A stretch of 50,433 bases of DNA from Burkholderiales bacterium (lineage in GTDB: Bacteria > Pseudomonadota > Gammaproteobacteria > Burkholderiales > SG8-41). The notes beneath the pieces were generated by a model. That model did no database searches and was not told where the DNA came from. It saw nothing but the letters and a program-made list of their open reading frames with translations. Positions 1-50,433 of this stretch are shown one piece after another. The DNA lies in the NCBI GenBank assembly GCA_030833315.1, contig JAURHM010000002.1, forward strand, positions 65,323 to 115,755. Reading direction: 5' to 3'. The position numbers and the translations under genes were made by a program. Numbering within the stretch: the stretch's first letter is position 1; every line of letters starts with the position of its first letter.

Positions 1-494
1 AGGTGATTCGAGGTGCCGGTGCCCGCGGTGGCCATGGTCATCTGCCCGGGTTTGCTTTTGACCAGCGCGATGAACTCCTTGAGGTTTTTTGCCGGCACCG
101 ACGGATGCAGCACCAGCACAAACGGCACGTTGCTGATGCCGGAGATCGCGGCAAAATCCTTGACCGGGTTGAAACGCGGTTTGGAAAAGACATTCGGTGC
201 AACGCTGTACACCGAATTGGAGGCCATCAGCAGCGTGTAGCCGTCGGCGGGTGATTTGGCGACAAATTCGCCGCCGAGCATGCCGCCGGCACCGGCGCGG
301 TTTTCCACCAGCACCTGCTGTCCCCACAGTTCGGTCAGCCCGGGAGCGATCGAGCGGGCGTTGATGTCGACGTTGCCGCCGGGCGCGAACGGCACCACGA
401 TGCGCACCGGTTTGCTTGGATAAGTCTGCGACCAGGCAGCGCCGCCGGCCAGCGCGAAGAATGCGGCAACGACCCAACGCATCAGCATGTTCAT
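1..494 (-). CDS. TctC/Bug family tripartite tricarboxylate transporter substrate-binding protein (partial)
   Basis: Periplasmic solute-binding protein of the Bug/TctC type; only the N-terminal ~164 residues are inside the window and the C-terminus runs off the left edge. A hydrophobic signal peptide (start MNMLMRWVVAAFF) ends near a W-S-Q cleavage site and is followed by the family hallmark PSKPVRIVVPFAPGG, then ENRAGAGG and KSPADGYTLL. The ATG at 494 is chosen because a strong GGAGGGGG stands about 8 bases upstream; in-frame ATGs at 488 and 482 are alternatives. It is last in the minus-strand run from 8324, about 55 bases after the cupin gene. The ligand is unknown; Bug proteins typically bind carboxylates. 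Confidence 0.9.
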   Translation of the reverse strand, partial: MNMLMRWVVAAFFALAGGAAWSQTYPSKPVRIVVPFAPGGNVDINARSIAPGLTELWGQQVLVENRAGAGGMLGGEFVAKSPADGYTLLMASNSVYSVAPNVFSKPRFNPVKDFAAISGISNVPFVLVLHPSVPAKNLKEFIALVKSKPGQMTMATAGTGTSNH

Positions 495-549
495 GTGGTT
501 CCCCCTCCCCCATTGTGATGTGCGGCATCTTACACCGCGGCAACGGCCG

Positions 550-1215
550 TTACGGCAGCGCTATCGGCGTGTCGATGAACACCTGATACTTCTGGCTTTT
601 GGGTTTGTCCCGGTCTTCTGCGTTGACGTAGCTGATCGACGATTTGCCGAGCAGTTCGCGCGGCAGGATCATCACCCGGGCGAATGCCGAGGCTTCGTTT
701 TTTGCCGCAGCGGCGTACACCGGATCGGGCCCGGCTTCGAACCACGGCTCCAGCGGCGCGTAATGATGCAGCGTGCCCTGGGTGTGGATGTCGATGCCGC
801 CGGACAGCAGGCAGCGGATGCCGCCGCCTTGATGGGTGTGCGTCAGCGCTTCGCCGCCGGGCGGAAAATCGACGCGGTCGCCGCGCAGCAGGTACTGGCG
901 CGAAGAGTCCAGCATCATCGCCGCCTCCAGCAACAGGCGGCTGCTGACCCCGGGACCGTTGGCCAAAGCAGCTGCGGTTGCGGCGGCAGTCAATTCCCAG
1001 CGCAGCACCAGCGTGGCGAGGTGGCCGCTGTTGAGTTGCAGCGCGGCCGCACTGGTGTATGCGCTGTTGGCGCCGAGGGTGGCTTGCAGTGCATCGCCGG
1101 TGATGCGCAATCCGCCCGACACCACGTAAACCAGCCGTACCGCATGGCCTGCGGGCAGGGCATAGGCCGTCTGCGGCGCGAGTTCGTCGATATACAGCCG
1201 AAGTTTGTGGCTCAT
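550..1215 (-). CDS. cupin-domain protein, function unknown
   Basis: A 221-residue protein of two cupin-like halves. The second half has a recognisable cupin motif 1 (GEALTHTHQGGGIRCLLSGG), with His residues suited to metal binding; the first half has a weaker beta-barrel pattern. No signal peptide is visible, so it is probably cytoplasmic. Its ATG overlaps the stop of the upstream lyase gene (ATGA at 1212-1215), which implies translational coupling and a shared pathway. Cupins in catabolic operons are often dioxygenases, isomerases or small-molecule sensors; nothing here fixes which. The family call rests on the motif and length only. Confidence 0.75.
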   Translation of the reverse strand: MSHKLRLYIDELAPQTAYALPAGHAVRLVYVVSGGLRITGDALQATLGANSAYTSAAALQLNSGHLATLVLRWELTAAATAAALANGPGVSSRLLLEAAMMLDSSRQYLLRGDRVDFPPGGEALTHTHQGGGIRCLLSGGIDIHTQGTLHHYAPLEPWFEAGPDPVYAAAAKNEASAFARVMILPRELLGKSSISYVNAEDRDKPKSQKYQVFIDTPIALP

Positions 1216-2117
1216 AACGCGGCGCGCTGGTCTTCGGGCAGGCCGTAGCGGTTTTCGAGTTCCTGGACTTCCGGCAGGCCGGCGATATCGGTGAACTGCT
1301 TGAAGTTCGCCACCTTGTCGCGCATATGGGCGATGGAACCGGTTTTTTTCAGTTCGCGCAGCAGGTTCTGCATCGCCGGAATCGCCGCGAGCAGCATCCA
1401 GTTCGGATAAATCGCCAGCTTGAAGCCCAGCCTGCCGAGTTCATCCGCCGGAAGATCCGGGGTTTTACCGCTGGCAGCCATGTTGTAGAGCAGCGGTACG
1501 CCCTTGAAGCGTTTCGATACGACTTCGACCTGCTCGCGGCCTACCGGCGCTTCGATGAACAGCACATCGGCGCCGGCCTCACGGTAACGTTCGCCACGCT
1601 CCAGCGCCGCGTCAATGCCTTCGATGGCGATGGCATCGGTGCGGGTGATGATCACAAAATCGTCGTCGCGCCGCGCATCGCAGGCCGCCTTGATCTTGGC
1701 GACCATTTCCGCAGTCGGGATCACGCGTTTGCCGGCGAGGTGGCCGCAGCGTTTGGGCCAGGCCTGGTCTTCAAGATGCACGCCTGCAACACCGGCTTTT
1801 TCATAATCGCGGATGGTTCGGCGGGTGTTGATCGGATTGCCGTAGCCGGTGTCGGCGTCGGCGATGACCGGCAGCTCTGAAGCTTCAGCGATGCGGCTGG
1901 CGTTGTCGATCATTTCGGTCGCGGTGAGCAGGCCGACGTCGGGCATGCCCAGACGGGTCAGGCTGGTGCCGAAGCCGGTCATGTATACCGCATCAAAACC
2001 TTCCATCTTCACGAGGCGCGCGCCGAAGGCGTCGGCGACGCCGGGGGCGACGAGGCAACCGGGACGGGCCAGCAGTTCGCGCAGTCTTGCGGTTTGACGC
2101 AGGATGATCTTGCTCAT
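1212..2117 (-). CDS. isocitrate lyase/PEP mutase superfamily protein (2-methylisocitrate lyase- or oxaloacetate decarboxylase-like)
   Basis: A 301-residue TIM-barrel enzyme that cleaves or rearranges a C-C or C-P bond next to a carboxylate. Seen: the Mg-binding segment IADADTGYGN (residues ~85-94), and the loop EDQAWPKRCGHLAGK, whose Cys124 in KRCGH is the catalytic cysteine position of the isocitrate lyase/methylisocitrate lyase group. The length fits PrpB-like lyases. The ATG at 2117 has GAGGAA six bases upstream. It sits between a Bug gene and the cupin gene and is coupled to the latter. With the nearby PrpD-like gene it recalls a methylcitrate-type route, but no citrate synthase or AcnD is present, so the substrate is open. 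Confidence 0.88.
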   Translation of the reverse strand: MSKIILRQTARLRELLARPGCLVAPGVADAFGARLVKMEGFDAVYMTGFGTSLTRLGMPDVGLLTATEMIDNASRIAEASELPVIADADTGYGNPINTRRTIRDYEKAGVAGVHLEDQAWPKRCGHLAGKRVIPTAEMVAKIKAACDARRDDDFVIITRTDAIAIEGIDAALERGERYREAGADVLFIEAPVGREQVEVVSKRFKGVPLLYNMAASGKTPDLPADELGRLGFKLAIYPNWMLLAAIPAMQNLLRELKKTGSIAHMRDKVANFKQFTDIAGLPEVQELENRYGLPEDQRAAL

Positions 2118-2136
2118 CAGGGATTCCTCAAAACGG

Positions 2137-3099
2137 TTATTCGAATTTCAGGTTGAGCTGTTTGACCAGCGTCCGCCACTGTTCCAGTTCGTCGCGGATG
2201 CGCGTGGTGAATTGCTCAGGCGAACTCGCGCCGGGGTTGGCGCCGAGCCCGCGGAAGCGTTCCGCCACCGCATTGTTGTCCATGATTTTTCGCACGGCGG
2301 CATTTAGTTTGCCAACCACCGGCCTGGGCGTTCCCGCCGGCGCGAGCAGGCCGAGCAGCGTCGCTGCCTGGTAACCCTTGTAACCCAGCTCTTCCAGGGT
2401 CGGTATATTCGGCAGCGCTGCCGCACGTTGTTGTGTGGTCACCGCCAGCACCTTGAGACGGCCGTCGCGCACATAACCGATGGATGCCGCGAGCTGGTCG
2501 ATCATCGTTTCCACCTGACCGCCGAGCAGCTCCGACAGCGCCGGGCCACTGCCTTTGTACGGCACGTGCAGCAGTTTCACATTGGCCATGTGCGCGAACA
2601 GTTCAATCGCAAAATGATTGGTGGTGCCGGCCCCGGCCGAAGCCATGGTCAGCTTGCCCGGACGCGCCTTGGCGGCGGTGATAACGTCGGCAATTGAATT
2701 GATATTCGACTTCGGCCCGGCGAGCACGACCAGCGGCACCGCCTGCACAGTGGAGATCGGCGCAAAATCCTTCAGCGTGTCATAGGGAAGGTTTTTGAAA
2801 ATCACCGGATTCACCGACAGCGGACCGCTCGAACCGACCAGCAGCGTGTAACCGTCGGGCGTGGCTTTGGCTACCAGGGATGCGCCGAGATTGCCGCCGG
2901 CGCCCGGACGGTTGTCCACCACCACCGTTTGCCCCAGGACCTCACCCAGCGGCGGCGCTATGATGCGCGCCGAGATGTCGACATTACCGCCGGGTGCATA
3001 GGGCACGATGACGCGGATCGGTCGTGTCGGAAACTGTTCTGCCGCACTCACCGGAGTGACCATCGCAGCCAGCGTCAACAGCATCAGGATTTTTTTCAT
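2137..3099 (-). CDS. TctC/Bug family substrate-binding protein
   Basis: A complete 320-residue periplasmic binding protein. The signal peptide MKKILMLLTLAAMVTPVSAAE is followed by FPTRPIRVIVPYAPGG, DNRPGAGGNLG, KATPDGYTLL and the hinge motif VPYKGSGPALSELLGG, all typical of the Bug fold. GGGAGGGA stands just upstream of the ATG. It lies 27 bases after the MmgE/PrpD stop and 19 bases before the lyase start, so it is within the same transcription unit. No TctA or TctB membrane partner is present in the window. The ligand is not predictable; the neighbours suggest a di- or tricarboxylate. Confidence 0.93.
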   Translation of the reverse strand: MKKILMLLTLAAMVTPVSAAEQFPTRPIRVIVPYAPGGNVDISARIIAPPLGEVLGQTVVVDNRPGAGGNLGASLVAKATPDGYTLLVGSSGPLSVNPVIFKNLPYDTLKDFAPISTVQAVPLVVLAGPKSNINSIADVITAAKARPGKLTMASAGAGTTNHFAIELFAHMANVKLLHVPYKGSGPALSELLGGQVETMIDQLAASIGYVRDGRLKVLAVTTQQRAAALPNIPTLEELGYKGYQAATLLGLLAPAGTPRPVVGKLNAAVRKIMDNNAVAERFRGLGANPGASSPEQFTTRIRDELEQWRTLVKQLNLKFE

Positions 3100-3126
3100 C
3101 GCTCCCTCCCCAAAATGGAGTTTTGT

Positions 3127-4485
3127 TCAGCCCGCAGCCCGTTTCGATACGCTCCCGGTATCGTAATCGACGTTGGCCAGTTTTTCGGTGTCCCACAATT
3201 GTTTCAGCAGTGAGGCCGCAGCGCCCTTGCCGATTACCGGCTCGGCGAGTTCGAGGAATTTGCCGTTCAGCTCGTCATCGGTCAGCGGCAGCTCCGGATC
3301 GCCTTTGCGGTAGGGCTGGAAATGCTCGAACTTTCGGCCGTCGTTCAGTTCGATCTCTACCCGTGATTCGCGGCGGTTCGGGTAACCGGCAGAAATGTCG
3401 GGATCTGCGATGGGCTCGATCTTTTTCAGCAGCGCGCGCACGTCGGGATCGTTGAGGTGATCCGAATCGAAGGCATTCAGCCGCACGCTGCCGCGCACCA
3501 GTGCGTGGGCGACGGTGTACTGGATGCTGAACTTGGCCTGGTATTCGCCTTCGGGATTGTTGTTGTCGATGATGTTGAGGCCGGCCTTGTAGGTGTGCAG
3601 CTTGATGTGTTTCACATCCTTGTGGGTGAAGCCGTGTTGCTGCTGCAAGTGCAGCGCGCCGTCGATCGACGGGAAGGTGTGGCCGCAGCAGCCGTGGTTT
3701 TTGAAGGTCATCTGGTTGATGTGGTAATCGACCCCCAGACCCTTGGTCGCCTTGCTCCAGTCGGGATTCACGCTCATCGCGTTGCCGAAACCGACTTCGC
3801 CCTCGAGCATGTCGAGCGCACCGGTAAGGCCCTTCATCGCCGCCATCGCCGCCCAGCACCCGGCGTCGGCCGCATGGCCGCCGTGCAGCGGCTTGGTCAT
3901 CGCCTGCGAACGGAAGGCCTGCTGCAGGCCGGAGGCAAAACTGCCGACGGTGGCCATCGCGTGCATGAACTGTTCCTTGTTGGCACCGAGGATGGTCGCC
4001 GCGGCTGCAGCAGCGCCGAAGGCGCCAACGGTGCCCGTGGTGTGCCAGTACTTGTAATGCGAAGGCATCACCGCTTCACCGATGCGTGTGGAGATTTCAT
4101 AACCGACGATCACGCCGCGCAGGAAACGGTCACCCGAAGTACCGGAAGCCTGTGCTGCGGCCAGTGCTGCTGAAATCGTCGGGCTGCCCGGGTGGTAACC
4201 GGCATCGCGGTAGATGTCATCGAACTCGACTGAGTGGGAGGCCGCACCGTTGATCAGTGCGGCTGCGCGCAGCGTAGCGCGACGGCCGGTGGCCAGACGG
4301 GCGCGGCCGCGGTCAAGATCCTCGGCAAAGGCTTCTTCCATCAGCACCGCCGGATTGACGATGCTGCCCGGCAGCAGCGCGGCATACCAGTCGATCACCG
4401 CGCGTTTGGCGTGGTGAATCACCTGCGGCGGCAGCTTCGATGTCTGTTCGCGGATGGCGTAGTCAGCGAGTTGTTCCATCAACAT
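3127..4485 (-). CDS. MmgE/PrpD family protein (2-methylcitrate dehydratase-like)
   Basis: A 452-residue protein of the MmgE/PrpD family, whose known members dehydrate 2-methylcitrate or related hydroxyacids (PrpD, IDS-epimerase, cis-aconitate decarboxylase). Seen: an all-helical N-terminal domain with the family segment SVEFDDIYRDAGYHPGS, the KPLHGGHAADAG motif, and a C-terminal region rich in H/G (FKNHGCCGHTFPSIDG). The start at 4485 has AAGGAG seven bases upstream and overlaps the end of the redoxin gene by 7 bases. A second PrpD-like gene lies at 10500-11906. The substrate is unresolved; general carboxylate dehydratase or epimerase is the safest call. Confidence 0.9.
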   Translation of the reverse strand: MLMEQLADYAIREQTSKLPPQVIHHAKRAVIDWYAALLPGSIVNPAVLMEEAFAEDLDRGRARLATGRRATLRAAALINGAASHSVEFDDIYRDAGYHPGSPTISAALAAAQASGTSGDRFLRGVIVGYEISTRIGEAVMPSHYKYWHTTGTVGAFGAAAAAATILGANKEQFMHAMATVGSFASGLQQAFRSQAMTKPLHGGHAADAGCWAAMAAMKGLTGALDMLEGEVGFGNAMSVNPDWSKATKGLGVDYHINQMTFKNHGCCGHTFPSIDGALHLQQQHGFTHKDVKHIKLHTYKAGLNIIDNNNPEGEYQAKFSIQYTVAHALVRGSVRLNAFDSDHLNDPDVRALLKKIEPIADPDISAGYPNRRESRVEIELNDGRKFEHFQPYRKGDPELPLTDDELNGKFLELAEPVIGKGAAASLLKQLWDTEKLANVDYDTGSVSKRAAG

Positions 4486-4994
4486 GTTTTTTCTCCTTGA
4501 GCTGCAGTTTTGACGAGGGCCGCTCTCACTACCGAGCTCACGTCGTTAGGCGTGAGCCGGCCGATCGGTCCGGTTGAATAGGTGGCAACTTGTACGGTCA
4601 GATCGGGTTTGAGCAGGAATCCTGTGGCTTGCAGGATTTTGCGCTCATGCTCGATGAATGCGCCAGTGCGGCGGCTGATGTTCTGATAATCGAGACTGTG
4701 CGCGACCGGATATGCCAGTTTCTGCGTATCAACGGTTTTACGCGCTTCTTCCGGTGTATCCACCGAAGCCGCGATGACGGCGACGCCAAGCTGCTTCAGG
4801 TCGGGCAGCCAGGTCTGGTAGTCAGCCAACTGCTGACGGCAGTATCTTCACCAGTCGCCGCGGTACAAGAGCATGACGCTCCAGCCGCTGCCGGCCAGCG
4901 CCGAAATGTGTTGTGGCCCGCCGCCGACCAGCGACAGATCCAGATCGGGGAAACGGTCCCCCGTGTCCAGTTTGTTGCCCAGACTTTGTGCCAC
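4479..4994 (-). CDS. peroxiredoxin-like redoxin with in-frame TGA at the active-site cysteine (probable selenoprotein)
   Basis: AhpC/TSA-like thioredoxin-fold protein, 171 residues if TGA at 4848-4850 is read as selenocysteine (U49). From GTG 4994 (GGAGGAG eight bases upstream) the frame runs open through GDRFPDLDL and SGWSVMLLYRGDW to the TGA. It continues in the same frame as RYCRQQLADYQTWLPDL and on to the stop. Cysteine-containing relatives read YRGDWCPYC here, so U49 replaces the peroxidatic Cys and C52 is the second Cys of a UxxC motif. A hairpin of bacterial SECIS geometry follows the TGA. Downstream it overlaps MmgE/PrpD by 7 bases; upstream lies the CoA ligase. A nonsense mutation is the alternative, but frame and motif conservation on both sides argue against it. 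Sel genes are not in this window. Confidence 0.82.
4815..4842 (-). promoter_or_regulatory. candidate bacterial SECIS element
   Basis: Directly downstream of the in-frame TGA (4848-4850), the minus strand carries a perfect 17-nt hairpin at 4821-4837: stem GUCAGC/GCUGAC with loop AGUUG. It starts 10 nt after the TGA. A lower CUG/CAG stem (4840-4842 with 4815-4817) is separated by a small internal loop. Known bacterial SECIS elements lie inside the coding region just after UGA. E. coli fdhF needs about a 17-nt upper hairpin roughly 11 nt from the UGA, with a G near the start of the apical loop. The loop here has G in second position, 16 nt plus one base after UGA. The geometry fits; SelB binding is inferred. 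Confidence 0.65.
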
Positions 4995-5011
4995 GTGTGA
5001 CGCTCCTCCGC

Positions 5012-5029
5012 CGGGTCGCCGGCGACCCG
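5012..5029. repeat. perfect 18-bp palindrome before the redoxin gene
   Basis: CGGGTCGCC followed by GGCGACCCG is a perfect inverted repeat in the 52-bp gap between the CoA-ligase stop (5047) and the redoxin GTG (4994). On the minus strand it ends a few bases before the GGAGGAG ribosome binding site. There is no T-run, so it is not a typical intrinsic terminator. It could be a protein-binding operator, an mRNA processing or stability hairpin, or a translation-control structure. Confidence 0.6.
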
Positions 5030-5046
5030 ACTGGTTAATGCTTTTA

Positions 5047-7119
5047 TTAGCGGACGATCAAGCCGTCCACCGCCACCACGCCGTCGCCTTCTTTGCGGAC
5101 GATCAGCGGGTTGATTTCTGCTTCGGCGATGTCATCGAAGGCCGCGAGTTGCGAGAATGCTGCAACCGCTTCGGCCAACGCTTTGCAATCACCCTTGGCC
5201 ATGCCGCGGTAGCCGCGGATGACGGCGAGGCCTTTGATCTCTTCAATCATCTGCAGCGCGGTTTCCGGTGTCACCGGCGCCAGGCGCATTGCAAAATCCT
5301 TGTAGATCTCGGCAAGGATGCCGCCGACGCCAATGACCACCAGCGGCCCGACCTGAGGATCGCGCTTGTAACCCACGATCACTTCGGCAAGGCCGCGCTC
5401 CATGCGCTGCACCAGGATGCCGTTCAGTTTGGCCTGCGGATGTTTGGTTTTGACGCGGGTAAAGATGTCGGTCGCTGCCTGCTTCAGCGCTGCCGCATCG
5501 GCGATATTCAGCACCACGCCGCCGGCATCGGTCTTGTGCGCGATGTCCGGAGACAGAATCTTGGCGACCACCGGATAACCGATATCAATCCTGGCGCCGG
5601 CATCGGTCATCACTGCAGTCTGCGCCTGCGGCACGCCCAGTGCGCCGAAGACGCCGCAGGCCTGCTGTTCGTTGAGCTGTTTGCCCGGCGCCGCTTTCAG
5701 CAAGGCGTCAGCCGCTGCGGTGCGTTTGGCATCCGCTGCCGGAATCGCCAGCGGCGGAACCCATTGTTTCCAGGCGCGAATCGAATCGGCGCAGGACTCC
5801 GGCGTGCGGAAGCCGGCAACGCCTGCACTCGCCAGCAGCTTCAGCGAAGCTTCGGCATGCGGCGCGAGGAACACCGCCAGCGCCTTGTCGCCGCGGTCGG
5901 CTTCGACCAGCGGTTCGACGGCGATCTGCGGCTGGAACTGTGCCGAGCTGCCGGCCACCGCGAGCACCAGGTCGCAATGGTCGGAGGCCAGCAGCGCATT
6001 GAGTACGCCGCCGTAGATTTCCTTTTTAGCGCCGGCCAGCGTCAGGTCGGTGATACGCGATTTGTTGATCGTGATGTTTTTCTGTGCGAGCGCATTGACC
6101 AAGGCATCGGTAGGGCCGACGACGTCAACGCCGTAAGTGCCGATGCGGTCGACCACACAGGCTGCGCCGCCGCCGGTGGTGGTCATCGCCGCCACACGGT
6201 GTTTTTTGTTGGGTTTGCGGCCTTTGACCAGCGCCGGCAGTTCGAACAGCGCTTCCAGCGTATCGACGCGCAGCATGGCATGCGACTTGAAAAAGGCATC
6301 AACCGCTTCATCGGTACCGGCCATCGCGCCGGTGTGGGATGCCGCCAGATCCTGCCCGACTTCGGAGCGGCCGAGTTTGTAGACGATCACCGGTTTGTTG
6401 GCGTTGTAGGCGCGGCGCGCGGCATCCGCAAGGTGTTTGGCGTCGCGGATGGTTTCCATGAACAGCAGGATCGCGTCGGTATGCGGATCGTCGACCAGCA
6501 GGCCCGCCAGTTCCCCCACGCCGAGGTCGGCCTCATTGCCGACGGAAATCAGTTTCGAGAAACCGACGCCGCGGCCGAGACCTCGCGACATCAGGCCGCC
6601 CATCATGCTGCCCGACTGCGACACGATGGCCAGCCCGCCGGGGGTGATTTCCAGTTTTTCGAGAACGGCATTCACCGACAGCGCGAGATGGGTCTGCGTG
6701 CTCATCAGGCCGATGCAGTTCGGGCCGACCAGACGCGTATTGCTGCCGCGGATGATCTCGTTCAGTTCCAGCTGCTTGATGCGGCCTTCAGCGCCGGTCT
6801 CGGCGAAGCCGTCGCTGTACACCGTGACTACGGGAATTTTTTTGGCGACGCACTGCTTGACCGCTTCGGGCACGGCTTTGGCCGGCACCATGACAAAGGC
6901 ATGATCGACTTCACTCGGAATCGACGTGACGTCGGGATAAGCCTTGTCGCCGAAAATTTCAGCACGCGCCGGGTTCACAGGAATCAGCATGCCCTGGTAA
7001 CCGTGGCGCTTGAGATAGCGTTGCGGGCGGGAGGTGTTTTTCTTTTCGTCGCTCGACGCGCCGATCAGCGCGATGGAGCGGGGATCAAAAACGGCTTGAT
7101 AGAGTTTGTTGTTGGACAT
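5047..7119 (-). CDS. acetate--CoA ligase (NDP-forming) family acyl-CoA synthetase
   Basis: A 690-residue fused acyl-CoA synthetase. N-terminal CoA-binding Rossmann domain (FDPRSIALIGASSDEKKNTSRP), two succinyl-CoA ligase-like domains including GLAIVSQSGSMMGG and the phospho-His segment AASHTGAMAGTDEA, and a C-terminal ATP-grasp domain (YPVVAKILSPDIAHKTDAGG; GVGGILAEIYKDFAMRLAP). It makes an acyl-CoA from a carboxylate, ATP and CoA via acyl-phosphate and phosphohistidine. ATG 7119 (MSNNKLYQ) is preferred because it begins at the conserved domain; an in-frame GTG at 7143 would add 8 residues, and neither has a strong ribosome binding site. It lies between acyl-CoA dehydrogenase and the redoxin, consistent with activating the substrate of this operon. 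The acid used is unknown. Confidence 0.92.
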   Translation of the reverse strand: MSNNKLYQAVFDPRSIALIGASSDEKKNTSRPQRYLKRHGYQGMLIPVNPARAEIFGDKAYPDVTSIPSEVDHAFVMVPAKAVPEAVKQCVAKKIPVVTVYSDGFAETGAEGRIKQLELNEIIRGSNTRLVGPNCIGLMSTQTHLALSVNAVLEKLEITPGGLAIVSQSGSMMGGLMSRGLGRGVGFSKLISVGNEADLGVGELAGLLVDDPHTDAILLFMETIRDAKHLADAARRAYNANKPVIVYKLGRSEVGQDLAASHTGAMAGTDEAVDAFFKSHAMLRVDTLEALFELPALVKGRKPNKKHRVAAMTTTGGGAACVVDRIGTYGVDVVGPTDALVNALAQKNITINKSRITDLTLAGAKKEIYGGVLNALLASDHCDLVLAVAGSSAQFQPQIAVEPLVEADRGDKALAVFLAPHAEASLKLLASAGVAGFRTPESCADSIRAWKQWVPPLAIPAADAKRTAAADALLKAAPGKQLNEQQACGVFGALGVPQAQTAVMTDAGARIDIGYPVVAKILSPDIAHKTDAGGVVLNIADAAALKQAATDIFTRVKTKHPQAKLNGILVQRMERGLAEVIVGYKRDPQVGPLVVIGVGGILAEIYKDFAMRLAPVTPETALQMIEEIKGLAVIRGYRGMAKGDCKALAEAVAAFSQLAAFDDIAEAEINPLIVRKEGDGVVAVDGLIVR

Positions 7120-7169
7120 GGCGCAATAAAAATTGCTGCGCACGGGGCGCGGCAGGGTTATCGGTCAGA

Positions 7170-8324
7170 TCAGGCCTTCGGTGGGCGCTGCGAGAAGCTG
7201 CGCTCGAAAATGCCTTCGGCGATACGGTTTTTCAGAATTTCAATCGAGCCGCCGGCAATCATCCAGCCGCGGCATTTGCGGAAGCAGTATTCGACCAGCG
7301 ATTCGTCGGTATAGCCCATGCCGCCCATGATCTGCATGGCTTCATTGCAGATGTCGAAGCCGGCCTGGTTGCAGAAGGCCTTGGCGATTGCGGTGTCATC
7401 GGCCGACGGTATACCGTTGTCGGCGTTCACGGCGGCCCGGTACAGCAGCAGCTGGCCGGCATCGAGTTTCATTTTCATGTCGGCGAATTTCCACTGCAGG
7501 CCCTGGAATTCGCACAACAGGCGTCCGAACTGCTTGCGCTGCAGCGCCCATTCGCGGGCGATGTTGTAGGCATAACGGCCGAAGGCCAGCGAACGTGCGG
7601 TGTTGCCGATGCGTTCGACGTTGAATCCCGCGATTTGTTTCTTGAAGCCACCTTCCTTGAGCATCACGTTCTCGGGGCCGACGTAGACGTTGTCGAGATA
7701 GGTTTGCACCCACTCTTCGCCGTTGAGGAATTTTGCCGGTGCGCCTTGCTTGAAGCCCGGGGCATCGCGCGGAATCAGCACTGAGCCGATGCCGCCGACC
7801 CCGGGGCCGAAACGGACATAGGTCAGCATCACGTCGGCGTAGGACGCGTGCGTCTGGAACACCTTCACGCCGTTGATGCGGTAGCCCTCGCCATCGGGTG
7901 TTGCCGAGGTTTTCAGGTCGGTGACCGCGGAGCCCGCTTCCGGTTCGGTCATGCCGACGGTGATCACTGATTCACCGGCGAGAATTTTGTCGAGATAACG
8001 TTTTTTCTGGTCTGGCGTGCCGTACTCTGCGAGCACACGCACCGGACCGAAGTTGCCGGCCTGGATCACGTCGGCGCTGCGCGGGCAGACCGAAGCAATG
8101 GTTTCAATGGCGATGATGGCGTCCATCAGCGAGCCGCCTTGGCCGCCGTCTTCTTCCTTCATCGTGATGCCCATCAGACCCTGTTCGGCCATCAGCTTGG
8201 CGACATCCCAGGGATGTTCTTCCTGATGCGCGCGCTTCAGCGCGCCGTCGCGCAGATGGCGCTCGGCAAAACCGCGCACGGCGTCGCGGAACTGTTCCTG
8301 TTCGGGGGTAAAGTGGAAATCCAT
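7170..8324 (-). CDS. acyl-CoA dehydrogenase
   Basis: A 384-residue FAD-dependent acyl-CoA dehydrogenase. N-terminal helical domain begins MDFHFTPEQEQFRDAVRGFA; the flavin-binding strand region has VTVGMTEPEAGSAVTDLKTSA; the C-terminal helical domain has AREWALQRKQFGRLLCEFQG and ends with QIMGGMGYTDESLVEYCFRKCRG. It oxidises an acyl-CoA at the alpha-beta bond and passes electrons to ETF. It is first in the minus-strand run ending at the left edge; a plausible promoter lies at 8355-8383. The CoA ligase follows after about 50 bases. The substrate chain cannot be told from sequence; the last residues near the active site differ from those of the glutaryl-CoA dehydrogenase at 31457-32659. Confidence 0.93.
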   Translation of the reverse strand: MDFHFTPEQEQFRDAVRGFAERHLRDGALKRAHQEEHPWDVAKLMAEQGLMGITMKEEDGGQGGSLMDAIIAIETIASVCPRSADVIQAGNFGPVRVLAEYGTPDQKKRYLDKILAGESVITVGMTEPEAGSAVTDLKTSATPDGEGYRINGVKVFQTHASYADVMLTYVRFGPGVGGIGSVLIPRDAPGFKQGAPAKFLNGEEWVQTYLDNVYVGPENVMLKEGGFKKQIAGFNVERIGNTARSLAFGRYAYNIAREWALQRKQFGRLLCEFQGLQWKFADMKMKLDAGQLLLYRAAVNADNGIPSADDTAIAKAFCNQAGFDICNEAMQIMGGMGYTDESLVEYCFRKCRGWMIAGGSIEILKNRIAEGIFERSFSQRPPKA

Positions 8325-8354
8325 GATCTGAAATCGCAGGTTGGGTAAACTCGG

Positions 8355-8383
8355 ATTTTACCGCCCGGCGCACTGTGAGTCAG
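8355..8383 (-). promoter_or_regulatory. putative sigma-70 promoter of the acyl-CoA dehydrogenase run
   Basis: On the minus strand CTGACT (8378-8383; 4/6 to TTGACA) is separated by 17 bases from TAAAAT (8355-8360; 5/6 to TATAAT). The start would be near 8348, giving a ~24-base leader to ATG 8324. The 145-bp gap 8325-8469 holds nothing else that I can identify. Confidence 0.45.
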
Positions 8384-8469
8384 TACGAATCAGCGAATCC
8401 GTATCATGGAAAAATGTCAGATCATGAAACCGCTTACATGACGAAGCAGCGCGGTTTGTAATTCGCGCT

Positions 8470-9423
8470 TTATTGCAGGACAAGGCCTGCGGCCTTTACC
8501 ACCTTGCCCCATTTCACGACTTCGCTTTTGAGAAAGCTGCCGAATTCCTCCGGCGTGCCGGTCACTGGTTCGGTGCCGGATTTGGCCAGCAGATCCTGGG
8601 TGCGCGGCGTGGCCAGTGCAGCGTGCACCGCCTGATTGATCTTGAGAACGACGTCGCGCGGCGTATTGGCGGGTGCGAGCATCGCGTTCCAGCCGCCGGC
8701 TTCGTAGCCGGGAACACCGCCTTCGTTGATGGTCGGCACATCGGGCAGGGTTTTCGAGCGTTTGGTCGAACTGATACCCAGCGCGCGCAATTTTCCCGCC
8801 TGCACCGGCGGCACCGCGGCGGCGACCGGTGCGAAAGTCATGTGCACGTGGCCGCCCATGGTTTCTGCCACCGCCGGCGCCGCGCCTTTATACGGGATGT
8901 GGCCGACATTCGCGCCCGACAGCATATTGAACAGCACCAGAGCGAGATGGTTGGAGCTGCCGACGCCAGCGGATGCCGAATTCAGCGTTTTCGGATGCGC
9001 CCGGTCGAGCGCAATCAGTTCACGGACGGATTTCGCCGGCAGCGACGGATGCACCACCAGCACATTGGCTTGATTGACGATCAGTCCCACCGGTGCGAGA
9101 TCGGTCAGCACGTTGTAACCGAGCTTCGGATACACCGCCGGACTGCTGGCGAGTGCGGTGGTGCCGTACAACAAGGTATGACCGTCGGCTGCGGCGCGCA
9201 CCACGGATTCGGTACCGATATTGCCGCTGGCGCCGGCGCGGTTGACCACCAGCACATTCTGTTTCCATGACGTGGTCATGTGTTCGGCGATCGAACGGGC
9301 AATCAGGTCCGCGGACCCGCCGGCCGGGAAGGCCACCACCATGGTGACGGTTTTTTCAGGATAGTTCTGGGCGCCGGCCTGGGTGCTTAGCAGCAAGGAA
9401 GCCAGCAGAACACGGAAGCGCAT
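8470..9423 (-). CDS. TctC/Bug family substrate-binding protein
   Basis: A 317-residue periplasmic binding protein. Signal peptide MRFRVLLASLLLSTQAGAQ, then YPEKTVTMVVAFPAGGSADLI (the usual APGG is PAGG here), VNRAGASGNIG, and the hinge motif IPYKGAAPAVAETMGG. GAGGAG stands eight bases before the ATG. It follows the SMP-30 gene after a 113-bp gap that contains a hairpin (9503-9530) and ends a five-gene minus-strand run. No transport membrane subunits are nearby. The ligand is unknown; the neighbouring lactonase and SDR hint at a sugar acid or hydroxyacid. Confidence 0.93.
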   Translation of the reverse strand: MRFRVLLASLLLSTQAGAQNYPEKTVTMVVAFPAGGSADLIARSIAEHMTTSWKQNVLVVNRAGASGNIGTESVVRAAADGHTLLYGTTALASSPAVYPKLGYNVLTDLAPVGLIVNQANVLVVHPSLPAKSVRELIALDRAHPKTLNSASAGVGSSNHLALVLFNMLSGANVGHIPYKGAAPAVAETMGGHVHMTFAPVAAAVPPVQAGKLRALGISSTKRSKTLPDVPTINEGGVPGYEAGGWNAMLAPANTPRDVVLKINQAVHAALATPRTQDLLAKSGTEPVTGTPEEFGSFLKSEVVKWGKVVKAAGLVLQ

Positions 9424-9502
9424 GCGAACGTCTCCTCACGGGGGTTTGGGACGGAGAAGCTGCCGTGTTTATCCGGCTTCAATTCATTAAAGGTGAACCC
9501 TT

Positions 9503-9530
9503 ACAGCCTGTCAACGCGCTCACAGGCTGT
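9503..9530 (-). repeat. hairpin between SMP-30 and Bug genes
   Basis: ACAGCCTG (9503-9510) and CAGGCTGT (9523-9530) form an 8-bp stem with a 12-base loop just after the SMP-30 stop. There is no T-run after it on the minus strand, so it may be a stability or processing hairpin rather than a complete terminator. Confidence 0.5.
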
Positions 9531-9536
9531 GCGACA

Positions 9537-10439
9537 TCAGGGATACATCGCCCAGCCCGTGCGATCGGTTTCCGCACGGAAGAAATGACCCTGGGTGGTA
9601 GTGACAAACAGCGTTTTCATGTCAGGACCGCCGAAACAGCAATTGGTCGGACGGATTGCCGGCACCGGATGCGTTTCGAGGACGCGCCCGGTCGGCGAGA
9701 ACACATAAATCATCGGGCCCGCACCGGCGACTTCCCAGCCCGCCGTCGCGACAATATTACCGTCAACATCCAGCGTCATCCCGTCAATGCCGCGATGGAT
9801 GTCGCGATAGTCTTCACCCCAGGTGAACAGCGTCTTGTATGGACCGAGACTGCCGTCATCGCGGATCGGATAGGCGCGCAGTTCGCGCGCGATGCCTGCA
9901 GTGAAACTGCTCTCCGCGACATACAGCGTGCTCTGGTCCTGCGATACCAGGATGCCGTTGGGCTGCGTGGTGTCAAAGACGACGCGGGTGATCGAGTACG
10001 TGCCATCCTTCTGCGGATCAAGACGGTAAACCGAACGGTCTTCCAGCTCCTGCTTTTCCGTCTTGTCGACGTTGCCGTCGTTCCAGGGATTGGTAAACCA
10101 GATGCGGCCCTTGCGATCAATCGCGAGGTCGTTCGGCGTATTCAGGCGCTTGCCTTCGAACTTGTCGGCAATCACCACGTTTTTGCCGTCGGGATCAAAA
10201 CGCATCACGCTGCGCCCGCCCTGAGAGCAGCCGAACAGCCGGCCCTCGGCATCGAAGGCCAGTCCATTGACGCGGTCCAGTCCGCTACGCCAGGGCGTTA
10301 TGGCGTTGGTCTTCGGATCGCAACGGAAGATCGTATTGGCGTGGATGTGTGTGAAATAGATGTATTCGCCATCCCACACCGGGCCTTCGGTAATCGGCAG
10401 ACCGTCCGGTTTTTTCAGCAGCTCGAATGTCCACGCCAT
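9537..10439 (-). CDS. SMP-30/gluconolactonase/LRE family protein
   Basis: A 300-residue six-bladed beta-propeller of the SMP-30 family, which hydrolyses sugar-type lactones using one divalent metal ion. Seen: ITEGPVWDGEYIYFTHI near the N-terminus (metal-binding Glu in EGPVW), LNTPNDLAIDRKGRIWFTNP (metal-binding Asn in the PND motif), TQPNGILVSQDQSTLYVAE (second conserved Asn), and a conserved Asp in GIDGMTLDVDGN. No signal peptide, so probably cytoplasmic. GGAG stands nine bases upstream of the ATG. It lies between MmgE/PrpD and a Bug protein, suggesting a lactone intermediate in this module. The exact lactone is not predictable. Confidence 0.88.
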   Translation of the reverse strand: MAWTFELLKKPDGLPITEGPVWDGEYIYFTHIHANTIFRCDPKTNAITPWRSGLDRVNGLAFDAEGRLFGCSQGGRSVMRFDPDGKNVVIADKFEGKRLNTPNDLAIDRKGRIWFTNPWNDGNVDKTEKQELEDRSVYRLDPQKDGTYSITRVVFDTTQPNGILVSQDQSTLYVAESSFTAGIARELRAYPIRDDGSLGPYKTLFTWGEDYRDIHRGIDGMTLDVDGNIVATAGWEVAGAGPMIYVFSPTGRVLETHPVPAIRPTNCCFGGPDMKTLFVTTTQGHFFRAETDRTGWAMYP

Positions 10440-10458
10440 GATGTCGGTCTCCGGTATT

Positions 10459-10490
10459 CCCTCTCCCCGGGGGAAAGGGAGGGGGGGGGG
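10459..10490. repeat. GC-rich inverted repeat with G10 homopolymer
   Basis: CCCTCTCCCC is followed by GGGGGAAAGGGAG and a run of ten G (10481-10490) in the 60-bp gap between MmgE/PrpD (stop 10500) and SMP-30 (start 10439). It resembles the short CCCTCTCCC/GGGAGAGGG palindromic repeats scattered between genes in many proteobacteria. The homopolymer is on the untranslated leader side of the SMP-30 gene and could vary in length. Confidence 0.55.
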
Positions 10491-10499
10491 TAAAAACGA

Positions 10500-11906
10500 T
10501 CAGGCTGTCAGCAGATTGCGCAGCTTGGTGATGTTGCCGACCTTTTCGATGTTCCAAACCGCATCGCAGAGCTTGCGCGCACGGGCTGCTCCGAGAATCG
10601 GCGCCATCAGGTGATAACACTTCTCGTCGACCTGGGCGCGAACCATCGGGTTCTGCGCGGTGCCGAGTACGGCTTTCACATGCTTGTGCAGGGTTTTGCC
10701 GTTTTTCAGTTTCAGTTCGAGGATGCCCTGGCGCGACGGCAGTGCCGCCGTCAGCGCGTCGTCACCGTACAGCGTGATGCGCTTGCGAAGATCGAGCACC
10801 TTCTTGTCTTTCATGCGTTTTTCGTCGTGCGAGGACTTGAAGGTGACGATGCCGTCGATCAGCATTACCGCGCACAGATGCTGCATGCAGATGTCGGGCA
10901 TGTTGCGGTTGTCAGTGGTGTTCGCAGCCTGGTGGGCGACGCGGATTACCAGCTTCTCGACATCGGCGGCTTTCACGCCGTGTTCGCGGATCAGTTCGAG
11001 CAGGCCGTCGAGCGGCGCCTGGATCGGCGAGCCGACCGACCAGCGTTTGATATTGGTGTTCATGATCTCGTACACCTTGCCGAGATCCTTGATCAGGCGC
11101 TGCGGCTGCGGCTTCATGCCGATGCGACGGGTTTCGTCATAGGCCACGTAGAAATTGCGTTCACCGGAGAACACGTCTTCCACTGCGGTGAATCCGGAAG
11201 ACACCATTGAGGCTGCGGCCGTGCCGTTACGTGCAGGCATGCCGCCGAAGTCGAAGGCCTTTTCAATATGTTCTTCGTCGCGCATCCAGCACGAGATGCC
11301 GGAACACTGCTGCGCGGTGTACGACAACGCATGGCGCATGCCGTTGTAATCCAGTCCGGCGAGCAGCGAGGCAGCAGCGGCGGCACCGAAGCTCGGGCCG
11401 AAGCTGTGGGTCGAGTGCCCGGCCTGACGGAAATCGTAGGGGTGCAGCGACAGATTGAGTCGTGCGCACAGGTCGTAACCAAGCGCGACAGCGCGGAGCA
11501 GTTGCGTTCCGCCGGCCTTTTCACGTTCTCCCATCGCCAGTGCCGCCGGTACGATGGCGCAGCCGGGGTGTGACAGCGAAGCGGCGTGAGAGTCGTCGGT
11601 TTCATCGGCGTGGGCGAGCATGCCGTTGATGTGTGCGGCCTGTTCGGCATTGGTAACGATCTTCGAGCCGATCACCAGCGACTGCGGCGCGCCGCCGAGC
11701 GTTTTTGCGTAGGCGATGGCCTTGGTGCCCGGCAGCAGACGCGAACCGGAAACCATTGCGGCAATGGTGTCGAGCAGATGGTGTTTGGTTTTTTCGGCAA
11801 CATGCTTCGGCAGCGGCTTTTTAGCGGCACCGGCCATATAGGTGGCCAGTGTCTTCATCAGCGGCGACACGGTTGTTTTGGAATTGGTTTTTGATTTCTT
11901 GCTCAT
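10500..11906 (-). CDS. MmgE/PrpD family protein
   Basis: A 468-residue MmgE/PrpD homologue (2-methylcitrate dehydratase, cis-aconitate decarboxylase and epimerase group). Seen: LDTIAAMVSGSRLLPGTKA in the helical domain, NGMLAHADETDDSHAASLSHPG (the D-D-[ST/H] plus HPG signature), and a C-terminal alpha/beta domain with ADVEKLVIRVAHQAANTTDN. It has a long basic N-terminus rich in Lys/Ser. The ATG overlaps the SDR stop (ATGA at 11903-11906). It is divergent from the other family member at 3127-4485: it lacks the KPLHGGHAA motif and carries a distinct FDFGGMPARNG. The substrate is unknown. Confidence 0.9.
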   Translation of the reverse strand: MSKKSKTNSKTTVSPLMKTLATYMAGAAKKPLPKHVAEKTKHHLLDTIAAMVSGSRLLPGTKAIAYAKTLGGAPQSLVIGSKIVTNAEQAAHINGMLAHADETDDSHAASLSHPGCAIVPAALAMGEREKAGGTQLLRAVALGYDLCARLNLSLHPYDFRQAGHSTHSFGPSFGAAAAASLLAGLDYNGMRHALSYTAQQCSGISCWMRDEEHIEKAFDFGGMPARNGTAAASMVSSGFTAVEDVFSGERNFYVAYDETRRIGMKPQPQRLIKDLGKVYEIMNTNIKRWSVGSPIQAPLDGLLELIREHGVKAADVEKLVIRVAHQAANTTDNRNMPDICMQHLCAVMLIDGIVTFKSSHDEKRMKDKKVLDLRKRITLYGDDALTAALPSRQGILELKLKNGKTLHKHVKAVLGTAQNPMVRAQVDEKCYHLMAPILGAARARKLCDAVWNIEKVGNITKLRNLLTA

Positions 11907-12679
11907 GGCATCAGTACTCCGCCGTTAACGTGAATGGATTGACCGGTGATATAACGCGAGTCGGGTCCGCACAGCATGCGCACCATCGCCGCGATCTCCT
12001 GGGGCTGGCCGCGACGGCCGATCAGCGGCAGCGACTTGCGGAAATCCGGGCGCTCCGGCGCGCCGGGCAGGCCGCGCACGGTGTCGATCGGACCCGGCAC
12101 CACGCAGTTCACCGTGATGTTGTGTTCGGCGAGATCATGCGCAACGGCCTTGGTCATGGCAGCGAGACCGCCTTTGGCAGCGACCACATGTGCGCGGTGC
12201 AAGGCACCTTTGTGGCCGGTCATGCCGCCGGTGTACACCAGCGCGCCGCCGCCCGACTTGATCAGATGCGGCAGCGCCGCCTGCGAGACGAGAAAGGCGC
12301 CGTCGAGCACGGTGGAGATCACGTGCCGCCATTCCGCAAACGAAATTTGTTCAAAAGGCGTCTCGGCGCGGATCGCGGCGTTGCTGACTACCATGTCGAT
12401 GCGGCCGAACTGCTTGATGGTTTCATCCACCAGATGTTTCACCGCGTCCGGATCCGTGACGTCGCCCATGCACAGCGCAGCCTTGCCGCCGGCCTTCTGG
12501 ATCATCGCCACGGTTTCCTGGCCGGCTTCGCGTGACGTGTTGGCGTTGATCATCACCGTTGCACCGCCTGCCGCGAGTGATCGCGAAATGGCGCGGCCGA
12601 TGTTGCGCGCGCCGCCGGTTATCAGGGCTACCTTTCCGGCGAGATCATCGCCGGGTCGCATGCCAATCTCATGGCTCAT
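11903..12679 (-). CDS. SDR family NAD(P)-dependent oxidoreductase
   Basis: A 258-residue classical short-chain dehydrogenase. Seen: nucleotide-binding VALITGGARNIGRAIS (TGxxxGxG-type), VVSNAAI (NAG-like motif), the Ser in VYTGGMTGHKGALHR region and a catalytic-like H/Y position replaced by R-A-H-V-V-A-A-K-G-G, and the C-terminal GRRGQPQEIAAMVRML. The usual YxxxK reads H-x-x-x-x-x-K here, so the Tyr of the catalytic YxxxK appears absent; activity may be altered. It starts 28 bases after the Bug stop and is coupled to MmgE/PrpD. ATG 12679 is used; the ribosome binding site is weak. The substrate is unknown. Confidence 0.87.
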   Translation of the reverse strand: MSHEIGMRPGDDLAGKVALITGGARNIGRAISRSLAAGGATVMINANTSREAGQETVAMIQKAGGKAALCMGDVTDPDAVKHLVDETIKQFGRIDMVVSNAAIRAETPFEQISFAEWRHVISTVLDGAFLVSQAALPHLIKSGGGALVYTGGMTGHKGALHRAHVVAAKGGLAAMTKAVAHDLAEHNITVNCVVPGPIDTVRGLPGAPERPDFRKSLPLIGRRGQPQEIAAMVRMLCGPDSRYITGQSIHVNGGVLMP

Positions 12680-12706
12680 AAATACCTTTTTATAATCAAA
12701 TAGTTA

Positions 12707-13675
12707 TTAGTTATTGGTCATGCCGGATTCGCGGACGACCTTGCCCCATTTGGCGACCTGCGCATTCAGATAAGTGGTGAATTCCTGCGGTGTTGTCCAG
12801 GTCAGTTCTGCGCCCTGCGCGGCGGCGCGTTCTTTCATGTCGGCCAGCGTCGTGACCCGTTTCATTTCGCGGCCGAGGCGTTCGATGACTGCTGCAGGCG
12901 TGCCGCGCGGCACCATCACGCCGTTCCAGGCGTTGACGTCAAAGCCGGGCACGCCGGATTCGGCTACCGTCGGCACATCGGGCAGCGCGGGTGAGCGTTT
13001 CAGCGAACCCACGGCGATCGCGCGGGCGCGGCCGCCTTTGACGAAGGGCAACGCCGCCGGCACCGAGGCAAAGGTGAATTGCGTTTCGCCGGAGACCACC
13101 GAGGTCAGCTGTGCACCGGTACCTTTATAGGGCACGTGCACGATGTTGATCTTGGCCATCGATTTCAGCAGCTCGCCCGAGAGATGGGCTGTCGCGCCGG
13201 TCGTGCCCGCGGCGTAATTGACCTTGCCCGGGCGTGCCTTGGCATAGGCAATCAGCTCCTGCACGTTTTTGACCGGCAGGTTGTTGTGGACCAGCAGCAC
13301 GCCGGGGAACATGGCGAACACGCTGACGCGTTCGAAACTCTTGACCGTGTCGTAGGGCAGCGTCTTGTGCAGGCTGGGCATCACCGAAAAACTGGTGTGG
13401 GTATAGAGAACCGTGTGGCCGTCGGGTACGGCGCCGGCAACGATTTCCGCCGAGATCAGACCGCCGCCGCCGGGACGGTTGTCGATGACCACCTGCTGGC
13501 CGAGGCCTTCGCCCATCGCCTGTGCGAGCAGCCGCGACATGATGTCGGTGGTGCCGCCCGGGGCGGAGATGACCACCATACGGATCGGTTTGTCAGGAAA
13601 GGCGGCGACTGCGCTGCCGGTGGCCAGGGCCAGCGTGCAAGCGGCGATACGCAGGCCATGCAGAGCGTTGTACAT
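12707..13675 (-). CDS. TctC/Bug family substrate-binding protein
   Basis: A 322-residue periplasmic binding protein. From ATG 13675 (GAGGAGA eight bases upstream) it has a signal peptide MYNALHGLRIAACTLALATG, then FPDKPIRMVVISAPGGTTDIM, DNRPGGGGLI and the hinge VPYKGTGAQLTSVVSGE. A longer in-frame extension to 14062 overlaps the purE gene and is not believed. First gene of the minus-strand module ending at 8470. It is transcribed divergently from purE. The ligand is unknown. Confidence 0.92.
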   Translation of the reverse strand: MYNALHGLRIAACTLALATGSAVAAFPDKPIRMVVISAPGGTTDIMSRLLAQAMGEGLGQQVVIDNRPGGGGLISAEIVAGAVPDGHTVLYTHTSFSVMPSLHKTLPYDTVKSFERVSVFAMFPGVLLVHNNLPVKNVQELIAYAKARPGKVNYAAGTTGATAHLSGELLKSMAKINIVHVPYKGTGAQLTSVVSGETQFTFASVPAALPFVKGGRARAIAVGSLKRSPALPDVPTVAESGVPGFDVNAWNGVMVPRGTPAAVIERLGREMKRVTTLADMKERAAAQGAELTWTTPQEFTTYLNAQVAKWGKVVRESGMTNN

Positions 13676-13849
13676 CGGGACTTTCTCCTCGGAATGGGCC
13701 GTCGCTGCAGGTTTCAGCGTGGCGGCCGATGGGGACCGGCTGACGGGTGTTGCCATGGGGTGCGGGTCGGGTGATTCTAGCAGTCCTTTTACGCGTCCGT
13801 GGCCGCGTGTCCGTACTGTAAAATATCGCTTTGAATGAAGGGGTCCGCA

Positions 13850-14344
13850 GTGAAAAAACCGCTGGTCGGCATTGTCATGGGCAGCCAGAGCGACTGGGAT
13901 GTCATGCAGCATGCCGTCAACATGGTGCAGCAGTTCGGAGTGTCCTGCGAAGCCAAAGTCGTGTCCGCACACCGCACCCCGGATCTGCTTTATCGCTATG
14001 CCGAAGAAGCCGAAGCGCGCGGCCTGCAATGCATCATCGCCGGTGCCGGCGGCTCGGCCCACCTGCCGGGCATGCTCGCCGCGAAAACCATCGTCCCCGT
14101 GCTCGGCGTGCCTGTGACCTCGCGCGCGTTGCAGGGGCTCGACTCGCTGCTGTCCATCGTGCAGATGCCCAAGGGCATCCCCGTTGCCACTTTTGCCGTC
14201 GGTGAAGCCGGCGCCGCCAACGCCGGACTGTTTGCTGTCGCGTCGCTGGCGCGCAATGACGTCAGGCTCGCGAAAAAACTCGCCATCTTCCGCAAAAAGC
14301 AGACGGCGTCGGTACGTGCGATGAAACTGCCCGTCAAGAAATAA
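13850..14344 (+). CDS. purE: 5-(carboxyamino)imidazole ribonucleotide mutase PurE
   Basis: Class I PurE, 164 residues from GTG 13850. It converts N5-CAIR to CAIR in de novo purine synthesis, acting with PurK. Seen: [13 protein letters not shown] at the N-terminus (substrate phosphate and catalytic region), the SAHRTPD motif with the catalytic His, [12 protein letters not shown] and [28 protein letters not shown] lies six bases before the GTG, which decides the start; an in-frame ATG at 13835 would add five residues (MKGSA) without a clear ribosome binding site. First of four tightly spaced genes purE-purK-purC-dcd. The 174-bp gap before it (13676-13849) is shared with the divergent Bug gene and holds a TAAAAT box at 13819 with no good -35. 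Confidence 0.97.
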
Positions 14345-14347
14345 TCA

Positions 14348-15484
14348 ATGATTTTTCCGGACGCCATGCTCGGCATGCTCGGCGGCGGCCAGCTCGGTCG
14401 CATGTTCACGCTCGCCGCGCACAGCATGGGTTACCGCGTCACCGTGCTCGATCCCGATCCGCTGAGCCCCGCCGGCGCGGTCGCTGACGTGCACTTGAAA
14501 GCCGCTTATCAGGACCGCGAAGCTTTGCAGCAGCTCGCCGATACCTGTGTCGCCGTCACCACCGAATTCGAAAACGTACCCGCCGACAGCCTGCGCTGGC
14601 TGGCGAGCCATTGCACGGTGCGTCCCGCCGGCGATGCCGTCGCCGTGGCGCAGGACCGCATTCGCGAAAAAGCTTTCTTCGCTTCATGCAATATCGGTGT
14701 TGCACCGTACGCGGTCATCGAATGCGATTCTGATGCCGCAAAAGCGCCGGCGCATCTGTTTCCCGGCATCCTCAAGCGCGCGCGTTTCGGTTACGACGGC
14801 AAAGGCCAGGTGCGCGTCGTCAATGCCGACGAAGCGCGCAAGGCTTTCAAGGATCTGGGCAATGAATCCTGCGTGCTTGAGCAACGCATTGCGCTGAAAT
14901 GCGAAATCTCCGCCGTGGTGGCGCGCGGCGCCGACGGCATCGGCCGCAGCTTTCCGGTCTCGGAGAACCGCCACCGCAACGGCATCCTCGACATCAGCAT
15001 CGTGCCCGCACGCGTCGCGCCGGAACTTGCAAAAAAAGCCGAAGAGTGGGCGCTGCGTACCGCCGACAGGCTAAATTACTGCGGCGTGCTCGCAGTGGAA
15101 TTTTTTGTCACCGAATCCGGCGAATTGCTGGTCAATGAAATGGCGCCGCGTCCGCACAACAGCGGCCACTACACCATCGACGCCTGCATGACCTCGCAAT
15201 ACGAGCAGCAGGTGCGCACGCTGTGCGGCCTGCCGCTGGGCGACACCAGGCTGATGTCGCCGGTGGTGATGGTCAACCTGCTCGGCGACGCCTGGAAGCA
15301 GGGAACGCCGCAATGGGATCGCATACTCGCCATGCCTGACGCCAAGCTGCACCTTTACGGCAAACATGAAGCGCGCGACGGCCGCAAGATGGGCCATTAC
15401 ACCGTGCTCGATCACAGCGTTGAAGCCGCGCTGCAAAAAGCGCTGATTGCACGTGCTGCGTTATATCCCGACTGGAAAGACTGA
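14348..15484 (+). CDS. purK: 5-(carboxyamino)imidazole ribonucleotide synthase PurK
   Basis: A 378-residue ATP-grasp enzyme that carboxylates AIR with bicarbonate and ATP to N5-CAIR, the substrate of PurE. Seen: [20 protein letters not shown] (preATP-grasp), TTEFENVP, the ATP-grasp strand [27 protein letters not shown], and [27 protein letters not shown] with metal-binding Glu/Asn. It starts 3 bases after the purE stop, implying co-translation. Usual length and complete motifs. Confidence 0.97.
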
Positions 15485-15490
15485 CCGACG

Positions 15491-16378
15491 ATGAGCGATG
15501 CCCCGCTGTACAAGACCGATCTGAAAAGCCTGCCCTTCCTGCATCGCGGCAAGGTGCGCGACATCTATGCCGTCGGTGACGACAAGCTGCTGGTGGTGCA
15601 GAGCGACCGGCTGTCCGCTTTCGACGTCATTCTCGATGATCCGATTCCCGGCAAGGGCCGTGTGCTGACCGAGCTGTCGTATTTCTGGTTCGACAAGCTC
15701 AAGCACATCATCCCCAATCATCTGACCGGCATCGACCCGGCAAGCGTGGTTGCGCCCGAAGAACGCGCCCAGATCGCCGGCCGTTCGATGGTTGTGCACA
15801 AATACAAACCGCTGATGATCGAAGCCGTGGTGCGCGGTTACATCATCGGCTCGGGCTGGAGCGATTACCAGAAGACCGGCGCGGTCTGCGGCATCAAACT
15901 ACCCGCTGGACTGAAGCAGGCGGAAAAACTGGCGCAGCCGATTTTTACGCCGGCATCGAAAGCCCCCGCCGGTCACCATGACGAAAACATCACTTACGAC
16001 GAAGCCGTCGCTACCGTCGGTGCGAAACATGCGGCGCAGGTGAAAGAAGTGTCGATCCGGCTGTACAACGAAGCGGCGACATTCGCGGCGACCCGCGGCA
16101 TCATCATCGCCGATACCAAATTCGAATTCGGCGAAGATGCCAATGGCAATATCGTGTTGATCGACGAGGCGCTGACCCCGGACTCCTCGCGTTTTTGGCC
16201 CGCGGCCGAATACCGCACCGGCATCAGCCCGCCCAGTTTCGACAAACAGTTTGTGCGCGACTGGCTGGAAACCCAGCCCTGGAACAAAACTGCGCCCGCG
16301 CCGCGCCTGCCGGCGGAAGTGCTGAAAAAAACCTCGGAGAAGTATCGCGAGTCCCAGACCATGTTGTTAGGTCATTGA
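15491..16378 (+). CDS. purC: phosphoribosylaminoimidazole-succinocarboxamide synthase PurC
   Basis: A 295-residue SAICAR synthase, joining CAIR and aspartate with ATP. Seen: [28 protein letters not shown] split over two N-terminal strands, the [18 protein letters not shown] segment, [11 protein letters not shown], and the C-terminal DTKFEFGED and [15 protein letters not shown] motifs. This is the longer bacterial/yeast-type form rather than the ~240-residue enterobacterial form. It starts 6 bases after purK and ends 1 base before the next ATG. Confidence 0.97.
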
Positions 16379-16379
16379 G

Positions 16380-17555
16380 ATGAATGCAGGAGCGGGCAAA
16401 TTGTTCACCGACGGTGATCGCGCCGATGCGGCGCATGCCGTGACCACGGGCATCCTGCCGGACCGCGACATCGCCAAGCTGATCGAAGGCGGCCGCATCA
16501 GCGCCGACGGTGGTGTTGATCCGTCGCAGATCCAGCCGGCAAGCCTTGACCTGCGCCTTGGCGCCACTGCATGGCGCGTGCGCGCCAGTTTTCTGCCGGG
16601 CAAGTCATCGACGGTGCAGGCGAAAATCGACCGCCTGAAAATGCACCAGATCGACCTGACCAAGCCGACCGTGCTGGAAAAAGGTTGCGTCTACATCGCC
16701 GAGCTGATGGAAGAACTGAAGCTGCCCGCCGATATCGCCGGCGCCGCCAATCCGAAAAGCTCCACCGGCCGCCTCGATATTTTCACGCGCCTGATCACCG
16801 ACGCCGGTGTGGAGTTCGAAGGTGTCGCCGCCGGCTACAAGGGCAAGCTGTATGTGGAAATCATGCCGCATACCTTCAGCGTGCTCGCGCAGCAGGGTAC
16901 GCGGTTGAATCAGATCCGTTTCATGCGCGGCAATCCGCCGCCCTCCGACGCCAAGCTTACCGAACTCGACCAGACGCTGAAGCTGGTGTATTCCGATACC
17001 GACGGTCCGCAGCCGGCGATGATCAAGAACGGCCTGTGGGTGTCGGTCGATCTGGAAGGCGATTCAAGCAACGGCATCATCGGTTACCGCGCCAAGCATC
17101 ATGCGCCGCTGATCGACCTGTCAAAACTCAATCACTACGATCCGCTCGATTTCTGGGAGCCGATCCAGCGCAACGCCGACCGGTCACTGGTGCTGAATCC
17201 AGATGATTTTTACATCCTCGTGTCGCGCGAGCGCGTGCGCATCCCCAACAACTTTGCCGCATCGATGGTGCCCTACGATCCGTCGGTCGGTGAATTCCGC
17301 ATCCACTACGCCGGCTTTTTTGATCCAGGTTTCGGTTACGGCACCAACAACCTCAAGGGTGCGCGCGCGGTGCTCGAAGTCCGCTCGCACGACGTGCCGT
17401 TCATGATCGAACACGGCCAGGACGTCGGTCGCCTGATCTACGAACGCCTCCTCGGCGAACCGCAGAGCATTTACGGCGTGACCATTGGCTCCAATTACCA
17501 GTCGCAGGGATTGAAGCTGTCCAAGCAGTTCAAGCCGCTGGCGATGGCGGTCTGA
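16380..17555 (+). CDS. double-domain 2'-deoxycytidine 5'-triphosphate deaminase
   Basis: A 391-residue protein with two dUTPase/DCD-like beta-barrel repeats, about twice the usual length of Dcd. The first copy has IQPASLDLRLGATAWRV, then NPKSSTGRLDIFTRLITD with the SSxxR catalytic motif and a conserved Glu in LYVEI. The second copy has FRIHYAGFFDPGFGYG and LEVRSHD but no SSxxR, so it looks catalytically degenerate. It would convert dCTP to dUTP for dTMP synthesis. It starts 1 base after purC and so is probably co-transcribed with the purine genes. A weak hairpin plus TTTT follows the stop. The family is known mainly as an annotated long DCD; biochemical function is inferred. Confidence 0.88.
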   Translation: MNAGAGKLFTDGDRADAAHAVTTGILPDRDIAKLIEGGRISADGGVDPSQIQPASLDLRLGATAWRVRASFLPGKSSTVQAKIDRLKMHQIDLTKPTVLEKGCVYIAELMEELKLPADIAGAANPKSSTGRLDIFTRLITDAGVEFEGVAAGYKGKLYVEIMPHTFSVLAQQGTRLNQIRFMRGNPPPSDAKLTELDQTLKLVYSDTDGPQPAMIKNGLWVSVDLEGDSSNGIIGYRAKHHAPLIDLSKLNHYDPLDFWEPIQRNADRSLVLNPDDFYILVSRERVRIPNNFAASMVPYDPSVGEFRIHYAGFFDPGFGYGTNNLKGARAVLEVRSHDVPFMIEHGQDVGRLIYERLLGEPQSIYGVTIGSNYQSQGLKLSKQFKPLAMAV

Positions 17556-17575
17556 CCGGCGGCGACCGCGGTTTT
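17547..17575 (+). terminator. possible terminator after the pur-dcd run
   Basis: GCGGTC (17547-17552, overlapping the dcd stop) pairs with GACCGC (17564-17569), followed by GGTTTT. The stem is only 6 bp and the T-run short, but it lies between convergent genes where a terminator is expected. Confidence 0.35.
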
Positions 17576-18449
17576 AGCCGTCAACCTCCCTCTGGAACGG
17601 CTGCCCCAGTATCCAGCGGATGATCTCGTGGGACACCGACTTTTCAATGCCAAGAAAGTTGTGGTGCGCCCACGGGCCGCATTCAGCGCGGGCGGATTTT
17701 GCGAGATCTTCATAACCGCCCGAGGCCGCAATCAACGGAAAACTGTTTTCCCTGGCGACAGTGCTTGAGTCCTGAAAGAGGGTGTTGCGACACCCGTCCT
17801 TGCGATGACCCACGATCAGCACGCGCTGTTTAAGCTGACCCCAGCCAAATCGTTCCAGCGATTCGCCACGACTGTCACGGTACAAGGCCGACAACGCGAT
17901 AATGCCACTAACTTTTTGCTGAAGATATTTCCCGATATACGCCACGGAAAGTCCGCCGCGGCTGATGCCGATCAGATAAACCGGCATATCACCATGATGT
18001 TTACGCAGATCGTTAATGATCGCGCCGATATCCTGCGCATGTCGTTCGGTCATGCGGAAGCCCCGCCACAATTCTTTCTGATCGGATGGGGTATCGGCGA
18101 TAGCGACCACAAAACCGTTATCGGCAAACTGTTGCCTGCTGCGCTGCAGGAAGCCGGCTTCATTGAATTTGACTTCGCTGCCGGTGCCGCGTGTATTCAA
18201 TACGCCGCCGCCGCCCGGCAGCATGATCAGGGCGGCTCGGATTTGTGATGCAGGTTCAACTAGAACGTAGGGTTGTTGCACCCCGTCCCTGGAGTTGATC
18301 ACGACAAGGCGATCTTTCGCCGCTGCGGGTGCGCTGGCAAAAAGCAGGACAAGCAGAGCCATTAGTGGGAGTGAACGATTCAGCACTTTGTGGATGCAGA
18401 AAATAATGATTTTGCGGATCAGACGCTTAGATTTTAACGTGTGGAGCAC
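17574..18449 (-). CDS. secreted or membrane-anchored alpha/beta hydrolase
   Basis: About 291 residues from GTG 18449, which has GAGAGGAG four bases upstream; an ATG at 18494 would add 15 residues without a ribosome binding site. A basic N-terminus (KSKRLIRK) and a long hydrophobic stretch ending ASAPAAAKD indicate a signal peptide or anchor. The core has LIMLPGGGG (oxyanion-side turn), the nucleophile elbow GISRGGLSVA, and candidate acid and base residues near SGGYED and WAHHNFLGIE. It is an uncharacterised dienelactone-hydrolase-like protein, convergent with dcd and divergent from tsaC. The substrate is unknown. Confidence 0.8.
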   Translation of the reverse strand: MLHTLKSKRLIRKIIIFCIHKVLNRSLPLMALLVLLFASAPAAAKDRLVVINSRDGVQQPYVLVEPASQIRAALIMLPGGGGVLNTRGTGSEVKFNEAGFLQRSRQQFADNGFVVAIADTPSDQKELWRGFRMTERHAQDIGAIINDLRKHHGDMPVYLIGISRGGLSVAYIGKYLQQKVSGIIALSALYRDSRGESLERFGWGQLKQRVLIVGHRKDGCRNTLFQDSSTVARENSFPLIAASGGYEDLAKSARAECGPWAHHNFLGIEKSVSHEIIRWILGQPFQREVDG

Positions 18450-18510
18450 GTGACTCCTCTCAGGGTCAAGCGTCTGGAGCTTGCGACAGAGCAATAACCC
18501 ATTGTTTTAA

Positions 18511-18539
18511 TAGATTAATTTTTTAGTTTCCCGCATAAT
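18511..18539 (+). promoter_or_regulatory. putative tsaC promoter giving a leaderless transcript
   Basis: CATAAT (18534-18539, 5/6 to the -10 consensus) lies 17 bases after TAGATT (18511-18516, weak -35) in an AT-rich stretch. The predicted start falls on or beside the A of the tsaC ATG at 18546, and no Shine-Dalgarno sequence at normal spacing is visible. Confidence 0.35.
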
Positions 18540-18545
18540 TCCAAG

Positions 18546-19544
18546 ATGAATAGCGCCGTGCCCTCGTTACCCGCCGCAAAGATTGCCGAAGCAGCCGCAC
18601 AACTCAAAGCCGGCGAACTCGTCGCGTTTCCCACTGAAACGGTCTACGGCCTCGGTGCGGACGCATCGAACGCGGATGCCGTGCGCAAAGTGTTTGCCGC
18701 CAAAGGCCGCCCTGCTGATCATCCGCTGATCGTGCACATCGCGGATACGGTGCAGCTGGCCAACTGGGCGCGCGAGATTCCGCAGGCAGTACACACGCTC
18801 GCTCAAAAATTCTGGCCAGGTCCGCTGACGCTGGTGCTCAAACGCCATCCGAACGTACTCGATGCCGTCACCGGCGGACAGGACACCGTGGCGATCCGTA
18901 TGCCTTCCCACCCGGTGGCGCAGGCATTGCTGCGCGCCTTCGGCGGCGGCGTGGCTGCGCCGTCGGCCAACCGTTTCGGTCGCGTGTCATCAACCACCGC
19001 CGCGCATGTGCGCGAGGAATTCGGCGACACCGTCGCCTGTGTGCTCGACGGCGGCGCCACCGACGTCGGCATCGAATCGACCATCATCGATTGTTCGGGA
19101 GAGGCGCCCGCGCTGTTGCGGCCGGGCATGATCACGCCGCAACAGATTGAAGCCGTGCTGGGTGCGCCGGTGGCCGTACCGCTGGCTGGATCACCGCGTG
19201 CCTCCGGCATGCTCGACAAACACTACGCGCCGCAGACGCCGCTGATGCAGATGGAAGGTGATCTCGTCGTTGAACTCGCGCACAGCCTGGTGCGCCAGGG
19301 CAAACGCGTCGCCGTACTGGCACGCACCCGGTTGCAGCCGCTGCTCGACAACCTGATCTGGATTGCAGCGCCCGCGGATGCCGCCGGTTACGCGCATGAC
19401 CTGTATGCCAACCTGCGCACGCTCGATCATGCCGGCTGCGACGCGATACTGGTCGAACAGCCGCCCGATGAGACGCTATGGCTGGCCATCCGCGACCGGC
19501 TGAACCGGGCTGCCGCGGGTTCAGGCGGGGCGGAAAACGTTTAA
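18546..19544 (+). CDS. tsaC: threonylcarbamoyl-AMP synthase (TsaC/Sua5)
   Basis: A 332-residue Sua5-type enzyme making threonylcarbamoyl-AMP from Thr, bicarbonate and ATP for the t6A37 tRNA modification. N-terminal YrdC domain: GELVAFPTETVYGLGADA, VFAAKGRPADHPLIVHI (KxR), FWPGPLTLVLKR, SANRFGRVSSTTA, GATDVGIESTIIDCS and RPGMITPQQIE. The linker ASGMLDKHYAPQTPL leads to a C-terminal Sua5 domain, so this is the long form. Proximity to purEKC matches gene order in betaproteobacteria, though here dcd and a hydrolase gene intervene. Confidence 0.95.
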   Translation: MNSAVPSLPAAKIAEAAAQLKAGELVAFPTETVYGLGADASNADAVRKVFAAKGRPADHPLIVHIADTVQLANWAREIPQAVHTLAQKFWPGPLTLVLKRHPNVLDAVTGGQDTVAIRMPSHPVAQALLRAFGGGVAAPSANRFGRVSSTTAAHVREEFGDTVACVLDGGATDVGIESTIIDCSGEAPALLRPGMITPQQIEAVLGAPVAVPLAGSPRASGMLDKHYAPQTPLMQMEGDLVVELAHSLVRQGKRVAVLARTRLQPLLDNLIWIAAPADAAGYAHDLYANLRTLDHAGCDAILVEQPPDETLWLAIRDRLNRAAAGSGGAENV

Positions 19545-19623
19545 GGCATTTCACCCTGTGCAGGGCCGATGCCCGTTGTTACACTGACAATTCTGACGGT
19601 CCGGCAGCCGAAGCCATTTAGCC

Positions 19624-20583
19624 ATGCGACGCAGCGATTTCGACATAACCGACAAGATCCGCACCACCGATGCCATTGACGTCTGCGATGAAGTCGTACG
19701 CCTGTTCCGTCGCCTGTTCCCCAAGTGCAGTGCCCGTACGCTGGAGCGCGCTTTTGACGATCTGTCGAAGTATTACCACGGCAAACATCCCGACTATCAC
19801 CCCTGTGACACTGAATACCACGACATCCAGCACGTGCTGGATGTGACTCTGGCGATGGCGCGGCTGCTCGACGGCTACCAGCGTGATCTGCAGGAAGCCA
19901 AACCGCTGACGCCCGAGCTGTTCACCGTCGGTATGGTCACCGCGCTGTTCCATGATTTCGGTTATCTGCGCAAGCGCAGCGACCGCAAGCACAAGTTTGG
20001 CGCCGAATACACGCTGACCCATGTTTCACGCGGCTCGAAGTTCCTGCTTGAATACATGCCGACCATCGGTCTGAAAAAATACGCACGCGACGCGTCGGTG
20101 ATCATCCATTTCACCGGTTATGAACGTGATCCCTTGACCATCCGCATGGATAATCCGGTGATGCGCCGCGTCGGTGAAATCCTCGGCACCGCCGACATCA
20201 TTGCGCAAATGGCGGATCGATGTTATCTCGAAAAATGCCATGACCGGCTGTATCCCGAGTTTGTGCTCGGTGGACTCGCGCGCCGCAAACAGCCCGACGG
20301 CAAAATCATCGTAGTCTATAAATCGGGCATGGACCTGCTGAGCAAGACCCCGGCGTTTTACGTCAACGCCATGAAGCGTCTCAATGAGAAGTTGCACCAG
20401 GCTTATCGTTACGCCGAAGTCCACTTCGGTGGCGGCAATCTCTACCTCGAAGAAATGAAAAAAAACGAGGATTACATCCTTGCCGCAGGCAAATCGACCT
20501 ACCCCGGGTTTCTGCGCCGCAAAGCGCCGCGCACCCTGGTCCAGGGCATCAAGACTTATCCGGAAACACTGGTCATCCACTGA
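19624..20583 (+). CDS. HD/PDEase-like metal-dependent phosphohydrolase
   Basis: A 319-residue single-domain protein with EYHDIQHVLDVTLAMARLL (H66, D67, H70, D73) and ALFHDFGYLRKRSD (H110, D111). The first motif resembles the YHNxxHxxDV signature of class I cyclic nucleotide phosphodiesterases and the second is the HD pair; both would bind two metal ions. Downstream TADIIAQMADRCYLEK supplies the usual further Asp. No sensor, GGDEF or membrane domain is attached. A cyclic nucleotide or nucleotide monophosphate hydrolase is plausible, but the substrate is not determined. It stands alone, 79 bases after tsaC, with a weak ribosome binding site. Confidence 0.82.
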   Translation: MRRSDFDITDKIRTTDAIDVCDEVVRLFRRLFPKCSARTLERAFDDLSKYYHGKHPDYHPCDTEYHDIQHVLDVTLAMARLLDGYQRDLQEAKPLTPELFTVGMVTALFHDFGYLRKRSDRKHKFGAEYTLTHVSRGSKFLLEYMPTIGLKKYARDASVIIHFTGYERDPLTIRMDNPVMRRVGEILGTADIIAQMADRCYLEKCHDRLYPEFVLGGLARRKQPDGKIIVVYKSGMDLLSKTPAFYVNAMKRLNEKLHQAYRYAEVHFGGGNLYLEEMKKNEDYILAAGKSTYPGFLRRKAPRTLVQGIKTYPETLVIH

Positions 20584-20657
20584 CCGGTTTTGCAGGGTAA
20601 AGTGCATCCCGGGGCAGAAGCTCCGACCCGTAGCGGGTTGCCACGACGCGGGATTCA

Positions 20658-21617
20658 ATGATCAACAACAAGAAAGCCGTCATGAAACACGACCTAATCC
20701 TGACCGCCAAAGGTCACCCCGGCACCCAGAAACGCATGGAGCAGGAATTCGAGCTGATCAAGCTGTGGGAGCAGCCCGACCGTGCTGCCGCACTCAAGGC
20801 CGCCGCCCCGAAAATCCGCGCGCTGGCTCACACCGGCCACAGCAAGGTCGATGCCACGCTGATGGATGCGCTGCCCAAGCTGGAGATCATTGCCAACTTC
20901 GGCGTCGGCGTCGACCAGATCGACCTCGATGCCGCCAAACAGCGCGGCATCATCGTCACCAACACCGCGAACGTGCTCAACGACTGTGTTGCCGACTGCG
21001 CGATCGCGCTGGTGCTCAACACCCTGCGCAAATTCCCTCAGGCCGACAAATATGTCCGCGCCGGACTGTGGAAAACCCAGGGTACCTATCAATTCACCAC
21101 CTCGCTGGGCGGCAAGACGCTGGGCATCCTCGGCCTCGGCCGCATCGGCGAGGAAATCGCTGCACGCGCCAAAGCCTTCAAGATGAACATCCGTTATCAC
21201 AACCGCAACAAAAAAGACGTGCCGTACCCGTACGATCCGGACGTGGTCACGCTGGCGAAAAATTGCGATGTACTGGTGGCGATCACCCCCGGCGGTCCGG
21301 AAACCAAGGGCATCGTCAACGCCGCCGTGCTCGACGCGCTGGGCCCACAGGGTTATTTCGTCAACGTTGCGCGCGGTTCGGTGGTCGATCAGCCGGTACT
21401 GCTGAAATATCTGCGGGACAAAAAAATCGCCGGCGCGGGACTGGATGTTTACTACGACGAACCTGATGTCGATCCGGCTTTTTTCGAACTCGACAACGCC
21501 GTGCTGCTGCCGCATATGGCCAGCGCCACCAATGAAACCCGCACGGCGATGGGCGGGCTGCAGATCGAGAACATCCTGCTTCACCTCAGCGGCAAGCCGG
21601 TAAAAACACCGGTCTAA
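20658..21617 (+). CDS. D-2-hydroxyacid dehydrogenase (glyoxylate/hydroxypyruvate reductase-like)
   Basis: A 319-residue NAD(P)-dependent D-isomer-specific 2-hydroxyacid dehydrogenase. Seen: NFGVGVDQIDLDAAKQRGI, the Rossmann motif GILGLGRIGEEIAARA, NVARGSVVDQPVL (catalytic Arg region shifted into ITPGGPETKGI), and LPHMASATNETRTAM with the catalytic His. It would reduce a 2-keto acid such as glyoxylate or hydroxypyruvate, or work in reverse. ATG 20658 is used; ATG 20682 (MKHDLIL) is equally possible. The CoA-transferase gene follows after 29 bases, so the two may form an operon. Confidence 0.9.
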   Translation: MINNKKAVMKHDLILTAKGHPGTQKRMEQEFELIKLWEQPDRAAALKAAAPKIRALAHTGHSKVDATLMDALPKLEIIANFGVGVDQIDLDAAKQRGIIVTNTANVLNDCVADCAIALVLNTLRKFPQADKYVRAGLWKTQGTYQFTTSLGGKTLGILGLGRIGEEIAARAKAFKMNIRYHNRNKKDVPYPYDPDVVTLAKNCDVLVAITPGGPETKGIVNAAVLDALGPQGYFVNVARGSVVDQPVLLKYLRDKKIAGAGLDVYYDEPDVDPAFFELDNAVLLPHMASATNETRTAMGGLQIENILLHLSGKPVKTPV

Positions 21618-21646
21618 GGAAGGGCCGCCGCTGCAGGCCCTGACGC

Positions 21647-22858
21647 ATGATGAACCAAAAAATCCTGCGCGACATCACCGTCGTCGACATGACCGAAGGC
21701 GTGGCCGGACCCTATGCCGCCACGCTGCTCGGCGACATGGGTGCGCAGGTCATCAAGATCGAACGCCAGGACGGAGACTGGCAGCGCAGTGCCGGCAAGG
21801 GCGAGCCCGGGCGCTTCGGCAATCCGCAGTTCATTGCACTCAACCGCAACAAACGCGATATCGGCGTTGATCTTGGCACGACAGGCGGTCGCGGTATCGT
21901 CGAGCGCCTGATCAGCAAGGCCGATGTGGTGGTCTCCAACTACCGCGCCGGCGTGATGGCCAAGCTGGGTTTCGATTACGCGCGCTGCAAGGCACTCAAG
22001 CCTGACATCATCTACTGCACGATCTCCGGCTTTGGCCAGGACGGCGCCTATGCGCAGCTGCCCGCCAGCGACACCATCCTGCAGGCGATCAGCGGCGTGA
22101 TGAGTGTGGTCGGCGAACCCGACGGCGAACCGCTGCGTGTGGGTTTTCCGCTGATCGACATGACCACGGCGAACTCCGCCGTGCAATCGGTGCTGCTGGC
22201 GCTGTATGGCCGTTTGACCGGGCAGGGCGGGGCAAACATCGACGTCAGCCTGATGGCCGCGGCCGCTTCATTGATGTGCGGCGGTTTTACTGAATTCATG
22301 GCCTCGGGCCGTCTCCCGCCTCGCCAGGGCAACCAGAACAGCCTGCTCGCACCGGCAGGTGCCTTCAAGGTCGCGGGCGGGCGTTACATCAGCGTTGCCG
22401 TGCTGCGCGATTCGCACTGGCAGAAATTCTGCGCGGCGCTGGGGTTGGAGCCACTGGCCGATGACGCGCGTTTTACGACTAACGCTGCACGTGTCGCGCA
22501 CCGTGCCGAACTCGACGCGATCATTACGCCGCTGTTCGAAGCCAGACCTTCGGAATACTGGCTGGAAACACTACGCGCGGCCGACATCCTCTGCGGTCCG
22601 ATCAATACCGTTGCGGATGTACTGGCCGATCGCGCGTTAAAAGCCTGTCTGCCGCTGATCGACATCGGGTTGCCAAATGCTGCGCAGACGCTGGGCACGC
22701 CGATCCGTTACAACGGCGAGTTTTTCAGTGCCGAACGGGCGGCGCCGGCGAAGGGGCAGCACACCCGCGAAGTGCTCGCGGAGATTGGTTACAGCGCCGA
22801 AGAAATCGAAGGCTTGTTGCAGGCCGGCAGTGCATTTACCGAATCAGGCAAGGCATAA
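21647..22858 (+). CDS. class III CoA-transferase (CaiB/BaiF family)
   Basis: A 403-residue family III CoA-transferase, moving CoA from an acyl-CoA to a free acid by a ping-pong or ternary mechanism. Seen: VVDMTEGVAGPYAATLLGDMGAQVIKIE at the N-terminus split across the CoA-binding region, YCTISGFGQDGAYAQ, PASDTILQAISG with the candidate catalytic Asp, and GFPLIDMTTANSAVQSVLLA. It is one of two in the window; the other (47045-48268) is a distinct subfamily. It follows the 2-hydroxyacid dehydrogenase and is convergent with a Bug gene, which suggests 2-hydroxyacid activation, but this is inference. Confidence 0.92.
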   Translation: MMNQKILRDITVVDMTEGVAGPYAATLLGDMGAQVIKIERQDGDWQRSAGKGEPGRFGNPQFIALNRNKRDIGVDLGTTGGRGIVERLISKADVVVSNYRAGVMAKLGFDYARCKALKPDIIYCTISGFGQDGAYAQLPASDTILQAISGVMSVVGEPDGEPLRVGFPLIDMTTANSAVQSVLLALYGRLTGQGGANIDVSLMAAAASLMCGGFTEFMASGRLPPRQGNQNSLLAPAGAFKVAGGRYISVAVLRDSHWQKFCAALGLEPLADDARFTTNAARVAHRAELDAIITPLFEARPSEYWLETLRAADILCGPINTVADVLADRALKACLPLIDIGLPNAAQTLGTPIRYNGEFFSAERAAPAKGQHTREVLAEIGYSAEEIEGLLQAGSAFTESGKA

Positions 22859-22882
22859 AAGCGATGTCGATGCCGTCGCACT

Positions 22883-23872
22883 TCACTGCGGCTCAATCCC
22901 CGCGCTGGCCATGATTTTCTTGTAGCGCGGAATATCCCGCGCCAACACCGCCGCGAATTCCTCCGGGCCGTTGGCAATGATGTCATTACCGCGCGCCAGC
23001 GCGATCTCGGCAATGTCCCTGGCTGACAGCACCTTGACCACTTCCTGATGCATTCTGCGGATCAGCGCGTTCGGTGTACCTTTCGGTGCAAGCAGACCGT
23101 GCCAGTTGCCGAATTCGTAACCGGCCAGCCCCTGCTCCTGGATTGTCGGCGTATCCGGCAGCAGTTGGGAGCGCTTCGCCGTGGTAACGCCGTAAATTTT
23201 CATGCGGCCGCTGCGGACATGCGGTGTCACCGCGGGGATCGACAGCAGCGCGACCGACACTTCATTCGACAGCAGCGCGACTTCGGAAGGCGAGCTGCCC
23301 TTGTAAGGGATGTTGTTCAGCGTGATGCCCGACAGGTACTTCAGCACTTCGGTCGCCACCGCACCGTTGGCACCGGCCACGGCGATGGTGATGCGCCCCG
23401 GTTCTTTTTTCGCGACAGCGATGAATTCACTGTAATTGTTCGGTGCGAATTTCGGATGGGCGACCAGCGCTGTACCCGCCGAAACCAGCTGGGTGATTGG
23501 CGCGAAATCACGCTGCGGGTCGTAGGGCAGCTTTTTGTAGAGCCCGACATTCATCACCATGCTGCCGATATTGCCGATCAGCAGCGTATTACCGTCCGGC
23601 ACCGCGCGCGCTCCGATCTCGGAGGCGATGATGCCGTTCACGCTTTGCCGGTTGTCGACGATCAGGCTCTGGCCGATGGCCTCGCTGACGCGCGTGGAAA
23701 TCAGCCGTACCGCAAAATCCGAAGGCCCGCCCGGCGCCGAAGGAACCAGAATGCGGATCGGCCGTTTCTGTTCCATCTGGGCCTGGGCGGGTGCGGCGCC
23801 TAGCGCGGGCAGCAGCATGGCGACCAGCGCGAACAGCAGAATCGACAACGGACGGAAATGGGTGTGAGGCAT
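22883..23872 (-). CDS. TctC/Bug family substrate-binding protein
   Basis: A 329-residue periplasmic binding protein. N-terminal hydrophobic signal (LSILLFALVAMLLPALGAAPAQAQ), then KRPIRILVPSAPGGPSDFA, VDNRQSVNGIIASE (the usual GAGG is replaced by SVNG), and hinge IPYKGSSPSEVALLSNE. It is divergent enough from the other Bug proteins to expect a different ligand. It is transcribed towards the CoA-transferase and lies downstream of the thioesterase gene on the same strand, after an 81-bp gap. Confidence 0.92.
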   Translation of the reverse strand: MPHTHFRPLSILLFALVAMLLPALGAAPAQAQMEQKRPIRILVPSAPGGPSDFAVRLISTRVSEAIGQSLIVDNRQSVNGIIASEIGARAVPDGNTLLIGNIGSMVMNVGLYKKLPYDPQRDFAPITQLVSAGTALVAHPKFAPNNYSEFIAVAKKEPGRITIAVAGANGAVATEVLKYLSGITLNNIPYKGSSPSEVALLSNEVSVALLSIPAVTPHVRSGRMKIYGVTTAKRSQLLPDTPTIQEQGLAGYEFGNWHGLLAPKGTPNALIRRMHQEVVKVLSARDIAEIALARGNDIIANGPEEFAAVLARDIPRYKKIMASAGIEPQ

Positions 23873-23953
23873 AAACTCCTCCTGAAACGGATACTGCGGC
23901 CTGCCGGTTGTTCTTGTATTAAGCCGGATATTTGCCCGGCTGCGAGGGAAATC

Positions 23954-24406
23954 TTAACCCCGGGGCAGCATGATCTGGGTCTGGGTGACGATCGCTGCGA
24001 CCCGGCCGTCGCCGCCCTTGATCGTGGTCTCCCAGACAGAGGTGGTGCGCCCGATATGCAGCGGAATGCTCGTCGCCTTCAACACCGGCCCGATCGCCGC
24101 GCCGAAAAAATTGGTCTTGGATTCAATGGTGCCACCGCTGTGATTGGGCGGCCGGTTGACCACGGCACCCGCAGCGCCCATGACATCCGCCATCGCCATC
24201 AGGATGCCGCCGCCGACGCGGTGGTTGCGGTTCATGTGATGCGGCTTTACAAGCAGCTGGGCAGTGACTTTGCGTGGGCTGATGACCAGCGGTTCGACGC
24301 CGATCAGCGTGGATGGGCCGAAGTGGAATATTTCGCGCGCGCTTTGCAGTTGTGCCGGGTCGGCTTTGATGCGGACAGAGGTTTTCTTTTTGCTGCGGAC
24401 GGGCAT
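23954..24406 (-). CDS. PaaI family hotdog thioesterase
   Basis: About 150 residues from ATG 24406 (MPVRSKKK; CCGGAGC upstream). A longer frame to 24601 would overlap the divergent Bug gene and is not used. Hotdog-fold features: HHMNRNHRVGGGILMAMADVMGAAGA (the central helix with the HxxxxGG-type turn), GGTIESKTNFFGAA, and LHIGRTTSVWETTI. It would hydrolyse an acyl-CoA, often an aromatic or short branched acyl-CoA in PaaI relatives. It shares a 175-bp divergent intergenic region with the Bug gene at 24582. Confidence 0.85.
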   Translation of the reverse strand: MPVRSKKKTSVRIKADPAQLQSAREIFHFGPSTLIGVEPLVISPRKVTAQLLVKPHHMNRNHRVGGGILMAMADVMGAAGAVVNRPPNHSGGTIESKTNFFGAAIGPVLKATSIPLHIGRTTSVWETTIKGGDGRVAAIVTQTQIMLPRG

Positions 24407-24534
24407 GTTTTCGGGCTCCGGAGTGCAGAAGATGGGTGCAAAGCATAGGGGAAATTGCTGGATCATCGCTGGCCAGTTCCGGATTGTGTCGGGCAAGAGG
24501 GGCGTCCGAAACAGATTTAAAATCCGGAACCCGT

Positions 24535-24564
24535 CGTACACTCTGCGTCCTGAACCACTATAAG
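24535..24564 (+). promoter_or_regulatory. putative promoter for the Bug-monooxygenase operon
   Basis: TATAAG (24559-24564, 5/6) is preceded at 18 bases by CGTACA (24535-24540, 3/6). A start near 24571 would leave a very short leader containing the AGAGGAG ribosome binding site of the gene at 24582. Confidence 0.4.
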
Positions 24565-24581
24565 AATCCAAGAGGAGTTTT

Positions 24582-25538
24582 ATGATTCGCGGCACTTTCA
24601 TTGGGCTGTCTGCAGCCCTGGTATTGGCGATGCCCGTGGCGCAGGCCCAGAATTACCCCAACAAACCCGTCCGCATCATTTCCCCTTATTCCCCAGGCGG
24701 CCTCGGCGATCTGGTGCCGCGTGCGATTGCCAATGCGTTGTCGGAATCCCTGGGCCAGCAGTTCCTCGTCGACAACCGGCCTGGCGCCTCTCAGGCGATT
24801 GGCATGCAGGCGGCGGCGAAATCACCGGCGGACGGTTACACGATGGTTTACGGCAGCGTGACAAGCCTCGCGATCAATCCTGCGGTAACCAAGGATCTGC
24901 CTTACGACCCGGTCAAGGATTTCGCACCCGTTTCCCTTTGTGTGACCACGCCGCTGTTCCTGGTGGTGCATCCCTCGGTGCCGGCGAAGAACGTGAAGGA
25001 ACTGATTGCGCTGGCCAAGCGTCAGCCGGGAAAGTTGAGTTTTGCGTCAGGCGGTGCGGGTTCTTCGAACCATCTCGCGGGTGAACTTTTGAAATTGCTG
25101 GCCGGTGTGGACCTGCTGCATGTGCCGTACAAGGGCGCGGGTCCGGCGATGGTCGATGTGATGGCCGGGCATGTCGACATGATGCTGGGCGCGGCCGGTC
25201 TCGCCGAGGCCCGTGCAGGTCGCGTCAAGGTGCTGGGCGTGACCAGCGCAAAACGTTCGCCGCAGGCACCGGAATTGCCGACGCTGTCGGAAGCGGGTGT
25301 GAAGGGTTACGAGGCGACGATCTGGTTCGGCCTGCTTGCGCCCGCCGGAACGCCGCAGCAGATCGTCGGCCGCCTGTCGCAGGAAATCGGCAAGGCGCTG
25401 CAGCAGAAGACCCTGCGTGAACGTTTCAATACGGTGGATCTGACGCCGACGACGCCGGAAGGCTTTGCCGATCACATCAAACGGGAAATGCCGAAGTGGC
25501 GCAAAGTGGTCACCGAAGCCAAAATTACATCGTTATAA
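24582..25538 (+). CDS. TctC/Bug family substrate-binding protein
   Basis: A 318-residue periplasmic binding protein. Signal peptide MIRGTFIGLSAALVLAMPVAQAQ, then YPNKPVRIISPYSPGGLGDLV, VDNRPGASQAIG, KSPADGYTMVYG and hinge VPYKGAGPAMVDVMAGH. AGAGGAG stands just upstream of the ATG. It is first of a three-gene plus-strand run with the NicC-like monooxygenase and a thioesterase. Context suggests it captures the aromatic or N-heterocyclic acid that the monooxygenase attacks; this is inference. Confidence 0.93.
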   Translation: MIRGTFIGLSAALVLAMPVAQAQNYPNKPVRIISPYSPGGLGDLVPRAIANALSESLGQQFLVDNRPGASQAIGMQAAAKSPADGYTMVYGSVTSLAINPAVTKDLPYDPVKDFAPVSLCVTTPLFLVVHPSVPAKNVKELIALAKRQPGKLSFASGGAGSSNHLAGELLKLLAGVDLLHVPYKGAGPAMVDVMAGHVDMMLGAAGLAEARAGRVKVLGVTSAKRSPQAPELPTLSEAGVKGYEATIWFGLLAPAGTPQQIVGRLSQEIGKALQQKTLRERFNTVDLTPTTPEGFADHIKREMPKWRKVVTEAKITSL

Positions 25539-25562
25539 CTATTTGTTTATATTAAATATTTT

Positions 25563-26711
25563 ATGAAACATCTCTCGATCGCCATTGTCGGCGCCGGTAT
25601 CGGTGGTCTCGCTGCAGCAACGCTGCTGCGTCGCGCGGGTCATGACGTGCATGTTTTTGAGCAGGCTGCACAGTTCGCGCGCGTCGGCGCCGGCATCCAG
25701 ATGGCGCCCAATGCGATGAAGGTATTGCGCCTGCTCGGTGTCGAAGAACAGCTGGTGAACAAGGCCTTCCAGGCGGACTACGCCTTGAGCCGTGCATGGG
25801 ATACGGGTGAACCGAGCAGTGAACTGCCGCTGGGTGAATCGGTGGCGAAGGAGTTCGGTGCGCCTTACCTGTTCCTGCATCGCGCCGATCTGCATGCCGC
25901 ACTAGCGTCGTTGGTGCCTTCGGACCACGTGCACCTGAACATGAAGCTGAAGTTTTTTGACCAGAAGGCGAACGGCGTCGATCTGCATTTCACCAACGGC
26001 GTGATGATCAAGGCCGACGCGGTGATCGGTGCCGACGGTGTGCATTCACTGATCCGCGAACAGATGCTCGGACCGGAAAAGCCGCGCTTCACTGGCAGGG
26101 TGGCCTATCGCACGACCTTCCCTGCATCGCGCATCAAAGGTGTAACGATGGCACCGGTGCGCACCAAGTGGTGGGGTGCCGACCGGCATATGGTGGTGTA
26201 CTTCGTCAAGCGCAACCGTGATGAACTGTATTTCGTCACCTCGGTACCGGAGAGGGCGGAGTGGATGACGCCGGAGTCATGGTCGGCGAAGGGTGATCTG
26301 GAAGAACTGCGCGCTGCGTATGCGGGCTTTCATCCGGAAGTGCAGGCGATTTTGCAGGCCTGCCCCGAAGTCTATAAATGGGCGCTGTTCGAACGCGATC
26401 CGCTGCCGCGCTGGTCGGAAGGCCGCATCGCGCTGCTCGGCGATGCCTGTCATCCGATGACGCCCTACATGGCGCAGGGTGCAGCCTCGGCACTGGAAGA
26501 TGCCGCGATCCTGTCGCGTGTGCTGACCGGTGTCGAAGCCGACGGGCTTGCAGCGGCATTCAAGCTGTACGAAGCGATCCGCAAGCCGCGCGCCTCGGCG
26601 ATCCAGGCGGGCTCCAGCGCCAACACCTGGTTGAAGGGAAAAACGGACCCTTCCTGGGTGTATGGCTACGATTCAACAACCGTGCCGCTGCGCGAACCGG
26701 AAGCGGCGTGA
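25563..26711 (+). CDS. FAD-dependent aromatic hydroxylase, NicC-like
   Basis: A 382-residue class A flavoprotein monooxygenase. Seen: IAIVGAGIGGLAAATLLRRAG (dinucleotide-binding GxGxxG, quoted to residue ~25), the DG motif in VIGADGVHSLIREQ, and the GD motif LLGDACHPMTPYMAQGA. The length, VKWW-like TKWWGADRHMVVYF and C-terminal SANTWLKGKTDPSWVYGYD resemble 6-hydroxynicotinate 3-monooxygenase NicC; salicylate or 3-hydroxybenzoate hydroxylases are the alternatives. It would use NAD(P)H and O2 to hydroxylate, perhaps decarboxylate, an aromatic acid. It starts 24 bases after the Bug stop and overlaps the next gene by GTGA. Other nic genes are absent from the window. Confidence 0.88.
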   Translation: MKHLSIAIVGAGIGGLAAATLLRRAGHDVHVFEQAAQFARVGAGIQMAPNAMKVLRLLGVEEQLVNKAFQADYALSRAWDTGEPSSELPLGESVAKEFGAPYLFLHRADLHAALASLVPSDHVHLNMKLKFFDQKANGVDLHFTNGVMIKADAVIGADGVHSLIREQMLGPEKPRFTGRVAYRTTFPASRIKGVTMAPVRTKWWGADRHMVVYFVKRNRDELYFVTSVPERAEWMTPESWSAKGDLEELRAAYAGFHPEVQAILQACPEVYKWALFERDPLPRWSEGRIALLGDACHPMTPYMAQGAASALEDAAILSRVLTGVEADGLAAAFKLYEAIRKPRASAIQAGSSANTWLKGKTDPSWVYGYDSTTVPLREPEAA

Positions 26712-27166
26712 AAGAAACCGCGTTTCAGGACCTGATCCCCGACAACCATTGTTATGGTTGCGGGCCGCATAACAAGCAGGGCCTGCGCATCAAGAGTTAT
26801 TGGGATGGTGAAGAAGCGGTTTCGACGTTTACACCGCAGCCCTTCCACATGGCCGGGCCGACCGATGTGCTCAACGGCGGCATTATCGGTACGGTGATCG
26901 ACTGCCACTGTATCTGCACCGCGTTTGCCGATGCCTATCGCCGCGAAGGCCGTGCCATCGGTTCCGATCCGCAGCTCTGGTATGCAACGGCCTCGATGAA
27001 AGTCGATTACCTGAAACCGACGCCGATTGACCAGCCGCTGATGCTCCGCGCCAAGGTGCTAGAAGCCGGCCCGAAAAAAACACGCATTAGCTGTTCACTG
27101 TATGCCGGCGGACAGGAATGCGCACGGGGTAATGTGCTGGCGGTGCGGGTGCCCCGGAAGCACTAG
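26708..27166 (+). CDS. PaaI family hotdog thioesterase
   Basis: A 152-residue protein from GTG 26708, which overlaps the TGA of the monooxygenase (GTGA), so the two are translationally coupled. Seen: NHCYGCGPHNKQGLRIKSYW (the common N-terminal CxxCG...GL segment), GPTDVLNGGIIGTVIDCHC (hotdog helix), and SMKVDYLKPTPIDQPLMLRA. It would hydrolyse an acyl-CoA. A longer frame begins at 26378 inside the monooxygenase in another phase and is rejected. It is the second PaaI-like gene in this region; the two differ in sequence. Confidence 0.87.
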   Translation: MKETAFQDLIPDNHCYGCGPHNKQGLRIKSYWDGEEAVSTFTPQPFHMAGPTDVLNGGIIGTVIDCHCICTAFADAYRREGRAIGSDPQLWYATASMKVDYLKPTPIDQPLMLRAKVLEAGPKKTRISCSLYAGGQECARGNVLAVRVPRKH

Positions 27167-27185
27167 GCGGCTCTGCGGGGTACTG

Positions 27186-27602
27186 CTAGTGCATCAATAC
27201 GTCGAGGCCGATTTTCGCCAGTGCCTCATCAAGATGGCCGCCGTTATAACCGCCGACACCGATGCCGCCGAGCAGCACACCGTCTTTTTTGATTACCAGT
27301 CCGCCCTGCATTCCGGTTAACTGCAGATCGCCCATCTCGCTGATGCTGCGACCCTGTTCCTTGAGCTTCTGACCGTTGGTTCCGGTATCGGTGGCCATGA
27401 CGGCGGCGGTGTAGGCCTTGCGGATCGCGTGGCGGCGGCTGAACAGCCGCAATGCACCGGTTTGCGTGTAAGCGAGCAGGTTGCCGGCGCTGTCGACAAT
27501 GGCGATGGCGACCACGTCGTCCGGGGTTTGCAGGGCCTTGTCGGTCATCGCCTGCATAGCGGCATGGACACGGGCAATGGGCGGTGCGGAGTGGTCGGAC
27601 AT
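27186..27602 (-). CDS. GlcG/HbpS family (DUF336) heme-binding-like protein
   Basis: A 138-residue single-domain protein of the GlcG/HbpS group: AIAIVDSAGNLLAYTQTGAL, HAIRKAYTAAVMA, GLVIKKDGVLLGGIGVGGYNG and the final DEALAKIGLDVL. The family forms octamers; HbpS binds heme, while many members sit in organic-acid catabolic operons (GlcG in the glycolate operon) without a defined role. No signal peptide. It is followed 22 bases later by, or preceded in transcription by, the Bug gene at 27625; they are co-oriented, Bug first. Confidence 0.88.
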   Translation of the reverse strand: MSDHSAPPIARVHAAMQAMTDKALQTPDDVVAIAIVDSAGNLLAYTQTGALRLFSRRHAIRKAYTAAVMATDTGTNGQKLKEQGRSISEMGDLQLTGMQGGLVIKKDGVLLGGIGVGGYNGGHLDEALAKIGLDVLMH

Positions 27603-27624
27603 GGATGTTCCTTAACGGGATTGT

Positions 27625-28587
27625 TCAGCGGTCAATCTGGATGTTGGCGGCTTTGACAACCTTGCGCCACTTTTCGATGTCATTGCGGATGTAGTCGGTG
27701 AACTCATCGATGCTCATCGTCAGCGGATCGGCGCCGACCGACAGCAGGCGGTCGCGTACGGACGGCGTGTTGACCGTCTTGATGATGGCGTCATGCAGCT
27801 TGAGAGCAATATCGCGCGGCACCTTGGCCTGGGTCAGCAGGCCGTAGTAGTTGAGCATGTTGACGTTTTCGAAGCCCTGTTCCTTGGTCGACGGAATGTC
27901 GGGGAAATGCGGTGAACGCTGCGCGGCCGCTACAGCAATGGCTTTGACGCGACCGGCCTTCACATAAGGGGAAATCACCGGCAGGTCGACAAACATGCCC
28001 TGGATCTGGCCGGAGACGACGTCGATGGTCGCCGGGCCCGCGCCTTTGTAAACTACATGGGTGATCTTGATGTTGGCTTCGGCCATCAGCATTTCGAGGC
28101 CGAGGTGCAGCGTGCCGCCGGTACCGGCAGAACCGAAGGCAATCTGGTTGGGGCGCGATTTTGCCAGTGCAACGAAGTCCTTCAGCCCTTTTACCGGCAG
28201 CGACGGGTGCACGACGATCAGGCTGCCGGTGGTCATCACCGGCGACAGCGGCAGCATGTCGCGCAGCGTGTCGTAGGGCGGCTTGCCGTAGGTCACCATA
28301 TTGATCGAGGTCACACTGGCGGTGGTCATCAGCAGCGTGTGGCCGTCGGCGGGGGAGCGGATCATGGTTTCCGCACCGATGGTGCCGTTGGCGCCGCCGC
28401 GGTTATCCACAACAATGGGCTGGCCGAGCAGTTCGGTCATCCGCGGGCCGATGTTGCGCGCCGTGATGTCGGCCGGGCCGCCGGCGGCGAAGGGGACAAC
28501 GATGCGGATCGGCCGCGTCGGGAAATTCTGTGCAAATGCAGTGGCACTGGCGAGCAAGGCTGCGGCCAGCAGGAAACAGCGTCTCAT
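27625..28587 (-). CDS. TctC/Bug family substrate-binding protein
   Basis: A 320-residue periplasmic binding protein from ATG 28587 (MRRCFLLAAALLASATAFAQ); GGGAGG lies four bases upstream. A longer frame to 28623 adds 12 residues without support. Features: FPTRPIRIVVPFAAGGPADIT (APGG reads AAGG), DNRGGANGTIG, RSPADGHTLLM and hinge VVYKGAGPATIDVVSGQ. It is transcribed ahead of the GlcG-like gene. The ligand is unknown. Confidence 0.92.
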   Translation of the reverse strand: MRRCFLLAAALLASATAFAQNFPTRPIRIVVPFAAGGPADITARNIGPRMTELLGQPIVVDNRGGANGTIGAETMIRSPADGHTLLMTTASVTSINMVTYGKPPYDTLRDMLPLSPVMTTGSLIVVHPSLPVKGLKDFVALAKSRPNQIAFGSAGTGGTLHLGLEMLMAEANIKITHVVYKGAGPATIDVVSGQIQGMFVDLPVISPYVKAGRVKAIAVAAAQRSPHFPDIPSTKEQGFENVNMLNYYGLLTQAKVPRDIALKLHDAIIKTVNTPSVRDRLLSVGADPLTMSIDEFTDYIRNDIEKWRKVVKAANIQIDR

Positions 28588-28680
28588 GACTCCTCCCATG
28601 GAGTGGTTTGTTATTGCATCCATTATAGGTCGGCGCAGTGAATTGTCGCGACACCGCCGTGGCGCTTTATCATCCTGTTC

Positions 28681-29454
28681 ATGAAGACGAACCTGGGTCT
28701 GAAGTGGATGCGGATGCTGCAGTGGGCCTGTGCCCTGTGGCTGTCAGTTGCGGCGATGTTTGCGGCGGCTGCAGAGGCGCCGGTCGATCCCGACCGCCGT
28801 GTTGAAACGGTAACGCTCGACAATGGGGAGATTTCACGCACCTTCCAGGGCACGCTGCGCGGCCGAGAGTATATCGATTTCCAGATTGCTGCCGGTGCGG
28901 AGCAGCGCCTCGGCGTGACGCTGAAGCGCGGTAATGCCATGAATTATTTCAAGATTATGGCGCCGGGTGCGAATGAGGCACTGCTCATCGGCAGCACCTT
29001 AGGCCATCAGGCCCGGCGCATACTTGCCGCCGACGGTGTCTACACCATCCGCCTGTACCTGATGCGTGCCGCAGCGCGTCGCAACGAACACAGCGACTAT
29101 GAGCTGAACATCGCGCTGGACGGCAAATCGCTGCTGCCGTTGTCGTCGACCAAGGATGCGCTGGTTCTCGGAACGCCCTACCACGCGACAGCCACCATCA
29201 GCTGCCAGCGCGGTGAAGCACTACCCGCGCGCTGTGATGCCAACGTGATCTGCCGCGGGCAGGGCGGAACCGGCACGGTTGTAGTGGTCTGGCCCGGCGG
29301 CTTTAAGCGCAATCTGTTGTTTGTGAAGTTGCAGCCCATGGCGTCCGATTCACGCGAGGCCATGACTTATACCCGCGAGGGTGATGTCACCGCAGTGAGC
29401 CTGGGCAAGGGGGAGCGCTTCGAAATTCCCGATGCACTGGTGGCCGGCGGCTAA
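28681..29454 (+). CDS. secreted PliG-like (g-type lysozyme inhibitor-like) protein
   Basis: A 257-residue protein with a signal peptide (MLQWACALWLSVAAMFAAAAEAP). Residues ~45-140 form a beta-sandwich-like domain with GEISRTFQGTLRGREYIDFQ, GVTLKRGNAMNYFKIM and IRLYLMRAAARRNEHSDYEL. That last segment is typical of inhibitor of g-type lysozyme (PliG) and related periplasmic domains. A further ~110 residues with three Cys (SCQRGEALPARCDANVICRG) follow. It probably acts in the periplasm against lysozymes or in envelope protection; the family assignment is by motif only. It stands alone, divergent from a Bug gene. Confidence 0.65.
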   Translation: MKTNLGLKWMRMLQWACALWLSVAAMFAAAAEAPVDPDRRVETVTLDNGEISRTFQGTLRGREYIDFQIAAGAEQRLGVTLKRGNAMNYFKIMAPGANEALLIGSTLGHQARRILAADGVYTIRLYLMRAAARRNEHSDYELNIALDGKSLLPLSSTKDALVLGTPYHATATISCQRGEALPARCDANVICRGQGGTGTVVVVWPGGFKRNLLFVKLQPMASDSREAMTYTREGDVTAVSLGKGERFEIPDALVAGG

Positions 29455-29475
29455 GCAATCCCTTGATGAGCAGGT

Positions 29476-30138
29476 TCAGGAGGCCGTGCGCAAGTAACTG
29501 AACAGCTGACCGCGGGAGTCGGGCATCCCAAGGGAATTCGCCATCGGCATCGATTTTGCGCTTCGCTCAAAGCCCAGATCGTTCATCCGTGTGCTGAACG
29601 GACTGACGTAGCCGCGTCCGGGATCGGCGATCAGCACCTGCGAGGCGGGATGCGCATGCAGGGCGATAAAACCGGCGAGCAGTTCGGCATGGTCGCGTTC
29701 ATAGAGCAGGTCGCTACCGACGATGAGGTCGAAACGGCCAAGCAACGGGTTAGGTCCCAGCCACGGCGCGGTGCGGAAAATCAGCGCCGGCAATGCGTTT
29801 AATGCGACGTTGTGCTGTAAAAAGGCTTCCGCCAGCGGATGGTGATCGCAGGCGGTGATGTCGGCACCGCGCCGGGCGAGCACGAGACTGGTGAGCGCGA
29901 TGCCGCAGCCGAGTTCAAGAATGCTTTTGCCGGCAATCGGAAATTGACTCATTTCTTCCGCCAGTGCCAGGCCTGCCGGCCACACCACGCCGAACAGCGG
30001 CCACGAGGCCGGTGAAATGCCGGCGCGTTCCGCGGTGCCGTCGGGATCGGAAAACTGCTGGCGGTTGAGCAGCGAGCGGATACGGAAGTCGCTGCCGCCG
30101 ATGCGATGGATAACGGTCTCGACTTCGTAACCAGGCAC
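29476..30138 (-). CDS. class I SAM-dependent methyltransferase
   Basis: About 220 residues from GTG 30138 (VPGYEVETVIHRIGG); the frame is open to 30264 and the start is uncertain. Seen: WPLFGVVWPAGLALAEEMS before the SAM motif I ILELGCGIALTSLVLARRGAD, motif II-like ACDHHPLAEAFLQHN, and DLIVGSDLLYERDH, a pattern like the METTL/Nnt1-type protein methyltransferases. It would be cytoplasmic. It is convergent with the PliG-like gene. The methyl acceptor is unknown. Confidence 0.82.
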   Translation of the reverse strand: MPGYEVETVIHRIGGSDFRIRSLLNRQQFSDPDGTAERAGISPASWPLFGVVWPAGLALAEEMSQFPIAGKSILELGCGIALTSLVLARRGADITACDHHPLAEAFLQHNVALNALPALIFRTAPWLGPNPLLGRFDLIVGSDLLYERDHAELLAGFIALHAHPASQVLIADPGRGYVSPFSTRMNDLGFERSAKSMPMANSLGMPDSRGQLFSYLRTAS

Positions 30139-30308
30139 AGGGCGCTCTCGGTGAAGTCGGGGCCGCCGGAATTGGCAGCAGGGACAGCGGGGTGAACCGC
30201 GTTTGTGCAGTGTACTCGCAATGGCAACTTGTTGCCGGTGGTGTTGTTGCGGAGCGGGAAGCATTACATTAGGACTATTAGGACGTCGTTCAACCAGAGC
30301 GGGGTTTC

Positions 30309-30857
30309 ATGTCATTTTTGAAGCGTAGCGGCAGGATACTGCTGCAACTGGCCACTTTTTTTGTGCTGATGATCGTGTTGTCAAAGGCGACTACCTTTGT
30401 CACGGCTGAGCGATATGCGGGCGTCGGCGAGCCCAATCGACTGTTTCCGCTGGTCGCCGTGCCGCAGCCGGGCGACGAAGCGACGGCGAAATACCAGATG
30501 CTGCGCTGGGTTGCGCTGCGCAACCTCACGCCGGCGCCGCGCTTCAAGCTGCCGGAAGCGGCAGGCCGCTTTACCCTGCCGGTGGTCAAGGGCTTTGAGC
30601 CTGTGGTCGAGTTCAGCAGTGCCGCAGAAGCGGACGGCCGTCAGCGCATCGCGGTAACGATGACCGATGACGATTACGTACTGTATTCGACCTATCTCAC
30701 CGACGGCACGAATATCACCCCGGTGAATTTCCGCATCTGGGGACCGTCATCGATGCTGCTGGCATTGATTCCGTCCGTGGTGTTGACCTGGGCGTTCAGC
30801 CGCATGGTCGCGTGGTGGTGGCCCCGGCGCCGTCCGGCTGATCGGAAGACACACTGA
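30309..30857 (+). CDS. small two-helix membrane protein, unknown
   Basis: A 182-residue protein I do not recognise. A membrane helix near residues 10-32 (ILLQLATFFVLMIVLSKA), a ~110-residue middle domain likely outside the membrane on one side (GVGEPNRLFPLVAVPQPGDE onward, ending with DDDYVLYSTYLTDG), and a second helix near 150-172 (LLALIPSVVLTWAFSRMVAW) followed by a basic tail. The ATG at 30309 has a GAGCGGGG-like region upstream. Neighbours give no functional hint. Confidence 0.65.
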   Translation: MSFLKRSGRILLQLATFFVLMIVLSKATTFVTAERYAGVGEPNRLFPLVAVPQPGDEATAKYQMLRWVALRNLTPAPRFKLPEAAGRFTLPVVKGFEPVVEFSSAAEADGRQRIAVTMTDDDYVLYSTYLTDGTNITPVNFRIWGPSSMLLALIPSVVLTWAFSRMVAWWWPRRRPADRKTH

Positions 30858-30914
30858 ACACTGCATATGCCGTATCAGGGGCCGTGCGCTGCGACAGCCG
30901 TTTGGTCCTTTCAA

Positions 30915-30946
30915 AGCCGATGATGCTTTTGAGCGGCCTATCGGCT
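30915..30946 (-). terminator. weak hairpin after the zinc-ribbon gene
   Basis: AGCCGAT (30915-30921) and ATCGGCT (30940-30946) can pair around an 18-base loop at the end of the zinc-ribbon gene; on the minus strand TTTGAAAGG follows. The T-run is short, so this is tentative. Confidence 0.25.
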
Positions 30947-31365
30947 GGATATTTCGCTCAGCTTCATGCTGGACCATGGCGGCAAGGCCGAGAGAAAACC
31001 CTGATCTGCGCGCACGGCCTGGAATCCTGTGGCCGCGACATGCAGTCGCCATGCGATAACCAGGTCGACAAAACCGGCCAGCAGAAGCGCTCCGGCGACC
31101 AGGATGCCGAAACTGGAGTAAACGAAGGGCGCGGCAATAAAGGTGATGATGCCGAAAATACCGATGGACTTGGGCAGACGATTGCGCGTCGCGGTGCAGT
31201 TGCCGCACATTGGCGGCTTGACGTCGCCATCCGGATCGGGCAACTCGGGAACTTCACTATCGGCTAGGGCGACGCCGCACCAGATGCAAAGCCGGTGAAC
31301 CGGTGGCGATGGCGTTCGACCACCACGTATTTTTCAATGCGATAAATGCCGGCCGTACCGGACAA
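30938..31365 (-). pseudogene. zinc-ribbon membrane protein split by an 8-bp duplication
   Basis: Two reading frames join into one sensible protein if one 8-bp unit is removed. The 5' part, from TTG 31365 (GAAGGG upstream), reads SGTAGIYRIEKYVVVERHRHR and then shifts frame at CCGGTGAACCGGTG (31292-31305, plus strand). The 3' part reads LCIWCGVALADSEVPELPD, PPMCGNCTATRN, two membrane helices (IGIFGIITFIAAPFVYSSFG; LVAGALLLAGFVDLVIAW) and ends at 30938. Without the extra CCGGTGAA the protein would have paired CxxC motifs (a zinc ribbon) before two helices, ~140 residues. A fragment could still start at TTG 31243. It is a recent frameshift, a sequencing or assembly error, or a slippage-switchable gene. 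Function unknown. Confidence 0.65.
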
Positions 31366-31456
31366 AATCAAACCCTTCGCAAACCAATCGATGAAAATGA
31401 TGAGTCACGCCAAATTACTGCAGCATGACCTACATCCATAAACAGCTTGGCAACGC

Positions 31457-32659
31457 TCAGTTGAATGCCGACAGTCCGGTCTGGGCGCGGCCGAGCACCA
31501 GTGCGTGGATGTCGTGGGTGCCTTCCAGTGTATTGACGGTTTCCAGATTGAGCATGTGACGGATCACCGGGAATTCGTCGGAGATGCCGTTGCCGCCGAG
31601 CATGTCGCGGGCGGCGCGGGCGATTTCCAGCGCCTTACCGGTGGAGTTGCGCTTGAGTAGCGACACCATTTCCGGGGTTGCGAGGCCCTGGTCGCGCAGA
31701 CGGCTTACATGCAGGCAGGCGAGCAGACCGAGGGCGATTTCAGACTGCATGTCGGCAAGTTTTTTCTGGATCAGCTGGTTTGCGGCCACGGGCTTGCCGA
31801 ATTGTTTGCGGTCCATGGTGTACTGGCGCGCGGTATGCCAGCAAGCTTCAGCAGCGCCGAGCGCACCCCAGCAGATCACGAAACGCGCGTTGTTGAGACA
31901 GCCGAAAGGGCCTTTGAGGCCCGATATATTAGGCAGCAGATTGGCTTCCGGCACGAACACGTTGTCCATGACGATTTCACCGGTGGGCGAGGCACGCACC
32001 GAGAATTTGCCTTCGATCTTGCGCGTGGACAGCCCTTCCATGCCGCGCTCCAGGATAAAACCGCGGATCACGCCGCCGTCATCCTTGGCCCAGATGATCA
32101 TGATGTCGGCGATCGGCGCGTGGGTGATCCATAACTTGCTGCCGGTCAGCCGGTAACCGCCGGGGACGCCGCGTGCGCGCGTGCGCATGCTGCCGGGGTC
32201 GGAGCCGTGGTCGGGCTCGGTCAGTCCGAAACAGCCGAGCAGTTCGCCGGTAACCATTTTCGGCAGATATTTCCGGCGCTGTTCTTCGCTGCCGTAGGCA
32301 TAGATCGGCGTCATTGCCAGCCCGCCCTGTACCCCGACCGCCGAGCGGAAGGCGGTGTCGACACGTTCGAGTTCACGCATGATCAGACCGTAGGCGACAT
32401 AACCGATGCCGGCGCAGCCATAACCCTGCAGCGGTGCACCGAGAAAACCCATCGCGCCCATTTCCAGCATCACTTCACGGTCGAAGGACTCGTTGCGGTT
32501 CCAGTCGCGGATGCGCGGTGCGAGTTTCTCCTGTGCATACTGACGCGCGGCGTCGCGGACCATGCGTTCTTCGTCGCTGAGCTGGGCCTCGATCAACAGC
32601 GGGTCGTCCCACTGGAAGTGACCGCCGGTCAGCGTGACGGATTGGCGGTCTTCAGCCAT
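31457..32659 (-). CDS. gcdH: glutaryl-CoA dehydrogenase
   Basis: A 400-residue FAD enzyme that oxidises and decarboxylates glutaryl-CoA to crotonyl-CoA, feeding electrons to ETF. Seen: [20 protein letters not shown] at the N-terminus, [15 protein letters not shown], the binding-pocket Arg region in GSMRTRA, and [17 protein letters not shown] with the catalytic Glu. These are diagnostic of GcdH among acyl-CoA dehydrogenases. Last gene of the minus-strand run starting at 36756, 21 bases after an outer-membrane protein gene. The usual partners (glutarate CoA-transferase, LysR-type gcdR) are not adjacent. The 91-bp gap 31366-31456 holds nothing I recognise. Confidence 0.93.
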
Positions 32660-32680
32660 GTTGTTCCCCTGGCAGGATTA

Positions 32681-33391
32681 TTACAGGAAGGGCACGGAAA
32701 GCAGGCGCAGGCCGACTGAAAACCAGCGCGGGTCATGTTTGTCGCCGTATTGGTTGCCGTAGGTGGTGTCGACTTGCACATGGTTGGGAATAATCCAGAA
32801 TCGCAAGCCCAGCTGGTATGAAGCATTGACGCGGGTCTCACCGAAAGTTTCGGCAATCAGGTAAACGCGCGGCGTGATCATGGTTTCGGAGCCGAGACCC
32901 CAGGTTGCCCTTGCCTTGTTCTCATCGCGCACATGGCGTACCCCGGTGTTGGTGTGCAGAACCACGCGGTCGTCGGCGAACGAAATACTGACCGGCAGGT
33001 TGAAGTACGGGTCACCGAGCGTGCGGCCGTTTTGCGCTGCCGGGTGCGCGGCATAACCGGCGGAGAACGCCACGCCGTAGCCGTTGGTGTTGAGCGGCTT
33101 CAGCAGTGTCTTGCCCTGAAGGATGATGTCGGATGTTTTGCTGCCGGTGGCGTCGGCATTGCGAGAACCACCGAGCGTCATCTCGAGATTGCCGGTGAAA
33201 TTGCAGGCTGGCAGTGCCCAGTATTCGCGGCTGCCCTGGTTGGTGCGTACCCAGGATTCGACCTGGCAGGCGTAGGAATCAACGGTGCGGGCGTCGTCGG
33301 TATTCATTGGCCGCGCCGGATAGGCAGCTGCCGGATTGAGCAGCAGCGCGGCGATCCAGATTGCGAAAGGGCGTTGCAGGTGACGGTTCAT
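32681..33391 (-). CDS. putative outer-membrane beta-barrel protein
   Basis: A 236-residue exported protein: signal peptide FAIWIAALLLNPAAAYPARP, then alternating short strands with aromatic girdles (GYGVAFSAGYAAHP, PYFNLPVSISFADDRVVLHT, ASYQLGLRFWIIPNHVQVD) and a C-terminal strand WFSVGLRLLSVPFL of outer-membrane type. Two Cys near the N-terminus (YACQVESW, PACNFTG) may form a disulfide. I do not recognise a named family; it resembles uncharacterised MipA/transporter-like barrels. It lies between a DUF3530-like hydrolase and gcdH, 17 and 21 bases away, and is probably co-transcribed. Confidence 0.65.
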   Translation of the reverse strand: MNRHLQRPFAIWIAALLLNPAAAYPARPMNTDDARTVDSYACQVESWVRTNQGSREYWALPACNFTGNLEMTLGGSRNADATGSKTSDIILQGKTLLKPLNTNGYGVAFSAGYAAHPAAQNGRTLGDPYFNLPVSISFADDRVVLHTNTGVRHVRDENKARATWGLGSETMITPRVYLIAETFGETRVNASYQLGLRFWIIPNHVQVDTTYGNQYGDKHDPRWFSVGLRLLSVPFL

Positions 33392-33407
33392 CCCGGATTC
33401 CGGTTGG

Positions 33408-34145
33408 TCAGCGGGTTACTCGATCGAGGAACAGTTTTACGTTGCGCACCAGTTCGTTGTTCATGCCCTGGAAAAAATGATCGGCGCCGGCGACGCGGAT
33501 CTGCGCCGAACCGCGCACGGTTTTTATCGTCGCGGCGCGTTTGGCAGCGAGTTCGAGCACGCCGGGGAAATCGTTTTCACCATAGAGGTCAAGCACCGGT
33601 GCCTTGAAAGTCGCCGGTTTGCTGTATTCGCCGGTGATGCCGATGGATACCCAGGCCGTGATCGCGGGTGCGTCGGGCTGGTTGAGCAGGACATTGGTCA
33701 TGCGAGCGCCGTAACTGTGGGAAACGATGACGATTTTGGCATGGCCATTGTTGCGCAGATATTGCACTGCGGCGGCGATGCGCGCCGCGGCTTCCGGAAA
33801 CAGCGGTGCATATTGTTCACCGGGCACGCCGGCGGCCATGACTGGCATCTGCACCGACAGCGTGGCGTAATCCTGCTCCGCAAGTTGGCTGCGCAGCGGA
33901 TGTACCACGCTCCAGTCGGGATGCATGCCGAGACCGTGTACGAGTACCACACCCGCCCGCGCCTTGGCGTTGGGTGCATAAATGCCGAGGAATTTGCGGC
34001 CGTCCGGCAGCGTCAGCGCTACGGCGTCGCCGACAAGGATGGCGGGTGTGATTTCATCGGCCCAGCGCTGCTCGCGGGCGTAATCGGCCTGGGCAAAGCA
34101 GCCGAAGTTGATCAGTGAAAGCAATAAGGCAAGCCAGCGGCGCAT
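33408..34145 (-). CDS. exported alpha/beta hydrolase, DUF3530-like
   Basis: A 245-residue protein with signal peptide MRRWLALLLSLINFGCFAQ (a lipobox is not convincing). Fold features: GIYAPNAKARAGVVLVHGLGMHPDW (oxyanion turn HGLGMHPDW), the elbow IVIVSHSYGARM with nucleophile Ser, DLYGENDFPG with acid Asp and AGADHFFQGM with the His. It follows the DUF3530 pattern seen in proteobacterial exported hydrolases. The ATG at 34145 shares one base with the crotonase TGA (TGATG), so translation is coupled. The substrate is unknown; a periplasmic ester or peptide is possible. Confidence 0.78.
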   Translation of the reverse strand: MRRWLALLLSLINFGCFAQADYAREQRWADEITPAILVGDAVALTLPDGRKFLGIYAPNAKARAGVVLVHGLGMHPDWSVVHPLRSQLAEQDYATLSVQMPVMAAGVPGEQYAPLFPEAAARIAAAVQYLRNNGHAKIVIVSHSYGARMTNVLLNQPDAPAITAWVSIGITGEYSKPATFKAPVLDLYGENDFPGVLELAAKRAATIKTVRGSAQIRVAGADHFFQGMNNELVRNVKLFLDRVTR

Positions 34146-34924
34146 CAGCGGCCTTCGAATTTCGGTTTGGTTTTGTCGAGAAAGGCTTTGACGCCGTTGC
34201 GGTAATCGTCGGTGTCGAAGCAGGCAAAACCGATATCCCATTCTTCGGGGGGAATATCGGCGCGGACAGTGAGGCGTTCGATGAACTGTTTGTGCCAGCG
34301 CGCGACCAGTGGCGCGCCGTTGGCGATGCGCCGGGCGAGGGCATAGGCCTCGGTTTCCACCTGGTCATCGGCAACCACCTGATTGACCAGGCCTTTGCAG
34401 TAAGCCTCGTCGGCGGTAAATACCCGGCCTTCCAGCAGAATTTCCAGCGCGACGGCGCGGCCGACCAGGGACAGCAGGCCCGCCAGTTCGCCGTATCCCA
34501 TGGTCAGGCCGAGTTTGTTGATCGGTACGCCGAAACGGCTGGAAGTCCCGCAGACACGCATGTCGCACATCGCGGCAATTTCCAATCCTCCGCCGACGCA
34601 GGCGCCTTCGATCAACGCGACGGTCGGATGACGGCATTGCGCGACGGCCTGCATCGTGGCGTGGATCAGGTCACCGTAATGCTTGGCTTGACGCGCGTTG
34701 GCGCGTTCGGTGGCGAATTCGGCGATATCGGCGCCCGCGGCGAAGGCTTTGCCGCCGGCGCCGCGCAGAACGATGCAGCGCAGGCTGTTGTTGGCCGAGA
34801 GCAGGCGGATGGTCTCGCCGAGGGCTTCCCACATGTCGCGGTTCAATGCGTTGAGTTTGTCCGGCCGGTTCAGCGTGATGGTGGCGATATCGCCGTCGCG
34901 TGTGCTGAGAATGCTGTCGTTCAT
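34145..34924 (-). CDS. enoyl-CoA hydratase/isomerase family protein lacking the second catalytic Glu
   Basis: A 259-residue crotonase-fold protein. Oxyanion-hole segments FAAGADIAEFA and GACVGGGLEIAAMCD are intact. The first hydratase Glu is present (E115 in GGGLE), but the second, normally in FGxPE, is Ile135 in FGVPINKLGL. Known crotonases lacking one Glu are often isomerases, hydrolases or lyases rather than hydratases. It is closely similar throughout to the protein at 46215-47000, including FATERANARQ/FATERNTVEQ and the tail GAPLVARWHKQFI. Its ATG overlaps the isomerase stop (34921-34924). The substrate is unknown. Confidence 0.9.
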   Translation of the reverse strand: MNDSILSTRDGDIATITLNRPDKLNALNRDMWEALGETIRLLSANNSLRCIVLRGAGGKAFAAGADIAEFATERANARQAKHYGDLIHATMQAVAQCRHPTVALIEGACVGGGLEIAAMCDMRVCGTSSRFGVPINKLGLTMGYGELAGLLSLVGRAVALEILLEGRVFTADEAYCKGLVNQVVADDQVETEAYALARRIANGAPLVARWHKQFIERLTVRADIPPEEWDIGFACFDTDDYRNGVKAFLDKTKPKFEGR

Positions 34925-35748
34925 GTGCTGACTCCCGCGGCGGCGGCCTGTTTGACCAGACTGTGGCGCGCGGCGAGCATGTCGTCGAGCGTGCCGAAGG
35001 CATTGGTATAGGTGCCGCGGAACCCCTTGTCTTCGATCAGCCGGAACATCCTGCCGAAGTCGAGATCACCATCTCCCGGCGGGAGATGTACTTCGTGGCC
35101 GTTGCGGAAACAATCGGCAAGACGGACTTCGCCGACGCGGGAAAAATCAAGCACCTTGACGAAACCTTCGATGCCTTCGGGCACCAGATGGGCGTGATTC
35201 GCGGTGAACGACAGTTTGAATGCTGGTGAAGCGATGTCCCAGTAGTATTGCCATTCCTCGACCGTGTGGGCGAGGTAATGTACTTCGGCGTCTTCCGGCT
35301 CCTTGTTGAGGTTCTCCAGCAGGATCACCGCTTTTTTCTTTTCGGCATGGCCGCAGATGCGTTTCAGACGCTCCTTGCCGGCCTCCATGCGCATCCGTTT
35401 GTCGGAAGTAAAATGATAACCGGCATGAACCACGATCCACTGCGCGCCGAGTTTGGGAAATATATCCACATAGCTGCGCAGATAGGCTTCAACACCTTCG
35501 CCGACATAGGGTGAGTATTCGGCGACATTGACGGCCGACAGCGTGTGTAACGCGAGATGGACACCGTTTTTTTCAAGCAGGGCGCGAACCCGGGCACAGC
35601 GGGCATCGTCGAAACTGGTGATCGCATTCGCCGCGGTGTCGAGCTGGATGTCGATGTGTTTGACGCCGTGCTGCGCGGCCCAGGCGATGGCCTCTTCCAG
35701 CGGCAGGCGACGGCCGACGTCGATGCCGATGCGGTCCAGCAGGTTCAT
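34921..35748 (-). CDS. sugar phosphate isomerase/epimerase family TIM-barrel protein
   Basis: A 275-residue AP-endonuclease-2-like TIM barrel: IGIDVGRRLPLEEAIAWAAQ, HLALHTLSAVNVAEYSPYVG, WIVVHAGYHFT, VILLENLNKEPED (metal-binding Glu), FTANHAHLVPEGIEGFVKV (metal-binding His) and RLADCFRNGHEVHLPPGDGD. The metal ligand set is that of xylose-isomerase-like epimerases/isomerases. It is coupled to the crotonase downstream (ATGA) and lies 39 bases after the Bug gene. It might isomerise a sugar or hydroxyacid entering through that Bug protein; this is inference. Confidence 0.87.
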   Translation of the reverse strand: MNLLDRIGIDVGRRLPLEEAIAWAAQHGVKHIDIQLDTAANAITSFDDARCARVRALLEKNGVHLALHTLSAVNVAEYSPYVGEGVEAYLRSYVDIFPKLGAQWIVVHAGYHFTSDKRMRMEAGKERLKRICGHAEKKKAVILLENLNKEPEDAEVHYLAHTVEEWQYYWDIASPAFKLSFTANHAHLVPEGIEGFVKVLDFSRVGEVRLADCFRNGHEVHLPPGDGDLDFGRMFRLIEDKGFRGTYTNAFGTLDDMLAARHSLVKQAAAAGVST

Positions 35749-35787
35749 TGTCCGGTATTCCTGTATGAGAACTTCATGAGGCCGAGT

Positions 35788-36756
35788 TTACTCGGCCTTG
35801 GCGCCGGTGGCCTTGACCACTTTGCCCCATTTTTCGGTTTCGGACTTCAGGTAGGCACTGAATTCCGCGGGGGTGTTAGTGACGGGGTCGACGCCCTGGC
35901 TTTCGAGTTTCTGTTTGATGTCGTCGCGCGCAAGTACCGTACGGTTGGCGGCATGGAGTTTTTCGATGACCGCTTTGGGCGTACTCGCGGGCGCCAGCAG
36001 ACCGTACCAGGTGCTGTAGTCGTAACCGGCGACACCGCCCTCGATCAGCGTCGGTACGTCCGGTGCGGCGGGCGAGCGTTTTGCCGTGGTGACGCCCAGT
36101 GCCCGCATGCGGCCGCTGCGGACATGGGGCAGTGCCGAGGCGAAAGTGGAAACCATCATGTTGATCTGGCCGCCGAGCAGGTCGCTCAGCGCGGGGCCGG
36201 TGCCTTTGTAAGGCACGTGAACGATGTCGATTTTGGTCTGCAGCTTCAGCAGTTCGGCGGCAAGGTGGGTGCCGGCGCCGGTGCCGGCAGAGGCGTAGTT
36301 GTACTTGCCCGGACTGGCGCGCACGAGTTCGATGAATTCCTTGAGGTTCTTCGCCGGCAGGCTGGGGTGAATGACCAGGATATTGGGCTGCACGGCCGAC
36401 AGCGAAACCGGTGCAAGGTCGCGCAGCGTGTCGTAGCGCAGTTTGGTGTACAGCGTGGCGTTGAAGGCGAGACTGATGTTGCCGAAGAGGATGGTGTAAC
36501 CGTCTGCCGGCGATTTGGCGACGATTTCGGTGCCGAGCGTCGAGCCGGCGCCTCCGCGGTTGTCCACCACTACCGGCTGACCGAGCACGTCGTTGAGTCC
36601 CTGAGCCATGATGCGGCCGATGATGTCGGTGCCGCCGCCGGGTGCAAAAGGCACGACGAAGCGGATTGCTTTCGACGGGTATTGCTGCGCGCCGGATGAC
36701 AGAGGTGCGATCAGGGCGGTGCCCATCAACAGGGTGGTCAGCGTTCGGCGGTTCAT
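35788..36756 (-). CDS. TctC/Bug family substrate-binding protein
   Basis: A 322-residue periplasmic binding protein from ATG 36756 (MNRRTLTTLLMGTALIAPLSSGAQ; GGGAGAG six bases upstream); the frame extends to 36777 without support. Features: YPSKAIRFVVPFAPGGGTDII, DNRGGAGSTLG, KSPADGYTILFG and hinge VPYKGTGPALSDLLGGQ. First gene of the six-gene minus-strand run that ends with gcdH. The ligand is unknown; a dicarboxylate such as glutarate would suit gcdH but is a guess. Confidence 0.92.
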   Translation of the reverse strand: MNRRTLTTLLMGTALIAPLSSGAQQYPSKAIRFVVPFAPGGGTDIIGRIMAQGLNDVLGQPVVVDNRGGAGSTLGTEIVAKSPADGYTILFGNISLAFNATLYTKLRYDTLRDLAPVSLSAVQPNILVIHPSLPAKNLKEFIELVRASPGKYNYASAGTGAGTHLAAELLKLQTKIDIVHVPYKGTGPALSDLLGGQINMMVSTFASALPHVRSGRMRALGVTTAKRSPAAPDVPTLIEGGVAGYDYSTWYGLLAPASTPKAVIEKLHAANRTVLARDDIKQKLESQGVDPVTNTPAEFSAYLKSETEKWGKVVKATGAKAE

Positions 36757-36802
36757 GGTGTTCTCTCCCGGGGCCAAATGTTTTTTGATGTTTTAAATGC
36801 AA

Positions 36803-36829
36803 ACGGCCCGCTACTGTATCGCGGGCCGT
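36803..36829 (-). terminator. hairpin terminator after the aminotransferase gene
   Basis: ACGGCCCGC (36803-36811) and GCGGGCCGT (36821-36829) form a perfect 9-bp stem with a 9-base loop, 23 bases beyond the aminotransferase stop. On the minus strand TTTGCATTTAAAAC follows, an interrupted T-rich stretch. It separates this gene from the Bug run downstream. Confidence 0.6.
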
Positions 36830-36851
36830 GCGGTCACGCCATGCCGGTTTT

Positions 36852-38051
36852 TCAGGCGGCCTTGGCGGTTTTCGCGGCGGCGTTAGCGCCAGTCAGATAA
36901 GCCATTGCGGCATCGACGCCGCCTTTTTTGTGCGGTACGCCGGCGAGATCCAGTCCCATCTCGACACCGGCGAGCGTGCCCATCAGCGTGAGGTCGTTGA
37001 AGTCACCGAGGTGGCCGATGCGGAACACCTTGTCGGCGACTTTGCCCAGGCCACTGCCCAGCGACATGTTGAAATGCTCGAGCACGACTTTGCGGAAGGC
37101 GACTTCGCTGTGGCCGGCGGGCATCATCACCGCGGTGAGCACCGGTGAATATTCCGCGGGATTCTGGCAGACGATTTCAAGGCCCCAGGCCGTCACCGCA
37201 CGACGAGTGGCTTCGGCGTGGCGCTGGTGGCGCGCGAAGACATTGTCGAGGCCTTCTTCATCAAGAAGCATTTTCAGCGCTTCCCGCAGGCCGTAAAGCA
37301 GATTGGTCGCCGGGGTATACGGGAAATAGCCGTTCTTGTTCGGCGCGAGCATTTCGTCCCAGGACCAGTAGGAACGCGGCAGCTTCGCGTTTTTGCTGGC
37401 AGCGAGGGCTTTGGTTGAAATGGCGTTGAACGACAGGCCGGGCGGCAGCATCAGGCCTTTTTGCGAACCGCCGACGGTGACGTCAGCGCCCCATTCGTCA
37501 TGGCGGTAGTCGACCGAGCCGAGGCCCGAGATGGTGTCGACCAAAAACAGCGCCGGATGTTTGACGCGATCGATGGCCTTGCGCACTTCGTGGACGCGCG
37601 AGGTGGCACCGGTGGAGGTTTCGTTGTGAACGATACACACCGCCTTGATGGTGTGGCCGGTGTCAGCAGCAAGCCGCGCTTCGATGGCCGCCGGATCGGC
37701 GCCGTGACGCCAGTCGCCGGCGATGAATTCGGGTTTGAGGCCGAGGCGCAGCGCTAGGTTTTTCCATAACGTCGCAAACTGGCCGGATTCATACATCAGC
37801 ACGGTGTCGCCGGGCGACAGCGTGTTGACCAGTGCGGCTTCCCAGGCGCCAGTGCCGGAGGCCGGATAAATGACGACATCGCCCTTGGTTTTGAACATGC
37901 GCTTCATGCCGGCGAGTACGTCCTGGCCGAGCTTGCCGAAATCCGGGCTGCGATGGTCGATGACCGGCATGTCGATGGCGCGCATCACGCGCTCGGGTAC
38001 AGTGCTTGGACCGGGGATCTGCAGGAAGTGGCGGCCGGCGATATAGGTCAT
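36852..38051 (-). CDS. class V aminotransferase, serine--glyoxylate aminotransferase-like
   Basis: A 399-residue PLP enzyme. From ATG 38051 (GGAG six bases upstream) it reads AGRHFLQIPGPSTVPERVM, a typical serine--glyoxylate/alanine--glyoxylate start, with YPASGTGAWEAALVN, VDTISGLGSVDYRHDEWGAD (PLP-binding Asp) and VGGSQKGLMLPPGL with the PLP Lys. It would convert serine and glyoxylate to hydroxypyruvate and glycine. The frame extends to 38150 but that part is not conserved-looking. It is divergent from the GntR regulator gene; matching inverted TTTGTATGCA motifs at both ends of the gap suggest joint control. A hydroxypyruvate reductase-like gene lies at 20658, not adjacent. Confidence 0.9.
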   Translation of the reverse strand: MTYIAGRHFLQIPGPSTVPERVMRAIDMPVIDHRSPDFGKLGQDVLAGMKRMFKTKGDVVIYPASGTGAWEAALVNTLSPGDTVLMYESGQFATLWKNLALRLGLKPEFIAGDWRHGADPAAIEARLAADTGHTIKAVCIVHNETSTGATSRVHEVRKAIDRVKHPALFLVDTISGLGSVDYRHDEWGADVTVGGSQKGLMLPPGLSFNAISTKALAASKNAKLPRSYWSWDEMLAPNKNGYFPYTPATNLLYGLREALKMLLDEEGLDNVFARHQRHAEATRRAVTAWGLEIVCQNPAEYSPVLTAVMMPAGHSEVAFRKVVLEHFNMSLGSGLGKVADKVFRIGHLGDFNDLTLMGTLAGVEMGLDLAGVPHKKGGVDAAMAYLTGANAAAKTAKAA

Positions 38052-38113
38052 GGTCAACTCCAAGGCTTGGGTGAGCCGGCATGGTAATACCGGCTTACAG
38101 GTACGGCAACCAT

Positions 38114-38127
38114 TTTTGTATGCAAAA
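38114..38127. promoter_or_regulatory. candidate GntR operator, aminotransferase side
   Basis: TTTTGTATGCAAAA, with TTTTG/CAAAA arms around TATG, lies about 63 bases upstream of the aminotransferase ATG. Its core TTTGTATGCA (38115-38124) recurs inverted at 38223-38232. Likely bound by the divergently encoded GntR/FCD protein. Confidence 0.5.
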
Positions 38128-38187
38128 AACACAAAACTACTGACGCCCATACCGCATAAGTTTATAAATATATGTTTATATTGATTT

Positions 38188-38216
38188 TTATTAATTGCAG
38201 CGATAGTCGATAAAAT
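38188..38216 (+). promoter_or_regulatory. putative promoter of the GntR-dehydrogenase operon
   Basis: TAAAAT (38211-38216, 5/6) lies 17 bases after TTATTA (38188-38193, 3/6) in an AT-rich region. The start would be near 38223, inside the palindrome TGTAT-N5-ATACA, which implies autorepression. Confidence 0.45.
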
Positions 38217-38232
38217 GTATTATGCATACAAA
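38216..38232. promoter_or_regulatory. candidate GntR operator over the regulator's start site
   Basis: TGTAT (38216-38220) and ATACA (38226-38230) form an inverted repeat with a 5-base spacer; TGCATACAAA (38223-38232) is the inverted copy of the motif at 38115. The site overlaps the predicted transcription start and lies just before the GGAG ribosome binding site. Confidence 0.55.
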
Positions 38233-38244
38233 TGGAGTTATCGC

Positions 38245-38949
38245 ATGTCCAATCCTCAGCCAACCCCCAATAATGTGACCTCGCTGGCCGATCGCCGGCT
38301 ACTGCATGAAACCGTGATCGACCAGCTGCGCGACCTGATTGTGCAGGGCGAACTGGCGCCGGAAACCAAACTCAATGAGCGTGTGCTGGCCGAACGGCTG
38401 GGCACGTCGCGCACGCCCTTGCGTGAGGCGATCAAGTTTCTCGCGTCGGAAGGCCTGGTTGAACTGCTGCCCAACCGCGGCGCCGTCGTTGCGCCACTGA
38501 AGCCGGAAAAAATGAAGGAAGTGTTTGTCGTGCTCGGCGCGCTGGAAGCGCTGGCCGGCGACCTCGCCTGCCGCAATGCCAGCGAGGCTGACATTGCCGA
38601 GATCCGTGCGCTGCATTTCCATATGCTTGCGCATCATGCTGCCGGCGAACTGGCGCAATACTTCAAATACAACCAGCAGATCCACAGCCGCATCATGGAT
38701 TGCGCCGGCAATGCCACGCTGGCCGCTTCCTACCGCAGTCTCAATGAGCATGTGAAACGCGCGCGTTATCTCGCCAATCTGTCGCGGGAGCGCTGGGACA
38801 AGGCGGTGCAGGAGCACGGTGAAATTCTGGATGCATTGACCCGGCGCGACGGCGCACGCCTGCAGGCGCTGCTGCGCGATCATCTGGCCAACAAACTGGT
38901 GCTCGTCATGGAAGCTCTCGATAAACGCAAGGCGGAGGCCGCACGATGA
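38245..38949 (+). CDS. GntR family transcriptional regulator, FCD (FadR-type) subfamily
   Basis: A 234-residue regulator from ATG 38245 (GGAG seven bases upstream; the frame is open to 38215). N-terminal winged helix: VIDQLRDLIVQGELAPETKLNE, LAERLGTSRTPLREAIKFLA (recognition helix) and EGLVELLPNRGAVVAPL. C-terminal FCD ligand domain has the expected His/Asp metal site (KYNQQIHSRIMDCAGN, HGEILDAL, DHLANKLV). FCD regulators sense small organic acids such as lactate or glycolate. The stop overlaps the next ATG (ATGA 38946-38949), so it is co-translated with the dehydrogenase it probably controls. Confidence 0.93.
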   Translation: MSNPQPTPNNVTSLADRRLLHETVIDQLRDLIVQGELAPETKLNERVLAERLGTSRTPLREAIKFLASEGLVELLPNRGAVVAPLKPEKMKEVFVVLGALEALAGDLACRNASEADIAEIRALHFHMLAHHAAGELAQYFKYNQQIHSRIMDCAGNATLAASYRSLNEHVKRARYLANLSRERWDKAVQEHGEILDALTRRDGARLQALLRDHLANKLVLVMEALDKRKAEAAR

Positions 38950-41861
38950 ATGCGCCCGCCAAACCGGTTCAATTCGTCCGCTCATCACCGGAACACAGTG
39001 CGCTGGCGCAGAAGCTGCGCCGCGAAGTGCGCGGCGCCGTGCTGTTTGATGCCGCCACGCGCGGACGCTATTCGACCGACGCGTCGATTTACCAGATCGA
39101 TCCCGTCGGCGTGGTGGTGCCGCGGGATGAGGACGATGTATTGGTCGCGATGCAAATTGCGCTGGACGCCGGTGTGCCGGTGCTGCCGCGCGGCGGCGGC
39201 ACTTCGCAATGCGGCCAGACCGTGGGCGCGGCTCTGGTACTCGATGTCTCCAAACATCTCAACGAAATCATCGCATTCAACAAAGACGCTGCCACGGTGA
39301 CGGTGCAGCCAGGCCTTGTGCTCGATCACCTCAATGCCTGGCTGAAGCCGCACGGCCTGTGGTTCCCGGTCGACGTGTCGACCAGCGCGCAGGCGACCAT
39401 CGGCGGCATGACCGGCAACAATTCCTGCGGCTCGCGCTCGATTCAATACGGCAATATGGTGCACAACGTACTCGGTATCTATGCCTGGCTCGCCGGCGGC
39501 GGTGCCTATCGTTTCGGCGCATTGCCCGAAAACCTGGAGCAGCTGGATGCGCCGCAGGGTTACCGAGATCTGGTGGCCCGCATCAATTCGATTGCGCGGC
39601 GCGAAGCCGAAGAGATTGAGCGGCGTTATCCGAAAGTGCTGCGCCGGGTCGGCGGCTATAACCTCGACATGATGTTGCCTTCAGGCGCCAATATGGCGCA
39701 TCTACTGGTCGGCTCCGAAGGCACGCTGGCCTTTTCGAGGCGCATCGAGCTCAAGCTGTCGCCCTTGCCGAAATACAAAACCCTCGGCGTCTGTCATTTC
39801 CCGACGTTCTTTCAGTCGATGGAGGCGCCGCAGCACATCGTCAAACTCAAGCCGGCGGCGGTCGAGCTGGTCGACAACACGATGATCGGTCTGGCTCGCA
39901 GTAATCCGGCCTTCCTGCCCATCGTCAATCAGTGCGTCAAAGGCGAGCCGGCGGCGATTCTGCTGGTGGAGTTTGCCGGTGATGACCACTACGAACAGAT
40001 CCGCAAGCTGAAAGAGCTGGTCGAGATGATGGCCGACCGCGGTCTGCCCGGCAGCGTTGTGGAAGTGATTGATCCGGCGGTGCAGCGTGAATTCTGGGAA
40101 GTGCGCAAGGCCGGCCTGAACATCATGATGTCGATGAAGGGCGACGGCAAACCGGTGTCTTTCATCGAAGACTGCGCGGTGCCGCTGGAGCACCTTGCCG
40201 AATACACCGACCGCCTGACGCAGGTGTTCCACAAGAACGGCACTAAGGGCACCTGGTACGCGCATGCGTCGGTGGGTTGTCTGCATGTGCGGCCGATCCT
40301 TGATATGCGCCGCGACGGCGCACAGAAAATGCGCGCGATCGCTGAAGAAGCGGCTGCGCTGGTTAAGCAGTACAAAGGCTCCTATTCCGGCGAACATGGT
40401 GACGGACTGGTGCGTTCGGAATGGATTGCGCCTTTCTTCGGACCGAAGCTGGTCGCGGCTTTTGAGGAAATCAAGGATGTGTTCGATCCTAAGGGACTAC
40501 TCAATCCCGGCAAGATCGTGCGACCGTCGAAGCAGGACGACCGCAGTCTTTTCCGTTTCAAGCCCGACTATCAGGCGCAGCCGCCGGTGCCCGCTCTGGA
40601 TTGGTCAGAGTGGGGTGGTTTCGACAAGGCCGTCGAGATGTGCAACAACAACGGCCATTGCCGCAAGTTCGATGCCGGCACGATGTGTCCTTCGTACCGC
40701 GTCACCCGCGATGAAAAGCATCTGACCCGCGGCCGTGCCAACACGCTTCGGCTCGCGCTGTCGGGCCAGCTGGGTCCGGATGCGCTGACTTCGAACGCGG
40801 TGCGCGAAGCGATGGATCTGTGTGTGTCGTGCAAGGGCTGCAAGCGCGAATGCCCGACCGGCATCGACATGGCGAAAATGAAAATCGAGTTCCTGCATCA
40901 CTGGCGGCGGCATCACGGCCTGCCGCTGAAGGAACGCCTGATCGCCTATCTGCCGCGTTATGCGCCCTGGGCGAAGCGCCTGGCGCCGGTGTTGAATCTG
41001 CTGCAGGGCATGGCCAAGCCCCTGCTGGGCTTTGCATCCCAACGCTCGCTGCCGGCGTGGCGCAGCGATGCCTTTGTGGCACCGGCAGCAGGCCCGGCCG
41101 CAGACCCGGCCGCGAAGGGGCGCGAGGTGGTGCTGTTCGTCGACACCTTCAGCACATACTTCGATCCGGAAAACGCCCGCGCGGCAATCCGCGTGCTGGA
41201 GGCGGGCGGTTATACCGTGCATCTGCCGCGTTCGGCGGATGAGACGCGCCCGTTATGCTGCGGCCGTACTTTCTTGTCCAGTGGTCTGGTGAACGAGGCG
41301 CGCGCCGAAGCACAGCGCATGATTGATACGCTGAAGCCTTATGTCGAACGCGGCGTACCGGTCGTCGGTCTGGAGCCGTCCTGTCTGTTCGGTTTGCGAG
41401 ACGAGTTTGTGTCGATGCTGCCGGGCGGGGATACGGCGAAGCTGGCGATGCAGGCCTTTTTGTTCGAGGAATTTCTCGCCAATGAAATGGAGGCTGGCCG
41501 TTTGCAGCTGAAGCTCAAGGCCTTGCCGCAGACCAAAGCCTTACTGCACGGACATTGCCACCAGAAAGCGTTTGCGGCGATGCCGGCTGTCAAAAAAATC
41601 CTGGGGCTCGTGCCGGATCTGAATGTCGAAGTGATCGAGTCGAGTTGCTGCGGCATGGCCGGCAGTTTCGGTTATGAAGCGCGGCATTACGACGTGTCGA
41701 TGCGCATGGCCGAGGCTTCATTGCTGCCGAAAATCCGTGAGGCCGGAAAGAACACGCTGATTGTCGCCGACGGCACCAGCTGCCGGCACCAGATTCGCGA
41801 CGGCGCGAAACGCAACGCGGTTCACGTTGCGCGGGTGCTGGAGTCAGCCCTCGCGGACTGA
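38946..41861 (+). CDS. fused FAD-linked oxidase / Fe-S oxidoreductase (D-2-hydroxyacid dehydrogenase type)
   Basis: A 971-residue protein. N-terminal FAD-binding domain (VPRDEDDVLVAMQIALDAGV; PRGGGTSQCGQTVG; IGGMTGNNSCGSRSIQYG; GSEGTLAF), then the FAD-oxidase C-domain (GEHGDGLVRSEW and GLLNPGKIV). The Fe-S part has CNNNGHCRKFDAGTMCPSYR (residues ~566-585), CVSCKGCKRECPTG (~625-638) and two CCG-type domains (LCCGRTFLSSG; SSCCGMAGSFG). This is a GlcD-GlcF-like fusion as in YdiJ/D-lactate or D-2-hydroxyglutarate dehydrogenases. It would oxidise a D-2-hydroxyacid and pass electrons to quinone or another carrier. It is coupled to the GntR regulator. The specific acid is unknown; glycolate, lactate and 2-hydroxyglutarate are candidates. 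Confidence 0.92.
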   Translation: MNAPAKPVQFVRSSPEHSALAQKLRREVRGAVLFDAATRGRYSTDASIYQIDPVGVVVPRDEDDVLVAMQIALDAGVPVLPRGGGTSQCGQTVGAALVLDVSKHLNEIIAFNKDAATVTVQPGLVLDHLNAWLKPHGLWFPVDVSTSAQATIGGMTGNNSCGSRSIQYGNMVHNVLGIYAWLAGGGAYRFGALPENLEQLDAPQGYRDLVARINSIARREAEEIERRYPKVLRRVGGYNLDMMLPSGANMAHLLVGSEGTLAFSRRIELKLSPLPKYKTLGVCHFPTFFQSMEAPQHIVKLKPAAVELVDNTMIGLARSNPAFLPIVNQCVKGEPAAILLVEFAGDDHYEQIRKLKELVEMMADRGLPGSVVEVIDPAVQREFWEVRKAGLNIMMSMKGDGKPVSFIEDCAVPLEHLAEYTDRLTQVFHKNGTKGTWYAHASVGCLHVRPILDMRRDGAQKMRAIAEEAAALVKQYKGSYSGEHGDGLVRSEWIAPFFGPKLVAAFEEIKDVFDPKGLLNPGKIVRPSKQDDRSLFRFKPDYQAQPPVPALDWSEWGGFDKAVEMCNNNGHCRKFDAGTMCPSYRVTRDEKHLTRGRANTLRLALSGQLGPDALTSNAVREAMDLCVSCKGCKRECPTGIDMAKMKIEFLHHWRRHHGLPLKERLIAYLPRYAPWAKRLAPVLNLLQGMAKPLLGFASQRSLPAWRSDAFVAPAAGPAADPAAKGREVVLFVDTFSTYFDPENARAAIRVLEAGGYTVHLPRSADETRPLCCGRTFLSSGLVNEARAEAQRMIDTLKPYVERGVPVVGLEPSCLFGLRDEFVSMLPGGDTAKLAMQAFLFEEFLANEMEAGRLQLKLKALPQTKALLHGHCHQKAFAAMPAVKKILGLVPDLNVEVIESSCCGMAGSFGYEARHYDVSMRMAEASLLPKIREAGKNTLIVADGTSCRHQIRDGAKRNAVHVARVLESALAD

Positions 41862-41876
41862 CCCCGGATTGCGGGT

Positions 41877-42983
41877 TCAGGCTTCCCGCGTGTAGCGCCG
41901 CACTTTCGTCTCATCGACGCGGATGCCCAGTCCCGGACCGGTAGGTACATTGAGCCAGCCGCCGGCGAGTGCAATGGGTTCGGCGACGATGTCATCGGCG
42001 AGATAGGGGCTGGACAGACTGACGCCCCAATCCACCGCCGGAATCGCTGCAGCGAGGTGCATCAGTCCGGCACTGGCGATGCCGGCTTCGGCGATCTTGC
42101 AGGCAAGGTTGACCTGCATACCGAGCTTTTCACAGAGCAGCGCGGAGTCATAAACCGGGCGCATGCCGCCCAACTTGATGGTTTTCAGGCTGCAACCCTG
42201 CGCCGCCTTCCTGTCGTGGTGATGCTGCAGGTCGTCCATGCTGTGCAGGCCTTCATCGACACCGATCTTGACGCGGCTGGCAGCGGCGACTCGGGCCATG
42301 CCGGCGATATCGTGCCCCGCGACGGGCTGCTCAAAAAATTCAATGCGCGTGTCGGCGATGCCGCGCACGAAGCGTATGGCTTCGTCGGGCGTCCATGCCT
42401 GGTTGGCGTCGGTGCAGATCAGTACCTTGTCATCGTTGATCGTGGCGCAGATCGCGCGCGCACGTTCAGCATCGGTTTCGGGTGAGGCGACGCCGACCTT
42501 GATCTTGATCGCGACATAACCTTCGGCCAGCCGTTTTTGCGTTTCGGCGATGTCGCCTTCGGTACTGCCGGTGCCGATCAGGCGCAGCGCGGGTACGCGC
42601 AGGCGTTTGGCGCCGCCGAGGAGTTCGTACACCGGCTTGCCTTTGGCCTGCCCCAGCGCGTCCCACAGCCCCATTTCGATGGCGGCCTTGGCGCTGTTGT
42701 TGCCATACAGATATTGGCCGGCGCGATGCATGGCCGCGCCGATGTCGTCGGCTGGCAGGCCTTCGAGTTTATCGGCGAGATAACGGATCGCGGCAACCAT
42801 GCTGCCCGGGGTTTCGCCGGTCATTGTCGGCGCCGAAGCCGCTTCGCCCCAGCCGATGATGCCGTCGCTGGTTTCGATGCGTGCGAGTACGTTCTCGGCG
42901 TTGCGCACTTCTTCGAAGGACATTTTCACCGGCTTGATCATCGGCAGACTGATGGCGATGGCCTCGATACGCTTAATTCGCAT
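41877..42983 (-). CDS. enolase superfamily enzyme (mandelate racemase/muconate lactonizing type)
   Basis: A 368-residue enolase-superfamily protein of the MLE subgroup. Capping domain at the N-terminus (IEAIAISLPMIKPVKMSFEE), barrel residues in order: AIKIKVGV (KxK acid/base), CTDANQAW (metal Asp), FEQPV (metal Glu), GVDEGLHS (metal Asp) and KTIKLGGM (second Lys). These fit cycloisomerase, dipeptide epimerase or N-acylamino acid racemase functions. It is convergent with the FAD/Fe-S gene and follows the terminator at 43001. The ribosome binding site before ATG 42983 is weak. The substrate is unresolved. Confidence 0.9.
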   Translation of the reverse strand: MRIKRIEAIAISLPMIKPVKMSFEEVRNAENVLARIETSDGIIGWGEAASAPTMTGETPGSMVAAIRYLADKLEGLPADDIGAAMHRAGQYLYGNNSAKAAIEMGLWDALGQAKGKPVYELLGGAKRLRVPALRLIGTGSTEGDIAETQKRLAEGYVAIKIKVGVASPETDAERARAICATINDDKVLICTDANQAWTPDEAIRFVRGIADTRIEFFEQPVAGHDIAGMARVAAASRVKIGVDEGLHSMDDLQHHHDRKAAQGCSLKTIKLGGMRPVYDSALLCEKLGMQVNLACKIAEAGIASAGLMHLAAAIPAVDWGVSLSSPYLADDIVAEPIALAGGWLNVPTGPGLGIRVDETKVRRYTREA

Positions 42984-43000
42984 AGTGGTAGTTCCGGAAA

Positions 43001-43026
43001 AAAAGCGGCGCCGCAGCGCCGCTTTT
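43001..43026 (-). terminator. strong intrinsic terminator
   Basis: AAAAGCGGCG (43001-43010) pairs with CGCCGCTTTT (43017-43026) around a 6-base loop. On the minus strand a run of seven T follows the stem, ending the Bug gene at 43058. It separates this gene from the enolase-superfamily gene. Confidence 0.85.
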
Positions 43027-43057
43027 GGATCAATAAAATCAGATGGTTGCGAAAGGC

Positions 43058-44014
43058 TTAAATCTTGCCGATTTTCTGCACGGCCTTGGCCATCCGTTTG
43101 TAATCGGCGTCGAAGAAAGCCTTGAACTCGTTGACGTCACGGTAATCCGGGATCACTTGCACGTTTTTCAGCGCTTCAACAAAAGTCGGATCGTGAGCGG
43201 CCTTGCGTACCAGTTCGCGCAGCTGGTTGAGCGTCGCATCCGGCAGACCGGCAGTGGTGAACAGGCCGACCCACAGATAGGCCTCAACGTCGATGCCCTG
43301 TTCGGCGAAGGTCGGGGTGTCCGGGAAGGACGGATGGCGTTTGGCGCCGGTGTTGCCGATCGGTTTCAGTTTGCCGGTCACGACATGCGGATGAATCGCC
43401 GCCGCACCGCTGGCGGTGGCATCGACGTGGCCGCCCAGCGCCTGGGTGATGGCAGGGCCGCCGCCGGTGGTCGGCACATGGCGCATTTTGATGCCGACGG
43501 AGTCGATGAACATTTCAAACGGCACGTGGGTGATGCCATAGGGGCCGGATGACGAGAAGGTGTAGACGCCGGTTTTCTTTTTCAGCAGCGCGGCGAATTC
43601 CTTGGCGGTTTTTACCGGAACCGAGGGATGGGTCACCATGATCAGCGGATCGGCGCTCATCAGCGCGACCGGCTGGATCTGCGCCAGCGAGTACGGCGAT
43701 TTGATGCCGTAGAGTTTGTCTTTCTCGATGACCAGATAGATGTTCGGCGTGGTCACCAGCAACGTGTGGCCGTCGGCGGGCTGGTTGGCGACATAGGCGG
43801 TGCCGACTGCTGCGGTGCCGCCGGAGCGGTTGACCACCGGCGCCGGCTGTTTGGTCAGGCGTTCCACGATTGCTGACAAGGGCTGGGCGTGGATCTGGTT
43901 CATGCCGCCCGGCGGATTCGGTACGACAATGGTCATCGCCTTGTTTGGAAAACCTTGCGCGACAGCGGTCGAAGCCGCGCCGGCACAGGCAATAGCCAGC
44001 AGCATACGTTTCAT
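43058..44014 (-). CDS. divergent TctC/Bug family substrate-binding protein
   Basis: A 318-residue periplasmic binding protein from ATG 44014 (MKRMLLAIACAGAASTAVAQ; GGAGG eight bases upstream). It keeps FPNKAMTIVVPNPPGG and QPADGHTLLV but departs from the others at ligand-contact segments: GGMNQIHAQPLS replaces GG-x-x-D-I and VPTTGGGPAITQALGG replaces the usual VPYKG. VNRSGGTAAVG stands in the DNRxGAGG position. It may bind a different ligand class. Transcribed alone with its own promoter and a strong terminator. The ligand is unknown. Confidence 0.88.
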   Translation of the reverse strand: MKRMLLAIACAGAASTAVAQGFPNKAMTIVVPNPPGGMNQIHAQPLSAIVERLTKQPAPVVNRSGGTAAVGTAYVANQPADGHTLLVTTPNIYLVIEKDKLYGIKSPYSLAQIQPVALMSADPLIMVTHPSVPVKTAKEFAALLKKKTGVYTFSSSGPYGITHVPFEMFIDSVGIKMRHVPTTGGGPAITQALGGHVDATASGAAAIHPHVVTGKLKPIGNTGAKRHPSFPDTPTFAEQGIDVEAYLWVGLFTTAGLPDATLNQLRELVRKAAHDPTFVEALKNVQVIPDYRDVNEFKAFFDADYKRMAKAVQKIGKI

Positions 44015-44103
44015 CAGGTATTCCTCCAATGTGGTTTTTGCGGCGGCTTGAATGGCGGCCGGGGATGTTGGTGCTTTGATTTTTCGTAAGATCCCGCACG
44101 AAA

Positions 44104-44142
44104 ACGTTAAACCGTAAGCTACAAGGTGTCAACCGGTGTCAA
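44104..44142 (-). promoter_or_regulatory. promoter with duplicated -35 element before the divergent Bug gene
   Basis: Two perfect tandem copies of GGTGTCAACC (44125-44134 and 44135-44144) each carry TTGACA on the minus strand. The proximal TTGACA (44127-44132) is 17 bases from TAACGT (44104-44109), a weak -10. The start would be near 44097, giving a leader of ~80 bases. The rest of the gap 44145-44255 holds no other clear signal. Confidence 0.5.
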
Positions 44143-44255
44143 CCAGATTCATTCCCCTGCCGGCAGTTGGCAACAAGAGACAAACTCGTTAGCCTACGCG
44201 CTCGGCGTGCAGCGTTGCGCGATGCGCCGGTAACTTTCTGCGGAAATTCCGATTA

Positions 44256-45173
44256 ATGACAAAAAAAATCCAGACCGTCCTGATCTATGGCTATGGCGTC
44301 ATGGGACAGGGTGTAGCCCGTACCTTTGCCAAGGCCGGCTTTGACACCATCATCCGCAGCAGCCGCGCTGCCGAACTGAAAGACCTGCCCGCCGGCGTGC
44401 GCGCATTGGCCAAACTTCCGGAGACGCCACCGGATCTGGTGCTTGAACTGGTTCCAGAAGAGATCAAAACCAAGCAGGCGGTGTATCTCGAAGTGGAAGC
44501 CGCCTATCCCGGCGCGGATGTAATCATCGCCACCGGCACCTCGGGACTCGATCTGGTGGAGCTGGCAAAGCCCCTGAAACATCCCGAGCGTTTCATCGGC
44601 CTGCACTACTTCATGCCTGCCGATCAGGCGCTGGTGGTAGAAGTCATGGCGGGTCCGGCGACACCGGCAGCACTGGTGGATCAATGCGCTGAGGTGCTGC
44701 GCCATACCGGCAAGGAGCCGGTGGTGCTCTACAAACCCATCGTCGGTTTTTTGGTCAACCGACTGCAGCATGCGATCCTGCATGAAGCCTATTACCTGAT
44801 CGAAACCGGTGTCGCGAGCGCTGCCGACATCGACCACGCTGCGCGCCGTATGCTGGCGCCGCGGATGTGTATCAACGGGTTGATTGCGCAGAAGGATCTG
44901 AGCGGTTTGAGCATCCATGCCGGTGCGCAGGCCTCTATCGTGCCTGAGCTGTTTCACAACGGCGTGCCCAACCCGATGCTGCAGAACATGGTCAAACGCG
45001 GTGAAACCGGCACCGCCGCCGGCAAGGGTTTTTATACCTGGGACGGTTGTGACACGGAAGCCGTGCGCAAGCAGGCTTCGGTACAGCTGGCGAAACTGAC
45101 CGAATTCCTTGACTCCGACGTGTTCAAACCCGCGCCCAGGACCCAGCCCAAGCCGCGCGATCCGCGGCAGTGA
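44256..45173 (+). CDS. 3-hydroxyacyl-CoA dehydrogenase family protein
   Basis: A 305-residue NAD-dependent dehydrogenase. Rossmann motif LIYGYGVMGQGVARTFAKAG (GxGxMGxG), ATGTSGLDLVELA, the catalytic-His region FIGLHYFMPADQA, and KPIVGFLVNRLQHAILHEAY entering the C-terminal dimer domain with GKGFYTWDG. It oxidises a 3-hydroxyacyl-CoA (or a related 3-hydroxyacid) to the 3-keto form. Its stop overlaps the azlC GTG (45170-45173). The Rossmann part is shorter than in typical PaaH/FadB proteins and lacks a clear acidic NAD-selecting residue, so the substrate is uncertain. Confidence 0.88.
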   Translation: MTKKIQTVLIYGYGVMGQGVARTFAKAGFDTIIRSSRAAELKDLPAGVRALAKLPETPPDLVLELVPEEIKTKQAVYLEVEAAYPGADVIIATGTSGLDLVELAKPLKHPERFIGLHYFMPADQALVVEVMAGPATPAALVDQCAEVLRHTGKEPVVLYKPIVGFLVNRLQHAILHEAYYLIETGVASAADIDHAARRMLAPRMCINGLIAQKDLSGLSIHAGAQASIVPELFHNGVPNPMLQNMVKRGETGTAAGKGFYTWDGCDTEAVRKQASVQLAKLTEFLDSDVFKPAPRTQPKPRDPRQ

Positions 45174-45880
45174 CATCCGGTCAGGCGCTACGCGCCGGTG
45201 CGCGTGAAGCGCTGGGCGTACCGGCTGCCGTGCTCGGCGCCGGATTTCTCGGTTACGGCTCGCTGGCTGGTGATGCGGGCTACTCCATCTGGCTGACACT
45301 GTCGGCGACGCTGGCGATCTGGGCGCTGCCCGGACAGCTGGTGCTGATGGAAATGCATGCTCGCGAGGCGGCGTTTCTCGCCACCGTGTTTGCGGTGTCG
45401 CTGAGCGCCGCACGTTTCCTGCCGATGACGCTGACCCTGATGCCGTTGATGCGTGGCGGCAGCAGTGTTCGAAAGCTGTGGCAGTTTCTGTTTGCTGCGC
45501 AACTGGTCTCGATGACCACCTGGGCGGTGGCGATGCGCCGCTTCGAAGAGATGGATGTTGATGCGCGCTGGAATTATTTCCTCGGCTTTTCCGCGATCTG
45601 CATCGGTTCATCGATGCTGTTTGCGGTGATCGGCCAGTTGCTGATCGGCGCCTTGCCGCCGCTGGCGCGTTACGGCCTGGCCTTGCTGACCCCGTTGTAT
45701 TTTTTTGTGACGCTGGTCGGTGAAGCTCGCACCCGCACGGCGATCGCCGCACTGGTCTGCGGTGCCGGTGTGGCGTTGTTACTGCATGTCTATGCGCCGG
45801 CGTGGAGCCTGTTCGGCGCCGGCTTCATCGGCGGCACCATTGCCTGGGCCTGGCAGGGATCGCATGTCCGCCGCCGTTGA
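45170..45880 (+). CDS. azlC: AzlC family branched-chain amino acid exporter subunit
   Basis: A 236-residue integral membrane protein with about seven helices: GVPAAVLGAGFLGYGSLAGDAG, SATLAIWALPGQLVLMEM, FLATVFAVSLSAARFLPM (the conserved NxRHxLY-like region reads LSAARFLPMTLTL) and C-terminal helices to residue 230. With AzlD it forms a branched-chain amino acid exporter. GTG start at 45170 overlaps the dehydrogenase TGA; its end overlaps azlD by 17 bases. The typical cytoplasmic-membrane pair. Confidence 0.88.
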   Translation: MTSGQALRAGAREALGVPAAVLGAGFLGYGSLAGDAGYSIWLTLSATLAIWALPGQLVLMEMHAREAAFLATVFAVSLSAARFLPMTLTLMPLMRGGSSVRKLWQFLFAAQLVSMTTWAVAMRRFEEMDVDARWNYFLGFSAICIGSSMLFAVIGQLLIGALPPLARYGLALLTPLYFFVTLVGEARTRTAIAALVCGAGVALLLHVYAPAWSLFGAGFIGGTIAWAWQGSHVRRR

Positions 45881-46205
45881 GCTGTGGTTGCTGCTGCTTG
45901 CCTGCGGCGGTGCGACCTATCTGTGGCGCGGGCTCGGTGTGCTGTTGTCCGGCAAGCTCAATCCGCAAAGTGCGGTATTCGAATGGGTGTCCTGCGTGGC
46001 CTATGCGCTGGTCGCCGGACTGATCGCGCGCATCATCGTCGCACCGTCGGGCCTTATGGCGCAGACCGCGCTGACTGACCGTCTGCTGACCTGCGTGGTG
46101 GCGTTTGTCGCCTACCGCCTGTCCCGCCGCAACATGTTTGTCGGCTTGCTCAGCGGCGTACTGTTTTTCGTCGCGGCGACGCATGTGCGCAGCGTATTCC
46201 TCTAA
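45864..46205 (+). CDS. azlD: AzlD family protein
   Basis: A 113-residue membrane protein from ATG 45864 with four hydrophobic segments: LWLLLLACGGATYLWRGLG, WVSCVAYALVAGLIARIIV, LLTCVVAFVAYRLSRRN and MFVGLLSGVLFFVAATH. The R-G in TYLWRGLG matches AzlD's conserved TxxxRxxP-like start. It works with AzlC in export of branched-chain amino acids. A longer frame from 45720 lies inside azlC and is rejected. The crotonase gene follows after 9 bases. Confidence 0.88.
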   Translation: MSAAVELWLLLLACGGATYLWRGLGVLLSGKLNPQSAVFEWVSCVAYALVAGLIARIIVAPSGLMAQTALTDRLLTCVVAFVAYRLSRRNMFVGLLSGVLFFVAATHVRSVFL

Positions 46206-46214
46206 AATTACGGC

Positions 46215-47000
46215 ATGAGCGGCGAAATCCTGGTGACGCGCGAGGCCGATGTGGCCACGGTTACGCTGTCCAATCCTCCAAAACGGAATGCGCTGACAGT
46301 CGCGATGTGGCGCGATCTGGCGACGGCGATGCATCGCCTGTCGGACGATGATGCGCTACGCTGCGTGGTGCTGCGCGGCGCCGGCACGGAGGCGTTTGCG
46401 GCAGGCGCCGACATTGCCGAGTTTGCAACAGAACGCAACACCGTCGAGCAGGGCAAGGTCTATCACCGCGAACTGGTGTTTGGTGCGCTGCGTGCCGTTG
46501 GGGAATGCCGCCATCCGACGGTGGCGATGATCCACGGCGCCTGCGCCGGCGGCGGCCTGGAGCTCGCCTGCCAGTGTGATCTGCGCATTGCCGGCAACAG
46601 CGCGCGTTTCGGCGTGCCGATCAACCGGCTGGGTTTCGCGGTTGCCTACGACGAGCTGGCTGCTCTGCTACCGCTGATCGGCCGTGCCGCCGCGCTGGAA
46701 ATACTGGTCGAAGGCCGGATGCTGGGTGCTGATGAAGCGTATGCCAAGGGCCTGCTGACCCGCTTGGTTGATGACGATGGACTGGCTGCTGAAACAGCGG
46801 CGACGGTACGGCGCATCGCCGACGGCGCACCGCTGGTGGCGCGCTGGCACAAGCAGTTCATCCGGCGCCTGACGCCGCAGCCGGTACCCTTGAGCGAAGC
46901 CGAGATCAACGCCAATTTCGATTACTTCAATACCGAGGATTACCGCATCGGCTACGATGCCTTCATGAACAAGCACAGGCCGCGTTTCGTGGGCCGTTGA
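46215..47000 (+). CDS. enoyl-CoA hydratase/isomerase family protein lacking the second catalytic Glu
   Basis: A 261-residue crotonase closely related to the one at 34145-34924. Oxyanion segments FAAGADIAEFA and GACAGGGLELACQCD are intact with E116 in GGGLE; the second Glu position is Ile136 in FGVPINRLGF. The C-terminal GAPLVARWHKQFI is shared with its paralogue. It starts 9 bases after azlD and precedes a class III CoA-transferase by 44 bases, so an acyl-CoA pathway is likely. Substrate and reaction (isomerase, hydratase or lyase) are undetermined. Confidence 0.9.
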   Translation: MSGEILVTREADVATVTLSNPPKRNALTVAMWRDLATAMHRLSDDDALRCVVLRGAGTEAFAAGADIAEFATERNTVEQGKVYHRELVFGALRAVGECRHPTVAMIHGACAGGGLELACQCDLRIAGNSARFGVPINRLGFAVAYDELAALLPLIGRAAALEILVEGRMLGADEAYAKGLLTRLVDDDGLAAETAATVRRIADGAPLVARWHKQFIRRLTPQPVPLSEAEINANFDYFNTEDYRIGYDAFMNKHRPRFVGR

Positions 47001-47044
47001 TTATTTTGTTGTTTCGTTAAATTCTTTTTCGACTGGAATCCGAC

Positions 47045-48268
47045 ATGGCTGGACCGTTATCGCATATCAAAGTTCTCGACCTCTCGCGCGTGCTTGCGGG
47101 GCCGTGGACCGCGCAGAATCTCGCCGACCTCGGCGCCGAAGTGATCAAGGTGGAGCGTCCCGGCAAGGGCGATGATTCACGCAGCTATGCACCACCCTTC
47201 CTGAAAGACGAACTGGGCAATGAAACGAAAGAGGGCGCTTATTTCTGCGCCGCCAATCGCGGGAAAAAATCGATCACGGTGAACCTGAGCAAGCCTGAAG
47301 GCCAGCAGCTGGTGCGCGAACTGGCGAAAGGTGTTGATGTTCTGGTGGAGAACTACAAGGTCGGTGATTTGGCGCGTTACGGTCTGGGTTATGAGGACCT
47401 TGCCAAACTGAATCCCGGATTGATCTATTGCTCGGTCACCGGTTTCGGCCAGACCGGTCCTTACAAGGACCGTCCCGGCTACGATTTCATGGCGCAGGGC
47501 ATGGGCGGGCTGATGAGCATCACCGGCGAAGCCGACGGTATTCCCGGCGGCGGGCCGCAGCGTGTCGGCATTCCGATCATCGACATGACCACCGGCATGT
47601 ACGCGACGATCGCGATCTGTGCGGCGCTGGCCAACCGCGCGGTGACCGGCAAAGGGCAATGGATTGATGTTGCGCTGCTCGACAGCTGCGTCGCCTTCCT
47701 CGCCAACCAGGCGATGAATTATTTCGCCACCGGCGAGTCACCGACGCGCATCGGCAATGCACATCCGAATATCGTGCCCTATCAGACCTTCAAGACCAAA
47801 GACGGCGCCATCATCCTCGCCTGCGGCAACGACAACCTTTTCAACAAGTTCTGCGATGCCGCCGGCTGCGCCCACCTGCCCAAGGATGCGCGCTTCGCTA
47901 CCAATGCCGAGCGCGTTAAAAACCGTGTCGAAATTACAAACCTGCTCAACGCGGTGTTTGAACAGCGCAGCACTAAGGAATGGGTCCAGTTGCTGGATGA
48001 TGCGGGCGTGGCCAACGGACCGATCAACACCATCAAGGAAGTGTTTGAAGAGCCGCAGGTGATCGCGCGCGGCATGAAAGTCGATCTGCCGCATGCCGCT
48101 GCGGGCAAAGTCACGCTGGTTGCCAGCCCGATGAAGTTTTCCGGCACGCCGCTGCAGCACGATATGCCGCCACCCGTGGTGGGGCAGCACACCGATGAGA
48201 TTTTGCGCGGCGTGCTGAAGAAAACGGATGCGGAAATCGCTGCGCTGAAAGCGTCTGGCGCGGTCTAG
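47045..48268 (+). CDS. class III CoA-transferase (CaiB/BaiF family)
   Basis: A 407-residue family III CoA-transferase. Seen: KVLDLSRVLAGPWTAQNLAD, GAEVIKVERPGKGDDSRSY, CAANRGKKSITVNLSKPEGQ, YCSVTGFGQTGPYKDRPGYDF with the catalytic Asp in GYDF, MSITGEADGIPGGGP and GIPIIDMTTGMYATIAI. These fit the succinate/formyl/glutarate CoA-transferase branch (SugctT/CaiB group). It lies 44 bases after the crotonase gene and is convergent with the TauE-like exporter. The donor and acceptor acids are unknown; a glutarate role would complement gcdH but is speculative. Confidence 0.93.
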   Translation: MAGPLSHIKVLDLSRVLAGPWTAQNLADLGAEVIKVERPGKGDDSRSYAPPFLKDELGNETKEGAYFCAANRGKKSITVNLSKPEGQQLVRELAKGVDVLVENYKVGDLARYGLGYEDLAKLNPGLIYCSVTGFGQTGPYKDRPGYDFMAQGMGGLMSITGEADGIPGGGPQRVGIPIIDMTTGMYATIAICAALANRAVTGKGQWIDVALLDSCVAFLANQAMNYFATGESPTRIGNAHPNIVPYQTFKTKDGAIILACGNDNLFNKFCDAAGCAHLPKDARFATNAERVKNRVEITNLLNAVFEQRSTKEWVQLLDDAGVANGPINTIKEVFEEPQVIARGMKVDLPHAAAGKVTLVASPMKFSGTPLQHDMPPPVVGQHTDEILRGVLKKTDAEIAALKASGAV

Positions 48269-48278
48269 GCCAAGCGTT

Positions 48279-49076
48279 TCAGAAAAAGCTTATCAACATT
48301 TTCGTCGCCAGCGTAAACAGCACGGCGGCGAAGATTTTTTTCAGCAGCGCGCCCGGGGTGCGATGGGCGAGGCGCGCGCCCAGCGGCGCCAGCGTCATGC
48401 TGGCGACAACAATGCCGGCCAGCGCCGGCAGGTAGATGAATCCGAGGCTGTACTGCGGCAATCCGGTCTGTCCGGACCCGGTTACCAGAAATCCGGCTGT
48501 GCCGGCGGCTGCGAGCGGCCAGCCGATGGCAGCCGCGCTGCCGATCGCCCGGTGGATGACAATGCCGCGTTTGACCAGATAGGCGACAACCAGTGCCGCA
48601 CCGCCGGTGGCGGTCAGACTGGAAATGACACCGATGATGGCAGACGACACATTCAGTCCTGTTGTCGACAATGGTGCTGCGCCGGATTGTGGTTTCTTCC
48701 CCAGAAACATCTGCGCCGAGATGTAATAGATCAGCAGCGTAAATACCACGGTCAGCAACCTTACATCGAGAACGCTGGCCAGCAAGGCGCCGCCGAAGGT
48801 ACCGATGATGATCCCCGGCGCCATGCGTTTGACGATGGTCCAGTCCACCGCACCATGACTTTGGTGCGCACGTACGCTCGACACTGAGGTGAAGAGGATT
48901 GTTGCCATGGAAGTACCGAGGGCGAGATGCACGACCTGCGAAGGATCAAAGCCTTTCGCGGCATAAACAAAGGCCAGTACCGGTACCATCGCGGCGCCGC
49001 CGCCGATGCCGAGCAGTCCGGCAAAAAAACCGACGAAGGCGCCAAGGGCAAGGTAGGCCCACCACCACTCGAACAT
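48279..49076 (-). CDS. TauE/SafE family sulfite/anion exporter
   Basis: A 265-residue membrane protein with about eight helices. Family features: GAFVGFFAGLLGIGGGAAMVPVL (the first repeat's G-x-G-G-G-x-x-x-x-P), HLALGTSMATILFTSVSSVRAH, and the second-repeat IGVISSLTATGGAALVVAYLV. It probably exports sulfite, sulfonates or organic anions across the inner membrane. It overlaps nothing; the EVE gene is transcribed toward it, 16 bases away. The substrate is not predictable. Confidence 0.9.
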   Translation of the reverse strand: MFEWWWAYLALGAFVGFFAGLLGIGGGAAMVPVLAFVYAAKGFDPSQVVHLALGTSMATILFTSVSSVRAHQSHGAVDWTIVKRMAPGIIIGTFGGALLASVLDVRLLTVVFTLLIYYISAQMFLGKKPQSGAAPLSTTGLNVSSAIIGVISSLTATGGAALVVAYLVKRGIVIHRAIGSAAAIGWPLAAAGTAGFLVTGSGQTGLPQYSLGFIYLPALAGIVVASMTLAPLGARLAHRTPGALLKKIFAAVLFTLATKMLISFF

Positions 49077-49092
49077 CGGCGTCAGTCCCCGT

Positions 49093-49545
49093 TCACTTCA
49101 TCAGGCCGAGAATGAACTTCCATTCGTCGGGGTCCACCGGCGTGATCGACAGCCGGTTGCCTTTTGCAAGCACGCGCATTTTGGCCAGCGGCTTGTGCTT
49201 GCGCAGCTCGGTCAGCGAGATCAGCGGCGTTTTTTTGACAAAACGGAAATCGACATGCAGCCAGCGCGGATTTTCCGGCGTTGCGGTTGCATCGTAGTAC
49301 TTGCTCTTGCGATCGAACTGCGTGGCATCGGGATACGCGGCCTTGCTGACCTCGGCAATGCCGACAATGCCGGGTTCGTCGCAGTTGGAGTGGTAATAAA
49401 AGGCCTGGTCGCCGAGTTTCATCTGGTCACGCATGAAATTGCGCGCCTGATAGTTGCGCACGCCGGTCCATGGCGTGGTTTTGTCGCGGGCGAGGGCGTC
49501 GATGCCGTAAACGTCGGGTTCGGATTTGATAAGCCAGTAGCGCAT
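49093..49545 (-). CDS. EVE domain protein
   Basis: A 150-residue single EVE (PUA-like) domain from ATG 49545: MRYWLIKSEPDVYGIDAL, TPWTGVRNYQARNFMRD, QAFYYHSNCDEPGIVGIAEV and HVDFRFVKKTPLISLTELRKH. The W-x-G-V-R-N-Y/Q-A-R-N motif is the family's RNA or modified-base binding pocket. A longer frame to 49617 overlaps the terminator and is rejected. The zapA-ssrS-EVE order matches many betaproteobacteria, so this is the resident gene of that locus. Confidence 0.93.
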   Translation of the reverse strand: MRYWLIKSEPDVYGIDALARDKTTPWTGVRNYQARNFMRDQMKLGDQAFYYHSNCDEPGIVGIAEVSKAAYPDATQFDRKSKYYDATATPENPRWLHVDFRFVKKTPLISLTELRKHKPLAKMRVLAKGNRLSITPVDPDEWKFILGLMK

Positions 49546-49573
49546 GTCGCAGCCATCGGTAAACGTTGACCAA

Positions 49574-49600
49574 AAAAAATGCGGCACGGCCGCATTTTTT
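49574..49600. terminator. bidirectional intrinsic terminator after 6S RNA
   Basis: AAAAAATGCGGC (49574-49585) and GCCGCATTTTTT (49589-49600) form a perfect 12-bp stem with loop ACG. T-runs follow on either strand. On the minus strand it lies just after the predicted 6S RNA end and just before the EVE gene start. Confidence 0.88.
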
Positions 49601-49605
49601 GTGTG

Positions 49606-49787
49606 GGTCCCCCGCATGTGCCGTCGCAGACCAGCATCCTGAACCTGGGGTTCAAGGCGGCCACCTTCCGGATTTCTTCAGGCACATCCGCGTGGGACGC
49701 GCACACCGAAATCGCTATGGTCGGCGACCTGTGCAGAGTCTATTGGCTCAAAGAGTATATGGCCTGAACAAACACCGCAGGGGAAAC
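49606..49787 (-). ncRNA. ssrS: 6S RNA
   Basis: The minus strand between zapA and the EVE gene carries the features of a beta/gammaproteobacterial 6S RNA of about 180 nt. The 5' half has TTTGAGCCAATA (like E. coli CCTGAGCCGATA). The 3' half has TTGAACCCCAGGTTCA and GTCTGCGACGGCA (like TTGAACCAAGGGTTCA and CCTGCGGCGGCA). The ends CCCCTGCG (49780 region) and TGCGGGGG (49610 region) can pair as the closing stem. 6S RNA binds sigma-70 RNA polymerase and tempers transcription in stationary phase. The 5' and 3' ends are estimated; a terminator follows directly. Confidence 0.88.
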
Positions 49788-49820
49788 TCTGGACGGCTTG
49801 AGGATCGGCGGACTGCCGGT

Positions 49821-49858
49821 GGAGCAGACGGCAAACTCAGAACAGTTTGCTTTGCTCC
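49821..49858 (-). repeat. long hairpin spanning the zapA stop codon
   Basis: GGAGCA/TGCTCC (49821-49826 with 49853-49858) encloses GCAAACT/AGTTTGC (49831-49837 with 49844-49850) around a 6-base loop. The structure sits on the last zapA codons and stop, ~35 bases before the 6S 5' end. It could partly end zapBA transcription or mark an RNase processing site that releases 6S RNA. Confidence 0.55.
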
Positions 49859-50148
49859 GCCATCGCCTGATCGATGGCCGTCTCCATGCGATGAATTCTA
49901 CGCTTGGTTTCGGCGATATCAAAACTGCCGCCGACTTTCATCGAGAGAAATTCATGCGCGATGTTCAGCGCGGCCATGATGGCGACGCGTTCAAGACCGA
50001 TGATTTTGCCGCGATCGCGGATTTCCTGCATTTTGGCATTCAGGTAATCCACGGCTTCGAGCAGGCCCTTTTGCTCGTCTTCCGCACAGGCGACGCGAAA
50101 TTCGCGCCCCATGATGTTGATCTGCAACCCCTTTGCGTCGGTGCTCAT
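49837..50148 (-). CDS. zapA: cell division protein ZapA
   Basis: A 103-residue ZapA, which bundles FtsZ filaments at the division ring. N-terminal beta hairpin INIMGREFRVACAEDEQKGLLEAV is the ZapA signature (GREF/GR-x-Y and the C-P-x-x-E-like acidic segment), with a C-terminal coiled coil from AHEFLSMKVGGS onward. ATG 50148 overlaps the zapB stop (ATGA 50145-50148). 6S RNA follows on the same strand. Confidence 0.95.
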   Translation of the reverse strand: MSTDAKGLQINIMGREFRVACAEDEQKGLLEAVDYLNAKMQEIRDRGKIIGLERVAIMAALNIAHEFLSMKVGGSFDIAETKRRIHRMETAIDQAMAEQSKLF

Positions 50149-50345
50149 ATTTCCTCGGCGGGAATCTGCTGGACGAGTTCTTCCAGTCGGTTGCTGGCGG
50201 TCTGGATTTTTTCTTCCAGCTGCTTGTTGCGATGCAGGGCTGAGGCCAGTTCCTGGCGCAGCCGCTGCGTGTCATCGCGCAGCCGCTGGTTCACCTCGAC
50301 AAACTGCGTCAGTTTATCTTCCAGAGTCTTGAGTTCCGCTTCCAT
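50145..50345 (-). CDS. zapB: ZapB-like coiled-coil cell division protein
   Basis: A 66-residue, almost wholly coiled-coil protein from ATG 50345 (MEAELKTLEDKLTQFVEVNQ...), with heptads through residue ~60 and ending QQIPAEEI. Small coiled-coil proteins upstream of zapA are ZapB/TIGR02449-type division factors. The frame can be opened to TTG 50381, but that TTG is the -35 box of the promoter. There is no Shine-Dalgarno site before ATG 50345; the transcript is probably leaderless. It is coupled to zapA by ATGA. Confidence 0.82.
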   Translation of the reverse strand: MEAELKTLEDKLTQFVEVNQRLRDDTQRLRQELASALHRNKQLEEKIQTASNRLEELVQQIPAEEI

Positions 50346-50351
50346 GCGCGC

Positions 50352-50381
50352 ACTATAGTGGGGAAAATCCAGCAGGGTCAA
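50352..50381 (-). promoter_or_regulatory. strong promoter for zapB-zapA, predicted leaderless start
   Basis: TTGACC (50376-50381, 5/6) and TATAGT (50352-50357, 5/6) with an 18-base spacer on the minus strand. The -10 ends six bases before the zapB ATG, so the start site should fall at the A of the ATG. The remaining 50382-50433 shows nothing I can identify. Confidence 0.65.
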
Positions 50382-50433
50382 CCGCTAAGGCATCGTTCTG
50401 AATGTAATTTGGCATGTTTGCCACGGCGTGTAA

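Follow-up and report, generated by a model that had tools for sequence, protein, structure and literature searches.

We report a gene on the minus strand of a Burkholderiales genome that belongs, by published description, with the UxxC peroxiredoxin-like (Prx-like) selenoproteins, and whose in-frame UGA codon very probably encodes selenocysteine (Sec), judging from its sequence and those of its relatives. The gene occupies positions 4479..4994 of the window, by which we mean the whole 50,433-nucleotide stretch of DNA that was analysed, and the UGA lies at 4848-4850. We are highly confident in the following explanation: the gene encodes a UxxC Prx-like redoxin, SelB and the Sec-tRNA would read the UGA as Sec by way of a hairpin, and residue U49 of the product would attack while C52 resolves. 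Four features of the sequences carry this explanation, namely a conserved TGA, a hairpin that covaries, the Sec machinery of the genome, and homologues with Cys at the same site. Together they lend weight to an earlier, sequence-only reading of the window, which had proposed Sec at the TGA.

The Redoxin Gene and Its Class

The reading frame runs from a GTG at 4994, with the ribosome binding site GGAGGAG (5003..5009, minus strand) eight bases ahead of it, to a terminal TGA stop at 4479-4481 (minus strand), and it is interrupted by a single TGA; frame, start signal, stop and internal TGA are all as the sequence-only reading described them. If the internal TGA is read, the product has 171 residues, and its redox site is Y-R-G-D-W-U-R-Y-C, which gives the UxxC (U49, C52) that had been predicted. 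The start at GTG 4994 is supported by the relatives, which at this position have GTG (L052, L053), a Val codon (L055) or Met, encoded by ATG (L054, L060). The mechanical list of open reading frames holds only the 116-aa part of the redoxin after the TGA (4479-4829, with a TTG start), so that a conventional gene call loses the catalytic part, as the earlier reading had warned.

Against AhpC-TSA (PF00578; cut-off 26), the read-through protein reaches 67.5 bits, and the match covers residues 12-135, crossing the internal TGA. The family membership proposed earlier is thereby upheld, and by sequence the protein would have a thioredoxin fold. No NCBIfam model reaches its cut-off on the redoxin.

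Passages of two papers (PMC13188914, PMC1088965) give Sec peroxiredoxins the pattern PxxxTxxU, and UxxC 'Prx-like' selenoproteins are described in passages of papers from 2005 and 2008 (PMC1088965, PMC2398784). The window protein has both an above-cut-off AhpC-TSA domain and a redox site of the form UxxC, as the Prx-like proteins do, and it does not have the PxxxTxxU arrangement, in which Sec stands at the peroxidatic position. When the protein is aligned by phmmer with the AhpC 1we0, U49 is matched with Ser44 (the T/S place) and C52 with Cys47, which we take to be the peroxidatic Cys; when it is aligned with ResA 4nmu, U49 and C52 fall on both Cys of the CxxC. Two claims of the sequence-only reading fail on this point: it had put the TGA at the peroxidatic cysteine, a place that C52 takes instead, and it had likened the protein to PrxU of Eubacterium acidaminophilum, which is a TxxU protein. 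PrxU does share with the redoxin the AhpC/TSA superfamily and a single Sec, but its Sec is at the peroxidatic position with Thr ahead of it, whereas in the redoxin Sec takes the Thr place and Cys the peroxidatic one. We consider it highly improbable, therefore, that the product is a peroxiredoxin of the PrxU type whose Sec occupies the peroxidatic site. The two share a Pfam family, and the redoxin has a weak match to the PrxU model NF040737, but this match reaches 28.2 bits against an equivalog cut-off of 270, Sec lies three residues ahead of the peroxidatic position, and the TxxU proteins found in this bacterial family do not look like it.

The redoxin is thus, by the published descriptions of the class, a further member of the known UxxC Prx-like selenoproteins (also named Prx-like 1 or Prx-like thiol:disulfide oxidoreductase), with which it has in common PF00578, UxxC, a putative bacterial SECIS and Cys homologues; it differs from them in sitting in a Burkholderiales catabolic operon. 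As a separate observation, TxxU peroxiredoxins with FTKTU and an in-frame TGA occur in two genomes of the same family (L137 and L138, in G233 and G131); relative to the UxxC redoxin, these proteins align by eye like AhpC.

Sec Machinery of the Genome and Its Relatives

The sequence-only reading named selA, selB, selD and tRNA-Sec as the genes to look for in this genome, and their absence as a point against it. All four are present in the host assembly (3.1 Mb, 105 contigs, 98.1% complete). The protein genes score 526 (selA), 423 (selB) and 414 bits (selD), each above its family cut-off; the tRNA-Sec scores 75.9 bits and is called SeC, anticodon tca, by ARAGORN; and selA, selB and tRNA-Sec all lie within 5 kb of contig C3.

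The genome's own selD (L104, G000:C51:34571-35500, minus strand) has an in-frame TGA (GGG*GCK) and, by its sequence, is probably a selenoprotein gene too. The best match to formate dehydrogenase alpha (L133, G000:C19:13-1851, minus strand) has Cys (RLCHASSV), and none of the 18 Fdh-alpha match rows of the genome contains a TGA in the part that contig ends leave for scanning, so that FdhA does not look like one of the Sec clients of this genome. A 2006 survey (PMC1794560) gives, in the parts consulted, a count of one for the selenoprotein families of Betaproteobacteria; in such organisms, according to its discussion, FdhA is the sole selenoprotein. With Cys in the FdhA match and TGA in selD and in the redoxin gene, the Sec clients found here therefore differ from the 2006 picture. 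A literature search on Burkholderiales selenoproteins returned nothing on the subject, judged by title, and terms for the redoxin or its lineage are absent from the main text of PMC12013277.

Strong tRNA-Sec matches (at least 71 bits) are found in 22 of the 24 other genomes that carry the TGA. None of 22 comparison genomes exceeds 49 bits; these are 22 of the 23 without selB over cut-off (G006, 68% complete, was dropped), and because they were selected for that property they check the threshold and not an association. SelB is over its cut-off in 20 of the 25 TGA carriers. Among the others, G059 (96% complete) and G052 (84%) have neither a strong tRNA-Sec nor selB over cut-off, and G315, G354 and G010 have only pieces of selB. 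Within the family, co-occurrence with selB proves little, since most members have selB regardless (66 of 74 genomes, with or without the redoxin gene). Outside the family, selB is over cut-off in 5 of 8 TGA carriers versus 7 of 30 other genomes from the order.

A Hairpin Downstream of the TGA

A candidate SECIS hairpin begins 16 nt after the TGA (4821..4837, minus strand), with a 6-bp stem and the loop AGTTG at 4827-4831. The published bSECIS model, as given in one part of PMC13188914, has a spacing of 16-37 nt, a loop of 3-9 nt, a stem of 4-16 bp, a G among the first two loop positions and an MFE of at most -7.5. The window hairpin falls within this model, with a spacing of 16 nt, a loop of 5 (AGUUG), a stem of 6 bp and G at place two, and its window version, folded alone, has -7.9 kcal/mol. 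The plain fold of the 67-nt stretch yields a z-score of only -1.1, which is not significant; the hairpin is short, and covariation was used in place of the 67-nt fold score.

Across 21 distinct sequences, 99.2% of hairpin cells are paired, compared with at most 50% when the hairpin register is slid. Both sides change in four of the six pairs, in one of them via a single sequence, and two pairs are invariant. The covariation score lies above all 500 shuffles, and 19 of the 500 have at least as many changing pairs; the count of further pair types is not above shuffles, being reached in 499 of 500. The changes lie mainly between two subfamilies and therefore represent few independent events.

We also drew codon-preserving shuffles of six sequences, using the codon usage of 12 window genes. 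The six-base pairing arises in 0.1-4% of these random sequences, and in 0.015-1.2% when the loop UU is added. Of the six possible Leu codons, the loop uses TTG in all 24 loci that have Leu there, whereas TTG accounts for 25 of 430 Leu codons in 12 window genes; in two other loci the loop codon is a Phe codon, TTT or TTC, and the loop AGUU survives this replacement of Leu (TTG) by Phe (TTT, TTC).

It is very unlikely, in our judgement, that the TGA is read in some other way, by near-cognate suppression or under a reassigned code, or that the gene makes two separate proteins with a restart. The list of open reading frames does offer a TTG start after the TGA (4829), but the AhpC-TSA match spans the TGA, the UxxC is conserved, and the genome has a full Sec system; moreover, the redoxin gene itself ends in TGA, so that TGA is not simply reassigned there.

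According to the explanation that we prefer, SelB with the Sec-tRNA would decode UGA 4850-4848 as selenocysteine on account of the hairpin 4837-4821 just downstream in the mRNA. In the protein, the selenolate of U49 would attack and the thiol of C52 would resolve; an Se-S bond would form between them, and a thiol system of the cell would then reduce it. Where Sec occupies the N-terminal position of a thioredoxin-type CxxC, it is expected to be the attacking group. For this reason we favour either thiol:disulfide reduction or peroxide reduction, in both cases with an Se-S intermediate; an organic disulfide, a protein disulfide or a peroxide are candidate substrates. We infer Sec insertion itself, as well as the chemistry, the substrate and the role of the redoxin in its operon.

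Conservation of the TGA among Homologues

The search of the order covered 300 genomes, 165 of which have some redoxin match at E 0.001. All ten matches below E 1e-22, the window's own gene included, have TGA at the same codon; this cut was picked after the gap was seen, and the rows next below it are without TGA. Three weaker order rows, among those listed, also contain TGA (L137, L138, L139), and in L139, a CxxC protein, the TGA looks like the ordinary end. In the family search, 17 of 74 genomes match the redoxin at 1e-15, giving 19 rows, and a single TGA is present in each of the 18 site-covering rows below E 1e-15, the 19th being a fragment that lacks the site. The four TGA-bearing near relatives and the one fragment that a scan of contigs yielded are genes already present among the family rows. 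Thirty-one rows, minus five duplicates, leave a union of 26 TGA loci in 25 genomes. All 26 best-scoring site-covering loci from the order and family searches carry TGA, in genomes that are mostly drafts. A class search with a hand-made blend of subfamily B found matches at E 1e-10 in 13 of 369 genomes, and among these only the own-genome row has TGA.

Plasmid homologues were found in 52 records, six of which were examined by motif scan. Five (L091, L092, L094, L095, L096) contain a Cys homologue, in every case with TGC at the position of the TGA, and the scan of the sixth, L093, which is annotated as two genes, found no Cys homologue. These plasmid redoxins, from Deinococcus, Mycobacterium, Mycobacteroides, Agrobacterium and Lichenihabitans, have the site YRGxWCP(Y/F)C and 35-45% identity to the window protein (rows fetched); they differ from it in having TGC, not TGA, and in a loop-place codon for Leu, Met or Val that is never TTG (0/5). 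Close homologues have TGA at the site, then, and more distant ones Cys; homologues with neither Cys nor Sec there, which the sequence-only reading would have counted against itself, are not what we find.

In a protein tree of 30 rows, 23 Sec rows split from 7 Cys rows by one change with support 94/93, in a tree that leaves out three Sec loci (L028, L029, L031) as well as the Cys matches of the order and in which long branches meet. The sharing of the TGA position by relatives is more than chance. That the gene is a pseudogene or a sequencing error, its Cys codon mutated or miscalled to TGA, is barely credible: the window alone could look so, and drafts contain errors, but the same TGA recurs across 25 genomes, in all 26 of the best-scoring loci, which excludes a base error in practice, the frame is open on both sides of it, and the hairpin covaries.

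The Operon and the Optional Redoxin

The neighbouring genes, all on the minus strand, agree with the earlier placement of the redoxin inside a CoA/organic-acid operon. The operon begins with a TctC-type solute receptor (8470..9423), an acyl-CoA dehydrogenase superfamily protein (7170..8324) and an ADP-forming acyl-CoA synthetase-like protein, or CoA ligase (5047..7143). After the Sec redoxin come an MmgE/PrpD family protein (3127..4485; nearest solved relatives iminodisuccinate epimerase and cis-aconitate decarboxylase), a second TctC-type solute receptor (2137..3099), a lyase of the isocitrate lyase/PEP mutase family (1212..2117; below equivalog cut-offs, nearest solved relatives petal death protein and dimethylmalate lyase) and a 221-aa protein with a sub-threshold cupin match only (550..1215). 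This operon probably breaks down organic acids. The redoxin stop and the MmgE/PrpD start overlap by 7 nt (ATGTTGA, 4479..4485, minus strand), with an SD-like AAGGAG nearby (4493-4498, minus strand). Elsewhere in the window, at 9465-10493, a 342-codon plus-strand ORF without a Pfam or NCBIfam match overlies a 300-codon minus-strand ORF.

The acyl-CoA dehydrogenase superfamily protein has IAGG where typical members have YEG, which presumably holds their catalytic Glu. It has IAGG in common with 5af7, which we take to be a 3-sulfinopropionyl-CoA desulfinase (the record itself says acyl-CoA dehydrogenase). Asp stands at the place of Arg84 of 5af7, a residue that we assume to have a functional role in the desulfinase, and the score against the desulfinase model NF042439 is 259 bits, under the cut-off of 600. 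A 3-sulfinopropionate-type pathway is thus supported neither by model cut-offs nor by residue 84; a link of the operon to sulfur-containing acids is possible. The 3,3'-dithiodipropionate cluster of Advenella mimigardefordensis, as described in part of PMC5373536, contains an acyl-CoA dehydrogenase-family desulfinase, two TctC and a small AhpD-type redox protein, with methylcitrate genes nearby. The window resembles this organosulfur cluster in its dehydrogenase-family enzyme, two TctC and small redox protein. It differs in that its lyases score under the PrpB/PrpD cut-offs, its enzyme has Asp for the Arg84 of the desulfinase 5af7, and no thiol dioxygenase is found among the window genes scanned.

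L052-L055 and L101 share the operon core for as far as their contigs extend, and L053 has an extra TctC. Within the genus, 20 of 21 genomes have the MmgE gene, and 19 operons can be scored (one contig ends too early, and one genome is without an MmgE match): the redoxin is present at the operon site in 6 and absent in 13. In the 13 operons without it, 54-164 nt separate the last aligned codon of the ligase from MmgE. The Sec redoxin gene is an optional extra within the operon. On the MmgE gene tree, which includes one long branch (L123), the carriers need two changes, and a single clade is rejected (AU p 0.0002); since the carriers are not one clade, there has been repeated gain or loss, or gene movement. 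The stop/start overlap pattern is found in five of the six carriers, as ATGTTGA in four and as ATGCTGA in L122, and the sixth, L116, is not caught by the pattern. Around the redoxin of five loci from other genera (L097-L100, L102), no such operon was detected; L099 and L102 have TctC matches only.

We suggest, with little confidence, that the redoxin may be an optional selenium-dependent module of an organic-acid operon, perhaps one whose acids bear thiols or disulfides, and that it may reduce a disulfide or peroxide of the pathway. Given the 7-nt overlap between the redoxin stop and the MmgE/PrpD start, read-through of the UGA could also couple the supply of selenium to translation of this next enzyme. 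The presence or absence of the redoxin at a fixed operon site within one genus makes the role of a Sec protein testable by means of near-identical operons.

In four genomes of other families (G002, G175, G271, G010), the redoxin gene adjoins tRNA-Sec (~26-318 nt apart, measured between match ends), and on the far side of the tRNA-Sec lies selB or a piece of it. Sec redoxin genes of subfamily B (L102, L125, L126, L127) are neighbours of tRNA-Sec in four genomes outside the family, and this neighbourhood would make a compact Sec locus.
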